From assembly GCA_010093605.1 (NCBI GenBank), contig MU004185.1:1988539-2052538 (forward strand): DNA of 64,000 nt. Reading direction: 5' to 3'. The position numbers and the translations under genes were made by a program. Below are positions 1 to 64,000 of this stretch, piece by piece. The stretch's first letter is position 1, and every line of letters begins with the position of its first letter. Under the pieces are notes generated by a model, which was given only the letters and a program-made list of their open reading frames with translations, searched no databases and had not been told where the DNA came from. The DNA comes from Lophium mytilinum. Taxonomy: Eukaryota > Ascomycota > Dothideomycetes > Mytilinidiales > Mytilinidiaceae.

Positions 1-1268
1 GATGCTGCAAAGACAATGCTTTGAGTGACGCGTTACAGTCGGTAGTCAGGACGTGTGAGAATTTGCACAGCCCCAAGAGGTTTGGCTATTTGGAATCCTG
101 GAACATGGGATGGTAGGGCTGGATGGAGTTTGGGTGTCACGGCGGCACAAAATCCGGCGGAGCGCGGGGTTCGGTGCCAAATCCGGCGGCTTGTAGCCTT
201 CCAGCTGGCCGCTACAGCCGTTGCGCGGTGCCAAGCGGGGCGTGGGGAGGTCTCTCTAGAGGGTAGTCGGCGGCGGATGATGACAGCGTGGTGAGGAAGC
301 TGGCTGAATTGAGGTCGGCCGATGAAACGCAGGGAGCAGCGAGATTCTTGGCGAGGTGCTACGTGCGCTTCCAACTGCACTCAGGCGTTAGGCTTGTGGC
401 TTGCAAGGCCTTTTTGATGCACGTCTTCGTCACTTCGAAGGGCTGAGTGCTGCGGTGCTGTGCGTGGCATCCGGCTACATCGGCAGCGGAGAGCAGTACT
501 GCTGAGAGTGGCGACTGGGCATGTAAGATAGGTGCGGAGAGCTGAGGGCATCGCCATTATTCTGTCAAAGCGCACACAGCAATAAATTATGCAGGCCGCT
601 GTGTCAGCAGAGCCTAGATCCCGATTCGCATTCGTCCTTCCACCCGCCTTCAGCCTCCCATTCCAACAGCTTTCACCCGAATCGACCCCGGCACGTGCCT
701 GAACGACCTAGGGAAGATCCTTGGGCCCTGAAATGGCTCCCGAGCCATATGGCTCTATCAAGCCGCCCGCCGGCTACACCAGGCGTGTAGTCGACTGAGA
801 GAATATCTAGTCAGTAAGTGCATTTTCAGCCTCAGGAACGCTCAACATCATTATGAAAACGATGTCTGAAGTCTTTAAGTTGCTGGCCATGCCGTTTTCT
901 TGAGTTTTCACACAGATGAGCATGAACAAGCAGAAAGTACAGATTTCCAAGTAAATAACTCTGTTCTGTAGCCCTGACCGGTAGTCGTTGCACCACACCA
1001 CCCCGTCCTGCAAGGGGTGTCCTTTCCCGTGCCATCAAACATCAACCGTACCAGAACCACTTGAAGCAGAACCCCAGAACTGACAAGCGGCCTGACAGGC
1101 CTCTCTCCCGAGATACAGCCCTGCCGCCGGGTACCTAGGAACCTCCAAATGCACTAACGACTAGTGTGGACCCTCCAACCAATAGAACCACCCTAGCGTC
1201 GTTGATTATACATTTCCTCACCAGCTTCATCCCATCTCACCTCGTTGCGCTTCCATCTCACATCGCAC
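1..1268. other. left-edge intergenic, no gene seen
   Basis: Short open frames occur on both strands but none shows a family motif, a plausible exon structure or a low-complexity pattern typical of coding sequence. The last 150 bases or so are the likely 5' flank of the acyltransferase gene. Nothing else is supported. Confidence 0.6.
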
Positions 1269-2568
1269 ATGCCGTTCTCCCCGCTTGCCCAGCTCCGCGG
1301 GTTGGTCCTTCTCCTCCCATGGACCGCGTATCTCCTTGGCGCCGACGTCGCGCTCTCGCTGCTTCTGCCTCTCAAACTACTCTTCCCCACCCTCGTGTTT
1401 AACGCGTCCTCTCTTATCGCAAACAGCGTGTGGGCGTGGGTCCAAAGAATCTTCGTCACCTGGAATCATGCCAGCATTATCGTTTCTTCGAACCAAAGGC
1501 TACCGAAAGGGGAGTCGGCGATTGTGGTCGCGAATCACGTGTCCTGGACCGATTTCTACCTGATCCAGGAGGTCGCGCAACGGTCGGGGATGCTGGGGCG
1601 GTGTCGGTGGTTTGCGAAGAACAGTCTACGGTGGGTGCCGTTTCTGGGTTGGGGCTTGTGGGCAATGGGGATGCCGCTTGTATCCAGGAACTGGACAAGG
1701 GATGAGCGGGAGTTGGAGAAGGTATTTAGAGGAGTGGTACAGAAGAAGTGGCCTGTTTGTGAGTATCTTCATCGATTTTGTTATGTTTCTCATCTTTCTA
1801 GTTTCGTTCAGTGTTCTTTACCATATTTTATAAACTCATACAGTGACAAGCCATAAGTCTGGGCACACCGGTTCGCCACTGCTTGGGTACCCTGACAGGA
1901 TCACGAAGATTCAAGGGCGATGTCGAGTTCTCAGCAGTGTATTCTAAACTGCCTCTAACTGATTGGCTGCTCAGTAGACACGCTAGCTCTTACAGCGGTG
2001 TCAAGTGAGCAACATTGGAGCCAAGCAGTGATATATTCGTGTGTCCAGATTTATGGTCCAATACTGTATATAATCTTCAATATCTTGAGTCATTAAAAAG
2101 CACCCAACTTCATCCTCTCTAACAACCTCAGGGCTCATTTCCTACAGCGAAGGCACCCGCCTCACCCCCTCCAAACACCTCTCCAGCACCCAGTGGAGCC
2201 GCGACCACGACCGCCCCATCATGAAGCACGTTCTCTACCCCCGCATGCACGGCTTCGTCGCAACCGTCAACGCTTTGCGGCACACCAAGCACGTGCGCGC
2301 CGTCTACGACATGACTATCGCCTACGCCCACGGCCAGAACTTCATGCAAGCGCCCTCTTTCTGGGACACCTTTACGACCGACTTCTTAAAAAGCGAGTAC
2401 AAATTCTACGTGCACGTGGATCGTTATCCAATGACCGAGCTGCCGAAGACCACGGAGGGGCTGAGTCAGTGGCTGGAGACGAGGTGGGTAAAGAAGGGCG
2501 ATAGATTAGAGGCGCTAAAAGGGAAGTTGGAAAGAGGAGAGGAGTGGGTGGCTGAAGAGATCGAATAG
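1269..2568 (+). CDS. lysophospholipid acyltransferase (AGPAT/PlsC family, CST26-like)
   Basis: Two exons, 1269-1758 and 2132-2568, joined within a Trp codon, give a 308-residue protein. It carries the PlsC motifs: NHVSWTD (NHX4D, the catalytic His and Asp) in exon 1, and YSEGTR (EGTR, glycerol-phosphate binding) at the start of exon 2, followed by the YPRMHGF block. The N-terminus has a hydrophobic segment, so a membrane enzyme that transfers an acyl chain from acyl-CoA to a lysophospholipid is expected. The start is the first ATG in frame. The protein stops shortly after the acyltransferase domain, whereas many relatives in the CST26/LCLAT1 branch continue for about 80-100 residues with further membrane segments, so this is a short version. 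The 373-nt intron is unusually long because a MITE lies inside it. Substrate and exact subfamily are inferred. Confidence 0.87.
1841..2066. mobile_element. MITE copy 1 (TA-flanked, inside the acyltransferase intron)
   Basis: A 226-bp element begins CAGTGACAAGCCATAAGTCT and ends with the imperfect inverted copy (GTGTCCAGATTTATGG...CAATACTG). The dinucleotide TA flanks both ends (1839-1840 and 2067-2068), as expected for Tc1/mariner-pogo type insertion. A subterminal block with AGCAACATTGGAGCCAAGCAGTG is shared with the copy ending at 37255. No transposase is encoded, so the element is non-autonomous. Confidence 0.75.
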
Positions 2569-2604
2569 GTACCTGTGATGGGGAAGGCACTAATTCACAA
2601 ACCC

Positions 2605-2990
2605 TAGAATTTGACATTCACGGTACCATCATTTTCAAACGCTTAGAGGTGTCTCATACTATCTATCTATAAGTGATGGTCAAGGTTTCAATTCGTAGTC
2701 TCTAGGATTTAACATTCATGGTCTCAACATGTTCAAACCTTCGGGGGTGTTTCACGCTATTTCATGTGTAGTCAAAAGCAATGTCCGACTACGCAGATTC
2801 CGATCTGTGTGCAAGTGGCAAAGGCAATGAATGTATCGTCTCTGGATTTTACATTTATTATAATTAAAGCTTTCGCGGTGTCCCACACTCTATATCCGTA
2901 AGTGATATTCTTGATTCCAACTTTCAGCTTTCAGAATTCAATATTCACCGTTTTATCATGTTTGAAAGTGCAGGGGTGTCTTACAGCATT
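2605..2990. repeat. four diverged direct copies of a ~60-bp repeat
   Basis: Copies start near 2605, 2702, 2841 and 2935. Each reads approximately CT(A/G)GAATTTGACATTCA, then TTATCATGTTTGAAA, then GGGGTGTCTCACAC. Spacing is about 95-140 bp. The same unit recurs in inverted orientation at 5475-5537 and 5682-5748, so this is a dispersed family and not a simple local tandem repeat. No coding role is visible. Confidence 0.6.
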
Positions 2991-3612
2991 GTCGCCGCGT
3001 GCAAAGGCAAAGCTCAAGTACAAAGTACACAGGTTCGGAACCTCTGTATTGGACGGCCCCGGGTATCTCCCGACCGTAACATCTTGTATCTGCCGTTCAT
3101 GCTCCTCGTACTGGTCGGGTTGCGCATCCTCTAGAACCTAATCCCAGTGGACTTTGGTTTTGAACGTGAGGAGTGCGAGTCCTTTCCACCTATCGCCTAA
3201 GTCGTGTTTCTTCCTTTGGACGTAAACTTTCATTGTGTCCAAGTAATACCGTCCGACTGGAAATCCGGTATGGAAGTCTTTCGGAATCGCAGATGGTTTA
3301 TTTGGAAGGAACTTGTGAGATAATTATAGTCCTATCCACTTCGGTTCCATCTTACTACTACGTTAAGTATCTTTGGCGTACCGTCTGAGCAATACTAGGT
3401 TGCTTTGTCAAGGGGGTGTCTAATAGATTCTTTTATCGTACGCTTTCATCTATTTAACTTGGTCGTTAAGCATTTCTTGCGCCGCAACATTCCTCCCCTC
3501 ATCCATTCTGGTCAGCCGAGTGGAGTGATTTTCGAGCGCAAGCAACGCCGCATCCCCTTGGTTTTCAAGGACAGATAAGTCGATGATTGCTCTGCGAATA
3601 TCATCATCCAAT

Positions 3613-3921
3613 TCATTGGATTGCCGGAAGTACCTCGGGTTGAGTATCGTATTTGATTAATCTACCTGGCACGTAAGCGACAAACTCTACCGCGATGTCT
3701 CTAGCAGTAGAGACAAGTGGTCTAGTAACTATCCATGACGAAATCAAAAGGTGCCAAGTCTGGAGACTGATCCCCAGCTGGATGTCGGTATTGTACAGGC
3801 CGACGAGGATGAAGGGGGGAGCTATCAAATGGTATATGTCAGCCAAAATCACACTATTGGTAAAGATATAACACATTAGTAGCTGCACATCGCCAGACAG
3901 GTAGACTAATACACGATTCAA
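3613..3921 (-). pseudogene. possible relic of a fungal multi-membrane-span protein
   Basis: An open frame of 102 codons reads through hydrophobic segments (around LLMCYIFTNSVILADIYHLI and WHLLISSWIVTRP). The arrangement of a polar DIQ, then an I-S-x-x-x-W-H stretch, is faintly like a fungal family of uncharacterised membrane proteins with the pattern ISxYHWxxVVxLAWFS. The match is weak and there is no intact start, exon structure or continuation, so it is at most a fragment. Confidence 0.2.
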
Positions 3922-4160
3922 TCATAGACCAGTCTACATACCAGCTGGCTGCGGCGGCGGCTGGCGGCGGCGTTCTGCACGGCGTCGTTTGATACGTCTG
4001 TATCTCCGCTTCCCGCGTTGCTTTCCACGCTGGTTTTGGAAATGTTGACCAAGTCCACGCCTACGTTCAGGTCTTCTGCAGGAGTGTCGTCACGATATGG
4101 CTGGACATATCCCAGCTGCCGTCCCTTCTTAAGGGCGAGCGCGCGGGTGCCAAATTTTGA

Positions 4161-4630
4161 AAATGGTACGCTGCTGTCCGCGGTCGGGAGCAACGGAAAG
4201 AACGATGGGACGCAGTGTATAACAACTGGCGAGCCATGGTTGCCACGGGGGAGTATGCCAACTTCACACGCATGGTGCTCGGGGAGGAGATGAGATTACG
4301 GGACCAGGAGTACCGGAATATGCTCGGCCGCAATGCATTTTCGAAAATGTCGAAGCAGCGCTTCTGTTTCAAGTGGGACCAGAAGACCGACGAGGAAAAG
4401 GGCAACGACATTGACCTCGGCACGGAGATCGACAGGATTATGAACGCAAGACCATCGTCGACGCTTTTAACAGTGAACAGGCACGGCTATTAGCAGAGCG
4501 ATACGTCGGGCTGCGCCACTCCACCCGGAACCTGGGACACGGCTATCGGAAATACAAGACCCAGAGTGAAGGTTTAAAAGCCGCTTTGTACGCAAAACGC
4601 CTCAATCACCCCAAAAACGGGAACCACTAG
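4161..4630 (+). pseudogene. frameshifted gene remnant, family unknown
   Basis: From 4161 one frame encodes a charged helical protein (KERWDAVYNNWRAMVATGEY... to GTEIDR near 4437). At about 4438 the coding pattern continues in another frame (DYERKTIVDAFNSEQARLLA... to a TAG at 4628-4630). The two halves match in composition and join smoothly if one base is missing or added, which points to a single broken gene of at least 155 codons. The upstream end is closed by a TGA at 4158-4160 with no good start. I do not recognise the family. Confidence 0.45.
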
Positions 4631-4882
4631 AAGACCCGGAAACCGCCCCCTACCTATTAAGTCGGTTACGTGTCCTTTTAGGGGCGTCTTGGGCGTTGTT
4701 GCGTACGCGGGAAGCTGGTTGATGGCGTTTGGGAAGAACAGTCCGCCGCCGTCTAGATTGCCCGTCCGTACAACGTGGAGTGTATTGTTCTTGATCACAC
4801 TCCAGAATATATCAAACGTGATAATCATAAAGGATATCATCAACAGCGCGATTACTGAGTAAATGGGACCTAAATTGGACAT
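4574..4882 (-). pseudogene. possible fragment with one membrane segment
   Basis: A 102-codon open frame opens with a strong hydrophobic stretch (YSVIALLMISFMIITFDIFW) followed by NLDGGGLFFPNAINQLPAYA, which looks like real protein rather than a random frame. It overlaps the tail of the opposite-strand remnant and has no supporting exons. A CTAATAG-like site near its middle could be an old splice site. Family not identified. Confidence 0.25.
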
Positions 4883-5167
4883 GAGGACTTACGGGTTCGT
4901 CTCATCGTCGATCGTATATAAGAAGTCTCCGCCTTTAACAGACGAAGAGAAGTATATCTCAGGACTCTCCGATTCATTCTAAGGCGCTGCACACCCAGCG
5001 AGTTCCCAATCAGAAACCCGCCGGGGCCCTTGAAGCCGTTGGTGAGGCGACAGATCGTCTAGGATGCGCAAAAGACAGCTTCTGGAACCCGAATGAGCCA
5101 GTGACATAATTCGAGTTTGTCAAGGAGATTGAGACGGACTTGAGAAGGCTTGGGCCTCAAAATGTTT

Positions 5168-5440
5168 TCAGTTTATGCAGTCTCGACGGTTACCGTTTCC
5201 GTGGTACTTCGTAATAATCGCAACTGCCTCGTCGGTGCGGCCCTGGGAGACCAAACTATCGAGACTCTCCGGAATGCACCATATGGGCGTCATGCCGAGA
5301 CACGGGATGACAGCCTGCAAGATTGACGGAATCTGCCACGCCCAGGTGGCTAAGAATAGGGGTACTTCTGGTGGTAAGAGTGGCCAGAACGTGGTGTTAC
5401 GGTCGGGAGATACCTGGGGGCGAATAATCTGAATATGAGT
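5168..5440 (-). pseudogene. relic of an MFS sugar transporter
   Basis: The minus frame contains LATWAWQIPSILQAVIPCLG, then IPESLDSLVSQGRTDEAVA and IITKYHGNGN. This is the hallmark of fungal MFS hexose/lactose transporters: the end of membrane helix 6 with W(A/R)-IPS-LQ, and the cytoplasmic PESPRWL...GR-EEA...LAKYHANGD segment. Here the conserved PRWL is degraded to LDSL, and the reading frame ends in TGA right after the segment. No other transporter helices are found on either side, so this is an isolated fragment of roughly one fifth of the gene. Confidence 0.65.
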
Positions 5441-5474
5441 ACCTAAACTATGCCTTTGCATACGTCGAAAACAC

Positions 5475-5748
5475 TTTGAGACGCCTCTACGCAGTCAAAC
5501 TTGATAAAATTGTGAATGTCAAGTTCCAGAGGCTTTAGATTGAATAGATTTATTTCAGCGCGTTTTACACGGTGCATACTACCGTTTGAGGTCCCCTAAA
5601 ACGTCGAAAAAATCCAGTACACGATATCAAATATTAGAGGCTTCAGATCAGTGCCTTGAACCTTACTTACAGATGAATAGTGTGAGACGCCCCTACGCCT
5701 TTCAACTTGATGAAGCCGTGAATGTCAAGTTCCGGAGGCTTCATATCA
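5475..5748. repeat. two inverted-orientation copies of the 60-bp repeat
   Basis: Copies at about 5475-5537 and 5682-5748 both read TGAGACGCC(T/C)CTACGC...AACTTGAT(A/G)AA...GTGAATGTCAAGTTCC(A/G)GAGGCTT. Their reverse complement matches the repeat units at 2605-2990 (CTGGAACTTGACATTCA...GAGGCGTCTCA). They lie 207 bp apart. Confidence 0.6.
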
Positions 5749-6439
5749 ACGCTTCAGCTCCAAGTACTGCCGAGTGTCAGTACCACTGACCGATAACGTA
5801 GCAAATCACACTCACTGTTCGATAGAGCTCATCATCAAGCGCCGTCACACCACCGCCACCCTCTCTCCTCCTTGCTGATGGCGAGTAACACATGTTGATC
5901 ACCACCAACAGTCCGAAACTCCATGGCAGCAGCAGTCTGTTGGCCCGCAAGACCGCCACACTCCTCCCTCCCAGCACCATGCCTCTGTGTAGTTGGCTCT
6001 TTTTGCTGGACCATGAAAACAACATGTTCGTCGAATTGATCCAAACCCCTTCCAACTCCCTGCAGGACTTGACGGTGCAAAGACGAGGAACGTTTTATAG
6101 GAGAAAATGAGAAAGCAGCGGTGGATTAATCAGCAACACGTGAGCTATCACGAGGTTCTTCAACCTAGGATAGCCAGGGAGGGGTTTGATCGAACGGTGA
6201 CGAGACGAGCGGTGACGAGACAGTTTGAAATTGAGAGCATCCGACGAAAAATTGCTCATATCCAGCGTAAATCACGCATTACCAGACATCCTCTAGATAG
6301 CACCATATCAGAACAAATCACGAACCCGCCAACCATCTCCGCCGTATCGACTTAAGACTTCACACAACCTAAATTCGACATACACCGATAATTCTGAGAC
6401 ACATATCTGAGACAAACCACTCGATATGAGAACGAGCTA

Positions 6440-6667
6440 CGGTACTAGGTCATAAGTCTTGGGCACACGGATATCAATGCTTGAGTGCCGCTTTTGCAAG
6501 TTGGATGCCACTGTCAGGGGCAGCCCCATTGCGAGGATACCTCCTAGTCAATAGGAAGCACAGATTACACTATCCAAATTTTGACATGACGACTCCATTG
6601 TGGTCACCCCACGGGGGCACCCCTAGGATTGGCAAACGAGTGTGTACAGATTTGTGGGCAGCCTCTG
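6440..6667. mobile_element. MITE copy 2 (TA-flanked)
   Basis: A 228-bp element begins CGGTACTAGGTCATAAGTCT and ends with GTGTGTACAGATTTGTGGGCAGC...CTG, an imperfect inverted match. TA flanks both ends (6438-6439 and 6668-6669). Its length and left end match the copy at 1841-2066 and the right end at 37255, so the three belong to one family. No transposase is encoded. Confidence 0.65.
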
Positions 6668-8700
6668 TATATTGCAGATATGGTGTCTCATTTTGCTGCT
6701 TATTCTGAAATCTGGTTCCCAGTCGGCACGCGCGGGGTTTAGTCCGCAGACTGAGCAGTTTCCCTAGGAAGGGATAGTTGACGGGAGGGGTAGTTCAATG
6801 GAGGAAGCTAATTTGATAGCGAAGGCGGTGGGGTAGTCCGTGATAAGGCGTGACGAGTGAGCAAGTTCAGCTTCAAAGATTGCGAATGGCTCGATTAGCG
6901 ATGATAGTTCCAGGAACATGGTAGCGATGGCAACGGACGTTTCCCGTAACGGCGTCAAGTAGAGAGGGGTGAGCAGTTTCCAAAGGTTAGCACGGTTCAG
7001 TTGTAGATGATGTCTTGGTAGCGAGTTCGCCGGACGTGTCGTCAAACGTCAGAGTGGGAGTGCGGGGAAGATGAGAACGTTGAAGTGGGATGTTTCGGAT
7101 GTCTGGCGGTGCAGTAGCCGTACCAGAGTTGACGGACGGGTTTTACTACTAGGTAAGTACGACAACAGACTAATGATATCATACTACAGTAAGTTTAGTG
7201 TATCACTGGAGTAGAGGGAGAACTCGCTTATCGATGTCCTTGCTCCTGAGCACCGTGATGAACGATGCGGGTGAGCATGGTGGAACTGCTTGTAATACCA
7301 GCGTCCTATACGGTGGCTCACAAAAATGCCTCGTGGCCCTAGCGCGAGTCTCGAGATAAGGCAATCGAGGAAAATGGTACATCGGACGGGTGTCTAGAAC
7401 TTGGCAACGGGCAGTCCCGCGGGTTAGGACGCTTAGTTAGAACTAGTAAACCCTTTTGTTGCATTTAAAGGTGCGCGCGTTGTGGGAATCCTAGCTGAAC
7501 CATGGTTGCAACCCAACTAGGTTGAAGCAATTGTGGACTTGCAATCGCGCCATCCTAGGAACTCGTTCCAGGGAACTTAGCACCTCTTACCATGATCTCA
7601 GTTGAATGTTATCTCGACAACAAAGACTCGGGATCCGCCAGGCCGACTCGCAAGATTTTGACGTCAAAAATCCGCTCTTTTGCTGCAATCAGGAAGAGTG
7701 AACTCTAAAACTAAGGATAGAAGCAAAGACGTTTCTAGCGCAAGCAAGCCGTGGCGGATTGCCCTTTGTAAGCACGTGGCAGTCGTTGGTGGGATAGATA
7801 ACGAGTGTGGATCCAAGGGTTCAAAAATAGGGTTCTTTGTTCGCGGTGATATCAGTGGCTTGATGAGCGACATTTCGCCTTTGGTGTTGTAATTACCGGA
7901 GAGAAAGGTGACCCAGAATTGGGGAGTTCCATGGCGTGCTGTCGTAGTTGGTGGTAAGTCTAGAGCCTTAAATTCCTCACGCCCTTATATGCTAGCAAAT
8001 CGACGATCGCGTTCTTCGAGAGTCGTAGCCATGGCTGCGAGAGCAGGCCAATTGGCTTGATGATCCTGCTGTGAAACCTTTGAAGGATAAAGTCCAAGAA
8101 GTCTGTTACATAAAAGAGAAGAAGTACGGAGTAGTCTCCGCCGCATGTAGAAAGAAAATAAAACGTGTGACACAGCGAGAAACCCTCTTAGCCTGAGCTG
8201 TGGTGATGGTGGACCCTTCAGCCCAACGGCCATCCTCGTACGGCGTTGAAAGGGGATGTGCTTTGTCCGGCTTTCCACGAAAGGCAATATTCCGTATGAC
8301 GCTGTGCTATGCAATAATGTGCGATGATCCTCGATGTTCAAAGCAATACTTCGCAGGTTCTCTGTCGATCTCGATGTCTTGCAGTCGGACCATGTTGGAG
8401 GTTTGAGGAGACAGTGACCTTCACATGGTAGAACTAGAGGTCAAAGCGGGGTCTACGAGCGCCATGCCGCAGATTGATGTCAAGGAGCCGAATAAGGCAG
8501 GAACTAGGATCATCTGCGAGCGCGGGATATGGCATTGATATGGAAGAAAGAACAGCAAACGAGGAGGGGTTGGTACGAGGGGTGAATGTGTTGCTGGGGT
8601 GGAGTGGCTCACACTATCAATCTGAACATCCTGCGCGACATACGTGCATGCATCGCGGAAGGGTTGGGACCCATGTCTCCGGCGGGCTGGACACCCTGGT

Positions 8701-11700
8701 ATCTGATTGGGTTTTGAGATGCTGCCAACGAATATACAAAGCAGGTTCAGTGAAGTGAGGCAGGGAATAACGACGCGTAAGTTCGGTGTAAGACAGCCTC
8801 AAGCGGGTACAGAATTAGCAGCAGGGCCGGCCGGTCCAACGCCCCTCGAGGGTCTTCTCTAAAAGAACAGAGCCTGCGAGCTTGGACCGATGGCGCAAAA
8901 GAGGCTTGCGTCTCTCCCTGGTAGCTGGCCATGGCAAAAGGCCGGCATCTGATGCCACCTCGCTCGAAACGGGCCCTTTGTGTGATCATTTTCTGGTTTT
9001 CCAAGCCCATTTCTGCTTAGGCGTCTGGCAGCAATGAGAATGAGTGGAGAGCGTGCGCCTTCTTGGGTAGAAAGCGTGTTCCGGACTCGCCTGGCAACGT
9101 CTTGTACACGCAATAGACTGGAAGCTCCGGGCCACTGTCTGGGGATGCAGCAGAAACTGTAAATGTCGTGACGGCGGCAGGATACGAGGTTTTGCGGCTT
9201 ACTACAACGGGACAATCGCATGGTCGCTCTCACAGTCCGCAAACTCTATCGATGGTGGCACCGCGGCGGCCACGTTGGATCGGGAGATTCAGGAGCTCGG
9301 AAGGTAACGGAAGAATTTGCGGCGCAAATAGCAGATCCATACCCAAGGACCTCGGACGGAAGCAAGGGAGAGGCGTGGCAGCGGGCCGGAGAAGCTACTC
9401 CAGCATCGTTGTCGCGATGCAAATGCCAACTCGTAAGCCTGGCGGGGAAGTGGGAAACCATCGCGCGGCGGCCAGGCTCGGTACACCAGCAGCCAGCCCT
9501 GCGAGAGTCGGTGAGGGCTCAGTAGGCCAATTGGGGCAAACCCTTTGTCACACCAGCCTCAATGGCGGGATTGGACGGTTTCGGCTGCAGTGTCGTTGCG
9601 AGAGCCCCCACTGCGCTGCAAGCCACGCACACTTTAAAGTCTGGAGGGCAGCATGGGGTATGCTGAGCCGTTGAGGCGCCTGCTTGCGGTAAGAGCTGCA
9701 AGCAAAGCAAAGCAAACGACACACGTCTTATCGTGTCGAGCCCCCTCGCCGCGAAGCCTACACAGGCAAGCCGGCAGGTTCCAGCAACACCAACGGCTGA
9801 GACGCGTTGGTCAAAGTTGGTCATGGTTGCAGGCCCGTCAGGGAGGGATGGAGGAGTGGTTCCCCGCCAGCGACGCGCCAAGGGCTCATGGCAGCTGCAT
9901 GCTGCAACACCAACGCCTCCTCCGGCAGCCGGTTGCGGAGCTAGGCTATCGCCAACCTCGTTGCTTGTCGGAGCGCCCTTGTGGTGGCCTCTTGGTGGTC
10001 TCCTGGAAGAGCCGCTGTGCAACGGCATGCGTGTGGCGACGTGGATATGCCCGACATAATGCCTAAGCTGCCCAGCCGACCGAGTGCCAGGCCTCCAGTG
10101 CATCCTTTGCCTGGACATGGCCACGAACGGTCCACGCGGTCTGCACCCTCAGTAGTAGTGCTGATGCCTGTGCCGGACAGTCGTCTAAACATCGGATATG
10201 AAATCGTTCGGCAAACCGCCACGCCTACTCAGGTAGCCAAGACAGCACCGTCAGGCGAAGCTGAGCACGTAGTTGCATTGTGGATCCAAAGAAAGGACGC
10301 TGACTTGCCTGACTTTGTATGAGCTAGAGGGGAGGCGTGGAGTAGCGCTGCTGGGCTTGGAGATGCGGATGTTATCATGGTGTTTTGCTGCAAGTGCATC
10401 AACACAGACGGGGATGTCGTCGCCCACAGCAGGGAACACAGGGTGATAACAGGATATCCATGGGCGGCAGCGAGTGCGGCGAGAGCCTATTTGCGTAGCG
10501 CTGTCTGGTGTGGAGTCCGATGCGGGCGGGTGAAGGGTGCTGAATCCTTCTGCTATGCTCGCCTGGGGAGTTCCTGAGTGTCCAGGCGGCCTCAATCGCC
10601 TCAATCGGCTCAATCGGGCGTGTTAGGGAAGAGGCAGGCTCCAAATAGAATGGCCCTACGGGTAGTGGTGGTGTAGTGGTGGTGTAGTGCTGTTCCCTTG
10701 GTCCAAGTCCCTGCTGGAGCGGAACGGGAGCATGGTGTTGAGTCGTCAGAGGGAGGGCTGGCGGGTGGATGCAGGCGAGGCCAGGCCGATCAGCCGTGTG
10801 TGGCATGGCAGGCGGCGGCTTATCGGGAGTCCTATCTGGTGAATTGCAAGGCCATGCAGATGTGCGACCGGGGGGCCCATGGCGAGGGCGTTTTGGAGTG
10901 TGTTGCCATGATCTGAAGCCATGGCCGGCATCGTCTTGAAGCACACGAAAACGGACGGGAGTACCGTGGGAGCGCGGCATGGTTTCCGGCATGGATTGGG
11001 GCGAATCCGCAGCCGGAACGCGGCAGGGACTCTTCCAACGCTCAAACCCACCGCCGCGGGACCGCCCTGTGATTTGGTCGATGCTGGAAAGCGGCACTCT
11101 TCGCCGTCGATGCACACAGGCAGGCCGTCAAGCCGTCGTTCAGAGGCCTTGCGAGCGGCGGCTGATCTTCTAGTCGAGACCCGCAGCGCCCGCGCCTCCT
11201 CCACTGTTCTTCTCCTTTCTCCACCTTGCTGCCTCTCGTCCTGTCTGCCACCAGGCCTGCGCCTCGGTGCATTCAAACTCAACGCCGCCTTCCACTGGCC
11301 CAATTGCGTCTCCCGAGTCCAGCCTTCGCTCCGGCCCTGCAAGGTTACCAGCGTCGCAGCAGTCGCCGTCAAGGCGCGATTGGCAGCCCCGCATCTCAAC
11401 TTGCCCGTTGCTCGCGACTCCACCGAAGACTTTCTTCCAGATCGTGCACCAAGCTTTGCGGTCTGAGCGTCATCCTCGTGCTCTATCGCGCCCTTCTTCC
11501 CCACGCCCGCTGCCCTGATCACCCTGCCATCCCTCGACGCCACAAACCTCCGCCGTTTATCCTCCGCCTTCGCCCACATTCCGACACGCCGCACCATCAC
11601 AAATCAACACCACCCCGTCCCTTCGCCTCCCACCCGCCTCCTCCAACACCACCACCACTTCACCATCAGTCTCTTCAGCCACTAAGGAACGCATGTGGAG

Positions 11701-11796
11701 CCTGGTCCAGCCGGCAGTGGGATCTACAGCGGAGGAGGGTACTGGGCCGTCGTCTGGCATTGCACCCTAAACGTCCGCTCGAGCCCTTTCAGCGAC
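8701..11796. other. GC-richer intergenic region upstream of the Reg1-like gene
   Basis: Long open frames on both strands (up to 284 codons on the minus strand at 10746-11600) overlap each other in several frames, are rich in Arg, Pro and Ala, and show no family motif; they are expected by chance in GC-rich DNA. The last 300 bases are C-rich and T-rich (11500-11690) and are a plausible promoter and 5' leader for the gene at 11797. A short direct repeat, CTCAATCG three times, lies near 10592-10616. Confidence 0.5.
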
Positions 11797-13667
11797 ATGG
11801 CAGAAGTACTGCCCGTACACGTCTCGGACGGACAACTGAACAAGTACTCCAATTCGCCTCTCCGCCGCTCCTCGCACTCGCAGACCTCTTTCTTCCTTGG
11901 AAACAACTCGTCGTCGTATTCCTCGTCGCGGCGGTCCAACTTCGGCTCGCTCCCTTCGTCTGCACCCTCGTCGCCTCGAGCATCCTCGACCAATCTCTCC
12001 AGCTACGCCTCCTACCAGTCCACGCCCGCGAGCACCCTGTCGCTGGAGACTAGTCTCGACGAAGAGGAGGATGAGGACGGCGCATTCTCGTTTCCGGGCT
12101 ACTCGTCCGCCGCATACAACGACCCGCACAAAGCACTCAACCCGCCCTCCAGCCCGATCAAGATCCACACCGAGATCACTCTCAATTCGGATGATGAGGA
12201 CGACGACGACGACGATGCCATATCGCCAACAACGACGAGTCCCGAGCCATTGCCCAAGAGCGAGGACGACACCGCCATAAAACACGAGCCGTCCCAGCAC
12301 GTCGACTATCTATCGCATGACTGGCAAGAGGAAGACATCTGGTCATCTTGGAGGCACATCGTAGGAAAACGAAAAATCTACGGAGAGCGATCGAGATTGG
12401 AGAATGCTTCTTGGCGGACGTGGGCCAAATCGAAGTACAAGTTACGGACAGTGTCTCCCGAGACCCTCAATTGGTTAGTGAAATCTCTGCTCCTCTTTTG
12501 CGTTTCCATCAGAATCTGCACGACCAACGGATTCGGACGCATACACAATCCCATGGCTTGCATTGGATAAAGCAAACGCTCGCAAGGCTTCCATCAATTG
12601 CTAACAGACCAATCAGGCTCAAAGATTGTGACGTAACGTGGCTCTACGGCCCGCTGCAGACTGCATCAAACCGATCGTACTCCCAGCATGCCTCGGAGCC
12701 TGTCAGCAGGCTATCGAAGAGCAACTCATTCCTCAACAAGAAACCCATCCTCAAGAAGCGTAGCGTGTCTGAAGTGATGCTACAGCGATCCATATCGGCA
12801 TCGTCGCTGGTAAAGCAAGCCGCGGCGGCCGTTCAAGCACAGCAAGAGAACAGCAAATCATCACGAACCCGGCCTATCATGCAGCGGGCTGTATCGGATT
12901 TCGTTACTTCCTCGATACCATCCCGTACAGTCAGTCGAGACACCACTGACTACTCTAATTCCTCCCGTTCGACATCAGGGCTACAGACTCCAGATCACGG
13001 CGAGCGGAAACATATCCGATTCGACGACAAGGTAGAACAGTGCATTGCAGTAGACCTCAAAGACGGCGAGTACGACGACGATGATGACGAACGACAAAAC
13101 TGGGCCCTCCGTGACGATGATTCCTCGTCTGATGATGGAGTGGTCATGATGAAAAAGTCAAAAAAGAAAAGGCAGCTATCCCGGAGCAACTCGAGAACCA
13201 GTTTCAGCGGCGAAAGCAAAACCATTGCAAAATTACCTTCAACCACACTCAAGTACCGAACCGACTCACCCGACGTGCCCGATCCGCCTCCGACCCATTC
13301 GTTGGGATACTGGCGATCGAGCAGGCTGTCTCCATCCCCCTCCCAAGAAACACTTCGCCCTTCAAACCCGTCTACCAACTTTTTACTTGCCGACGACGAC
13401 GAGGAAGATGACGATATCTCCTGGGAGCCATCAGGAGCCTTCAAGGACGGACAAGACTCCGCAATGGGAAGAAGCGCGCCGGAAACAGAAGCCGAGAGCG
13501 GTGAAGCATCAGTCGGACTACGACGCACAGCATCAGGTATGTTCATGCCTTACGACGAGACGGACGACGAGCCAGTAGCGCCAGGAATAATAGGACGAGT
13601 GGTAGACACAGTTAATACGGCTCGCGACATTGCACACGTCATCTGGAACGTGGGTTGGAGGAGTTAA
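11797..13667 (+). CDS. REG1: Reg1-like regulatory subunit of protein phosphatase 1
   Basis: Two exons, 11797-12473 and 12617-13667, encode 575 residues; the 143-nt intron has a GCTAAC branch site. The N-terminal third is Ser-rich and acidic. The conserved GATA-like/DUF1752 domain spans about residues 170-240 (HDWQEEDIWSSWRHIV...ENASWRTWAKSKY...DCDVTWLYGPL) and is interrupted by the intron. Near residue 357 lies KHIRF, which fits the RVxF docking motif for the phosphatase catalytic subunit (K/R-x-V/I-x-F). Acidic runs and a C-terminal RVVDTVNTARDIAHVIWNVGW helix follow. By family, such proteins target PP1 (Glc7) to Snf1 kinase in glucose repression. The start is the ATG with a good context (GACATGGCAG); an in-frame upstream ATG at 11695 lies in what looks like the leader. 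Confidence 0.85.
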
Positions 13668-14532
13668 CCGCTAAGAAGGTCTCGGTGTGCATATCGGTCC
13701 CTCGGATCTGGATTTTGAGAGCGGATTTGGGCGGTTGCATTTGCTCGGGTGGCTTTATTCGCTTCACATGCCTTGTTTTTTTACGGCCACGGATGTGGCA
13801 TTTTGCAGGCGATGGAGTTCACAGGTTGAATTAGGGCTTCGTCCCACGGGACTCGGAGTGCCATTGCATAAGCATTTACGAGATGCATGGGCTCGATATC
13901 AACAACAATGCCGGGTAGCTTTTACGCTGGTATATGGTTGATAATAATATACTGCACCCGATTTAGACCATTCAATTTCCATGCGCATGCCTAGTACACC
14001 GAATAAAGAAGTCTGAATACCTCTTAGGAACATGGATAGGTTTCCAACCCTAATCTACGATCTTGACGCTATTCAGAGGTTTCGCGCATCATGAAATATA
14101 TCTCTATGCAATAAATACTTCCGCAGTCATCATTGGCCAATTAGTCCTAGATAACGCACATTCCAGTCCGATTGATTTGCACAGGGGCATTCCCCATGGG
14201 TGTGGGTCTCAATATCAAAAGCTGAGCTGTCACATTTCCCAACCAAGTGGGCCAGTGCTGGGTGTGGGTCGTTTGGGAAATCCGCCAAGCCTCGCGCGCG
14301 GTGGTCCCTGAATTGACTTCCGACCTTTCTCCAACGCGTAACGACAAAAACAACTAATAAATCTCCGCGCAAAGCACGCTGTCGCCTGTCAGATCAAGTC
14401 CCCGAGCTCCCGCGACCCCGACTCCCTCGAATCGATACCCAAACCGCGCCTTCGTCTCAATTGGCCTCGAATTGGACCGAGAACCTGCCTCAACCTCCCC
14501 TCCCTGCGCCACGCCGCGAAGTAGAAACAGCC
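13668..14532. other. intergenic between Reg1-like and ELMO genes
   Basis: Both neighbours are on the plus strand. This stretch should hold the 3' end of the first and the promoter and leader of the second. Short open frames on both strands lack any motif; no repeat or RNA gene was seen. Confidence 0.55.
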
Positions 14533-16881
14533 ATGGACAACATCAATGTCTCCGAGCTTGTTGAACGGCTCAGCAGCGACGAGGAGAGCGTGCGCAAGAT
14601 GGCCGTCTTCAAGCTTCAGAGCGCGATCGGGGACCCCTCCTTCGCGGACGTGTTTATCTATGAGGGCGGGCTGCCGAAGCTGCGCTTTCTGGCGCTGCAT
14701 AGCACGGGCAATACGCTGGCGTATTGCCTGACGAGTCTGAGTAGGCTGCTAGAGCTGGACAAGGGGTGGGAGGGGGTTAGTGACGAGCTGATCGGGCGGG
14801 TAGGTGCCTTCTTCAAACCTTTTGCGCCTTTGCAACTGGTCATACATGCGCTTTGCTAACTTGGATATCGAATATCTAGGTTGTTGAACTCGTCGTCGCC
14901 CAGCCCCTCGTCAACGTAAACCGCGGCGCCATGTCCGTTCTTGCTGCTATAGTCTCCCACCCTCACCGCCGCGACTCCCAGCCTGGTATCACGGGCTTCC
15001 AGCGCCTCAAACCTGCCGTAGACCAACATCCCCAGTTCCTCCCGATGCTCGTCGAGAAGATCACGTCTGCGGACCATGCGCTCTGTGCGAATTCGCTGCA
15101 GCTCATCAATTCGCTCATGCGCGATGCGGTGGCTAATGACGAGGATACAGAGTGGCCTAAATTCATCAAGCAGCTGCAGGAGCTGGGCGTGATCAAGAGC
15201 GTGTATGGGCTTATGCAGAGCAGCGCAGTGCAGGACCTTGCGCATCCGCTTCTGGAGTTCCAGAGCTTGACAAAGGTGCTGTTGCGGAAGTGGAGGGAGG
15301 AGAAAGTTGATCTGGAGAAGCCGGATCACCGGCGCGCTATACGGGGCCTACACGTCGCGAGCGACCCTTCGAAGCCCGTCGATCCGAAGAAGAGCCAGAA
15401 ATCGCATCCGGAAAAGTGGCGGCGGTTAGGGTTCGAGACGGAGAGTCCGGCGTGGGAGTTTGATGCTACGGGATTCCTCGGCTTGATGGACTTTACGGAT
15501 TTCGTGTATAAGAATGAGGATGGGTTCCAGAAGTTGTTACTGGAGCAGTCGGCTGAGGCGGCTGAACAGAGGTGCCCGATTGCGAGGGCCAGCCTGGCGG
15601 TGACGTCGATTCTGTATGAGCATTTTGAAGTGGATAAGAGTGATGAGAGTGATTCGCAGCGGTATGTGAATCATGAGTCGCGATCGAATTTCGATCGAGC
15701 GTTCAAGCCTATGCTTTTGCATTGGTCGAGACTACATACTAGTGGCTTGAATGCATTCATCAGGCTATGGAAAGCTGCCGGAGCCGAAGTGGAAGACTTC
15801 GAGAAGATCGAGGAATTAGTAAGAATCCTGATTGAGCAGGTTGTTGGGCAGGCACCTAGAGTGCGGGAGATCAAAGACGTGGAAGAGGAGCTAGCAGATT
15901 TCGATTGTCAGAGGCTACGGGAGTTGCAGATGGAATTGTTAGAACTGACGTATGAAGACGCTTGGGGGCATCATCTACGGTAAGATCTCTCCCTTCGCTT
16001 TCCTCGCTCTTTCAAACCCTCCAAATCTAACTTTCCCTAGCCAAGTCCGCGACGAACTCAACCACGAAGCCCTCCAATTCGTCAAAGAACAACGCATCCG
16101 TTGCCTCCTCCAAGGCGCCTGGTTCCCACAAACCATGAACTACGCCACCGACGCTGGGCCCATCACCAGCAAGAGCCTGTCCCGCACGATACCGTCCTCG
16201 TGGCGGTATGTGAGGCTCTCACACAACCGACGCTACCTCCACTACGCAGACTTCGACGCAAGAGGGGACACCGAACCGCGACTCGACGCACTACAAGAGA
16301 AGAGTGAGTCCCCCCTTCCTGCCCCATTTGAAATCCACACTGCTAACAACAAGAACCCCCCAGTCGACCTCTCCATCGTCTCCTCGGTCGTCTCCAACGT
16401 CTCCGCCTCCGCCCCCTCCACCTCCTCCTCCGACAGCACCCTCAAAACCCTCCCCACCGCCCCCGCCAACGGCTCCCACCCCCACCCCCTCAGCAGCACG
16501 CCCGCCACCGCCTCCACCTCCACGAAAATCACCATCCACGGCTACCTGCCCCCGGACCACCCCTCCACTTCTCACAGTCACTCCCACTCCCACTCCCGTA
16601 CTAGGTCGACCAGCACCCCGGAGTCCATCCTGCTGCAGCTGCACCCGCAATCGCACACGCTGGCGTCCGAGTGGCTGGATGGCCTGCTAATGCTGCTGAA
16701 CCAGCAGCCGATTACGGCGGATACGAGTAAGTTGGTGAATTTGATCGGGGGGTATGGGCTCAAAATTCGGTTGCTGAATGTGAGGTATGAGGATGTGGGG
16801 GTTGAGGAGATGGTGTTGCCGGGGAGGGAGGGGGTGGATGAGGGGTATTTTTATGATATTGGGGGGATGGAGGGGGTGTGA
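14533..16881 (+). CDS. ELMO/CED-12 domain protein with PH domain
   Basis: Four exons (14533-14799, 14880-15979, 16041-16303, 16364-16881) give 715 residues. The N-terminus is an armadillo-like helical region (SELVERLSSDEESVRKMAV...). Residues about 300-450 match the ELMO domain (LLHWSRLHTSGLNAFIRLWK, then DFEKIEELVRILIEQVVGQ). The C-terminal part has a PH-like domain (ALQFVKEQRIRCLLQGAWF...WRYVRLSHNRRYLHY) interrupted by a long Ser/Thr/Pro/His-rich insert (about residues 545-650). By family, ELMO proteins partner DOCK-type exchange factors to activate Rac-like GTPases in actin control. The ATG at 14533 has a good CCATGG context. The insert is hypervariable in appearance and its DNA is strongly C-biased, so the exon 4 boundary (16364) deserves less trust than the others. 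Confidence 0.88.
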
Positions 16882-19800
16882 GTTGGTAGGAGGTTTGGGG
16901 TCGGAATACGACGGGACGACGTCGGGGACCGGAGGGGTTAGGGGAAGACTAAGGAGGAAAGGGGGCGTGAGGTGCGGTTATTTAGGGGGTTGGAATTAGA
17001 TATGAGGAGTATTTAGGCGTGGGAGTGTGAAAAATGGTTTAAGTAGGGTTTTCAGGCAAGATGGCGAGTGGAAGGGGGTAGTGTTGTTTTGGATTTTCTC
17101 AAGATACCCCTATCTATGTAATTGATATCGATGAAATTTCTACTTCTAAGTCATGTGAACTGCGACTTGTGGAATAATGGACGTGCGCGGGGTGTTAGTA
17201 AAGGGGAAGGTGAGTCGGTGGAGCTAGAGGCAAAAAGTGTGAGAATAGTGTTGAGATGGAAGTAGTGGTTGGGGCGTTAGCGGCTGCTTGCGGAAGGGCG
17301 TTGCTCCGAAGGGTCTATTGACTTCGAGAAGTGGGCAAGTGAGGGCTCACATCTTCAGAAGTATGGGGAGTCTCCTGGATCAACCGCCGGAGTGTTGGAA
17401 AATTTTGGGGTAAGAATGGGCGCTTGCTAATTTCTCGTCGTGTCGCGCAAGTATCGAGTGCGGGATCAAAGACAAGGCAAGGAGACCAACGAGTGGAGCT
17501 TACTGTAAACCGCTCGATTGGGGAGTTGACAATAGGTCTAGATGGGAGTGGGATGGGAGTACGGGAAGGGTTGAGGAAAGGTCGTAATGGTTAGATGTTC
17601 GACAGCTGTAATGGTGAAGCTCGCCGGTAGAGGCTGTGAGGTCACAAGGCGGATAAATCTAGCTTGATTTGGGCTGTGAGAGGTCTACTTACACACCTTT
17701 GATTCGAAGACTTCTCCAAAGGGCGCAGCGCGGAACCACCAAGTCCATCGTCAGGGACGTCGCGTCGAGGTTTCTATAGTCTCCTCCCTGGTCTTTTGCT
17801 CCGTTTGGAGATTGTGGGATACTACTTCTGGCTCTAAGAAGCCTAGATCTCGTTACTACGCGTATCGCTTCAACGTAGGTGTTGCGCCCTTTCGACTGGT
17901 CTTCTCTTTGTAGAGAACCTCATATCATGCTTCGCTCCTTGCGGTGAGCTTGAGAAAGGCGCAAGAGTGAAGCAAGGGTACGTTCAAAATGAGGAGAGAA
18001 GAGGGAGTGCGTTCATGGGAGTCGATTTACTTAGTGGTATGAACACAAGCCCTGCATGCTGGAAGCTGATGGCAGATTTCTTGGTACCAGAATTGAGTAC
18101 GGGACACAAAAACTAGAGCAAGGTTCATGTCCAGATGGAGGGGATCTTAGGAGATTTTGGAGCTTGAGATGTCTTAGCGAAGGCGTCTGTGAGTAAGGAT
18201 CTACGTGAAGGTTGGACGAGAAAGGGGAGTGCTGCGTTCGTTGCTGCTAATTGCTAGGTATAGTCGAGTAATGATGAGCTTCTACTGATTCAAGGTCGTA
18301 CGGGCTCGAGTGCGGGGTGGATAGTAAAGCAAGGTTCAGCTTGTTAAGAACACGCGGGGCTTCGTGGAACGATAAAGATGAGGCAAGGAGTAGAGAAATG
18401 CTTCTATGAGGGCAGGGTCAAGAGGTTTGTGCGCGTGGGTAAGTAATACAAAGATTTCGGTGAAATGAAGCAAGAATATTTATTACACCCCTGTGCTGCA
18501 GTCACAAGAAAAAAGTATAGCCAGCGCGCCCACGACGGCCGTTTCAGATCAACGTCGCACGCAGGCCCTAACCAGTTCGATTGCAGGCCAATGCATATGC
18601 ATATGGTGACAACGGACTATGGTAGCAACAGTGGCCGGCGGTGTGTTTTGAAGTGTTTTGAAGTGTTTCTTTTTGGTTTACGAAAAGGGAACCTACGTTC
18701 TTCCTGCGGCGCCAACTTGACCACACTGAATCCACAGCATGAAGCACTGTCGACGACAGACGACGGTGCGCGTTGCTGCTGGCGGTGTGTTTTGGACCGT
18801 TACTTGATTATCTAACGCTCGGAGTACAGTCCGTACAGCGTTCTGCATGCGAACTTATTCTTCACCGCTTCATGTGACGAGTAGAAATCAGTATTCCCAA
18901 CACCCCGGTTGGAGCTAGGTGAGTAGGTTGTTTCAAGACGTGTCGGTGGGACGGACGCATATGCAGATGTCCGGTGGGATGCCGGGCGGTCGGATTGGTA
19001 TTTCGGGCGTTTGAAGGGTATGGGGTTGATGAAGGGCAGGGATGAGGTATGAAAGGAAAAGATGGAGTCGCGACGGAACTTCGCGGTGAAAGCATGAAAT
19101 ATGAAACATGCCGCGGGGGTTTTCACATACCCCATCCACGGACTTTGGCTTGTTCAGGCGGATGCGGAAGAAGTGCATGCCGACGTGGAGCTGCGGGTCA
19201 TTTGATCCAGCGGCGCTGCAGCTTTGCGGTGACAGAGACGTGTTCTTCTCGCGTGTCGTGAAACCGTAGTCTCCTGAGAGGGGAAGAGAGCGTGAAGGAA
19301 CAGTGTAGCCAATAAAAGTAGCCACTTTGACTAGTGTGCTGGTCACGCAGGATTTCAAGCACTCTCGTAGGGCTTGCTCTGAAGTATTTGCCGGGAACTC
19401 GTGTTCGGCAGTGTCATTGAAGCGTAAAGTATAGTGCCGCCAGAGCAACAGGGAGGATCCTGTATGCTGAGGGGTGAGTTGTTAGGCCTAGAAACATTTA
19501 GGAATGGATCTATTCCTGGCCAAGATCCAGGCTCAGCGTCAGGCTTTCCAGAAACCCGTGGATTATCGGAGTTTTGTAACACCCTCGACACCCTTCTGTT
19601 CCATCGGTATGCTGGGAGCATTTCGTGTACGGACGAGTAGGATCCCATGTGTGGCATGTGGTTTCCGTGCGGTATAAGAGGTCGCGTTTCAGTACCCTGC
19701 AGCTATAGAGTAAATAATTGACCCGTGGAACTGGGGGATTCTCAGACCAGCTTTGCTCACGATATTCGACTGCCGAACCATTGAATAAACTCTGGGCGTA

Positions 19801-21850
19801 GCAGCTCAGCTTCACCTAGGCTTGCATTAACCGCCCCAACGCTAATAATGCGGGAGATGGTGGATTATTTGTGAGTCCACCAAGAGCGCCCGGGTGGTGC
19901 AGGGGTTCTATTTAAGTTATAGGGGATCCCAGCGTATATCATCACGGTTGCACACGAGAAAGTGAATGGTTCCGAGGTCCACTATCCGCTTATAGCAGGG
20001 ATGAGGATCTGTTAATGCGTGAACGATGCTGCATCTTTTGCGTCTTCGTGAGGTGCAGGAGAGGGGAGCCTTGTGAAAGCTGCCGCCCGTTGTTCAGGGA
20101 TCCCCAGGACAATGCTCCCGATGATAATGCGGAGTGGAGGGAGAGCTAGAGGAGAAAACCTTACCTTTTCTCACGCTTGAACTTTTCCGATCCAATGGCG
20201 GCGCAGACGGATTCGAGAATCAATAGTTGGTGGTGCTGATGGTGGGGATTGCGTGTTATCTCCATCCCGCGTGTGACGGTGGAAATTCTGGAAATCTTGT
20301 CGCTCGCAATTTACAGAAAGTCCAGGGCTCTGATTCGCCGGGCGGAGCAATTGGTGTGATGTATTTCTCAGCCTTGCACTTCCGTCCGACGCTCAATCAG
20401 GTGGGAGATCAGCACAGCAGATGAATTGGGAAAAAAGCTGGGTCCCGGGCAGCGGGAGGGTCCTGCGCAGGCCAGCTTTGCGGGTTCGCGCGGCCGAAGA
20501 GGCGCCTTTTGAAACCGACGGGAAGAGACCGGTGCTGGCCGCGATGGCGACAGTGCGCAAAGTCCGACTGCGGGATGTCCCTAGCGGACCAATGTTTCTC
20601 TACTCGCGTGCCCGATCTGTGAATCGTGCTGAGGCGACGGAACAGTGAGACGTGACATCCGAGACAAAGGGTTGAGGCTGGCGATGCTGGCGATGCGCTG
20701 GGGACGACATGCGTGGTGTTGAGGACCCCTTGACGATCCCCGCCGATAAAAGCTCGTCTATCCGGCGGCCGTCATGGTCTTTGGTTTCTCTGGCAGCCTT
20801 CAACACGGCCACCGACATGGTCTCTGACATGGTCCACGTTATGCAACAGGCGCTGTCCAGAGCTGGCCACGCCGCCGGAGAATTCAGCCAGTACGGCCGT
20901 TTTGCCAGCAGCCAAGGCGCCCATTTGCCAGGTTCCGGAGTCAGAACGCGGGCTGGCGCGCTCAGTCCAGCCGAACGCTAGAGACGTCGCTGTTCAAGGC
21001 GTCGTCGAGCGGGCCGATGGCTTTTTCGAGCACGATCCGCACGAGGTTTCCTGCAAATAGGCCAGCAGCGTGAGCACCGTGAGCACCACTCGCCGCGCTA
21101 GCAGAAGAGCCGTCTCGCTGCGTACCTGGCGGGCGGCTACCGGACCATGCCGTCAGACGGGAGACGTCTAGCACGGCGAGCAGTCTCTGCTGGGCGCGAA
21201 GGGCGCTGGTTGGGGACGCGTGCGTGGAGCGGTGTAGAGGATTCCTGCCGCTGTACTCCACCGCGGGGACGCGAGTGTTTGACCAGAGCAGCTCGCAGGT
21301 GGTGAGAGGGCAAGGGAGGCGGCGTGCATCGAGTCTGGCGTGAACGTGGCCGCCCCTCAGGCCAGGAACAGCGTGCGAGGCTCGCCGCTTGGCACCCTGG
21401 CAGCAGAGGGCGTGTTCTCCTTGCGGGGGGTTGTCTATCCTTGCGGCGAGGGTGGGGAGCAATTGGCCGGCCCTGAGGTGTGGAGAGGTCGTGGTGGTTA
21501 GGACACCAAGGGGCCCGACGAGTAGAAGCAGACATCACGATTTAATTAGCGCTGGAGGAGCGTGAATGCCATTCCAGCGTGCCTCCGCCTGCTCCATTTG
21601 CTCCATTTGCTCCACCTAACTACGTACCCATCACACTGCCTCTGCTGCGCTGTTTGCTGTCGCGCTGCTGCTGACGGCCAGCTGTCCCCAGTGTCCCGAC
21701 TTCCTGGCCGTGGTGCATCTCGAGCCTGCCCGCCGTCGGCTCTCATTCGCCCACCGCCATCCGGGCAATCCCCGTCACGTCCACGATCCATATCCATATT
21801 GATGGAGCGTCCAGCGCACCGCAGCTCCAGATACACCACCGCGCACCGCC
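16882..21850. other. 5 kb without a recognisable gene
   Basis: No open frame shows a known family. The plus strand from 16.9 to 18.4 kb is purine-rich and contains three loosely similar stretches (see repeat entry). The longest frame is 171 codons on the minus strand at 18933-19448, without motif or exon support. The last few hundred bases should contain the promoter of the gene at 21851, including a CTCCATTTG unit repeated at 21592-21620. Confidence 0.5.
17452..18345. repeat. three loosely similar purine-rich stretches
   Basis: Stretches near 17453, 18093 and 18308 share the pattern TCGAGTGCGGG followed 10-20 bases later by AAAGCAAGGTTCA or close variants (the middle copy reads TTGAGTACGGGACACA...GAGCAAGGTTCATG). 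They may be remnants of an old repeat. Similarity was judged by eye and could be coincidental in biased sequence. Confidence 0.25.
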
Positions 21851-23728
21851 ATGCCTGGCTCCACGCTGCCCTCAAAAGCAGCCCGCCCCGCCGCTGCGAA
21901 TCTCTCGTCCGCTCCGTCCCGCGCAATTGCCTCCTCGCCGTCTCTCCGCGGCTCCTCCGCCATGAAGCCGGTGCTGCTGTCCGAGGCAGAATACGAGGCT
22001 CTCCCCATCCCGGTGCAGTAAGTCAACACTCCCCGAATTCCACCCTCGACACCACCCCTCCCTCGCATTGCGCGGCCACGGCCAGCGTTGCCTGTTCCTG
22101 CCAATGCCTCGCGCTGCCGGCCCTAACTGCGCCGTGGTGGGCCAACAGGCGGTCTACTGGCGGTTTCGACGCCGTCTCCTGCATGCTCCGCCCGCATTGG
22201 TTCTCACGCTGCATATCGGCAGCCTGTCTGCAGCTGCGTGACAAAACTCCCCACACGCACGAACCCGGCCACTGACAGCACATGCAAACCCTCCAAGCTA
22301 ACCTCACCCCGTCTCAGGAGAAAGTACTTCTCGTCGCTCGAGCGCCTGCGCATCGCTGAAGGCGCCTTCCGACCCCAACCTCAGCGCTCCACCTCCATCC
22401 GCCAGTCGACCTTCCACCCCAATGGCCTGACCACCTCTGGCACCCGAGCCCGCCGCCGTCTGAGAAAGCAGCAGTCGATCCGCCAGGAGTACAACATCTC
22501 CCAGGCTGAAGCCCAATGGTTTCTGTCCCTACCGGAAAAAGTTCGACGACGCCATTTCTCCCGCGAGGAGCAGGTCCTACTCGCCGGCCGCTGTGAGACG
22601 TACATCCTCGATCCCGCCGACGAGCAACTGTACCACGAGCAGACCGAATCATACCAAGACCTCGCCTTGAAGGACTACGACCGCCTGCAGGAACGCGTCG
22701 AGCTCTTTGAGGACAAAGAGGGCACGCCAGCACGCGGTCGATCCCGAAAGCGCTCCTTCACGCACGACTCGGTGCTCAACAACAGTACCGACGATAAGGA
22801 CGAGGAGACCTTTATCCACTTCGACGAGATGCCACCACCAGAGGCACCCAGGGAGCATCGCTCGAGGAGGTCGTCATTCAGGAGGACACTGTCGCTCACC
22901 GCCATACCCTTCACCCGTCACTCAACCTCCTCCGCACCGCCAACTTCGGCACCACCCTTCTTCTCGGCCTCGCAGCAAGCATGGAGACCTCGTGCGCAGT
23001 CCAATGCGGGCCCACGATACTCTAGCGAGCCCTCAGCGCCGATCTACGACCCCGAAGCTAAGCACTACCAGGACCCAGAAGCTCGGATGAAGCTCCGACT
23101 CTACTTGGCCTCGCCGCAGAAGTTCGACGAGGCCATCGAGTTCGGCTTCCCGTCCACCGGTGCCAACAGTGTTGCCCCACAGCTAGAGCTCCCCAAGGAA
23201 GTCACCCACGCCCGCAAGATCAGCCACGACGTCCAAACCTTCCTCAAAGACGACAAGATCTCATTCCTCGAAGATCATGACGACATCGGGCCAGAATCCC
23301 CTCCAGACTCCGATGATGAGTCCATGGGCGAACTCGAGTCCCCAGTCACGCCGTCTGACCCAACCCCATTCCACCCCACCCGTCTGCCGTCGTCCAACTT
23401 CTCATCCCTCGACTCTGCCGGTCTACCGCCCTTCCATCCTATGCATGGTCGGTCGAAGACTCAAGAGCTCTACTCCCAGGCCATTAACGGCAACCGCGAG
23501 ATGACGTTGCGGATGACACTCACGCGGCCTGACCTTCGTTCAGACGAAGACGCCCTGTATGGTTGGCAAGCACACCGAGGGACCAACGCCGACCCTCTCG
23601 CCCTCGAGGAGCTGAACCTGACCGACGACATGACCGGCTCGAGGGGCGCGTTCGCCGTCAAGTCGACTGCCCACAAGGGTTTCGTCAGCCGCTTCTTCAA
23701 CAAGGTCAAGACTTTGCAAAAAGCATAG
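21851..23728 (+). CDS. conserved fungal Ser-rich protein of unknown function
   Basis: Two exons, 21851-22017 and 22318-23728, encode 525 residues; the intron is 300 nt, long for this genome. The join gives EYEALPIPVQ|RKYFSSLERLRIA, a conserved opening in a family found across filamentous ascomycetes and sometimes labelled mucin-like in annotations. A basic helical block follows (RARRRLRKQQSIRQEYNISQ, WFLSLPEKVRRRHFSREEQV), then a disordered Ser/Pro-rich middle with acidic patches, and a short conserved C-terminus (GFVSRFFNKVKTLQKA). No signal peptide or membrane segment is visible, so a cytosolic or nuclear protein is more likely than a secreted mucin. No molecular function can be assigned. 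The start is supported by frame and by the splice phase. Confidence 0.8.
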
Positions 23729-24401
23729 TCGACCTCTCCTAAAATAGCGCCGCCACTAGATTGATCACATTCCAGACCACGGTAGATTGACCACCTCGCT
23801 TCACATCTGCATGCTTTCAAAGCCCGCACATTCCGGAGTTTTGAGCGCTTCTATTCCCGTCGAACTCGAAAGATTCACGATTTGTATGACTGTTTTCTAC
23901 TTTGTCTTTTTCCTTGTAGTTTCTTTCCCAAATCATACCTCTGCAGCACTTCTAGCGGGCGTTCTTTGCTTTTCCGTGGGGGCTGAAATACCGATACCCG
24001 TTCTTATGTGTGGAGGGGGCGAAATGGTTGCTGGGATCGGGGTGCTGGGTTCGTGGTTTCAAGAAGCTGGGCCGTCCTGCCTCTCTTTTTCCTTCTTTTC
24101 CACATGCTGTTTTAGCGAAAGGCATACGATCTGCAGCATAGGTACCAGGATGGCTGGTGGCTGGTCTCAGTGATGGCTTAGCATTCTCTTTTGTCTGTGA
24201 GGGAGTGGTGGATACCTGCATTATGGGTGGCGGGGGGCATATGGAGTCGCTGATACCAATGGTAGTGAGCTTTCGGGTGGTTCGATTACAATACGTGTGC
24301 CTAATTTCGTAACTGGGCGATGGTGCGCTATCGTAGTAGACGAAGATTGAATGGAAAAGATTGATACTCGGTCAAACTCTCTTCGAGCCCTGGTGTGCTG
24401 G
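23729..24401. other. intergenic, 3' flank of the Ser-rich gene
   Basis: Contains small frames on both strands (for example 23952-24221 minus) without motifs. A minus-strand TATA box at 24402-24407 just to the right would direct transcription into this stretch, toward the end of the plus-strand gene. Confidence 0.4.
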
Positions 24402-24580
24402 TATATACTCCTTCTCGCTTATGATATTGCCATCTTTTGATGATTGGTCGATGGGAAATCTCGCTTAGATCACGTGGCAACTTATCTTCAAGGAAATCCT
24501 TCCACTTTGCTTAGTCAGCTGCACCGCTTAGTCACGTCACGTGCCTTGCTTCGTCTCTTTCTTTTCGAGTAGGTATAAAA
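24402..24580. promoter_or_regulatory. divergent promoter pair 1 (two CACGTG, two TATA boxes)
   Basis: Minus-facing TATATA at 24402-24407, CACGTG at 24471-24476 and 24538-24543, and plus-facing TATAAAA at 24574-24580. The palindromic E-box (bound by bHLH factors such as Cbf1-type proteins) lies 31-64 bases from each TATA box. No long gene starts on either side. Confidence 0.5.
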
Positions 24581-25136
24581 GCCCGTCGCTCGCGGTTGAA
24601 GTTTCTTCTTTAGGGTCGGAGGAGAGTCAAAGACACGTTCGATTGAAAAACAGCCGAGGGTGGCCTTCGATGTGTTCGGGTGGCGGGGATCGTGTGCTCT
24701 AAAATGTCACACCTAACCCGTACATGTTGTTGCTGGAGTGGGTTCTGGTTTAAAACACCGCAGGGAGAAGTCCAATGGTTGAGGCTTGTGGGGGATCAGA
24801 ATTTAGACCAGGAAATGGATCATGGGGGGAGAGGGAGAGTTGGTAGTGGAGAGCTCTTGGTCGCGCATATGATGGACTGCATTTTCTGGCGAAGTTGGCG
24901 GTAGCGAGCGGTATGGAGAGGTGATACGGATGGGCATGGTAGGGGAGAGATTGAGAGTATCATCACTATGGACGAAGGCGCGCCAGCTCTCCTCCCCCCT
25001 CCATCGCGCTTTTGTTTCTCTCCAGTTTTCCCAGCGACCACCAGACATGTACTCGTAATGGCTGTGTTTTTGATGTCTGGTGTCCACCTCCTCTGCTCCA
25101 GAAATCGAACTACCCGCCCGAGGAGGAAGATTTATA
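24574..25136. other. module 1: facing TATA promoters, no long gene
   Basis: Bounded by TATAAAA facing right (24574) and a TATA box facing left (25131-25136). Inside, the longest frame is 94 codons on the minus strand (24803-25087, starting about 45 bases after the left-facing TATA box), without recognisable domain. Transcripts from both promoters would overlap as sense and antisense. Whether it yields small proteins or non-coding RNA cannot be decided from sequence. Confidence 0.35.
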
Positions 25137-25277
25137 CTCGCCCGCGAGAGCCAGCACGTGAGACACGTGGCTGCTCAGCTCATCACTGCTTCAACGCTAT
25201 CGAAGTCGTTGGGAGAGCGATGACGGCGTGACTTTCACGTGCAGACAGGCTCTGGCTGGGCGGTAGGGGGTATAAAA
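25131..25277. promoter_or_regulatory. divergent promoter pair 2 (three CACGTG, two TATA boxes)
   Basis: Minus-facing TATA (TTTATA on plus) at 25131-25136; CACGTG at 25155-25160, 25164-25169 and 25236-25241; plus-facing TATAAAA at 25271-25277. Same architecture as the pair at 24.4-24.6 kb. Confidence 0.5.
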
Positions 25278-25965
25278 GGTCCTTCTTCGTTCGTGTCGAG
25301 GTTTTATTTGGCATGGCGGAGGAGGTTCTGGGGCTGGTTCAAAAGCTTCTTTGCAGAAGTTCGATGGTGCGAATGGGATTGGCTGGCGTGGCTTCTGCAA
25401 CATATGCAAGAGCGTCAACTGATGGAGTGGTTGGGCCGGGTTTGGTGCAAATCTTTCCACGTTTTCCCGTCATGGGCTGGTGGGGGCGCAACATTTTCCA
25501 CGTTTTCCCGTCATGGGTTGTGGTGTGTGCAACAACTCAGTAAGGAAGAGAAACCTCATGGAGAGTGGAGTAGTCTCGGCGTTTTAATCATCAACTGATG
25601 GTGGTGAGTGGCATTGCTCGGAATTGAAGCTCCTAAGCTTCCATGAAGTAACGGTTCTGCGGAAGCGAACTATGATACTCAGCACCACTACTTCACAAGA
25701 TGATATGTACCACGCCTTGTATGATCCACCACCGCACATTTCCATTCTCTCATTTGCTCCAGATGTACCGACACCGACTCCATGAGGAGACTAAGACGTA
25801 CTCGTTGCCCCCAAAGCAGACACATCGCAAATGTCTCCTCCAGGTGTTGAAAAACACTCTTCTCGAACACCAACTCCATAGATTATTCTTGTGCTTATTG
25901 TTGATAACGAAAAATTCCTCCGGGCCCCATGCCTAAGAAAGCAGCTTAGCCCGCAAGCTTAAATA
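25271..25965. other. module 2: facing TATA promoters, small frames only
   Basis: From the right side a 63-codon frame (25688-25879, minus) begins MELVFEKSVFQHLEETFAMC. From the left side frames of 76 codons (25313-25543, plus, ATG about 35 bases after the TATA box) and 119 codons exist. No domain is recognised. The minus-strand stretch CTCATGGAGTCGGTGTC and, after about 35 bases, GTGCGGTGGTGGATCATAC resembles a stretch in module 4 (CTTCATGGAGTCGTTGTC...GGCAGTGGTGGTTGGATCAAC), suggesting common descent. Confidence 0.35.
25454..25521 (+). repeat. tandem 41-bp duplication inside module 2
   Basis: TTTCCACGTTTTCCCGTCAT followed by GGG(C/T)TG occurs at 25454 and again at 25495, with 14 bases between the copies. 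Near-identity indicates a recent event. Confidence 0.8.
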
Positions 25966-26116
25966 CGAAAAGATCGAAGCCTCAGCACGTTTCCTCGTGA
26001 TCCTCACGTGCCTTCCCCATTCTCATCTCGGAGTTGGAGCAGGAGTGAATCGCGTCATGCGCGGTCACCACACTCACGTGCCGACCAACTTCCGCCAGCC
26101 TAGCGAGAGTATAAAA
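25958..26116. promoter_or_regulatory. divergent promoter pair 3 (two CACGTG, two TATA boxes)
   Basis: Minus-facing TATTTAAG (plus 25958-25965), CACGTG at 26005-26010 and 26075-26080, plus-facing TATAAAA at 26110-26116. The minus-facing TATTTAAG is identical to that of module 4 at 44956-44963. Confidence 0.5.
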
Positions 26117-26798
26117 CCTCGCCACCCTCCCCGTTCTAGCTTCCCTCTCCAGAGGCGGACAAGGAAGAACTGAGGGAGATACAGAAATCTGAGATCGGCT
26201 TCTGCTATCGCGGATTGCGATTTGTCTGAGGGAAAATCAAAAAAACATCGCAGAAACCGCATGAGAGGGGGATTGGTCGGGACTGAGTTGCGTCTCGAGG
26301 CGTTCAAAAGATTTGGACGTAACCATCGATGGGTGTGTGTTGGGCTCATTTGTCACTGCCATGGAATGGACGGAAGGAGGGGAGAGCCAGCTGTGGCAAG
26401 ATTCTACGATAATGAAAACCTTCCTTTTTCGAGCCCGATTTGGGTTATCATACGCGGACATAATGATCAGATGTGTCGTGAGACTCTCTTTCACAGGATC
26501 GGTTCAGAAAGGTGACTGTCAGCACTAAGAGCTTGACGTGATAAACATCGAGTCGGGCTTCTTCCCCCACCACATCAGAACTCGCCTCCTCCGATTTTGC
26601 AGCACCGATACCACCCCACATGGTTTGTGTGAATCCCGAAATTTGACCTCCTCCATGGCATCACCGGTCGATCGCCCTTATTTGAACCCCAAACGCGCAG
26701 CCACCGCACCCCATGTGAACTGCGTAGTAATTGTTTTAAAGGGTCGATGTTGCTCCTAACCTGTACAGTCGAAACCTAGAGAGGGAAGAACTTTTATA
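26110..26798. other. module 3: facing TATA promoters, small frames only
   Basis: Bounded by TATAAAA facing right at 26110 and TATAAAA facing left at 26792-26798. Contains frames of 71-97 codons on both strands (for example 26222-26515 plus, 26237-26494 minus) that overlap each other and show no known domain. The architecture and the 689-bp spacing copy module 2 (695 bp). Confidence 0.35.
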
Positions 26799-26822
26799 GT
26801 AGGGATGAAAAACCTGCACGTG
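26792..26822 (-). promoter_or_regulatory. right border promoter of the array (CACGTG plus TATA)
   Basis: On the minus strand CACGTG (26817-26822) is followed after about 18 bases by TATAAAA (26792-26798). It closes the array and points left into module 3. Confidence 0.45.
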
Positions 26823-27168
26823 ACTCTTACATAAGCCACAAAGACCATGCCGTATGAGACAAACAGGCTACGAGAAAGTCCCAGAGACGCCAAAAAAGGC
26901 TGCTTACATCTGTCCGCCGCTGTCTGAAGCCCCTCAATACATTCTTCCGCACCTGAACAGGACGGAAGTGAACCACTTTGCACGGCCAGTGAACTCACGA
27001 AGGCGCCTCAGACGGTATCAAACACCATTGTGGGAAAGAGTTGAGATTGGATGAACGGGCGTATCCTACTACAAAACAATAACGCCATCCATGATATGCC
27101 GCTGAAAGAACCCAAGAAGCCTCCCAAAAGAAAAGACAATACCGACAAGCAATAGAGTACAAACCGAA
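26823..27168. other. short intergenic stretch
   Basis: Lies between the E-box array and the 3' end of the minus-strand hypothetical gene. One 66-codon plus frame and one 71-codon minus frame, no motifs. Confidence 0.4.
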
Positions 27169-27765
27169 TCAGCGAGAGCGAAACTCCTTCCGTCCCATGC
27201 ACACCCTCTTGCCGAAGTCCCACAACTGACCCTTCCTCAATGCCATCTTGCTCTTCCGGCGACGAGCAGTTTCTTGAGCCCGCTCACGCCAAGGCGATTG
27301 TTCCGACTCCACATCGAACGGGTGCGGGAAAACGCCATACGGATCAGGCATCTCCGACCGAGACATCGTTAGGTTCCACCACTTAATGAAAAAGTCCAGA
27401 AAATCACTCTCTGCACGAGTAAGCGGTCTCTGGGATTGTCCTTCGAACGGTATAAAGTAGAGTTGGAGGAGAAAGTGCCGGTGGCTAATGGTCCAATGGT
27501 TGACGATACGTTCATCCCACGTTGTTGAGAGTAGATGATTGATACACAGGCGCGTTATTGTTGGTAGATGCGGGGCCGAAGGTGGAGGTTGTATTGGCGT
27601 CAGTGGGAATGGAGGTAGAGGTACTGTCACAACTCCGGTACGTGGAGGAAGCGATGGGTCAATTGACTGGGAAGATGTCGTTGTCCCCCGCAGGGATTCA
27701 AGCTTTCGGCGTCGGTGGTGAAAGAGTGTGAAGATCCCAGCTCTCGGCATGTGTGAGTCGGCCAT
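27169..27765 (-). CDS. hypothetical protein, 198 residues
   Basis: An uninterrupted frame from ATG 27765 to 27169. The N-terminal 70 residues are basic and then Pro-rich; the remainder looks like folded protein (HLLSTTWDERIVNHWTISHR, LTRAESDFLDFFIKWWNLTM) and ends with a strongly basic tail (TARRRKSKMALRKGQ...). No signal peptide or membrane segment is present. Aromatic and Trp content in the middle suggests genuine coding. The family is not recognised; it could be lineage-restricted. It lies head-to-tail with the small membrane protein gene upstream. Confidence 0.5.
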   Translation of the reverse strand: MADSHMPRAGIFTLFHHRRRKLESLRGTTTSSQSIDPSLPPRTGVVTVPLPPFPLTPIQPPPSAPHLPTITRLCINHLLSTTWDERIVNHWTISHRHFLLQLYFIPFEGQSQRPLTRAESDFLDFFIKWWNLTMSRSEMPDPYGVFPHPFDVESEQSPWRERAQETARRRKSKMALRKGQLWDFGKRVCMGRKEFRSR

Positions 27766-27884
27766 TGGGAAGGATTGGTGGTGTCAAACGAGTAAAGGAA
27801 AACGAGCGCAGAAATGACATGTGGTAGGCTGGTTTGCGGATGGAGGAGTGCCCTCAAGGTGCTCGAGCTATCTGCCAATAGCTA

Positions 27885-28100
27885 TTAGTCCAGCTTTCTT
27901 TGACAGGGTTGAGGGCAGTCTGACGGTGATAACGAGATGGCAAAATTACCGTTCGACAAGACCAAATTAAAGGACAACAGACTGTTAGGGCGGAGAGGAG
28001 CCACAAAAGGAACAGGTTGCAAGTGAAGGGCTTGTGTACATGCTCCTGCCGCTGTTTGGGGTGCTTCGACGTGTTGATCGGTCGTAGAAATGTAGATCAA
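27885..28100 (-). pseudogene. possible decayed duplicate of the small membrane protein gene
   Basis: The stretch GTGTACATGCTCCTGCCGCT...GGGGTGCTTCGACGTGTTG at 28032-28085 matches GTGTAGGCTCTCCTGCCAAC...GAGGTGCTTCGATGTGTTG at 28323-28384. Downstream, GCCCTAACA...TTGGTCTTGTCGAACGGTAATTTTGCC on the minus strand faintly follows the intact gene's GCCCTAACC...TTTCTTTTCGCTCGGCATTTTGGCC, but the frame no longer encodes a membrane segment. Hence a roughly 300-bp local duplication whose left copy has decayed. Confidence 0.35.
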
Positions 28101-28132
28101 TTGTGATGACGAAATGAATGGGGAGAGAATTT

Positions 28133-28297
28133 CTATTGACGGCGACGATGATTATCGAGACCACCGCCGCGGGGACCACCACGACGATTATCACGCTCAC
28201 GGCCAGCCCAGAGGATTGCACAGGCGGCCAAAATGCCGAGCGAAAAGAAACAAATCAATCCAATGAGTAGGTTAGGGCTGATTTGGATAGCGCCCAT
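28133..28297 (-). CDS. small single-span membrane protein with RGG-like tail
   Basis: From ATG 28297 (MGAIQISPN...) the frame encodes 54 residues: a short polar start, one clear membrane segment (LLIGLICFFSLGILAACAIL, about residues 10-30), then WAGRERDNRRGGPRGGGLDN and a basic end. An in-frame upstream ATG at 28411 would add 38 residues that match a local repeat, so the short form is preferred. Size and layout resemble small tail-anchored or type III microproteins, but no family is recognised. A decayed second copy seems to lie at 27885-28100. Confidence 0.4.
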   Translation of the reverse strand: MGAIQISPNLLIGLICFFSLGILAACAILWAGRERDNRRGGPRGGGLDNHRRRQ

Positions 28298-28501
28298 GCT
28301 GGCGGAGCGAGTTTTAATAACTTGTGTAGGCTCTCCTGCCAACGTTTGAGGTGCTTCGATGTGTTGTGTGGTTGTGGAAAAGTGATAGCTTTTGGTATAG
28401 CTGTGGAACAATGGGATGAGTTTCGATGATGGGGATCGGGGGATGTAAAGGTTGGAGAGGAGAGTGGAATGGCGTAATGTTTTGTGTACAGAGCGCTTGC
28501 T

Positions 28502-31500
28502 CTAGTATGGTTTGGAAGGATGAGTCGGCATCGATTGGGATAGCACTCTCGCGGCGATCTCGATTGCCTCTTCTGGGAGGCCTAGCCATTCTTACGTTAG
28601 AGAAGTCGCGTTACTATGAGAGGAGGGACATACCGGCTACCCTGGCCACTTTCAAGGCATGAGACTGCCTATTGACTCCTTTTCGAAGTCTGTGAACATA
28701 AGAGAAAGTCCCATCGGGTTCTTCTGCAACGTCTGTGCAGTAGCAACCCAGCGACTCGAAATCCTTGGTCATATCGGCGAGTGCATGGAAATGGGTCGCG
28801 AATAATGCACGGCACTGATTCACATTGTGAAGATGATGCAGACAGGCATAGCCGACTGCTACGCCGTCTTCGGGAGTGGTGCCGCGACCGACTTCGTCCA
28901 TGATGACCTGACATAGTGAGCAGCTTTATCATGAGGTTCTAGAGAGTAGACTTACAAAGGAACGTGGTGTAGCTTGCTTGAGGATCTGAGCGGTTTCAAG
29001 CATCTCCACCATGAATGTGGACTGGTCTTGATACAGGTTGTCTGCGGAGCCAACTCTGCTAAACACCTTGTCCACCAATCCGATTTCTGCATACTCGGCA
29101 GGAACAAAGGATCCCGTCTGGGCCAAGATCGATATCAGTGCGTTCTGGCGAAGGAATGTGCTTTTACCGGCCATGTTGGGCCTAGCTAGCAATATTAGTT
29201 TTGTTTCAGGTGAATTAATGCTGCCTACAACGCCTCATCATAGATCTGTGTACACTTCTCTGCCACCGCCTGGGGTACTTCATGGTGTATTCGAGATTCT
29301 AAATCGGATGGAAGTTGGGCATTTTGAACAACTCGTTAACCCGTGGGTCCACCCTAGACAGCGGCAGAACGGTGTACACGGATGAGAAGTGTGTCCGTCG
29401 CTCCGGATTAGTTCTAGTGCGTTGAAGCACTACGAGCGGTGGCAAAGACGAGTACTCGGATCTATGACGTGCTGAAGAAGTTCGGACTCACCCGGTGATC
29501 AGCCAAACACGTTCATCGTCTCCTACTGCACAGTCGTTGGAGGTAAAATTACGACCCTGATCTCCAAGGCCAGCCTCAACAACTGGATGCCTTCCACCAA
29601 CGATGTTATGTGTCGTACTGCCGCCTGTTAGCTAAGATGTTGACGAAACACGAATCTGATTCCAATTACCCCGAATTCAAAATAGGCCGAACGAGACTCT
29701 TTTCCAGAGCCAGAACCGCAAAAGAGCAAGCGACATCAAGCTCGTCCAACACCGCAGCGTTTCGTCTCAGCTTCACCAGGTTCTGAACCACCTCCGCGCG
29801 AAGGTCTCCTAGTGCCCTAGTCTCTTCTGATCGAATCCGAAACCTTGTCTCGTCAAGTTGCGTTCCCAAGTGTGTCCATTCTGGAAGGTGGAACGATCGC
29901 GTTGATTTGGTGCTGCTGACACTCTTCGCGATTTGAGCTGCGGCACGTGCGACATCCTTCCCCTTGACATGACATATATGACCGAGGTTTGGGGTCCATT
30001 TCAATGTTAGACTTTCGGCACCTTGTGAGAATTAGATTTGATAGGATCGTTGAACAGGGTCTTTGTACTTAGACTCTTCTTGAGGCTGGACTCAAGCTCC
30101 GTTTTCTGTCGAGTGAGATGATCTAATGCCTCGTGCAATTTGGTCAGGCTTTTGCTGGCGCTAGGTGGGATTAGTCACTGCGGACGTTCAGATGATATGA
30201 ACCGCTATACCTTCGTCTCATGATCCAGATGTCTTCTCTACCGTCAGTTGCGCTTTTGAAGCTAGGCGCTATGGCGTTAGATTTTGGTCGGATTTTCTTT
30301 GGCATTTGCTTCAGGTCTTCTTCTCCGGCTTCTTGACCAAGCACCTCTTGAGCCATCTCAATTATTGCGCTCTCTTCGTCATCTTCAAGCCTGTGTCGCT
30401 CGGACAACCCGTCTTCGTCGATAGCTTCCAAAATCCGGGTTGCGAGCTTCATAGGTGAAACCAGATCAAACCGGTTAGACAGCGAAGAAAGACACCCTCG
30501 GCGGCGTGTATCAGCTTCGGTTGCTTCAGCGTTCAATGGAATAGCGTTACGGGATGAAGAGTGTTCCGTCACCAGATTAGCGATGTCGGTAGTTCTGAAA
30601 ATTGTTTTCGATAGTTCAACGAGGTCATCCGCATCGCCTCGGCCGAACGAGAACTTTTGAACCAGCCTGAGAGTGTCGAAAGTACGGCGGAGCTGGATAA
30701 CGAGATCCTGCTGTAGTTGAGGATATTCTAGCATCTCCTCGACGAGATCGAGTCGATCATTGATGACAGGTAAGGACATCGAAGGCTCAGCTAGTAAGAG
30801 TTAGTAACTTTGTCTTCCTCAATCAGTTCCTTTCTAAAAGAAAGCAAATACACTTACTAAGTCTCTCAATTAGAAGTCGTGTACCGCTTTTCGTCACAGT
30901 CTTTCTAAGTGTGTGAAGCAAGCTGCCTTCCTGTCGTCCATCTCTCATCGTCGTCCGAATCTCCAAAGCTCTCAAACTGTTCCTGTCGATGCTCATAAAA
31001 TTTTCAGGTTGGTGGCTGATTGGAGCTTGTAGCCTCGCCTTCGAGCCTTGTAGTTGCGTATTGACATAATGCAGTAGAGATCCACCAGCAGCGACTTCTG
31101 CCGGACTAAAGTTCGTCGTGTCAAAGTCCTCTATCACATCTTCAAGCATCGGGATCCAGTCTGCGAGTGCGAGCTTCTGCCCCAGAGGCTCTTGATAAGT
31201 GATAACATAACCATCCTCTTGGAGCATGGACACAATGCGTGACTCCCGTTGGTCTTTGAAGCTGCTGTCCAGAATAATCTCTCGTGGTCCGATTCGCGCA
31301 ACAGCTGATGGTAGAGAGGCTACATCCGTACTTTGCGTGAGGAAATCCCCGCTTGAAAGATCGACCCACGCCAGGCCCACTTCTGTACGAGGTAGATTCA
31401 GTACCGAGGGCACTTTGTCCGTACCAGGCGTATCTTGGACAGGACCGAGTGATTTGAGAGCTTCATGGTCAACATGGATGCTGAGCAAGTAATTGTTCTT

Positions 31501-32260
31501 CCAGGGATCCATGAAGCTCTCATCAATCAACGTCCCGGGAGTGATGATGCGCGTGACTTTGCGATCAAACTTGAGCTCTCCAGACTTGACTTTCTTCGAA
31601 GCATCATTCGGGATTTCTTCGCTGACAGCAACAGACTTATTCTGGTCCTGGACTAAAATCTTAAGAAAACGCTCAAGTTGATGGGCAGGAAACCCAGCCT
31701 AGAAATTGGTTAGCGCAGTAGATAAAATCTGCTCACGTGCTCATACCATAGGTACAGCGCTGCCCTTTCTTTTCGAAACTTTCAAGTTCATAAGAGGTCC
31801 ATAAGTCTCGGCATGGTCGAAAAACAGCTTCAGATATCATTAGCTAAGATTGAAATGCAGCCAGGTGCGTAAGTACCTCGTAGAAGCCACCAACGCGAGT
31901 GAGGACAACGCAGTGGCCAAACTTGAGCATGTTGTTCCGCGCCTGTTGGACAACGGTTGGATATTCCGGTACTTCATCTTTTCCTGGTCTCTTCTCAAGG
32001 CCTGCTGTGATGCTGGCTTGAGGTAAATCACCAAGAGAAAGGTCGTCAAACTCCACTGTAGATTTAGTTTTTGCGCCCCTTCGGCAAATAGATGGATAGC
32101 ATCTCGCCAATGGCTTCAAGGCACGCGCTGCAGGACGCGAAGCAAGCAAGGGGTACGAGAAATTCTTGGATGGGTGTTGACCAGAATGCACAGTGCGCGT
32201 ACAGATCAACCGCAATGCTTTAATGCTGCTTCGACGCGCAACATTATCGATGAGCATCAT
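28502..32260 (-). CDS. MSH1: mitochondrial DNA mismatch repair protein MSH1 (MutS family)
   Basis: Ten exons (32260-31877, 31827-31747, 31698-30858, 30790-30211, 30160-30069, 30021-29670, 29617-29492, 29181-28956, 28907-28634, 28581-28502) give 1011 residues. The N-terminus is basic and likely a mitochondrial presequence. MutS domain I has RVGGFYELFFDHA with the mismatch-contacting Phe and Glu (F126, E128). Core and clamp regions follow ([20 protein letters not shown]). The ATPase has Walker A GPNMAGKS, Walker [16 protein letters not shown] and ATHFHAL. The C-terminus ends [20 protein letters not shown]. By family it binds mispairs and supports mitochondrial DNA stability. Intron 7 splits the Gly of Walker A and is 310 nt, six times the usual length, because it contains an inverted-repeat insert. 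It is transcribed divergently from HEM12. Confidence 0.95.
29243..29385. mobile_element. inverted-repeat (MITE-like) insert in MSH1 intron 7
   Basis: Left arm at 29243-29278 (GATCTGTGTACACTTCTCTG then CCACCGCCTGGGGTAC) and right arm at 29348-29385, whose reverse complement reads CATCCGTGTACACCGTTCTG then CCGCTGTCTAGGGTGGAC. The arms match at roughly three quarters of positions and could form a hairpin. No clear target duplication was found, so origin from a transposon is inferred from the structure and the excess intron length. Confidence 0.4.
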
Positions 32261-32451
32261 CTGAAGGCTGACGGATTGTGTGACGTTTTGATGGACGGAG
32301 ATATCTGCGTGGTGTTGCTCTTCGAGATACAGGGGTAATATCTAGTCTAACTCGAATCGAAACTAGCGCAACGCGGGGAGCTGGTGTCATCGAATTCGAA
32401 GTGCTCGGCCTCGGAGTTTACATAGACACCCCCACCAACAACCTTGACACA
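32261..32451. promoter_or_regulatory. 191-bp divergent promoter of MSH1 and HEM12
   Basis: The two start codons face away from each other with only 191 bases between them, so both leaders and promoters must share this stretch. No TATA box is obvious. Confidence 0.7.
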
Positions 32452-33755
32452 ATGGCGCCGCAATTCGAGAAGATGAAGAACGATCTGCTATTAAGGACGG
32501 CAAGAGGTAGTCTTCATCTCCCCCCAATGCCTTCGTGGCCACGGGCTAATCAATGGAGCAGGGGAGAAGGTGGAGCGCCCGCCCATGTGGGTTATGCGTC
32601 AAGGTAAGGTATATAGCACACGAGACTGAGCGTTGCTAATATCATTCTACAGCTGGAAGGTATCTCCCCGAGTATCATGAAGCAAAAGGGAAGAGCGATT
32701 TCTTCGAATGCTGTCGCTCGCCCGAAATCGCCTCTACTCTCACTCTCCAACCCATCGAACGCTTCGCCGGTCTTATCGACGCAGCAATCATATTTTCGGA
32801 CATTCTGGTCATTCCACAAGCAATGGGCATGGAGGTGATAATGGTGGACAAGAAGGGGCCGCATTTCCCGGAGCCACTCAAGTCGCCTGACGACAAGCAA
32901 TACAAAGAGGTCATGGAGCGCAAGGTCGACGTCAAGGAGTCGCTTGACTATGTATACAAGGCCATAACACTCACAAGACAGAAACTAAAAGGCAGAGTCC
33001 CCCTAATAGGGTTCTGTGGCGCCCCTTGGACGCTGCTCAGTTACATGGTGGAAGGTGGCGGGAGCAAGATGTTCATACAGGTCAAGACTTGGGTTTTCAG
33101 GTATCCCAAAGAAAGCCAGGCCCTTCTACAAAAGATAGCCGAGCTTTGCGTGGAATACTTAGCTCTTCAAGTAGTTGCAGGGGCACAGGTACGAGGTGTG
33201 CTTTCTCGAGGCCCCCAGGTTTACTGACGGGAAACAGATGATCCAGGTATTTGATTCGTGGGCCGGGGAACTTTCACCAGCATCGTTCAAAACTTTCTCG
33301 CTCCCGTACTTGAACTACATTGCCGACCACCTGCCGGCGCGACTAAAGGAGTTGGGCCAAGAACCGGTTCCTATGACAGTGTTTGCTAAAGGCGCGTGGT
33401 ATGCGTTGGAGGACCTCTGCGAGTCGAACTACAACGTGATCGGTCTCGATTGGCTCCAAGACCCGGCTGCGGCATATAAAATTGCTCAAGCGAAAGGGAA
33501 GGTGCTCCAGGGAAACGCAGATCCTGGAGTTCTGTATGGCGGTAGGGAAGCTATAACGAGTGTCGTGAAGCAAATGGTGACGGGGTTCGGGGGAGGGAAA
33601 CAGGGGTGGATTGCTAATCTCGGACACGGTGGGTTCTTCCTCGTACTGGCTTTCATGCCCTTCTCTAACACAACCTAGGTATCACTCCTTTCGTCAAACC
33701 AGATGATTTGAAGTTCTTCTTTGAAGAGATCCATAAGTATGCTGGATCACCGTGA
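32452..33755 (+). CDS. HEM12: uroporphyrinogen decarboxylase
   Basis: Five exons (32452-32506, 32562-32603, 32653-33188, 33238-33628, 33679-33755) give 366 residues, the normal family length. Both signature regions are present: [17 protein letters not shown] near the N-terminus, split across exons 2 and 3, and [20 protein letters not shown] in the middle. The exon 5 end reads [20 protein letters not shown]. The enzyme removes four acetate carboxyls from uroporphyrinogen III to make coproporphyrinogen III in the cytosol, step five of heme synthesis. Its stop codon is 66 bases from the stop of FCY1 on the other strand, so the two transcripts converge and probably overlap. The start is fixed by the conserved [24 protein letters not shown] opening. 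Confidence 0.95.
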
Positions 33756-33821
33756 TGCGTATCAACACAAGCGTCAATGAAAAAGTTCTTTGTTTATATT
33801 AGATCCAAAAGCCAGCGAAAG

Positions 33822-34448
33822 CTATAGCTCCTCGCCTATGTCTTCATTCCTGATAGATGTATTAGCATTTAGTCTATAGAGAACATAGTCCGTAACGAAC
33901 CAGTCATCAGGTTTCTCCTTGATAAACTTCTTCATCAACTCCTGACACTCGTCGCTCTTCAGGACGACCACCTCGACCCCTTTCTGCTTGAGATAATCTT
34001 CGCCGCCTACAAACGTCTTGTTTTCCCCTTGAGAGCGCGTTCAGCCTATTGTGAACAGTCTCAACACCGGCACCCAGGCCTACTTACCAATGACTACTCG
34101 TTTCACTTGGTACATGACACAAGCTCCCGTGCACATGTCACACGGCGAAAGTGTGGTGTACATTGTGGCACCCCGATATGTTGCAGCCGGCAATCTTCCA
34201 GCATCCTCAAGCGCTGATATTTCCGCCTGATACAAAAGTCAGGGTCAAGGAACCACTGCAGCTCCTGCGGTGAAACCACCGCGACTCACATGAAGAGTGG
34301 CGCTTCCCTTTTGAATGCGCTGATTATGGCCTCGACCCAGAATCTTTCCGTCGGCGGAGACCAGGGCAGCTCCAATTGGGACTCCACCCTCTTTGCCGCC
34401 TTGCTTCGCCTCTTCCAAGGCTGCTTTGAAGCCGCTGTCAGTCTCCAT
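33822..34448 (-). CDS. FCY1: cytosine deaminase
   Basis: Three exons (34448-34290, 34226-34088, 34027-33822) give 167 residues. The zinc-site motifs are HAEIS, with the zinc ligand His and catalytic Glu, and SPCDMCTGA, with the two zinc ligand Cys. Intron 1 separates the His codon from AEIS. The C-terminus (KSDECQELMKKFIKEKPDDWF) matches yeast Fcy1. The enzyme converts cytosine to uracil in pyrimidine salvage and is the step that activates 5-fluorocytosine. The ATG at 34448 (METDSGFKAALEEA) is chosen over an upstream ATG at 34526 because it begins where the family begins; the upstream one would add 26 residues. Ends convergently with HEM12. Confidence 0.93.
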
Positions 34449-35279
34449 TATCAATACCGATGGAAGGAAATGGAACGGCAGAGGTGGGGAGACAGCGACA
34501 CCTGAAGCAGTCCCTGGACTAATCACTCATTATTGCTGGCACGCCGTCACTCGCCGTTGCCCGCCAATCGGCGACGATAACGCGGCTGCGTTCTTGGAAT
34601 AGCTCTCACTCTGATTTGCTGTGCTGGCGCGGCTGCAGGTGGTCGCGCCTATGACTTCTACTGCTCCAGGTGCACACGCCTTTAAATGCTTCCTCACGAC
34701 TCCTGCACGCCTCCAGCTCATAAATTCGTGATCGCAAGCTCTGTTTCGCCGCTTCGCTCACCTCATCGTCACTTGTGAGGCACTTGCTGGGGCGTTAACG
34801 TTGCGCAAGGCTGCAGCGCCTGGTGGAAGACGATCGAAAGAATTGGAATCTTGGCTCGGCGCCGCATTCTACCCGTGGAACCTTCAACATCTACCTACGG
34901 CTCCCATTATTCACCCACAACTTTTCGACATCTTCTCACTCCAAATAGCACTCCGACCGAGTCGCTTTACACCCACCATTTCCATCCTCGAACTTGCAGC
35001 ACACAGTCCCACCACCACAGCAGCATAGCCTTGGTACCTCGACCAGGTCAGTTCTACCTCCGTCAGCCTGCTTGCGCATGCTTGTGCGAGACAACAACCC
35101 CAAACAACTCGCCAACCGGACCCTCCTCTGCGGCGCACTTGGCTGACCTTCATCTTGCAACAGTGCCAGTGCGAACAGAAGCTTCGCAGACGCTTCAACC
35201 CTCTCCACACTTCGCCTTTCTCCCCGCCACTTCCCCTCATCGAACCGTCGAGTAGCCGGAAAAGCTCCAGATCGCAATT
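34449..35279. other. divergent intergenic region FCY1 / YDJ1
   Basis: 831 bases between two divergent start codons. C- and T-rich tracts from about 34990 to 35240 are typical of a fungal 5' leader for the chaperone gene. Overlapping frames of up to 145 codons on the minus strand (34911-35348) extend into the first YDJ1 exon and have no motif. Confidence 0.55.
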
Positions 35280-36701
35280 ATGGTAAAGGAGACAAAGTTT
35301 TACGATATTCTGGGGGTACGGAGAACTTTCTTTGCGTACTTTGAACACAGTGCTAACCTAAGCAGGTTCCCCCAGACTGCACAGAAGCCCAGCTGAAGTC
35401 CGCCTACAAGAAGGGCGCACTGAAGCACCATCCAGGTACGGACCCACGCATGCAACGTATCCATTTGACAGATCTCTAACCGCGGCATTGCAGATAAGAA
35501 CGCCCACAACCCAGATGCCGCCGATAAATTCAAGGACCTTTCACATGCCTACGAAGTCCTATCGGATCCCCAGAGGAGGGGTCTCTACGATCAGTATGGA
35601 GAGGAGGGTCTTGAGCAAGGTGGCGCAGGTGGCGGCATGGCCGCTGAGGACCTGTTTGCCCAGTTCTTCGGTGGGGGCGGAGGACCCTTCGGGGGCATGT
35701 TCGGCGGCGGTATGCGCGAGACGGGCCCAAAGAAGGCGAGGACAATCTCGCATGTCCACAAGGTCTCCCTCGAAGATATTTACCGCGGCAAGATCTCGAA
35801 ACTCGCTCTGCAGAAATCAGTCATCTGCCCCAAATGCGATGGCCGTGGTGGCAAAGAAGGAGCGGTCAAGAAGTGCACCGGTTGCGACGGCCGTGGTATG
35901 AAGACCATGATGCGCCAAATGGGTCCCATGATCCAACGCTTCCAGACTGTCTGCCCAGACTGCCAGGGTGAGGGCGAGATCATCCGTGATCGCGACCGCT
36001 GCAAGCAGTGCAACGGCAAGAAGACCACCATCGAGCGGAAGGTTTTGCATGTTCATGTTGACCGCGGTGTCAAGCCTGGCACTAAAATCGAGTTTAGGGG
36101 CGAGGGTGATCAGCTCCCCGGTGTTGAGCCTGGAGACGTGGTCTTCGAAATTGAGCAGAAGCCACACGCTCGATTCCAGCGCAAGGACGACGACCTCTTC
36201 TACCATGCCGAGATAGACCTTCTGACTGCCTTAGCTGGCGGCGCAATCCACATCGAGCACCTTGACGAGAGATGGTTGACCGTGGAGATCACTCCAGGAG
36301 AAGTTATCAGCCCAGGTAAGCATACTGAACTCTGTAGCTCGAAGACAAGGAGATTTTAACCTCGAACAGGTGAAGTAAAGGTCATCCGTGGTCAGGGTAT
36401 GCCATCTTACCGCCACCATGACCATGGAAACCTCTACATCCAATTTGACGTCAAATTCCCCGAAAAGATCACTGGTCCTGACGACGGCCCAATGACCGAG
36501 GAGGCCAGGCTAGCTTTAGAGCGGATACTACCCCCACGAAAGCTCGACGTCCAGCCACCTCCTGATGCCATGATGGAGGACTTCACCCTGGACTCCGTTG
36601 ATCCTACTCGAGAACAGGCACGCGCCAGAGGTATGGCCATGGAGGATGATGATGACGATATGCACCCAGGAGCCGAGCGTGTGCAATGCGCATCTCAATA
36701 A
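35280..36701 (+). CDS. YDJ1: type I DnaJ (Hsp40) co-chaperone, Ydj1/Mas5
   Basis: Four exons (35280-35315, 35366-35435, 35494-36315, 36370-36701) encode 419 residues. Order: J domain with the HPD motif (KHHPDKNAHNPDAADKFKDL); Gly/Phe-rich linker (FFGGGGGPFGGMFGGG); four zinc-finger repeats (CPKCDGRG, CTGCDGRG, CPDCQGEG, CKQCNGKK); C-terminal substrate-binding domains (VDRGVKPGTKIEFRGEGDQL); and a final CASQ, a CaaX box for farnesylation identical to that of yeast Ydj1. The Asp codon of HPD is split by intron 2. The protein stimulates Hsp70 ATPase and delivers unfolded and mitochondrial precursor proteins; the lipid tail would place part of it on ER and other cytoplasmic membranes. Confidence 0.96.
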
Positions 36702-37179
36702 ACGTCTTAGCGGAAGAGAGTGACGAGTTACGAAGGTTTGGGACAAAAGACGAGACACACGAACGAAAGGGTCTCATTGGGCGGAGCTGAGGGAACTTGA
36801 CCTCGTCATCCCATGTCGGATGACGAGAAGAAAAGAGTCGGTTCAAGAGACTGAACTTACTCTTCACGGAAGTGCTTTGGCTACTCCATAGCTCTTTTGC
36901 TTGCATTGTCTATTTCCTGCTTTCTTTCAGTCGGTTTATGCGTTAGACGGGGCGGGACGGGGTTTGTCGTCTCAACCTAATTTCTCTATGATTCAATGCA
37001 CTTCTGACGGCATCTTTCATTTGTCACGCGGTGCTCACCTACGGCGTTCACATTGCAAAAGACGTGCTCGGTAAGAAGTTGGTGTGGAGGCACATATTAG
37101 TGAGTGCGAGCAGAACTTCATTCACCCGATACACTTGCCCGAATTTCCATGACCGTGACATTGCAGGCAGGCCACCCCC

Positions 37180-37255
37180 TACAGTGGTGTCGAGTGAGCA
37201 ACTTCGAAGCCAAGCAGTGACAGATACGTGTGCCCAGACTTATGGCCTAGTACTG
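37180..37255. mobile_element. MITE copy 3, one end only
   Basis: The stretch runs from TACAGTGGTGTCGAGTGAGC through AGCCAAGCAGTGACAGATAC to GTGTGCCCAGACTTATGGCC...ACTG, followed by TA at 37256-37257. It matches the right end of the copy at 1841-2066 over about 70 bases and, inverted, the left end of the copy at 6440. No matching left end was found upstream, so this is a truncated or highly diverged copy. Confidence 0.6.
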
Positions 37256-39733
37256 TACAATACCTCTGAGTTGCATTTCCTTCTCGAGCATCCATGAGTG
37301 AGTCCGCTAATGTTCCAACTATCGATACCATATAGTTATGCGATTATCAGCACAGTACTGACCAAGAGGAGGTCGGACAACAATCGAACACCTAGCCATA
37401 TGACATAGCTTATCATTGTGCTCCCACCTCGCCCAGAGTCTCCATGAGAGTGTTCTGAGATCGGGATTCCGCAGTACCTCTTGGGTTAGGCCAAGCCGCA
37501 AAAACCTTAAAGTGCGTGCAAAGCAATAAATATAGCATTATAGGAAACTCCCTCGTTTACATCCTCCATACCATAGCTACTCCTTCAAGATCATTCATCA
37601 TTTATCATCTCCAGAATCGTCGGTTCAATCCCCATCAATACCACACCCGCAGTCCTGCACCTCGCAATCTTCTATCCAACAAGTATCAGAGCCAGCAATG
37701 GACCACCTCCGATGATCCACGTTCGATGGAACCTCAACTCAGCACATCAAGACACCCCTAGCATTTTGGGGGCCGGTCGGACTCGGGAGTGTCCATGGTT
37801 CCTAGTCCGTGCACTTGTTCAAATGAGGCTGAGCACCTGGCCTTATATTCTGGACATGTGATACCGCTAAACATGTATAACACCAAGCCACAAATCCTTG
37901 AACATTCTTACAAAAGTTCGGCAATAACCGTTCGCACCCTCGTTCTCTCCCGAGCTGACTGCGGCTCGCTATAAAGCAGTCCGAAAGCGGCTCGGGAATA
38001 GCTCTCAATATAGGCAACTCCTTGTGATCAAGAAGCGGCTAGTGTGGTCGCGTGGGAACAACACATTCCCGTGTGACGGCTCTGTGCACACTCTTCTGCC
38101 TCTCGACCCTTTCAGAGGCCTAAAAACATAAAAATCGGCTTTTGGAGCCATCTCGAAAACTCTCTAGACGATGTCGGAAAGCTTGCTCCATCTTTCAAAA
38201 GGAATATCACACATACTGACTGATATTTGGAATTGTACCGAACCCCTTCAAACGGTGGCTGGTAAGCGCTCATATGTTTACAACCAGGCATCATAAACCC
38301 TAGATCCTGACCCCGACAGCATGGCGTAGTACCCCGGGGTGACCTGAGTATCTACGATGGTCGACGATCTGGAGTGGCTGCCGGATGAGAGTAACGTCTC
38401 GATAATTGCAAGGCACTCTCCTCTGCTGTCGAAACAAAGCGGTTTCCAAAGTTTGCTAACCAATACAAGTAAAATTCGCCCGCGAAGTGCCGGCGATCAA
38501 TTCGTTGGATGCTCATCCCTGCACGGCTAGAGTGACAGAAAAGGAAGGCAGACATGGTGTCTCCGTTTAAGGTTTCCCCTCCATTCAACTGCATCCACGG
38601 ATAGTAGTGTAAGACCACGACGTCAAACTGCACGTTACTGCCCGATAATGTGCGGTATCAGGCCTTCTCTATAGCGTTTATTAAGCTCAGGTCGAAGGAA
38701 ACCACTTTTATTCTCGGATCGCGCTCGTAAGGAAAGTTCAAAACGCCCAACCAGTTGCAATGATGGGATCTAGGACCCTCAACGCAGCCTATTTTCCAGG
38801 GTCTTTCGAATGCCGAGGAACTCATGCAATGCTAGCTGTCGATCAGGGTCATCTCCCGGTAGATGTAGGTACCGATTCTCCACCTAGCACGCACTGCGCG
38901 CGTACTGACCATTAGTGTGCTAGCAGCATCAGGAGAGCGATCGGATGTTCTTCTAATAGGAAAATAGGCCCACTAGCGCCATAATGTTGATTATATCTCC
39001 TTCATTTATACCCCTGGCGTAGCACGGCTACCTTCCAGTTACTCTCACCGTGCCCGCTACATCTCCAGGTCGGAGTCTGGTGTGCAGTGGCGTGCGTCCC
39101 GTGTGGTACTCTTTCGTGGTTGTCTCTTAATCAAGCAGATGGAACGCACCGAATCCTTCGCGCATTCTCCACCTTTCAACACAGCCTTCTTTAGAGTCGG
39201 AGACGAAGCATCTTTTCGAGGGCCTGTTTCTACTAACGAACCGTGTGACTGGCCCCCACGTCTTTTTCCCGTCCTTCACGCACCTATTGCGGTCAGAAAC
39301 TAGCACTGCTCCGATTGACGTCCTATATAGGACGTCCAGATTGCACAAGAAGGCGAATATGATTGTGCTGCGAGTTGCCGTAAGTCCTCATCGTACACTC
39401 ATCTTTCATTGCTTCGAGCACTTTAGAAGAAATTCGTAATTGGGAAACGGCGCGGCCGCATCGTTTTAGCCGCTCAAGCAAGTCGCCGGGCTACCCCAGG
39501 CGGCGCCTTCGCCGATGTTCGCATTTGCGCGAGCTCCGAGTAGAACGTTACGTTCCTCCAGTCTTTCCATTACGTCCTACCCCAGTCAGTCTTCCAATAG
39601 CCCCTACATATTTACCAAGCCACAATGCTGATCCTTGATAGAGTTCGATGTAACCAGAGCTCTATACCGGCCTGGTGTGGATGTAGGTAGAAGTAGCTGC
39701 CGCAGGTTGTCTTGAAGTATGATTGAGAATAAG

Positions 39734-39740
39734 TATATAA
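39734..39740 (+). promoter_or_regulatory. TATA box of the GH64 gene
   Basis: TATATAA lies 221 bases before the start codon. The intervening leader is T/C-rich with a repeated GCCACTCATTT. No other TATA-like site is closer. Confidence 0.45.
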
Positions 39741-39960
39741 GGCAGCGTTATACTCCCAACATTATTCTTCATCACCTTTTGAAGTGTCGTTCCTTACCCA
39801 CTGTCTTTTCTTCTCGGCCACTCATTTGCCTCTTACTGTCATTGCATTCCTTTATAGCCACTCATTTAGTCCTCTAGGACGCTATTCAATCATTACTCGC
39901 ACAAGTTCTCGCACTCTTTGTTCAATTTGAGAGCCCAGACATTCTTATACATACACCGAA

Positions 39961-41322
39961 ATGCGGGCTTTTGCTACTCTAGCATTTGCTACCGCGGCTA
40001 GCCTTATTGGACAAGCCCTGGCAGCACCTATCTCCGGCAGACTGATATCAAGATCCACGGGCATTGTCGTAACTCCTGGTACCGTCGATGACGTTATAAT
40101 CACCGCTGACAACACTGTTAACGGTACCGTTTACACCGGTCATAACGGGACGGTCACTGCGCCTCGTATCCAAGCCACCGAGAAACTTTCATTCGCACTA
40201 GTCAACAACTTCGACGGAGCCCAGATAAACGCTTATGTCACCGGCCGAGATGCGAGTGACAACATCGTGATGCTACAGGCTGACGGAAGCTGGTACTTTC
40301 CAAATCCCCAAGGTTCCACAACACCAGTTGCCATAACAGGCAACGTGAACATCTCTCTCGGTGCCAAAGGAAGTACCACCAACATTCAATTACCGGGCTA
40401 CATCTCCTCTGCCCGAGTCTACTTCGCCGAGGGGAATCTTCAATTTTTTGTCGTCGCAATAGATAGCAACGGCGGCGCCGGGCTCGTCGAACCAGCCGCG
40501 AACAACCCCTCCGATCCCAATGCCGGGGTCAACTGGGGCTTCGTCGAGCTCACAAACAACGACGGCGGACTCTACGCCAACATCAGCTACGTTGACTTCG
40601 TCGGCCTCGTCCTCTCCATGTCAATGATCGCTGGAGACGGCAGCGTCCAAACCGTCAAAGGCCTCCAAGCCGGCGCCGCCTCTTCGATCTGCAATGACCT
40701 GACCGCTGTAGCCGGGCAGGACGGCCAGCCGTGGGACCAACTCTGCATGAAAGACAGCAGCGGTAAGCTGCTTCGTGTTCTTGCGCCGACAAAGTATCTT
40801 GACTTGGCCCCGGACGCGTTTTCGACTTACTTCACGGACTACATCAACACCGTTTGGAGCACGTACTCGACGAAAGACCTCACAATCAACACCCAGAGTA
40901 CTTCTGGCAACGTCGCTTGCAGGACCTCAGGTGATGTGTTGAACTGCGCTGGGGATAATCGCAGCTACGCGAAGCCAGTTCCCAAGGATATCTTCGGGTG
41001 CGATAGTGGGACTTTTTACATCGACCGTGCTAACGATAATGCGATCCATTATGCTGTGGCGCCGCGACTGTGTGCTGCCTTTGCTCGTACGACGTTACTG
41101 CTTTCAGGTGGCGATGTGCAGCCTTCGCTGGATAGTGGGAGTTATTATACCACCGCGCCGACCCATCGTTACAGTCAGTATGTGCATAAGTACGAGACTG
41201 ACAACAAGGGCTATGCTTTCTCATACGACGATGTCAACCCCTCCGGCGAAAATGCGGCTGGTGTTGTGTCGGATGCGAATCCTCAACTCTTGACGATATA
41301 CGTTGGTGGATATGCAGGTTAG
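39961..41322 (+). CDS. secreted GH64 beta-1,3-glucanase
   Basis: A single exon of 453 codons. Residues 1-21 are a signal peptide with an Ala-x-Ala end (GQALA|API). The rest follows the GH64 pattern of a beta-sandwich plus thaumatin-like fold: YVTGRDASDNIVMLQADGSW near the start, NWGFVELTNNDGGLYANISY with the candidate catalytic acid E196 and, 16 residues later, D212 in VDFVG. That spacing equals the one known for the Streptomyces matuensis laminaripentaose-producing enzyme (E154, D170). The family cleaves beta-1,3-glucan; in a fungus it may remodel its own wall or attack other fungi. C-terminal features such as FYIDRAND and LCAAFARTTLL are typical. No intron and no CBM are seen. Confidence 0.9.
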   Translation: MRAFATLAFATAASLIGQALAAPISGRLISRSTGIVVTPGTVDDVIITADNTVNGTVYTGHNGTVTAPRIQATEKLSFALVNNFDGAQINAYVTGRDASDNIVMLQADGSWYFPNPQGSTTPVAITGNVNISLGAKGSTTNIQLPGYISSARVYFAEGNLQFFVVAIDSNGGAGLVEPAANNPSDPNAGVNWGFVELTNNDGGLYANISYVDFVGLVLSMSMIAGDGSVQTVKGLQAGAASSICNDLTAVAGQDGQPWDQLCMKDSSGKLLRVLAPTKYLDLAPDAFSTYFTDYINTVWSTYSTKDLTINTQSTSGNVACRTSGDVLNCAGDNRSYAKPVPKDIFGCDSGTFYIDRANDNAIHYAVAPRLCAAFARTTLLLSGGDVQPSLDSGSYYTTAPTHRYSQYVHKYETDNKGYAFSYDDVNPSGENAAGVVSDANPQLLTIYVGGYAG

Positions 41323-41701
41323 ATAAGGCTGCAGGCTCCCCGGTATTTCGCAAGTACGGAATGCAACCCTAGGGGGGTTGTTTGGAACTTTTGTAGGCTC
41401 GACTCACTACACTCATTTCTACATATTTCGCTCTCGATCTTTCCTGTCACTCGCTTTTGCAGTCACTCGCTTTTGTAAATATCGTTATTTTCGCATTGGA
41501 TACGGGAATGATGGGATGTTTTGTAACATATTGCGGACCTCTCTTTCTTACATTCGTTTGGTACATATTCACTCGCGATATGACATGCCTTGAGGAGGAC
41601 GTTGACATGGCATGTATCATCTTAGTCACTTCATCTTATTCATGTTTATAACTTTCTACTTTTGTACATATCAGAACATATCACATTTACTACGAATCTG
41701 C
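41323..41701. other. convergent 3' region
   Basis: Between the ends of the GH64 gene and the minus-strand CaaX protein gene. T-rich, with the 12-mer CACTCGCTTTTG repeated at 41448 and 41464. No coding signal. Confidence 0.5.
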
Positions 41702-42552
41702 TTACTGAACAACGCACTTCCGGGAAGCCTTCTTAGTCTTATCGAAGTCTTCCTTCTTAGTCTCATAGATGTCATCCTCCGGGCTCCAGATGCCTCGCTC
41801 TTTGGGGGTCAGTTTCGGCAACTCATCTTTATCTCTTTCCTCGTCGACCGGGGCCTCGAACAAATCGCTTAGATGATCCTTGGGCAAACTTTCATCCATC
41901 CCTCGAAGCGCGTCCTTGATCTGTTCAACAGTCTCGGGCTTCGCCACATACTTTATCCCTGTCCCCTTCTCAACCCTCAGCCTCGTTGACAGAATATCAA
42001 CACCAGCCGAGTCGTCTCCAGCCGCAGGTGAGTACAACACAAGCCATTGAGAGCGCCAATCGCCACGAACTTCACCTGCACAACTCAACGTCAGACATCG
42101 ATACCCCTTCAAAAGTCCCCCTACTACTGATGGAAGCATCACTAACCCGAAGAATCCGCAATCCCATACTCCGTCTCCTTCATCCAGCCCTGCAAACTCC
42201 CCTCCTTCCCCGTCCCGAGCACGACATAGCGATCCTCGATAGCATCAGCGGGTACGCGCAATCGCTTCACCTCCTCTCGATCCACCGCTTGCCATGACCA
42301 TTCTAGCTCTGTTGCCTGGGCATCTTCTTGCTTCGCTTTTACCCAGCACAACCGCACATTCCGCTTCCCTCTCCAGCGCTCATGCGTCGAATGCGAGAGA
42401 TACCAGGTCCCCCATCCAAAGGGTACCTTCGATGACTGTGGAGAAAGAGAACTCGCTGAGTCACCCGGTGCGCGAAGCGTCACGTACGGTGGTCTACCGC
42501 GCTCGGCGTTGGGGAAGGGGTCTTCTGATCCGTTCCAGAAGCGAGCTTTCAT
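41702..42552 (-). CDS. hypothetical protein with C-terminal CaaX box
   Basis: Two exons, 42552-42147 and 42075-41702, encode 259 residues; the 71-nt intron joins GIADSSG|EVRGDWRSQW. The protein is hydrophilic with many Trp and charged residues (KVPFGWGTWYLSHSTHERWR, then WVKAKQEDAQATELEWSWQA) and an acidic/basic C-terminal third. It ends KKEDFDKTKKASRKCVVQ: a basic stretch followed by Cys-Val-Val-Gln, which fits the CaaX prenylation rule with a Gln end favouring farnesyl. No signal peptide or membrane span. The family is not recognised. Membrane attachment through the tail is inferred. Confidence 0.7.
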
Positions 42553-42912
42553 GTTGCTTTGCTCTTGGCGAAGAGTAGGTAGGGATCGTAAGGAAGCGTG
42601 TGGGGTTGGGGTGAGGGCAAGGATGCTGGAATAGGGTTTTTTAAGTGTCCGAGTCCATGGGTCCCTCCGCCGTGGGTGCGGGGCCGTTCGCTAAAACCCT
42701 GTTGCGGGAGCTGGGTTAGGAGGGGGATGGACGACGACACGCTTACTTGGGATCGTATAGAGGTGCGGTGAGCCGCACTGCTAATCTATTTTAGTGGGGA
42801 TGGGAATTGATACGATCATCTTCTAAGACAACCAAGAGACTAGCTTGTTCATAGGCCCCTTCGCCCCTCCACACCAAAGTTATTTGCTTTTCCACTCAGC
42901 TCAGTCTATACG
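42553..42912. other. intergenic between CaaX gene and AAA+ relic
   Basis: Should contain the promoter of the minus-strand CaaX gene. One minus frame of 63 codons (42549-42740) without motif. Nothing else seen. Confidence 0.4.
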
Positions 42913-43851
42913 CATGCGTGTACTTCTACAAGAGGAAATCATTATCCGTGGACACCCTCCTAGGAGACATGTCCTACCCCCTAGACCTCAAAAAGGTAAG
43001 ATAAAAGGCCCGGCCCATCAAATGCTGCGTTTGATACTCACTCGCCGACATCGCAGGATGTCCCTACTTCGCTCCTCACGGTCTGCGAGTTTGGTAAGTC
43101 TTTCGCACTTGATCTTTCCGGTCTGAACTTTGACACTAACCCTGACAGGCAGATACGAGGACATAGACGGCACAACACTGCCATTGACTGCTCCAAGACG
43201 ATCTGGATAATGGCAACCAACCTCGGGAATCCCTTATCGAAACGTTCTACGTGAACAAATTGGAGGAGAAGTCTGACGAGGAGCGCGACAAAGTTCCCAT
43301 AAATCCTTTGCAAGACAACCTGAAAAACTCTTCAGCCAGCATTGGAAGGTACGTTATCATCCTAGACCGCAGAACATAGATAGCGGCAAAGGATAAAAGC
43401 TAACATTTATTAGCCTGCTCTTACGAGCCGAATAAAATTAGTGGTCCTGATCTTTCCCTTCAGTCGGGGCGAAGCTGCGGTCGTCACCCACAAGTTCTTT
43501 TTGGACCTGTTCGATCATGTTACGTAGGACGTTGTAGTAAAGACAGCACCCCATCACTGGGTGGGACATTGCCACTTGACTGCGAAGCAGACAGAAGTCT
43601 GCGAGCACATTGCTAAAGAAAAGTACGACTGGGCATTCGGCGCCCGAGTGCTCGGAGACGCGGTCGCTGATATTAAGAGTAATCTTTGTATCTCATACAC
43701 CGGGCTTGGTCCAGATGAAGAGATCTTCGAAGGAACAAACGGGGGCCCCTTGCAGAGGTTCGAAGTCCAACTTCGCCCAAAAGAGGAAGGCAGTTCAGAG
43801 ATCGTCGTGTTACCTAAGGGGCAAATCGTGCTGCCAGTGGAATGGAAGTAG
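42913..43851 (+). pseudogene. dead AAA+ ATPase (ClpB/Hsp100-like second half)
   Basis: Splice-like exons and frames can be followed: LLGDMSYPLDLKK, then DVPTSLLTVCEFG after an intron at about 42996-43056, then RYEDIDGTTL after another. The next block, IDCSKTIWIMATNLGNP, is the sensor-1 region of ClpB-type AAA+ domains, but it is two bases out of frame with what precedes. A further shift follows before LIETFYVNKLEEKSDEERDK. After the next intron, LIFPFSRGEAAVVTHKFFLD is the expected PFSxGE block and ends in an in-frame TAG (about 43526-43528). Then the frame reopens to ...DEEIFEGTNGGPLQRFEVQL and stops at 43849-43851. At least three lesions make it a pseudogene. No Walker A or B was found, so the 5' half is missing. 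Confidence 0.65.
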
Positions 43852-44151
43852 ACTGGATTGCGTAGAAGCTAGGACGGGTGGCGGCGACGGTGGACTGTCT
43901 ATGATTTAGCCTTTCTGGTAATATAGAAACGAACTCTGTTGAATGCTGAACCATCCCTACATCCTTCCCTTCCTGTGCTGTTCCCCCTGCCTGTCTAACT
44001 ATTCGAATGCAATAAGCCAAAAAACTTCCAGGATCCAGGAATATCATAGAAGACTCTAGAAGCTTGCAAGTGCCCTTTGACTCCGCCCAAACATGCCGTC
44101 GCTCAGATCCATGTAACTCGACCTAGCCCACTCATCTTACCACCTGACGAA

Positions 44152-44203
44152 CACGTGCCTGATCACACGCGCCATGTTTTCTGGCTTCCTCAAGGTATAA
44201 ATA
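44152..44203 (+). promoter_or_regulatory. module 4 left promoter
   Basis: CACGTG followed 38 bases later by TATAAATA, facing right. Confidence 0.45.
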
Positions 44204-44955
44204 CCCCTCATCTCCATGGGCCCTCCTCCGTCGTCCAGGGAGGCAATGGCAAGTGTGCAAACGACGGTAGAACACGAGCCGATGGCTTTCGTGGTAGATT
44301 CTGCAAAACTGACCGAAAATGTTCAACATGGCTGGGCTGGGCTCGCGGTGTGGGGTACCGAAACGTCAGGGAGAACAACAAAATGGATCGTGGGTGCGGT
44401 GTGGGAGAATCAAAACGCATGCTTCAGCAGCTCATGGTTCGCGGTGCTCTTTTGGGGATGTAGGGCCGCGAATGCAGTGATGATGACCCCCTCCACTCAG
44501 ACTAGACATCCACATCATCGTACTAACAGGGCACCTTCAAGCGATTTCTCCAGCTCACTGCCAGCATCTTCGACCCATCGAGCTGCACGCCATCATCATC
44601 TCCGCCTCTCGACCCACCACTCCATGGTATCCCTTGATGCGCACAGTTGATCCAACCACCACTGCCCCACATATGACACTAAAGACCGTGGTTTGCCAGA
44701 CAACGACTCCATGAAGTGCCGGCAAAACTCCTGTTGATCAAACCCACACCACCACATCCTTCTTTTCCTTCACTATCTTCGCACCACAAGCAGATCCATC
44801 GTCAAGCATCATGCCTCGCGATGTTGCACCACTGCAACCACCATGACCATTTGCTATCGTACTTTTCCACTCAAACACATGTGACCTGTCCCTTGTGTCT
44901 TTTCAGACTGCTTCCTCCGACCCGACCATGATGAAGAAACGAGCGGGAGTCGCTG

Positions 44956-45027
44956 CTTAAATACATGAAGGGAAGAGTAGATGTTGGGTGCTTAGTCAGA
45001 TTCACGTGGCCGATAGGCATCCACGTG
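44956..45027 (-). promoter_or_regulatory. module 4 right promoter
   Basis: Two CACGTG sites 13 bases apart, then TATTTAAG 39 bases further on, facing left. Confidence 0.45.
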
Positions 45028-45673
45028 ATACCTAATGCTCGGACTGGGTAGGGAGTAGAAGGGAAGCTGGTAAGTAGGTAGTGGAGGGACCTTCAAAGCA
45101 AGGCTCAACTGAAAGATGCTGCAGGTATGTCACGAGGACATGGTATATGCGTACAAGCGGCCACAAGGACGCCTATCCAGAAGAAAGTGGACCCATTTCA
45201 TTGAACGACACGTAGAAGAAGCAATTAGGAAAGAGACGTTGGGAATGAGAGTTCCTACAACACGGACGGCTTCGATAGGACTTTACATTCGTCCCATGTC
45301 CGCTGCGTGGGGAAGCCTTTTGCGACTACTCTGCGTGCGAAAGTAGACTGATATTCCTCCTCACATCTAGTGGGTAGCGAATGTACACATTCACTAAAAT
45401 TCAACTCGCACCTATTGCTGATCCTTAAATTGCATCCGGAGACTTCAAAGTCAACACTCCGAAGACTTTGAACGTTAACACCTCAGTGTATACATATTTA
45501 TGCTACGGTACTGTATCCATGACTCTGTGAAGTACCACCTACTGCTTCTCATTCTGCGCGTAAATGAAGTTGGCGCCTAAGGATGTTGATTAGCTTCATG
45601 GACATGCCCGAGAAACAAAAGAAACCGCAACCGCAACCGCAACCAGCAATCTCCTCATCTTCCCTGTCTCGCA
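45028..45673. other. intergenic, right of module 4
   Basis: A 76-codon plus frame (45116-45346) has no motif. A short hexamer tract (CCGCAA repeated, 45624-45646) lies just before the 3' end of the PEBP-like gene. Confidence 0.4.
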
Positions 45674-46994
45674 TCAGGAGCATTTCTCCTTGACCTCGAC
45701 AACTGACTCCATGGGCTGGACTTCTGGTGCTTCCTCAACTCTCTTCGTGACAGAGACTTCAGAGGTTTGGGTAGTAGTAGTTGAGGGACGCGAAGACGAC
45801 ATCCTTCCATCTGCAAGTCCCTGAATGAAGCCCACTACCTTCCATGGGAGCTTATACACGTCTTTCAAGCACTTGAATGCCTCCTTTGCGTTGTCCCTTA
45901 CCGTCGTCCCGCCCAAGCTTTTTATACTCGATGCCAGCATGGCGCTCAACCCATTTAAGATGATCATCATAATTAAGTATAGAGTGGGCCAGTAAAGTCT
46001 GTCCCACGCCACACACGCAAGCAAACCCATCAGGAGTAGCATTGACACGATGTAGACCGAGACATTGTCGCAATTAAACCAATAGAGAGCTGTATACTGA
46101 CCGACAGTGATAAGTCCATTCAGCCCCGCCCACCAGGCAGCACCGAATCCCTGGGTGTCGCTTCCCCAGTGCTGGCGGTCGCTCGGTTTGGTGAGATTGA
46201 GGGGTTCCGTAGTCCCGTTCTTCGGTGCAAAGACGAGGAAGACATATCGGTGTTTTCCGGTCTTGGGCGGAGGTCCGGGTGCTTTGTACGGCATGATGGT
46301 TTCGGTCTTGTTGGCAGCCTGGAAGGCTTAGACATTGAACATTGGCAAATGGAAGACATCTCGAAGAAAATTTAAGACATATGAAGGAAGTCGAGACGAA
46401 TGAACGTAACGGAAGAAGAAGGAAGATCATACCCCAGCAACAATCCAATGGCACATCTCACTCCACTTCGGATTCTTTCTGGACGGCGCATCCGGATCCG
46501 TGAGTGCAATGACATACGTCATGTTCTTCTTGTCTCCCAGATTCAGCATATCCAGGAGAGTAGAGCCATCCCCACCCTTCAGCGTAACCGTGGGCTCGTC
46601 TTGCACGTGCTTGACCTTAAGGACATTGCCCAGCTCGGCGTCCTTCTTGGGCCAAGAGACATCGAGGGTGACGATGGGGCAGAAGTCGTCGATGACTGGA
46701 TTATTAAATGAGTGGGTCTTAAGGGTTGAGATAGGATAAATACCTGTCGGGATGATCTCTGCTTCCTTAAGGCTGCGTATTCGTTAGCGCGGTGAGGAGA
46801 ACAGATGGAAGCTCGACATTGGGAAGAAAGAAACGAAGTGAAGTATGGGCGACGTCTTACGCATCTCGCACGCTCGAAAGGCTTCCATCAATCTCCTCGT
46901 TCAGTGGCTGTTGATCCGTTGGAAACGCATGACTGAACGCGGACAGCTGAAGCAGGTGCACGAAGAGAAGGCCGAAAGAGAGATAGCAGCGCAT
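45674..46994 (-). CDS. PEBP-like secretory protein with two-span C-terminal extension
   Basis: Four exons (46994-46861, 46772-46744, 46695-46433, 46318-45674) give 356 residues. A signal peptide opens it (MRCYLSFGLLFVHLLQLSAF). The phosphatidylethanolamine-binding protein (PEBP) fold is shown by ALTDPDAPSRKNPKWSEMCH and by YKAPGPPPKTGKHRYVFLVF. Instead of ending after the last PEBP strand, the frame runs on through two hydrophobic segments (about residues 228-247 and 254-270) into a hydrophilic Ser/Thr-rich tail of about 85 residues. Exon 2 is only 29 nt. Such domains bind phospholipid or inhibit proteases or kinases; the role here is unknown. If a splice site was missed near GTCAGT after GLNGLITV, the tail would not be translated, so the extension is less certain than the domain. 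Confidence 0.75.
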
Positions 46995-47507
46995 TGTCGG
47001 TGATGCTAGAACTCAACAGCCTCAAACATAGCGTCAAAAGAAAGTTCGCTTGCCAATTGGGGCACAACGATGGTGCTTTGGAGAGGTTGGCAAAGAGGAA
47101 AACAAAGCCATCGGATTCCGAAAATGCCATATTGTGAAGTGCATCGTTCCTCCCCGCAATCATTTCGTCATCCGCAGATCACCCCTGCCTACATTAATTG
47201 CACAGCATTGCACATTTCATTTTTACAGTAGAATACACGCACTTCTCTCATTCAACATCAGCACCACCGTCTATGTAACAGCTCTCAACTAGAAATGAGC
47301 CGCGAATCAACGCCCTAACCCTCCTCCTACCCCAATCTCCAGGGCGGGCCAAAAGAGCAGAAAAAAGCCGGTGATTAGAGGTCCGCAGCAGCTGTAGCGA
47401 CCGCCTCCAACGCCAGCAGGAGGAACCAAGTGGAATGATGATGACTATGCACAATATGATCCTACAGTGAAAATACACATCCTTCCCCGTCCAGATGAGC
47501 GCTCGAC
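46995..47507. other. intergenic between PEBP-like gene and DNM1
   Basis: 513 bases holding the promoter of the PEBP-like gene and the 3' end of DNM1 (both minus strand). T-rich stretch near 47200-47260. No gene seen. Confidence 0.5.
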
Positions 47508-50106
47508 CTATAGCACCTCGCCGACAATCTTCGCAGCCTCCTTGTACGTTTTGAGGAGCTTCTCGCATTTCTCGCGCTCCGCTTTGATGGTATCGTCCTC
47601 GTAGAGAAGTTCTTGGAAGAGGTCTTCCTTGTAGAGATGGCTGACGAGGCGGTTTTGAACTACGTCTTTGGAGTGGTTGACAAGGAGGTGCATGACGGCT
47701 TTCGGAACCTGGTCGGCGATAGTCTCACGGACAATGTTGAAGTAGGATGAGATGAGGCGCCGAATGAGTTCGGTTTCGAGGGCCTCGCGCTCGGTGAGGG
47801 CAGGCGGTGCGTCTTCTTGGGGCTGCTGTGGGACTATTAGTCTCATATGTAAACAACGTCGACATTAGGTTACTTACGAAGGGGGTATAAGGACTATCGT
47901 AATCTCGAGATGATAGATCGTACTCATCTGGCACTATCTCCAGGATGTGTCTATCCGGCTGACGAGTATCCCCTCTACGGAAACTCGCCGAGATACTTGG
48001 TTCGACATTGGAGCTTACTGATCGGCTCACCGGACGATCGGAAGACGACGACATTTGAGGTGGTGCGCTTGATGGCATCTGGCCCTCTTTGCCAAAGAAG
48101 TAATTTAGGAAGCTGTCTCGAGTACCGCCCTGCTGACTGAAAGTCGGAGAGCGTGAATGAGCTCCGTTCAGTTGACCTGCAATACCGTAAGATCCGTTCG
48201 CAAGACGGCCAACTGCTGGAGACATACTCCTGCTAGATTTGGGGTTGTGACCGCGAATGGGGATTCCAGCTTTCTTCTCTGCAACGCCCTCTTCCCCATT
48301 TTCTTCTTGAAGGCCGTCGCCGTTTATGCTTAGTTCTTTCATCCGCCTCATTTCTCGCCTCTTCCTCTCCTCGGCTGCTGCCATCTGCTTTTCGCGCTCC
48401 TGCTTATCATTGATCACGGACGACATGGCAGCGGCGGCTCCTAGGAAGTTGGGGTGGTTCGTGTTGATATATGCGCGCTGAATGTCAATGAGAGACGCAA
48501 CATACGAAGAGGATGGCCCGAGTTGCTCGCGAAGAAGGTCGGACACAACTTCAATCAACTTTCCTTGCAGGCGAGGGTATCGGCTAAGCTCGGTAGATCC
48601 ACAAGTGTGGCAGATCTTGATCAGTTCTTCGTAGACAAGCTCCACACATCGCTGACTGGGGATTTCCAAGAGTTTGATTTGTGGTTTCACAAGCAGGTCA
48701 AAGGCTAATTCTGGCACGAACAAGCTTGGCCTGGGTCCGGTCGAATTTCGAATTGCTGTCCGGATATCGAGGACGGAGAGGTTTGTCGTGGGATCAATGG
48801 TTTCCAAAGAGTTGCCGAATACCGAGTTGAAGATGTAGTATATCCTCGCACCTCCACATAATTCCTTGGTTGAGATCTCTGCCGATGTACCGTCGATTGA
48901 GGAGATGAAGGAGGATGCGAAGCGGGTCATGAGCTGAAGGATCAGGGAGCCACGATGTTCCTTTCCGGTAAATGCAACATCTCCGTAACTGGCCAGCTCT
49001 TGTTGCGTTTGACCCATCAGAGTGTTCAAGCGAGCTTTGATATCCGGTAGTCGATCTCGAATGTGGGTCATGAGAGTGGTGTTAAGACTCTTCGCTAGAA
49101 ACTGGGTTCCACATCGACTGGCCATGTTCCTGTATGCGGGGTGGTGCTTGAAAAAGTCGCGTTCTGCTCCTAGAGCCTCTGCCAAAGATTTGTTGCCCTG
49201 AATATCCTGTTGGGACCGGTTCACTACTCCAATAAAGCCCAGCTTCAACGGGTACACACGTCCTTGCAGAATATCCAATGCGTTTGTTCCGTGGTCCATG
49301 AGATCGATTTTGGTGAGGACGCCGATCGTTCTCCTACCCATGGGATCCACATGCCGGGCGAGCTTGAGTGCTTCCGAATTAACGATATCGACATTTGCGG
49401 GTGACACTGCCAAAATTATACTGTTGGGTTTAGCAATATACTCGGAGATGAGGTTTCGGGTCTGTTTCTCGATGTCTGATGGCTGGTCGCCGATGGGGAC
49501 CTAGAAAGTGGGTGTTAGCGTCGTCTAGAAATTTTGCACAGGCTATGGCAACAAACTTTTGTCAGACCAGGCAGATCAACCAGCGTCAAACTGAGAACGT
49601 GAGGAGAGTAGATCTTCAGATTTATGGGCTGTCGGTTGATGCCCTTGTTGTTCCCTGCTATGCGCGCTGTCTCGTTCTCGATCTCCCGCTTGACCTCGGA
49701 AAAGTCGTAGAATCGGCGGCCGGATATGTGATGGAATTCCGCCCATTCTTGCTGGCCCGCGACGCTGGCGGGAGTATGGGGTATGTGCACTTCATCCTCC
49801 TCTGGCTTGTCGTCGCGCTCGCTAGGTACGTTGATGAGTTGAAGGATGAGTGGCCGCCGAGTAACGATGCCGCTTCCACGAGGTAGAAAGTCTCGACCAA
49901 CAATGTTCTCAAGCACCGAGGACTTTCCAGATGACTGCGATCCGACGACCACCTGTTACAGACTGTCAGTATAGGCGCGGCATTCCCGAGACTCGTGGGG
50001 GGCGTACAATTTGCGGCAAGTCCAAGGAGTCGTTTCCGATGGTGTTGAAGACCAAGTCCTGCAACTTGTTCACTATGCCGAGCAAGTCTTCGCCCAGCGC
50101 TGCCAT
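47508..50106 (-). CDS. DNM1: dynamin-related GTPase Dnm1 (mitochondrial and peroxisomal fission)
   Basis: Four exons (50106-50008, 49952-49557, 49500-47878, 47825-47508) give 811 residues. GTPase motifs: GSQSSGKSS (P-loop, about residues 37-45), GIVTRRP (switch 1), DLPGLTKV (switch 2) and [10 protein letters not shown] (base recognition). The dynamin middle domain follows, then a long variable B insert (Ser-rich, with [14 protein letters not shown]), and a C-terminal GTPase effector domain ([20 protein letters not shown]...). The opening [20 protein letters not shown] and the long insert identify Dnm1 rather than Vps1. It assembles into rings that constrict mitochondria and peroxisomes. The intron before the effector domain has an acceptor at CCCACAG; an earlier TAG there would break the frame. 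Confidence 0.95.
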
Positions 50107-50994
50107 TTTGATGATGGTGGATGTCGAAAAAGCGGCCGACTCCTGATAGCTGGGACTTTCTTCCGCGTAAACAAGGCCGAGAGGCAAGGAGGCAAACAAA
50201 GCCTCCGAGGGAGTAAGGGAATAGTAGCTATGAGTGGGGTCTGTGAGAAGAGGAAGATGCCGGTATGACGTTGGGCACACCGTACGGTGAATGTCAATGC
50301 CACGGGGAGGTACGGGGTGAGTCTTGTGCCTGTCCTGGCTGGTGACGACGGTTCCAACTCAAGAATCTCTTTGGGTGCGCTAGCAAAAACGGGTTATTTG
50401 AAATCAATGCCGAGGGCAACCCGGTAACCCTTATCTATCCTACTCTAGAGCACATACCAGTTTAACACCGTCTGAGGTAGCCTGGAGCGCTATTAGGTGT
50501 GCCAAAGCTGGTACTTCATGAATAGCAATAGCATACTGAAGGGCCTCTAACGGTGCTAAACAATCATAAAAGTATTGGATATACTTCACAATTTGTAGAT
50601 TACAAATTTCTACTGCTACTTATCTACTACGCTTCTTATAGCTGTACTACCTAGTAGGTCTAGTAGGTGCAACTGTCTGCCACTGCTTAGAGTACTTCAA
50701 GAAGTTATAATATAGTGAGGGCTGCCTTCACGTGGTCAATCTCAGCCAATCAGCGAACACAGACCACCGGGAGGTATCTCCGTGTTTGAGAGGTCATTCA
50801 TTTGGTTCAACCTGCAGAAACACGGACAGGGGATGCTGTGCTGCTGACTGGAGTTTCGCGAAGACGAGATGAACTTAGAATTGGTATAATCTGGGATATC
50901 AGGTTATACTCGAGAAGAGCCCTCAAGTCCCGTACCCACCAAACGCTAAGGTCTCAACATGCAGCGCTCGCTCATTACCATTCCTTCACCACAG
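50107..50994. other. intergenic with an AT-rich patch
   Basis: 50460-50730 is more A/T-rich than its surroundings and full of CTA/TAG words (CTACTACGCTTCTTATAGCTGTACTACCTAGTAGG region), the look of an old decayed transposable element, but no domain survives. The first 300 bases are the DNM1 promoter. A CACGTG lies at about 50730. Confidence 0.35.
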
Positions 50995-51861
50995 CTACCC
51001 TAACCTCGACGGTACCCTCGTCACATCCACCCCAGTCTTCTCAGCGACATCCCAAATAGCATCAACCACTCTTTCCACATCCTTACTCTTAATCGGTATC
51101 CGATGATTCCCATCCCACTCCAGCAACGTCGCCGTACCAGGCGCACAATACTGCTCCAACAACCTCCGATGCAAATGCAGCCCCTCATCCGCCAACCCAT
51201 GCACATGCACCGTCGGCGTCCTCAACACCGCCTCCTCATCCACCTCCCCCACAAACTCAAACCCCTCACTAATCTCCGCCGCCGACACGAGCGCCTTACT
51301 CGACAGCAACTCCGGCTGCCCCGGACACAGATTCGCCAGCGGCGCGCGCCCCGCCATGAGTATCCCAAACCGCCAGCGTATACCCGCGTCCTCCAACAGC
51401 CCCGGCGCCAGATCGTCCCCCGTCGTCTGCGCCTGCCGGATCCGCGCCTCCTGCTCGAGCAGCATCGACGCAGCCAGTTTCGCGCCCTGCGAGAACCCAA
51501 CTAGTCCAACCCACTCCCCCGTCGCGTGCTTCGCGTCGTCGGCCGCCATTGCGCTGCGGATCGCGTAGCTGATCTCGTCGACGGCGCTTTCGGCGTCGAT
51601 GTCGGAGTGCTCGGGCAGCCAGCGCAGCCAGCGGCGGAAGGGCGCGTGCGAGGTGTAGACGGGGATGATGGCGTGGTGGGGGTCGCAGAAGAAGGGGCCG
51701 TCGGCGAAGACGAGGCGGAAGGAGGGGCGGAGGTAGCGCATGAAAGAGCGGGCTTGGGCTTCGAAGATGGAGGCCGTGACGCCGCCGCCGTGGAGGCAGA
51801 GGAGGCGCGGGAGGGTGAGGTCTTCTTCTAGCGGCGGTGGTGCTGTGAGATGGGGGGCCAT
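50995..51861 (-). CDS. FSH-family serine hydrolase
   Basis: A single exon of 288 residues. It opens with the family pattern PRLLCLHGGGVTASIFEAQA and contains the nucleophile elbow GFSQGAK (Ser124). The other triad members are likely Asp225 in HVHGLADEG and His253 in WDGNHRIP. The family (Fsh1-3, and LovG- or CtnB-type enzymes in polyketide clusters) are alpha/beta hydrolases of the cytosol acting as esterases or thioesterases. Here it stands alone with no biosynthetic gene nearby, so a general role is more likely. The DNA is GC-rich and the opposite strand carries long Arg/Pro-rich shadow frames. Confidence 0.9.
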   Translation of the reverse strand: MAPHLTAPPPLEEDLTLPRLLCLHGGGVTASIFEAQARSFMRYLRPSFRLVFADGPFFCDPHHAIIPVYTSHAPFRRWLRWLPEHSDIDAESAVDEISYAIRSAMAADDAKHATGEWVGLVGFSQGAKLAASMLLEQEARIRQAQTTGDDLAPGLLEDAGIRWRFGILMAGRAPLANLCPGQPELLSSKALVSAAEISEGFEFVGEVDEEAVLRTPTVHVHGLADEGLHLHRRLLEQYCAPGTATLLEWDGNHRIPIKSKDVERVVDAIWDVAEKTGVDVTRVPSRLG

Positions 51862-52364
51862 TGCGGCGGGTGAGGTTGGTAGTGGACCTGATCGGATGGT
51901 GTTGTTTGATCAGGAAGGGCTCGATGCAGAAGTAGTGTTCGGCAGCTACACGGTAAGCCAAGCTCTTGGTATGAAGAGATTAATGCGCATGACTGAAGAC
52001 GAACAAGTGAAGATCAAGTAGAAATAAGACGGCTACAGGTCGGCTTCTGATCCATCCCCTCGGAGTCCGAGACCATCGCCGGGTAGGGCTCGTAAGGCTG
52101 CATCAGAGCCATGGTACAGAAGCTAGTAGGCTATTGGTGTGAGACATAACTAGGCGAGACCTATAAGGCGGCCATTGAGCCTTACCTGCACAGAGGCTTC
52201 TTGGATAGGCCTTCTACGAATGTATGAGTGGTGCTGTGTTCATGGAGGAGGCATGAAGAATAGGACATGTGGGGCCGCACATCCCTGTCTAGCGCTTTAG
52301 CTTCCCGGCGAGATGCTCGCTGTGCATCCTCGCTCTATTCTGCTGACAATATCGATTCAGCATA
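51862..52364. other. intergenic, promoter side of the FSH hydrolase
   Basis: About 500 bases with no gene signal; the first part should be the hydrolase promoter (minus strand). Confidence 0.5.
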
Positions 52365-52712
52365 CAGTAAAACCTGGTTATAGTGTTTTCGGGTTACAGT
52401 GATATTCTCTATAGAGTGATAAATTTCGACTGACCGTGGGCTTTTATATGGGGTATAGTAATAAGCTGGTTACTATAGTATCATAAGCCCCGGCTCACCA
52501 AGATCACTCTAACCAGAGGGGAATTTTGTATGGGCGGGTGGTCCGTGGCACCTTCAACCCCTTCGACCCCCCTTCAAACCCCCCTAATTTCGTGTTTTTA
52601 GGAGGCCTGAAGCTTACCAACCACCAGCACGTGACATTGGATACAGTGATACTCTCTATACAGTGATACGACCCTTCGGCACAAACCGCATCACTATAAC
52701 CAGGTTTTACTG
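52365..52712. mobile_element. pogo/Tigger-like MITE with perfect terminal inverted repeats
   Basis: A 348-bp element starts CAGTAAAACCTGGTTATAGT and ends with its exact inverted copy; the perfect match covers 21 bases. TA flanks both ends (52363-52364 and 52713-52714). Further subterminal repeats occur (TTACAGTGATATTCTCTATA near the left end, GATACAGTGATACTCTCTAT near the right, inverted relative to the ends). Start with CAGT and TA target sites are typical of the pogo/Fot/Tigger branch of Tc1/mariner. No transposase frame is present. The perfect ends suggest a younger insertion than the other MITE family here. Confidence 0.85.
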
Positions 52713-52978
52713 TATCAAGTCTCTCATAATCCTTGTATCAGGCCAGCCATCAAGCTGGATGCACTCTCGAAGTGTTGTCAGACGGCTTATATAGAATTGC
52801 ATCGAGACACTGTCTCTGCACGATTGGTATATGTCTACCACCATTTCCAATGCGTCTAAACATGTCTCGAAAAACATGTGATCGGAGGTACCAAACCTAC
52901 CATATATGCAAAAACCCAAAAACCCTCCTAGCCGATGCCCCAACAGCCAAAGCTTAGAGCGATTCCCCAAACCACCCC

Positions 52979-54619
52979 TTACGCCTCCTTACTCTTATCC
53001 TCAGGCACAGGCAACTGCACCGCTCCTCTATCTCCACCCAACCCCAACTGCCTTACCCCCAACTCGTCCACTTGACTCCCCGGCCCCTTCTCCCCCACCC
53101 CCTCCTTCTCAACATCCACCTCCACCGCCCTCGCCTTGAGCTTCTCCACGTCGGGCGGAGCCACCAAATCCCCCACATTCCGCACCACCCTCACCTCCGC
53201 CGCCCGACTCAACCGCAGCCCCCTCTTCCTTTTCCTCTCCTGGTCTGCCTCTTCCCCACTCCCCACGCCCTCCAGCTCCACCCTTTCATCATACGCCTCC
53301 ATCTCAACCGCACACGCCGCCGCCGTCTTCGCGAGAACCGCCTGCATGGAAGCCAGGACCTTGCTCGTCGCTTGCGCAAGTGGCAAATGCGCAGCCGCAA
53401 CATCGTCCGGCGATTTCCAGGACGCCGTGTTTTGGAGGTTTGCGGCAACGGTGGCTTCGCGGAGGCGGGCTACGGTGAGCGCGGCGAACATGTCGCCCGT
53501 GCCGGAGAAGTAGAGGGAGTGGGCGGGGACGTCGATGCGGAAGAGGCGGGCGGTATGGGTGGAGGTTGCGGTGGAGCCGATTATCGTTAGCGTATTAGGG
53601 TATTCTTCCTCTTCCGGTTCTTGTTGGGGCGAGGGGTTGGATTCGGACGTTGGCCAGTTGCTGGGATGGGACGTCGCTGCGTCGCGGTCTGGTGTAGCGG
53701 TGCGCGGGGTAGGCGCTGAGGACTGCATGCGTGAAGGCGGTCGAGAGGGGAGGGTTTTGTTTGTCGCGGAGAGGACGAGGGAGGTGATGATTATGTGGGG
53801 GACTTGGTATGTGCGGTGGAGGATCTGGATTGCGGTTCCGAGGGAGGTGAGGTCGGTGATTTTGGTGTCGGAGAGGAGTCTGGTGTCCTTTAGCACATGG
53901 AGTAAGAGGTTGGTATGGGGATCTTACTCTGCTTCAAATTGGTTCGGGAGTATAAGATCTGCTTCTCGTAGCAGATTCTTATACTGCGGCACCTCGTCTT
54001 CCGGAATGTAAAGTCTGCCTTCATCGCCCATCACCGGGTCCAGAACTGCATCTAGTCAACACTGCCCTCAGATGCATCGGTCCAGCGGAACAACCTCACC
54101 CCAAAAGAATGAGCCTGGCTTGGTTCCGGCATTGAACTTCAGCTCCCTCCCAATCTTTCCTACTGTCTGGACAGCGTCGGCGCTGGGTAGATATCCGGAG
54201 AGTAGGACGTCGAAGTTATTGAGGTCTGACTGCTTAAGCCCGTCGTAGAGATCTTGGATCTGTTCGGCCGTGGTCTTGGTGCCCTTGACCTGTTTATAGC
54301 CGGTATGGTTGCCTGTGTCGCTGCCAATCAGCCTTTTGCTTGATGTATCGTCTCGAGTTTCGTCCTCGCGTACTGTAGTTGACTGTATTTATCGCGGATA
54401 CGTTGCAGCCCAAAGACATGAGGACAAACGACACCATTTTGTTTCCGACATAACTCAAGATTCAATCAGCCCCGGGTCGCTCTAGAGGATACAATTGCGC
54501 CTACCCGTAAACAACCTCTCAAAGTTAGCAATTGCAGACCTCCGGAGCTTCATCAACAGCCTTACATGACTAGCAATGGCGAGAACGCGTGTCTCTGGGA
54601 CCGCAGGCCCTGAAGCCAT
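52979..54619 (-). CDS. BUD16: pyridoxal (pyridoxine) kinase
   Basis: Six exons (54619-54566, 54515-54505, 54453-54374, 54312-54100, 54045-53928, 53879-52979) give 458 residues. Exon joins restore the family sequence: [22 protein letters not shown], then [17 protein letters not shown], then [16 protein letters not shown] and [16 protein letters not shown]. The anion-hole motif GTGDMFAAL lies in the last exon. Exon 2 is just 11 nt. Compared with yeast Bud16 the protein has a Ser/Pro/Glu-rich insertion of about 60 residues before TIIGSTAT and a long charged tail, both likely disordered. It phosphorylates pyridoxal, pyridoxine and pyridoxamine to make the cofactor PLP. It lies on the same strand as PCNA, 363 bases downstream of it. 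Confidence 0.93.
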
Positions 54620-54982
54620 GTCTGCAGATAGAGGGAGAGTGACTTCAAGAAAGAATGCGCGTCGATAGTTGCATTTGCCTCACACGAGCAAGGGAGAGGG
54701 GTTTGTAAGTGTGAATCATTTTTTCCGATTACCTATCTGAACACCCACGTCCAGGTGACGTTTGGCGGGGCAGCAAAGGCCGATCCACTCCCCGAAAACC
54801 CACGCCCAAGCAGCCCAGCAACCAACCCATGCTGCATGCCGATATGTGATCCCATACACTAAAAGGAACTGCATTATCGCAAAATCTAAACATCCTGCCG
54901 AATGACGCGCCCAATGCACCGCCGATCGTGTTCTTCGCATGGCCGAACGTCTCCGAGCATAATCCTGCCCGCCGTGGGGAGA
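54620..54982. other. intergenic between PCNA and BUD16
   Basis: 363 bases containing the 3' end of PCNA and the promoter of BUD16, both on the minus strand. No other signal. Confidence 0.5.
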
Positions 54983-55982
54983 CTACTCCTCGTCACCGAT
55001 CTGTTGTGAATATGTTAGATTATTGGGTAACAATACAGATAGGGCACTATGCGGTACCTTTGGCGCGAGGTAGAATCTCAGGTAGCTGTTGTTAGCCAGC
55101 GCATACTCGACAAGCAGGGGCACCTCGTTGGAGAGGCACAGCTTGACTTGACCAGAGAGGCTGCTGGCCTTGCAGAAGCCGACGAGGTACTTGAGCGAGA
55201 AGGTGAGGGAGACAGGCTCTGTCAGGTCGATCTCGACATTCATCTCTGGCTTGTCGACGTTGGTGTGACTTCGTAGCGTGACGGATCCAGACCCGATGTC
55301 GCCCTGGCAGGCAAACTTCACGCCTTCCTTGCTGCACTCGATGGAGACTGCAGCGAGGTCAGCAGCTATCTCAGGATAATAGTAACCAATGTACTTTAAC
55401 TGACCGGATTCTGATAGGGCCATCAAGTCTCTGCAGATGCGTTGGAACTCAGCCGAAGGCATCGAGATGGTCGCAGCGTACTCCGTTTCGGGAATGCCCA
55501 GATGCTCCTGGTCGATGTCCATGAGCTTGATGTCATATTCGCTGATTCTGTCGCTCTCGGCGCTCTCAAACACGAGGTTCACAACATCTGGCGCGTCCTC
55601 CGCTTTCAGTGTCAGGATGTCCTCATTCTGTGCGGCTCGCAGGACTTTGGTGAGCGAGGTGAGGTTGATGCCGAGGGCAATGTTTCGGTCGCATCGGAAG
55701 GGTGAGAAGCTTTCCGACTTGAGCATCATGGACACGAGAGCGACGTGGGAATTGTCCATGGCCTGGAGGGCGATACCAGAGTCATTGCAGTCGAAGTTGC
55801 AGTCCTGGACCAAGTCCTTGATGGCATCGACCACCTGGAGTGGTGTTAACAAGTGGTACATTCAAGGTAGATGTGACACCCGAACCTTCTTGAGGAGATT
55901 GGCCTGTTCTAAACGTGCTTCAAGCACTGCACCGCGAAGTTAGTATTCCAGCCTGGGTTGTAGGAGGAGAGCATTGCATACT
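54983..55982 (-). CDS. POL30: proliferating cell nuclear antigen (DNA polymerase sliding clamp)
   Basis: Coding parts: 55982 (one base), 55926-55886, 55834-55405, 55347-55058 and 55000-54983, together 259 residues, the standard length. The protein reads [20 protein letters not shown] through [20 protein letters not shown], the interdomain loop [16 protein letters not shown] and the tail LAPKIGDEE. Lys164, the ubiquitin/SUMO site, is present in [10 protein letters not shown]. There is no ATG in front of CTTGAAGCACG; the base before it is G of a CAG acceptor, and a good upstream intron (GTATGC...TACTAAC...CAG) brings an A next to TG, so the start codon is split by an intron. Introns 3 and 4 are each 57 nt and lack stop codons. 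PCNA forms the trimeric ring that tethers polymerases and repair factors. Confidence 0.93.
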
Positions 55983-56735
55983 GGTGATAGTGTGAGGATC
56001 AAGGAGGACGAGTAAAGCAAAGTATGCGTGTGTCACGGTGTGAAACTGAGGATTGGAAGCAGAAGGTAGGCTGTTGTTGTATGGGTCAGTTTTGGTGGGA
56101 TCGAAACACGAGAATCGAAACCCACGCGACGCGATTTGGCCGCTGACTAAGAAAATCAATTAACAGTCACGTGAAATCAGATGCTTGACCTCGAAATTTA
56201 GTTTGAATTATGTTAGTGTAGAAGCAGGGACACGGCACCGAGACCACATTACCGGCTAAGTGGAATGGATGTGTTGACTAACTCCAAGCAGTAGTGGGGA
56301 TGACAAATTGTTTAAGACCATCTTATTCACGTTAGTGTGCATGCGTTCATGTAGAGTCTTTATGATGCCCTAAAGCGTGCTGAGGAGCCGCGAGCATGGG
56401 GTATGTAATTGGTCTAAGTGCTATACAAGCCAGTATGCGCGGACGGATGCCCTATCCAATAGGTATGCGTAAGCCCACCTTCGACGTCTAGTCCAGCTAC
56501 TCTATGTCGGAGGAGTCATCGACGGCCTTCTCCGTCGTTCCATATTATATCTCGTCGCTCGTCCGGGGATCAAGCTAGACGGAACTTCCCCCGCCACATC
56601 TCGAAGCCTCCCCACGCCATACCGATCGGAGGCTCTCTAGGCATCTTCAAACCCTACACCGTCCCCTCGCCACCGTACGCACCATGCATGATCCCGCATC
56701 TCTTTCCAAATGGAGTTCCTAACCCGCCTCCATCC
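55983..56735. other. intergenic upstream of PCNA
   Basis: Holds the PCNA leader and promoter and the 3' end of EMC6, both on the minus strand. Nothing else recognised. Confidence 0.5.
56123..56142 (-). promoter_or_regulatory. possible MCB/E2F-like cell-cycle sites of PCNA
   Basis: CACGCGACGCGATTTGGCCG contains two overlapping ACGCGA words, close to the MCB core ACGCG(T) used for S-phase genes, about 140 bases before the PCNA start. A CACGTG lies 25 bases further upstream (about 56167). Role inferred from position only. Confidence 0.3.
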
Positions 56736-57134
56736 TCATGCCCGAACCAGCCCATAAAACAACGTCCACGTCAACACAAACCCACTCATCCCACCAAACA
56801 CCTCGCCCAGCCACAGATCCCCAAGCGGGCTATGGAAGTACTCGGAAGCCTTCCCCTCAGCCCGGAAGGCGAATATGAGGACCGACACCAGCAGCGACGC
56901 GGCCAGGTAGAATATGAAGCCGGGGTAGGACTCTAGTCCGAGGGTGCCGGCGGCGACGCCGAAGAGGGACGCGGTGAGGCTGCGTATGTTCGAGATAGTC
57001 TAGAGGTGGCGATGTGAGCGGGAGGCTGGGGGGGACTGGAAGGGATGACACGAGCGGTGTTGAAGTACCTGCGCGTTGTGCTGCACGCTTGACTGCACGA
57101 TGGGGCTTATGGCTAGTTCTCGTTCGTCGAGCAT
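56736..57134 (-). CDS. EMC6: ER membrane protein complex subunit 6
   Basis: Two exons, 57134-57069 and 56999-56736, give 109 residues. The sequence matches the family throughout: MLDERELAISPIVQSSVQHN, then ISNIRSLTASLFGVAAGTLG, LESYPGFIFYLAASLLVSVL, and the end VFGGMSGFVLTWTLFYGLVR. Three membrane segments are visible. EMC6 is a core subunit of the ER membrane insertase that places tail-anchored and multi-span proteins. The 69-nt intron follows HNAQ, and the acceptor CTCTAG precedes ACTATCTCG. The start has little choice since the next ATG is far inside. Confidence 0.93.
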
Positions 57135-57735
57135 GATGGAGGCTGTGCTACGGAAGGTGCCGGAGAGGCTGGAACAAGGGGCGAGTTGCTTCTTGGGCCG
57201 GTAGTTCGAGGTGGTTCGTGGGCGTTCGGGGGTGAGGTTGCGACAGCAATTGCTCGGCCGCGCTCGGATGGGGTCGAGTTGCGAATGTCGCGAGCGGGTC
57301 TTACGGGCTTAGCGGACGGATCTTTCAGCTCTGGGACCAGCGTCAGATTCCAGAAATCGGCGGTAACGAACGATGTACTGCGGTCCTATCGCTGTGTGGT
57401 GTACGTACTGCGATGTGATGTCGGTGACGGTGGAGTTTGGAATCACAATGCGCCGAGCCGAAGAACCGGCCGACGTCTGAGCGCGAAGTATCGGCTTGCC
57501 GACTAAACCTAGTTCTGTGGGTCCCGGCTATCCTTGCACCGTCACTTCATTGGGCCATTTTCACCACAGAGAAAAGAGATACGGGGAGAGGGGATAGTAG
57601 ATTCTATGTATTGCTATTTTGAAACACATCGCTAGAACTCGGGCACCAGCGCCGACCATGGGTATATTGCGACCATATCAATGTACAATACATCCCAAAC
57701 TCCTGCTTATTCTGGGAGAAAGCAATCAGACTTTC
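57135..57735. other. intergenic upstream of EMC6
   Basis: 600 bases between EMC6 and the next minus-strand gene. A 106-codon plus frame (57186-57506) has no motif and is probably chance. Confidence 0.45.
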
Positions 57736-58725
57736 TATTCTGCTAGGAGATCACTGTAGTCGTCAAGATACCTGATGTATGTTAGTCTACGGCTCTGTAC
57801 CTTTGATTGAAGTACTCACTGCTGCAAGTGTGCCGGAAGAGTGTAGCCAGGCACGTTATGGGCCAGTCTCAGATATCTGAGCGCTTCACGGAAGTATCGC
57901 TCATTGACTCGCGCATATGACACGTTCCCCAAGCTCATATAAGCTTCAGCGGCCTGAAAAAGTCTTGTTAGTGTGTTTATAGCATGTCCGGACAAGGAGA
58001 AAGACGTACAACAGTCAGGAGGCTTCCGGTCTGATGCCCCTGAGCTAGTGCTAAGTCAACTGCTCGGCCTAGATACTCAATTGCCGGCAAGAGTAGGCCT
58101 CGTGCGACCACATAGTCTGCTGTATGCAATCTCTCCTCGGCCTCCGCTGCAGCTCTAGCTGACCGTCTTTCATCCTCACTCCTAGTCACTGCCGGCGAAG
58201 ATGTCATAGCTCCCATGCTACTTCCGCTGCTGCTTGAGAACCCATCCAGCTGGTGTATTCTTGCCAGGTTTGGCTGGGCCCTTGAGAGCCAGTTCTGACC
58301 TATTACTACGCGGAGTCAGTAGAGAGCTTTTGATGATAGATCGGGATCTTACATCTCATGAGATCAACTTCTCCGGGCGCAAGTTCCAAAATAGTGAGCG
58401 CTTGTCGTAGGCACCAATTTGCTATATCAGGTACACCCTCGCTATCTGTGTCGGAGTAGGCAAGTCTTTGGAGGACACCAATGAGCCAGATCTGCCACTG
58501 TCTGCTTGCATACTCGTGATGCACATTTGTGAGCTCCAGGTGTGCAGTGATATGTCTTGCCGCGACAAGATGTTCCCTCCACTGATGTGGCGCCGTGTCG
58601 ATTACTATGGCGATCCGGTCCACTGTGGCCGTCGCGGTTTCGAAACTCGGGGCTTCCATGAGGCCTGATCGCCCAGGACACGCTAGTGAAGCTAATGGGA
58701 GCTGTCTCAAGATGATAGTGTTCAA
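57736..58725 (-). CDS. hypothetical protein with TPR-like helices
   Basis: Four exons (58725-58353, 58299-58010, 57953-57820, 57772-57736) give 277 residues. The N-terminal half is helical (WREHLVAARHITAHLELTNV, RQWQIWLIGVLQRLAYSDTD, NWCLRQALTILELAPGEVDL). After a Ser-rich linker (GFSSSSGSSMGAM) come helix pairs that look like tetratricopeptide repeats: ADYVVARGLLLPAIEYLGRA, LALAQGHQTGSLLTVAAEAY, then MSLGNVSYARVNERYFREAL and RYLRLAHNVPGYTLP. The ends of the exons join cleanly in frame. It looks like a conserved fungal protein, perhaps a scaffold, but I cannot name it. No signal peptide. Confidence 0.7.
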
Positions 58726-61437
58726 AAGAGAGATGATGAGGGCGGTTTAGTGACGTAAGTACAGAACCAACGACCTTCGATGATACTTATACTGTTTTGA
58801 AATGGACTTCAGTTATAACGCTGTCCATAGACCTTACCACTTTGGATAGTGTCAAAAAGCAGTGGCGACTGACCGCAGGATGGGAAAAAGCGGCATGATA
58901 GGCTTCAAGGAAGGTAGACAGGCAAGGGAAGATGAGAAACAGGGCGGCAAGTCGGACATGAATGTCGACGGCTTAATGGAGCATAATATCCCTCAGCCAT
59001 CGCGAAAGAAGATTAGAGGGCTGACTCTTCTGCCTGCACCTGTGCAAGTGAACATTAGGGCTTTGCCACTATGCAAGTCTTACGCCGGTGTCTAGGTAGT
59101 CGGCGTATGGTTGTCGCGAATGAGGTCGGTCGGCCGACCCAGTCGGTGATGGCTCCTGGCAGCACCGTCTGTGTGGCGATGGCTGGGCCCCCCTCACGAT
59201 AGAGAACCAAAAGGCCTCGAGCAATGCAGGCCCTCGTAGTTTGGATGCTTGCATGGTGCCAAACCTGAAAAAAGCCCCTAGATTGAGTTGACGGCCCTCG
59301 TAGTAGGCCTTCTAAACACTCGGTCAGCAAAACGCCAGCGGCGATCATACTGAAAAGAGAGAAAAACGACCGTAGACCAACGTGGACAGAACTACGGAAT
59401 GGAAGGGGAGAGAGTAGTGTAGGCGTGAAGTTGGAGGTCGGGGTTTTGTCAGCACCCTCGTCCCGCGAGCGTCGGGCCCCGATCAGTTTAGCCAAGCATC
59501 GCCATGTCATAGCGTGCAGGCGATGAGGTGTGTACCTGATTACATGTACGCGATGGGGAAGCCTAGGAGATAACATAATCAGCAATAATAGCCCTGGCAC
59601 GTCATGCCGTCCCCGTTTCGCGCCGTATCTTGACGCCTTGCAAGGCTACGCGGAAGAGTGCCGTGCTGCCGAACTGTCTCGGGCGGTGTTAAGAGCGAGA
59701 GCGCTAGCGAGAGTAGACAATAGATGCCGACGCGACCTTGAAGCAGCCTCTCTAAAGTTGACAAAATACATTCGTGTGGTATTTTCGGATGAAGATGTGG
59801 AGTCTTGCGCCTACACGAATTGTTAGATATAGGCTTCAGGTGCCTCCAAATGGAGACTCGGTTCCTGTCCAGCAAGTACCCACAATTCAAGACGGGCTGT
59901 GGGTCTCTTTGGTCAGGTTCTATTTGAAGCAAACACTTTAGTCAGCCTCTTCTGCTCCAAATACTCCCACCCACCCTCCTTGATCAATGTTCTTGCGCAG
60001 GACGACTATCGACAAGTCATGAGGACCCCACGATCGTCAACCCCATGACAAAGCGCAAGTGAAAGTCGTCTAAGAGTCCAGTTCGTCCACGGGAACAGCG
60101 AGGTCGTACCAAAAGCGCCTCTGTTATTATCCTACGATTAGTATCTTTTCGTGCCGGATCGGAAAGAAGTAGGACTTCGTTCCTGGAGTTGAACGACGAA
60201 GTAGACTGTTAGGGCCGTCCTTGCTCCGAATAGTGCCCGTGGTGGTCGAAGTTCGGCACCGAAGACCAGACAGGACGAGTTGCAGCTGTGTAACTTGAGG
60301 GAGCCAGTGTTGTCGCGGCACGCTGATAGCAGAACCGGAAACTTACAGCTCTAGACGCATGCTGTGGTTAGCATGCAGGTGGCTGCGAGGGTTAAATACG
60401 GTACTGGGAGCTGACGAGGGAGACTTCATTGGCCAGAATAGCCTCTTCAGGGTTATAAAGCCTTTTTGTTAAGCAGCATTTACAAGATACGCTAACCATA
60501 GCATGCGTTTAAGGGCTGTACACCCACAGTCTTCCCGCTGCCGAATGTGTTCTCTCTAGTAATTCATATGCATCCTTTGGCACGATGACTTAAACACCGA
60601 CTTTATACAAACGCAGCGCCAATTTATTATCAAAAGCACTTCTCCAATAGGGGTACGTACTCCTTTCTCAAGCTTATCTGAGCCTATACTCGATCTCATA
60701 GCTTCTACGGGCAAAATCTGCTCTACGTTCCTACAATCACTAAGAAGACCTCTGGCTTCAGCATTAATGCGTCAACTATCACTCTCCCATCGTCTAGCAG
60801 CCATGCTTCTTCCTCTCTTTCCTACTTCTCTTCGAGCTTTCTCGATCGAGTCCAAGACTATCTGCGCGCCTCTCTCGACCCAGCACTCACCACATCACCC
60901 CTCAGCCCATTGACTTCTCCAACATCGCCAGCTGCCCTACACCACCGCTTCCACAATAAGCCCAAACGTCGCCCAGCTGAAGCCTGTAAAGCTTCAAATT
61001 ATATTTCAGAATGCTTGGAAATCGCACCGTCCTATTCGTACCTGCGTGTGTATATGCTTATGATGTTAAATTATATAGGGTAATTAAGAAAACAGGAAAG
61101 GGACAACTCTACCTGTATTTTGAGTCTCTTCGACCTATAGCGTACCCTCATGCCACAGCGGCTGCCTGAAGAACCCGGTGGGATGACAAGGCAGGCTGAG
61201 TTCAGCCTCGCGGCGTCTCCAATAAGAAACTCCCACGGAACTCATGTATGCAGACCCATGTCACTGCATGATTGGCACAGCCTCTTCTTTCAGCCTGATC
61301 GCTCAGCTAGAGAAGTTGAACGTCAACCCACTTTGCACTTCTCATCAGCGAAATCCAACTCTCAGCGCGAAAAGCTTCATTTTCTGGCTGGAAATCTCCC
61401 AAAAGCAGGCAAGAGCTATTGGTTAAATCTGGTGGTG
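58726..61437. other. 2.7 kb gene-poor region
   Basis: Contains overlapping frames up to 181 codons (59055-59600 minus) without motifs; GGCCCTCGTAGT is repeated at about 59229 and 59292. A 133-codon frame without a start at 60682-61083 is listed separately. No RNA gene was seen. Confidence 0.45.
60682..61083 (+). other. open frame without start, possible orphan exon or relic
   Basis: 134 codons open from a TGA at 60679-60681 to TAA at 61081-61083, with no Met in the first 120. The content is Ser/Thr/Pro-rich then basic (SPLSPLTSPTSPAALHHRFH, NKPKRRPAEACKASNYISEC), which looks coding-like. It could be a terminal exon of a gene whose other exons were not found, or a remnant. Confidence 0.2.
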
Positions 61438-62567
61438 ATGTCGACCTTGCCAAAGACGCCAGTATGCGCGGGGGATAGCCCGCTCTCGATTACCGCCAAC
61501 ATATTCGGGATCCTGACATTCGCCTACGCCCTCATAGTCGGCGGAATATTATATTCCAACCCGGTCACAAACTCCATGCGGAATGCTCCACGGGAAATAA
61601 AGGACATGTTCGACTGGAGTGAGAGAAGATACATGGAATCAATTCAGCTATATGCCGCTCTCCAAACGGTAGGGGATTCAGTACGAGTAAGGGAAAGGGC
61701 ACGCATGGCTCTGCCCCTGCTCGGTGATCTCAGGATCGAGCTGGCCGAGTTTAGAGATAGGGCACACAAAATGGGAAACCCTAGAGACTTTAGTTACTAC
61801 CGGAGGCGAAGTCTGATCCACTCATATAGAAGCCGCGCCCGCTTTCTGCTCGAGAAGGAGAAGTTGGAGAAACTGCGAGAGAAAATCGACAGCAAGTTTG
61901 CGGAGGCTAAAGGGCATGCAGAGAAGATTGACATACAGTATAACCCCGAAATACCCATCTGACCTAGGGGACCGTCTTACTGATGCGCAATGGTATAGAA
62001 CAGACCCCAACGTTCAAATACGCGAGATGCTATACGGCATTATCGAAGTCGTCCATAATACCCAGGACATGACCCGTTTCCTTGTCGAGCCACAGCAGTA
62101 AGTCCTTGTAGTTGCATTCTCCATTAAAGGATACGGGGTTCTAATTGCCTGCTTTTTTCCAGTAATAAGATGACCACGATGGAGCAAATGGAGCTTCTCA
62201 TACGCCAACAACAGGCTCTCGGACAAAGACTAGAAGAGCTTCACAAATCGTTGTTGGTGTCAGAACGACAATATCCGCCAACGGAAGACAACGAAACCGA
62301 AAGCATTCGTCAACAACTATCTGTTGGCCAAAATGATTCAGCATCGATTGGTGAAAATGGCGAAGTCGATGATAGAACTCCAGCTGGGCGTGAAAACGCG
62401 TAAGTCATACATGAACCTTTTGAAATAGGCTTCTGTACTGACTAAACTTCTTTAGAAGAAACGAGTATACGTCCTACGAGGAGATGGGCCTAATGCGTCC
62501 CATATCAGCGGTTGGTAAAGAAACTCAAGGGACGAGCGATACAGGCCCAATCGACAAACAACCTTAA
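61438..62567 (+). CDS. hypothetical single-span membrane protein, integrity uncertain
   Basis: From ATG 61438 the frame starts MSTLPKTPVCAGDSPLSITA and has one membrane segment (ANIFGILTFAYALIVGGILY), followed by long charged helices (RRYMESIQLYAALQTVGDSV, RARFLLEKEKLEKLREKIDS). The coding pattern then moves to another frame near 61935, either across an intron with a weak donor (GTTTGCGG at 61895, 43 nt) or through a frameshift. It continues DLGDRLTDAQWYRTDPNVQI to 62097, resumes after an intron at 62163-62399 (NKMTTMEQMELLIRQQQALG) and after another at 62456, stopping with TAA at 62565-62567. The layout resembles a fungal family of membrane proteins with an SPLSxxxNIxGILTF start that I cannot name further. 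An upstream in-frame ATG at 61150 is less likely. Confidence 0.5.
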
Positions 62568-62717
62568 ATGGCAGGCGAAGACGAGGCATCCCCTATAAAT
62601 CCAGAGGGCATGAATATCCTCACAGCTTCGATCACTCCTGAAGCTTCTATAACGCCATCTGGAGCTGACAACTCTGGCCCGGCCCTCAAAACGGAACCGG
62701 GCGGCCAAAAAGATTGA
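62568..62717 (+). other. in-frame extension after the TAA stop
   Basis: Directly after the TAA the same frame restarts with ATG and runs 49 codons (MAGEDEASPINPEGMNILTA, SITPEASITPSGADNSG...) to TGA. Its acidic, Pro/Ser-rich composition continues that of the preceding exon, so the TAA may be a new premature stop, or the two are joined by readthrough. Confidence 0.3.
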
Positions 62718-63519
62718 AACGCAGAATGATGCAATTGGGCACACCACCTGGAAACCTATTTCTTTTTCCAGCTATCGAGTTTTAGCTTCTGGTATTCTAG
62801 AGCATGGACGCTTGTTATAATTTGCACATGACTTCGCGAGGATCTTGCTGTGGGATGTGATGCATGTAGAATAGTTCACGGTATTTCACGAACTAGAGGT
62901 ATGAATTAGAGCCTTAGTCTGGGCTCAAAGATAGAACATTGAGGCGACTGCTGGGGGTCGAAGGAGTACAACGAGCCCGTAAAAGCTAGGCCTTCATGAA
63001 GTGAATAAAATTCGGAGATGAAGATTAGACTTATCTTGCGCTATTCAAATTGTATTATATGATAAAATCACAATGCATGTATAGATAAATTCGTAAGAGC
63101 ATCCCCGCTATGACCCGCCAGGCATGGAATCACATTAAATGGAACTCTCGCTTAGTAAACCGAGCCCCAACGTTATGAATTTTCCTGTGCTCCAGCATTT
63201 GTTAAATTTTCTGAAATTAAAGGGAGCTATAAGCGGGTGCTAGGAGACCACAGCGTAATTATTTCAAGTTATGCATCCTATATTGCGTGGTTGAAAGGTA
63301 CCAAAAGTATTTCACTGCCCCCAATTTTGGAGAGTTCCATTTAATCTGATTCCATGCCTGCCGCATGACGTCTAAATGACCCCTCCCTCTCCAGTCCCAA
63401 ACCATGACAGCTACAATGATCATTCGAAAAGATCTACATTCCCAAAACACATCCACAAACTTCTCGTCCTCTCCTCTCTACCCTCCTGAATTATTCCAAA
63501 CCTCTCAAAAATCATCATC
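62718..63519. other. intergenic upstream of the NAD(P)HX dehydratase gene
   Basis: 800 bases, moderately A/T-rich, no gene or repeat seen. The last 100 bases form the leader of the following gene. Confidence 0.5.
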
Positions 63520-64000
63520 ATGGCCAACGCTACGAGAAAAGAGCTAATCGGCAAGGTATACAAGATGATACCACCAATGCTCGAGAGCTTCCACAAAGGC
63601 ACTTCCCCCATTGCCCACTCCACAGCTTGAAAACTACCATACTAACCTCCCCTCAGGTCAATTGGGCCGCGTAGCAGTCATAGGCGGCAGCGAAGACTAC
63701 ACCGGCGCCCCCTACTTCTCCGCCATGGCCTCCGCAAAGCTAGGGTGCGACATGGTAATCTCCCCCCTCCCCCTCCCCCTCCCCCTCCCCCCTCTTTAAC
63801 TTTCTCCTAGAGCCACGTAATCTGCGAGCCGGGCGCCGGCGCCGTGATAAAAACCTACTCCCCAAACCTAATGGTGCACCCGTACATGCGGCAATCCAAA
63901 AACCTCGCGAGCACGGAATCCCTCGACAGCGTCGCCTCCGAAGTCGTCGGCATGCTCTCGCGCCTCCACGTCGTCGTCATCGGACCGGGTCTCGGCCGCG
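63520..64000 (+). CDS. NNR2: ATP-dependent NAD(P)HX dehydratase, 5' part
   Basis: Exons 63520-63598, 63657-63754 and 63811 to the window edge; the gene continues outside. The protein opens [20 protein letters not shown] and carries the family block [20 protein letters not shown] followed by [20 protein letters not shown] and [12 protein letters not shown], part of the ribokinase-like nucleotide site. The enzyme restores NADH and NADPH damaged by hydration, using ATP, together with an epimerase. Intron 1 appears to start with GC rather than GT (CACAAAG|GCACTT) and ends after ACTAAC...CTCAG; no GT donor in the right phase exists. Intron 2 is filled with a CCCCTC repeat. Confidence 0.92.
63762..63791 (+). 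repeat. (CCCCTC)n microsatellite in intron 2 of the dehydratase gene
   Basis: About five tandem CCCCTC units occupy most of the 56-nt intron between the donor GTAATC and the acceptor CTCCTAG. It probably doubles as the polypyrimidine tract. Confidence 0.85.

Follow-up and report, generated by a model that had tools for sequence, protein, structure and literature searches.

A cluster of facing E-box/TATA promoters and 20-nt unit arrays in Lophium mytilinum looks like one site of a family of fungal non-coding RNA genes

The stretch of DNA analysed here (the window, 64,000 bases, C5:1988539-2052538) belongs to a genome of 43,183,309 bases in 24 contigs and carries, within 2.4 kb, a cluster of eight CACGTG sites (E-boxes) which had been claimed in a first-pass annotation and were all recovered in place by a pattern scan. 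The chance expectation had been put below one, which agrees with the ~0.6 per 2421 bp obtained from shuffles; the whole window holds 23 such sites against 15.7 +- 4.2 in shuffles, and if these 23 are placed uniformly the probability of eight falling within 2421 bp is 0.00035. Among the 64 palindromic hexamers, CACGTG forms the densest cluster in the window (eight sites, the runner-up reaching six). The E-boxes had further been paired with seven TATA boxes alternating strictly in direction and outlining three modules of 563, 695 and 689 bp, and this picture stands, alternation and lengths included, for six of the seven: TATAAA was confirmed at 24574, 25271 and 26110 (pointing right) and at 25131 and 26793 (pointing left), whilst the leftward box at 25958 is the weaker TATTTAAG, kept though weak and found again in a module at 44 kb. 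The remaining box, placed leftward at 24402, was rejected as a promoter because its sequence, TATATA, is directionless, it lies 63 bp off the E-box at 24471 where 26-30 bp is usual, and a scan with the unit matrix gave no array unit leftward of it.

Missing from the first-pass annotation was that the modules contain arrays of a short unit, CAAM-20-ATGG. Each unit consists of GWKCAAMA, a variable stretch and YVATGG, with a CAAM-to-ATG interval of 20 (+-1) nt, and lies on the sense strand of its promoter; the linkers between units are G/T-rich, C-poor and variable in length. In the first module a forward-strand promoter at 24538-24579 (CACGTG 24538-24543, TATAAA 24574-24579, 30 bp between) precedes array 1, three units at 24700-24825 (CAA at 24700 and 24751, a CAGA variant at 24797) which score 13.0, 21.3 and 20.1 bits with a matrix trained without the window, and the end-motif search placed a weak end-motif on the same strand at 24871. 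Facing it is a reverse-strand promoter at 25131-25169 (CACGTG 25164-25169, and a further one at 25155; TATAAA 25131-25136), whose leftward array is one weak unit only (25029, 14.1 bits). The second module begins with a forward promoter at 25236-25276 (CACGTG 25236-25241, TATAAA 25271-25276, 29 bp between), followed by array 2, five units at 25340-25561 (CAA at 25340, 25398, 25448, 25489 and 25533) of which the third and fourth have the spacer stretch TTTCCACGTTTTCCCGTC in common, and by the end-motif GATGGTGGTGAGT at 25597-25609. From the opposite side, on the reverse strand, a promoter at 25958-26010 (CACGTG 26005-26010, the weak box at 25958-25965) is followed by three units identified by the unit matrix (25903, 25849 and 25807, spanning 25780-25903) and by the end-motif GGTGCTGAGTATC at 25674-25686. 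In the third module a forward promoter at 26075-26115 (CACGTG 26075-26080, TATAAA 26110-26115, 29 bp between) serves array 3, two units at 26238-26332, one weak (26238, 13.5 bits) and one strong (26305, 21.3 bits), downstream of which no good end-motif was found; the facing reverse-strand promoter at 26793-26822 (CACGTG 26817-26822, TATAAA 26793-26798, 18 bp between) is followed by three matrix-identified units (26684, 26645 and 26599, spanning 26572-26684) and an end-motif candidate, GCTGACAGTCACC, at 26511-26523.

Also absent from the first-pass annotation were a second site in the window with facing promoters (44152-45027) and a single array (6142-5825). At the former, a forward promoter at 44152-44201 (CACGTG 44152-44157, TATAAA 44196-44201, 38 bp between) precedes four units at 44258-44437 and the end-motif GATGATGACCCCC at 44479-44491, and a reverse-strand promoter at 44956-45027 (CACGTG 45003 and 45022, TATTTAAG box 44956-44963) precedes an array at 44622-44736 with two strong units (44736 and 44649, 22.5 and 25.7 bits) and the end-motif GATGGCGTGCAGC at 44582-44594. 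The single array lies on the reverse strand (5825-6142; CACGTG 6137, TATAAA 6094-6099, units 6005 and 5897) and closes with the end-motif-like GATGATGAGCTC at ~5836-5825. Over the whole window the unit matrix, which was trained on the examined loci with the window and locus L001 excluded and for which the window is the sole held-out part, found 17 units on one strand and 13 on the other, compared with 1, 5, 1 and 2 on four shuffled strands; apart from four isolated units, these fall mostly in the cluster modules, the 44.2-45.0 kb module and the 6.1-5.8 kb array.

The fixed interval is seen well beyond the window. In the 74 of 78 promoter-downstream stretches covered by the distance counts, ATG follows CAAA at distance 24, leaving 20 nt between them, in 45 cases where the background is 3.6 per distance; for CAAC the figures are 30 and 3.0, and for TAAA 13 and 1.1. 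The antisense strand is weaker, with CAAA to ATG counts of 5, 10 and 7 at distances 24, 25 and 26, a signal that probably comes in part from the facing array in the same stretch. Spacers of 20 nt make up 79 of the 129 listed, the others being 21 (23), 19 (22) or 22 nt (5) in a list that took in lengths 19-22 only. Genome-wide, the core pattern ATGG-(9-39)-TCAAA-20-ATGG occurs 167 times against 16 for its reverse, compared with 58 against 28 when 24 nt replace the 20. A non-redundant examined set of 336,374 bases (L001, L003, L006, L007, L008, L030 and L031 dropped and L004 trimmed, here and in the spacer near-match and complementarity counts) yielded 374 units, with 98 chains of at least two and 55 of at least three, whereas 8-18 units and 0-1 chains came from three Markov nulls, and 13 units without any chain from the reversed set. 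The DNA sequence is enough to show that the arrays exist, follow the direction of their promoters and occur throughout the genome. Multiplying the 151 excess pattern places by 98/30 and 374/30 (30 places lie in the examined set) suggests that the genome may hold ~490 arrays and ~1,900 units, figures which are rough because the set was selected by promoter.

The promoter type, too, is genome-wide, which the first-pass annotation had missed: a scan gave 183 occurrences of CACGTG-(24-36 bp)-TATAAA against 48 of the reversed pattern, and the E-box-to-TATA distance is 26-30 bp in 65 of the 78 promoter sites examined with their surroundings. Behind the TATA box of these 65 promoters the strand is C-/T-rich for ~25 nt and then G-rich, the G-over-C skew passing from -0.33 to +0.23, a switch that would fit a transcription start at this point. 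At least one unit lies within 500 nt of 46 of the 65, and at least two of 36, compared with four and two, respectively, of the 13 promoters with other spacings; most examined loci were chosen by their match to the promoter pattern, so array frequencies in them are not those of the genome. The first CAA lies 58-81 nt from the TATA start in 46 of the 57 chains having a TATA box within 110 nt. Seen from the arrays, 67 of 108 chains have a CACGTG no more than 190 nt upstream and 41 do not, and 51 lack TATA[AT]A in the 110 nt upstream; the chains without CACGTG have weaker or unrecognised promoters or are pieces of split arrays. An initiator-like YYYA[GC] is present at scattered distances in 36 of the 65 promoters and in four of the 13 others, which is too weak to be claimed as a promoter element.

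Many arrays also have an end of their own. The end-motif GATGRTGAGYAYC was assigned to all 106 array tails, and in 57 of them its best match falls 32-61 nt beyond the last ATG; the motif is degenerate and the search was limited to 110 nt, so the poorer assignments surely arise by chance. Clear end-motifs come before two facing arrays meet. For these counts, as for those of chains, pairing, folding, spacer composition and spacer likeness, L001 was dropped and repeated units or rows were removed by sequence. The 66 neighbouring chain pairs at the examined loci comprise 26 facing, 18 divergent and two tandem sets of 16 and 6, several of the tandem pairs being probably split arrays because their gaps are short. 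The gap between last units is 172-249 bp in 19 of the 26 facing pairs, and that between first units 267-358 bp in 14 of the 18 divergent ones; facing promoters are therefore a general design, and the earlier description of inward-pointing promoters separated by divergent pairs is right for the cluster and extends across the examined loci.

That facing promoters would express convergent short-peptide genes or overlapping sense and antisense RNAs, the unit pattern being a side effect, was the proposal of the first-pass annotation. The promoters do face each other and an overlap of 3' ends is possible; however, the clear end-motifs precede the meeting point, and the unit spacing preserves no reading frame, in a set of chains that includes low-scoring short pairs (one of them from a U2 locus) and is thus less strict than the 374-unit and 98-chain counts. 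We infer from these out-of-frame units that small proteins are unlikely. The earlier statement that no recognisable gene lies inside agrees with the absence of any Pfam match above cut-off in the ten module ORFs tested (best 13.9 bits against 27), out of 29 listed for a stretch wider than the modules, and ATG-started ORFs within the modules reach 91 aa at most. On the same three grounds a protein-coding repeat gene was rejected, and the convergent-gene proposal as a whole appears extremely improbable.

The units might instead work as DNA, as spaced binding sites or G-rich R-loop strands behind paired promoters, with an RNA that has no role of its own. The G-over-C skew behind the start would suit such an element, as would a CAA-to-ATG distance of 24 bp, slightly more than two helical turns. 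However, the arrays are oriented with the promoter, many carry their own end-motif, and spacers are kept in the three pairs of near-duplicate units described next, so that we regard a DNA-level element as very unlikely.

The spacers themselves are nearly all different. When 414 units were compared all against all, 13 pairs agreed at 14 or more of 19 positions, against one in the reversed control, and the three top pairs (17-18 equal letters) each lie inside one locus, 38-192 bp apart. In these three, spacer identity is 52/57 and linker identity 60/132, with a mean linker likeness for near-duplicate pairs of 10.0/22 compared with 7.8 for seven cross-locus pairs. This is a hint, and no proof, that the spacer is under constraint, because the pairs were picked by spacer likeness, which biases towards conserved spacers. 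The first base of the spacer is A in 74%, and further in, its composition is only mildly different from background; no position is mostly T, as counted along the spacer, whose first base may differ from the 5' end of a product.

Matches between spacers and other sequences are few. The spacer of L046 has a perfect antisense match of 18 nt in the end-motif region of an array at L055, 1.46 Mb away, which is its only other perfect match in the genome (7 places at 2 mismatches, control 6); by a simple count ~0.004 such perfect 18-nt antisense matches are expected in the examined set, and more given the shared motif. Genome-wide searches with three spacers, allowing up to 2 mismatches, gave near-perfect targets not clearly above the reversed control. 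Besides its own two places, the first found one place with 1 mismatch and one with 2 (against 3 in the control), the second found none (against 2), and the third found 14 (against 13), of which 12 had 2 mismatches and the other two, within 2 kb of each other on C15, had 1 each. Across 336 kb the near-matches at 3, 2, 1 and 0 mismatches numbered 105, 10, 2 and 1, against 113, 10, 0 and 0 for reversed spacers, and the excess consists of duplicate units and the one perfect antisense match. No general complementarity emerged between the spacers and the parts of the arrays compared (ends, promoters, leaders, linkers). With words of 10-12 letters there are small excesses over reversed-spacer controls, which for ends and promoters occur in sense as well as antisense (array ends, words of 11 letters: 15 in each sense, against 9 antisense and 7 sense in the controls), and a large antisense excess 264-400 nt upstream probably reflects divergent arrays matching themselves.

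Much of this could be accommodated by a scaffold or sponge RNA, in which a protein binds the motifs at their fixed distance, the letters of the spacer are irrelevant, and the arrays tether or titrate many copies. The spacer is fixed in length only, near-duplicates are rare, its inner positions are close to background, the three spacers searched lack clear targets, and the arrays fold hardly more stably than shuffles; against this, the three near-duplicate pairs keep the spacer and mostly lose the linker, in a comparison that is small and selection-biased. On balance we consider a scaffold possible, if somewhat unlikely.

Searches for known RNA classes returned little. No Rfam family matched the 64-kb window at gathering score, nor any of 29 promoter loci (L040-L079 lay outside this search), and at 23700-27200 with E up to 5 the single match was SNORD2 (18.7 bits against 37, E 4.9); a tRNA search of the window with ARAGORN found none. 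Six U2 loci gave one U2 match each, and the idea that the arrays are snRNA genes was dropped because U2 promoters differ: of the eight U2 loci read, six have a different conserved element in their promoter, and any CACGTG found upstream lies over 200 nt off. When 65 arrays of at least three units were folded against shuffles, the mean z was -0.26 +- 0.13 and the lowest -3.5, hardly more stable than shuffled sequence; hairpin milRNA precursors were rejected, these 65 having no stable stem-loops on average.

The distribution of the arrays is uneven. Among the 100 of 167 core-pattern places listed, C5 carries 32 of the 86 on C1-C9, where 9.0 are expected; as some listed places overlap, the count of clusters was used, and with places merged within 10 kb C5 has 20 of 61 clusters (6.4 expected, P = 2e-6, among the places listed). 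The genome also has Piwi-domain matches at ten places (16 at exon level) and RdRP at four loci. A cluster at C1:829218-839602, which lies 3 kb away from the array promoters at C1:842631-844497, takes in three of the Piwi places; this adjacency, one case among ten places, is not significant alone. The concentration on one contig, the Piwi and RdRP complement with its three-member cluster beside array promoters, and the segment length of 20 nt could be taken to indicate precursors of Argonaute small RNAs, cut unit by unit into a repertoire like that of nematode piRNA genes. The spacer has no 5' U preference, however, there are no stable hairpins on average, and the adjacency is a single case among the ten Piwi places, and we judge such precursors decidedly unlikely.

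Taken together, the promoter cluster looks like one site of a large family of fungal non-coding RNA genes, so far undescribed. The DNA itself shows the type of promoter, how the units are built, the ruler, their orientation and spacing, and their spread through the genome, and from these features we infer that the arrays are transcribed and are likely RNA genes. They would be of RNA polymerase II type, set in divergent and facing pairs, each with a compact promoter in which CACGTG and TATA usually stand 26-30 bp apart and which would start a short, largely unstructured RNA. This RNA would be a string of 20-nt segments, each preceded by GWKCAAMA and followed by YVAUGG; the linkers joining the units would be G/U-rich, C-poor and free in length, and many of the RNAs would end near GAUGRUGAGYAYC. 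A protein may read the two constant motifs at their fixed distance, and the 20-nt segment may act as a sequence-specific address pairing with another nucleic acid, which would make the product a multi-guide or address RNA. We tentatively favour this address- or guide-like role as the most likely way of working, ahead of the scaffold and of Argonaute precursors, without rating it an even chance. A more far-reaching form of it, a built-in repertoire of very roughly 1,900 different 20-nt guides in ~490 arrays (many of these in facing pairs, denser on one chromosome and driven by a single E-box/TATA promoter type) used by an enlarged Argonaute set or another RNP, and hence a eukaryotic multi-guide array system, seems unlikely at present.

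If the arrays are expressed, hundreds of short RNA genes that share one design and matched no Rfam family where tested are present in this fungus. They would represent a new class of ruler-based recognition between RNA and protein, and possibly a repertoire of guides encoded in the genome beyond known RNA interference. The design (motifs at a fixed distance, variable 20-nt content, facing pairs) is simple enough to be sought in any fungal genome. A counterpart of the arrays was sought in the open-licence PMC literature and no description was found; the judgement of novelty can fall, because the literature covered consists of open-licence PMC papers only.

Several known systems invite comparison. 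CRISPR arrays are transcribed as a single RNA with variable segments of fixed length between constant motifs, and the arrays described here likewise have variable fixed-length segments between constant motifs; unlike CRISPR, constancy is here limited to short motifs (GWKCAAMA and YVATGG), linkers differ from one another in both length and sequence, and the host is a eukaryote, so that a CRISPR array, with its near-identical repeats of more than 20 nt, was rejected. Clusters of box C/D guide RNAs place guide-length segments beside constant boxes, and some of our end-motifs contain the C-box-like TGATGA, yet neither the window nor the 29 loci have an Rfam match at cut-off, and the units are without the C-guide-D order. 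The disiRNA loci of Neurospora show convergent or divergent transcription, and we know of no unit arrays in them. Fungal milRNA loci resemble the arrays in being fungal loci proposed as sources of short RNAs (PMC9757828) but are defined by hairpins, whereas the arrays fold hardly above shuffles. The type I piRNA (21U) genes of C. elegans give one transcript per piRNA, with a Ruby motif, CTGTTTCA, a YRNT and a 5' U, and resemble the arrays in their many short Pol II units, upstream motif, variable sequences and concentration on one chromosome (PMC6317315). In contrast, 2-10 segments follow each TATA/E-box promoter here, between two constant motifs and with no 5' U preference along the spacers, and an arrangement of one promoter per small RNA was rejected since one E-box/TATA promoter serves up to 10 units. 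Each known family tested here fails at least one defining feature.

On contig C5, which carries the window, the density of matches to the array pattern (ATGG, 9-39, TCAAA, 20, ATGG) was 3.5 times that expected from C1-C9, among the matches listed. Some matches to the promoter pattern (CACGTG, 24-36 bp, TATAAA) were identical or near-identical, namely C8:1212228 and C8:1212767, which lie inverted relative to each other with ~540 bp between them, and C3:1885293 and C5:1438093; these four probably belong to mobile elements rather than being array promoters.

One array spacer (locus L046, minus strand, near 1717) showed perfect antisense complementarity, 18 nt long, to a second array (locus L055, plus strand, near 1665), in the region of its end-motif. 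Duplicated array spacers were matched with one mismatch each at C15:698798 and C15:700678, and likewise at C10:886723.

The window also holds ordinary genes, encoding a GH64 beta-1,3-glucanase (39961-41319) and a dynamin-like protein (47728-49413), and two neighbouring ORFs with an ELMO/CED-12 and a PH domain (14931-16878), which are possibly a single gene.

The set of Piwi-domain places in the L. mytilinum genome is enlarged: a cluster of three (C1:829218-839602), four more on the same contig (C1:1345, C1:942505, C1:2120465 and C1:2188517-2189567), and C2:2071323, C12:1292186 and C15:439442. Several of those on C1 contain internal stops, which may reflect introns or decay.

Matches to U2 snRNA were found at nine places, of which eight (loci L032-L039 on C18, C16, C3, C4 and C23) were read. 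Judged from sequence, the 5' part of U2 appears to be interrupted after AGCTCTCTT by a spliceosomal-type intron in seven of the eight loci read, L036 being without the split, and three loci seem to carry a second. These putative introns mostly read GTAAGT ... CTAAC ... AG, whilst that of L032 begins GTTCGT. Six of the eight loci share a promoter element starting CTAGCGCTGATGAGT, which differs from the array promoters.
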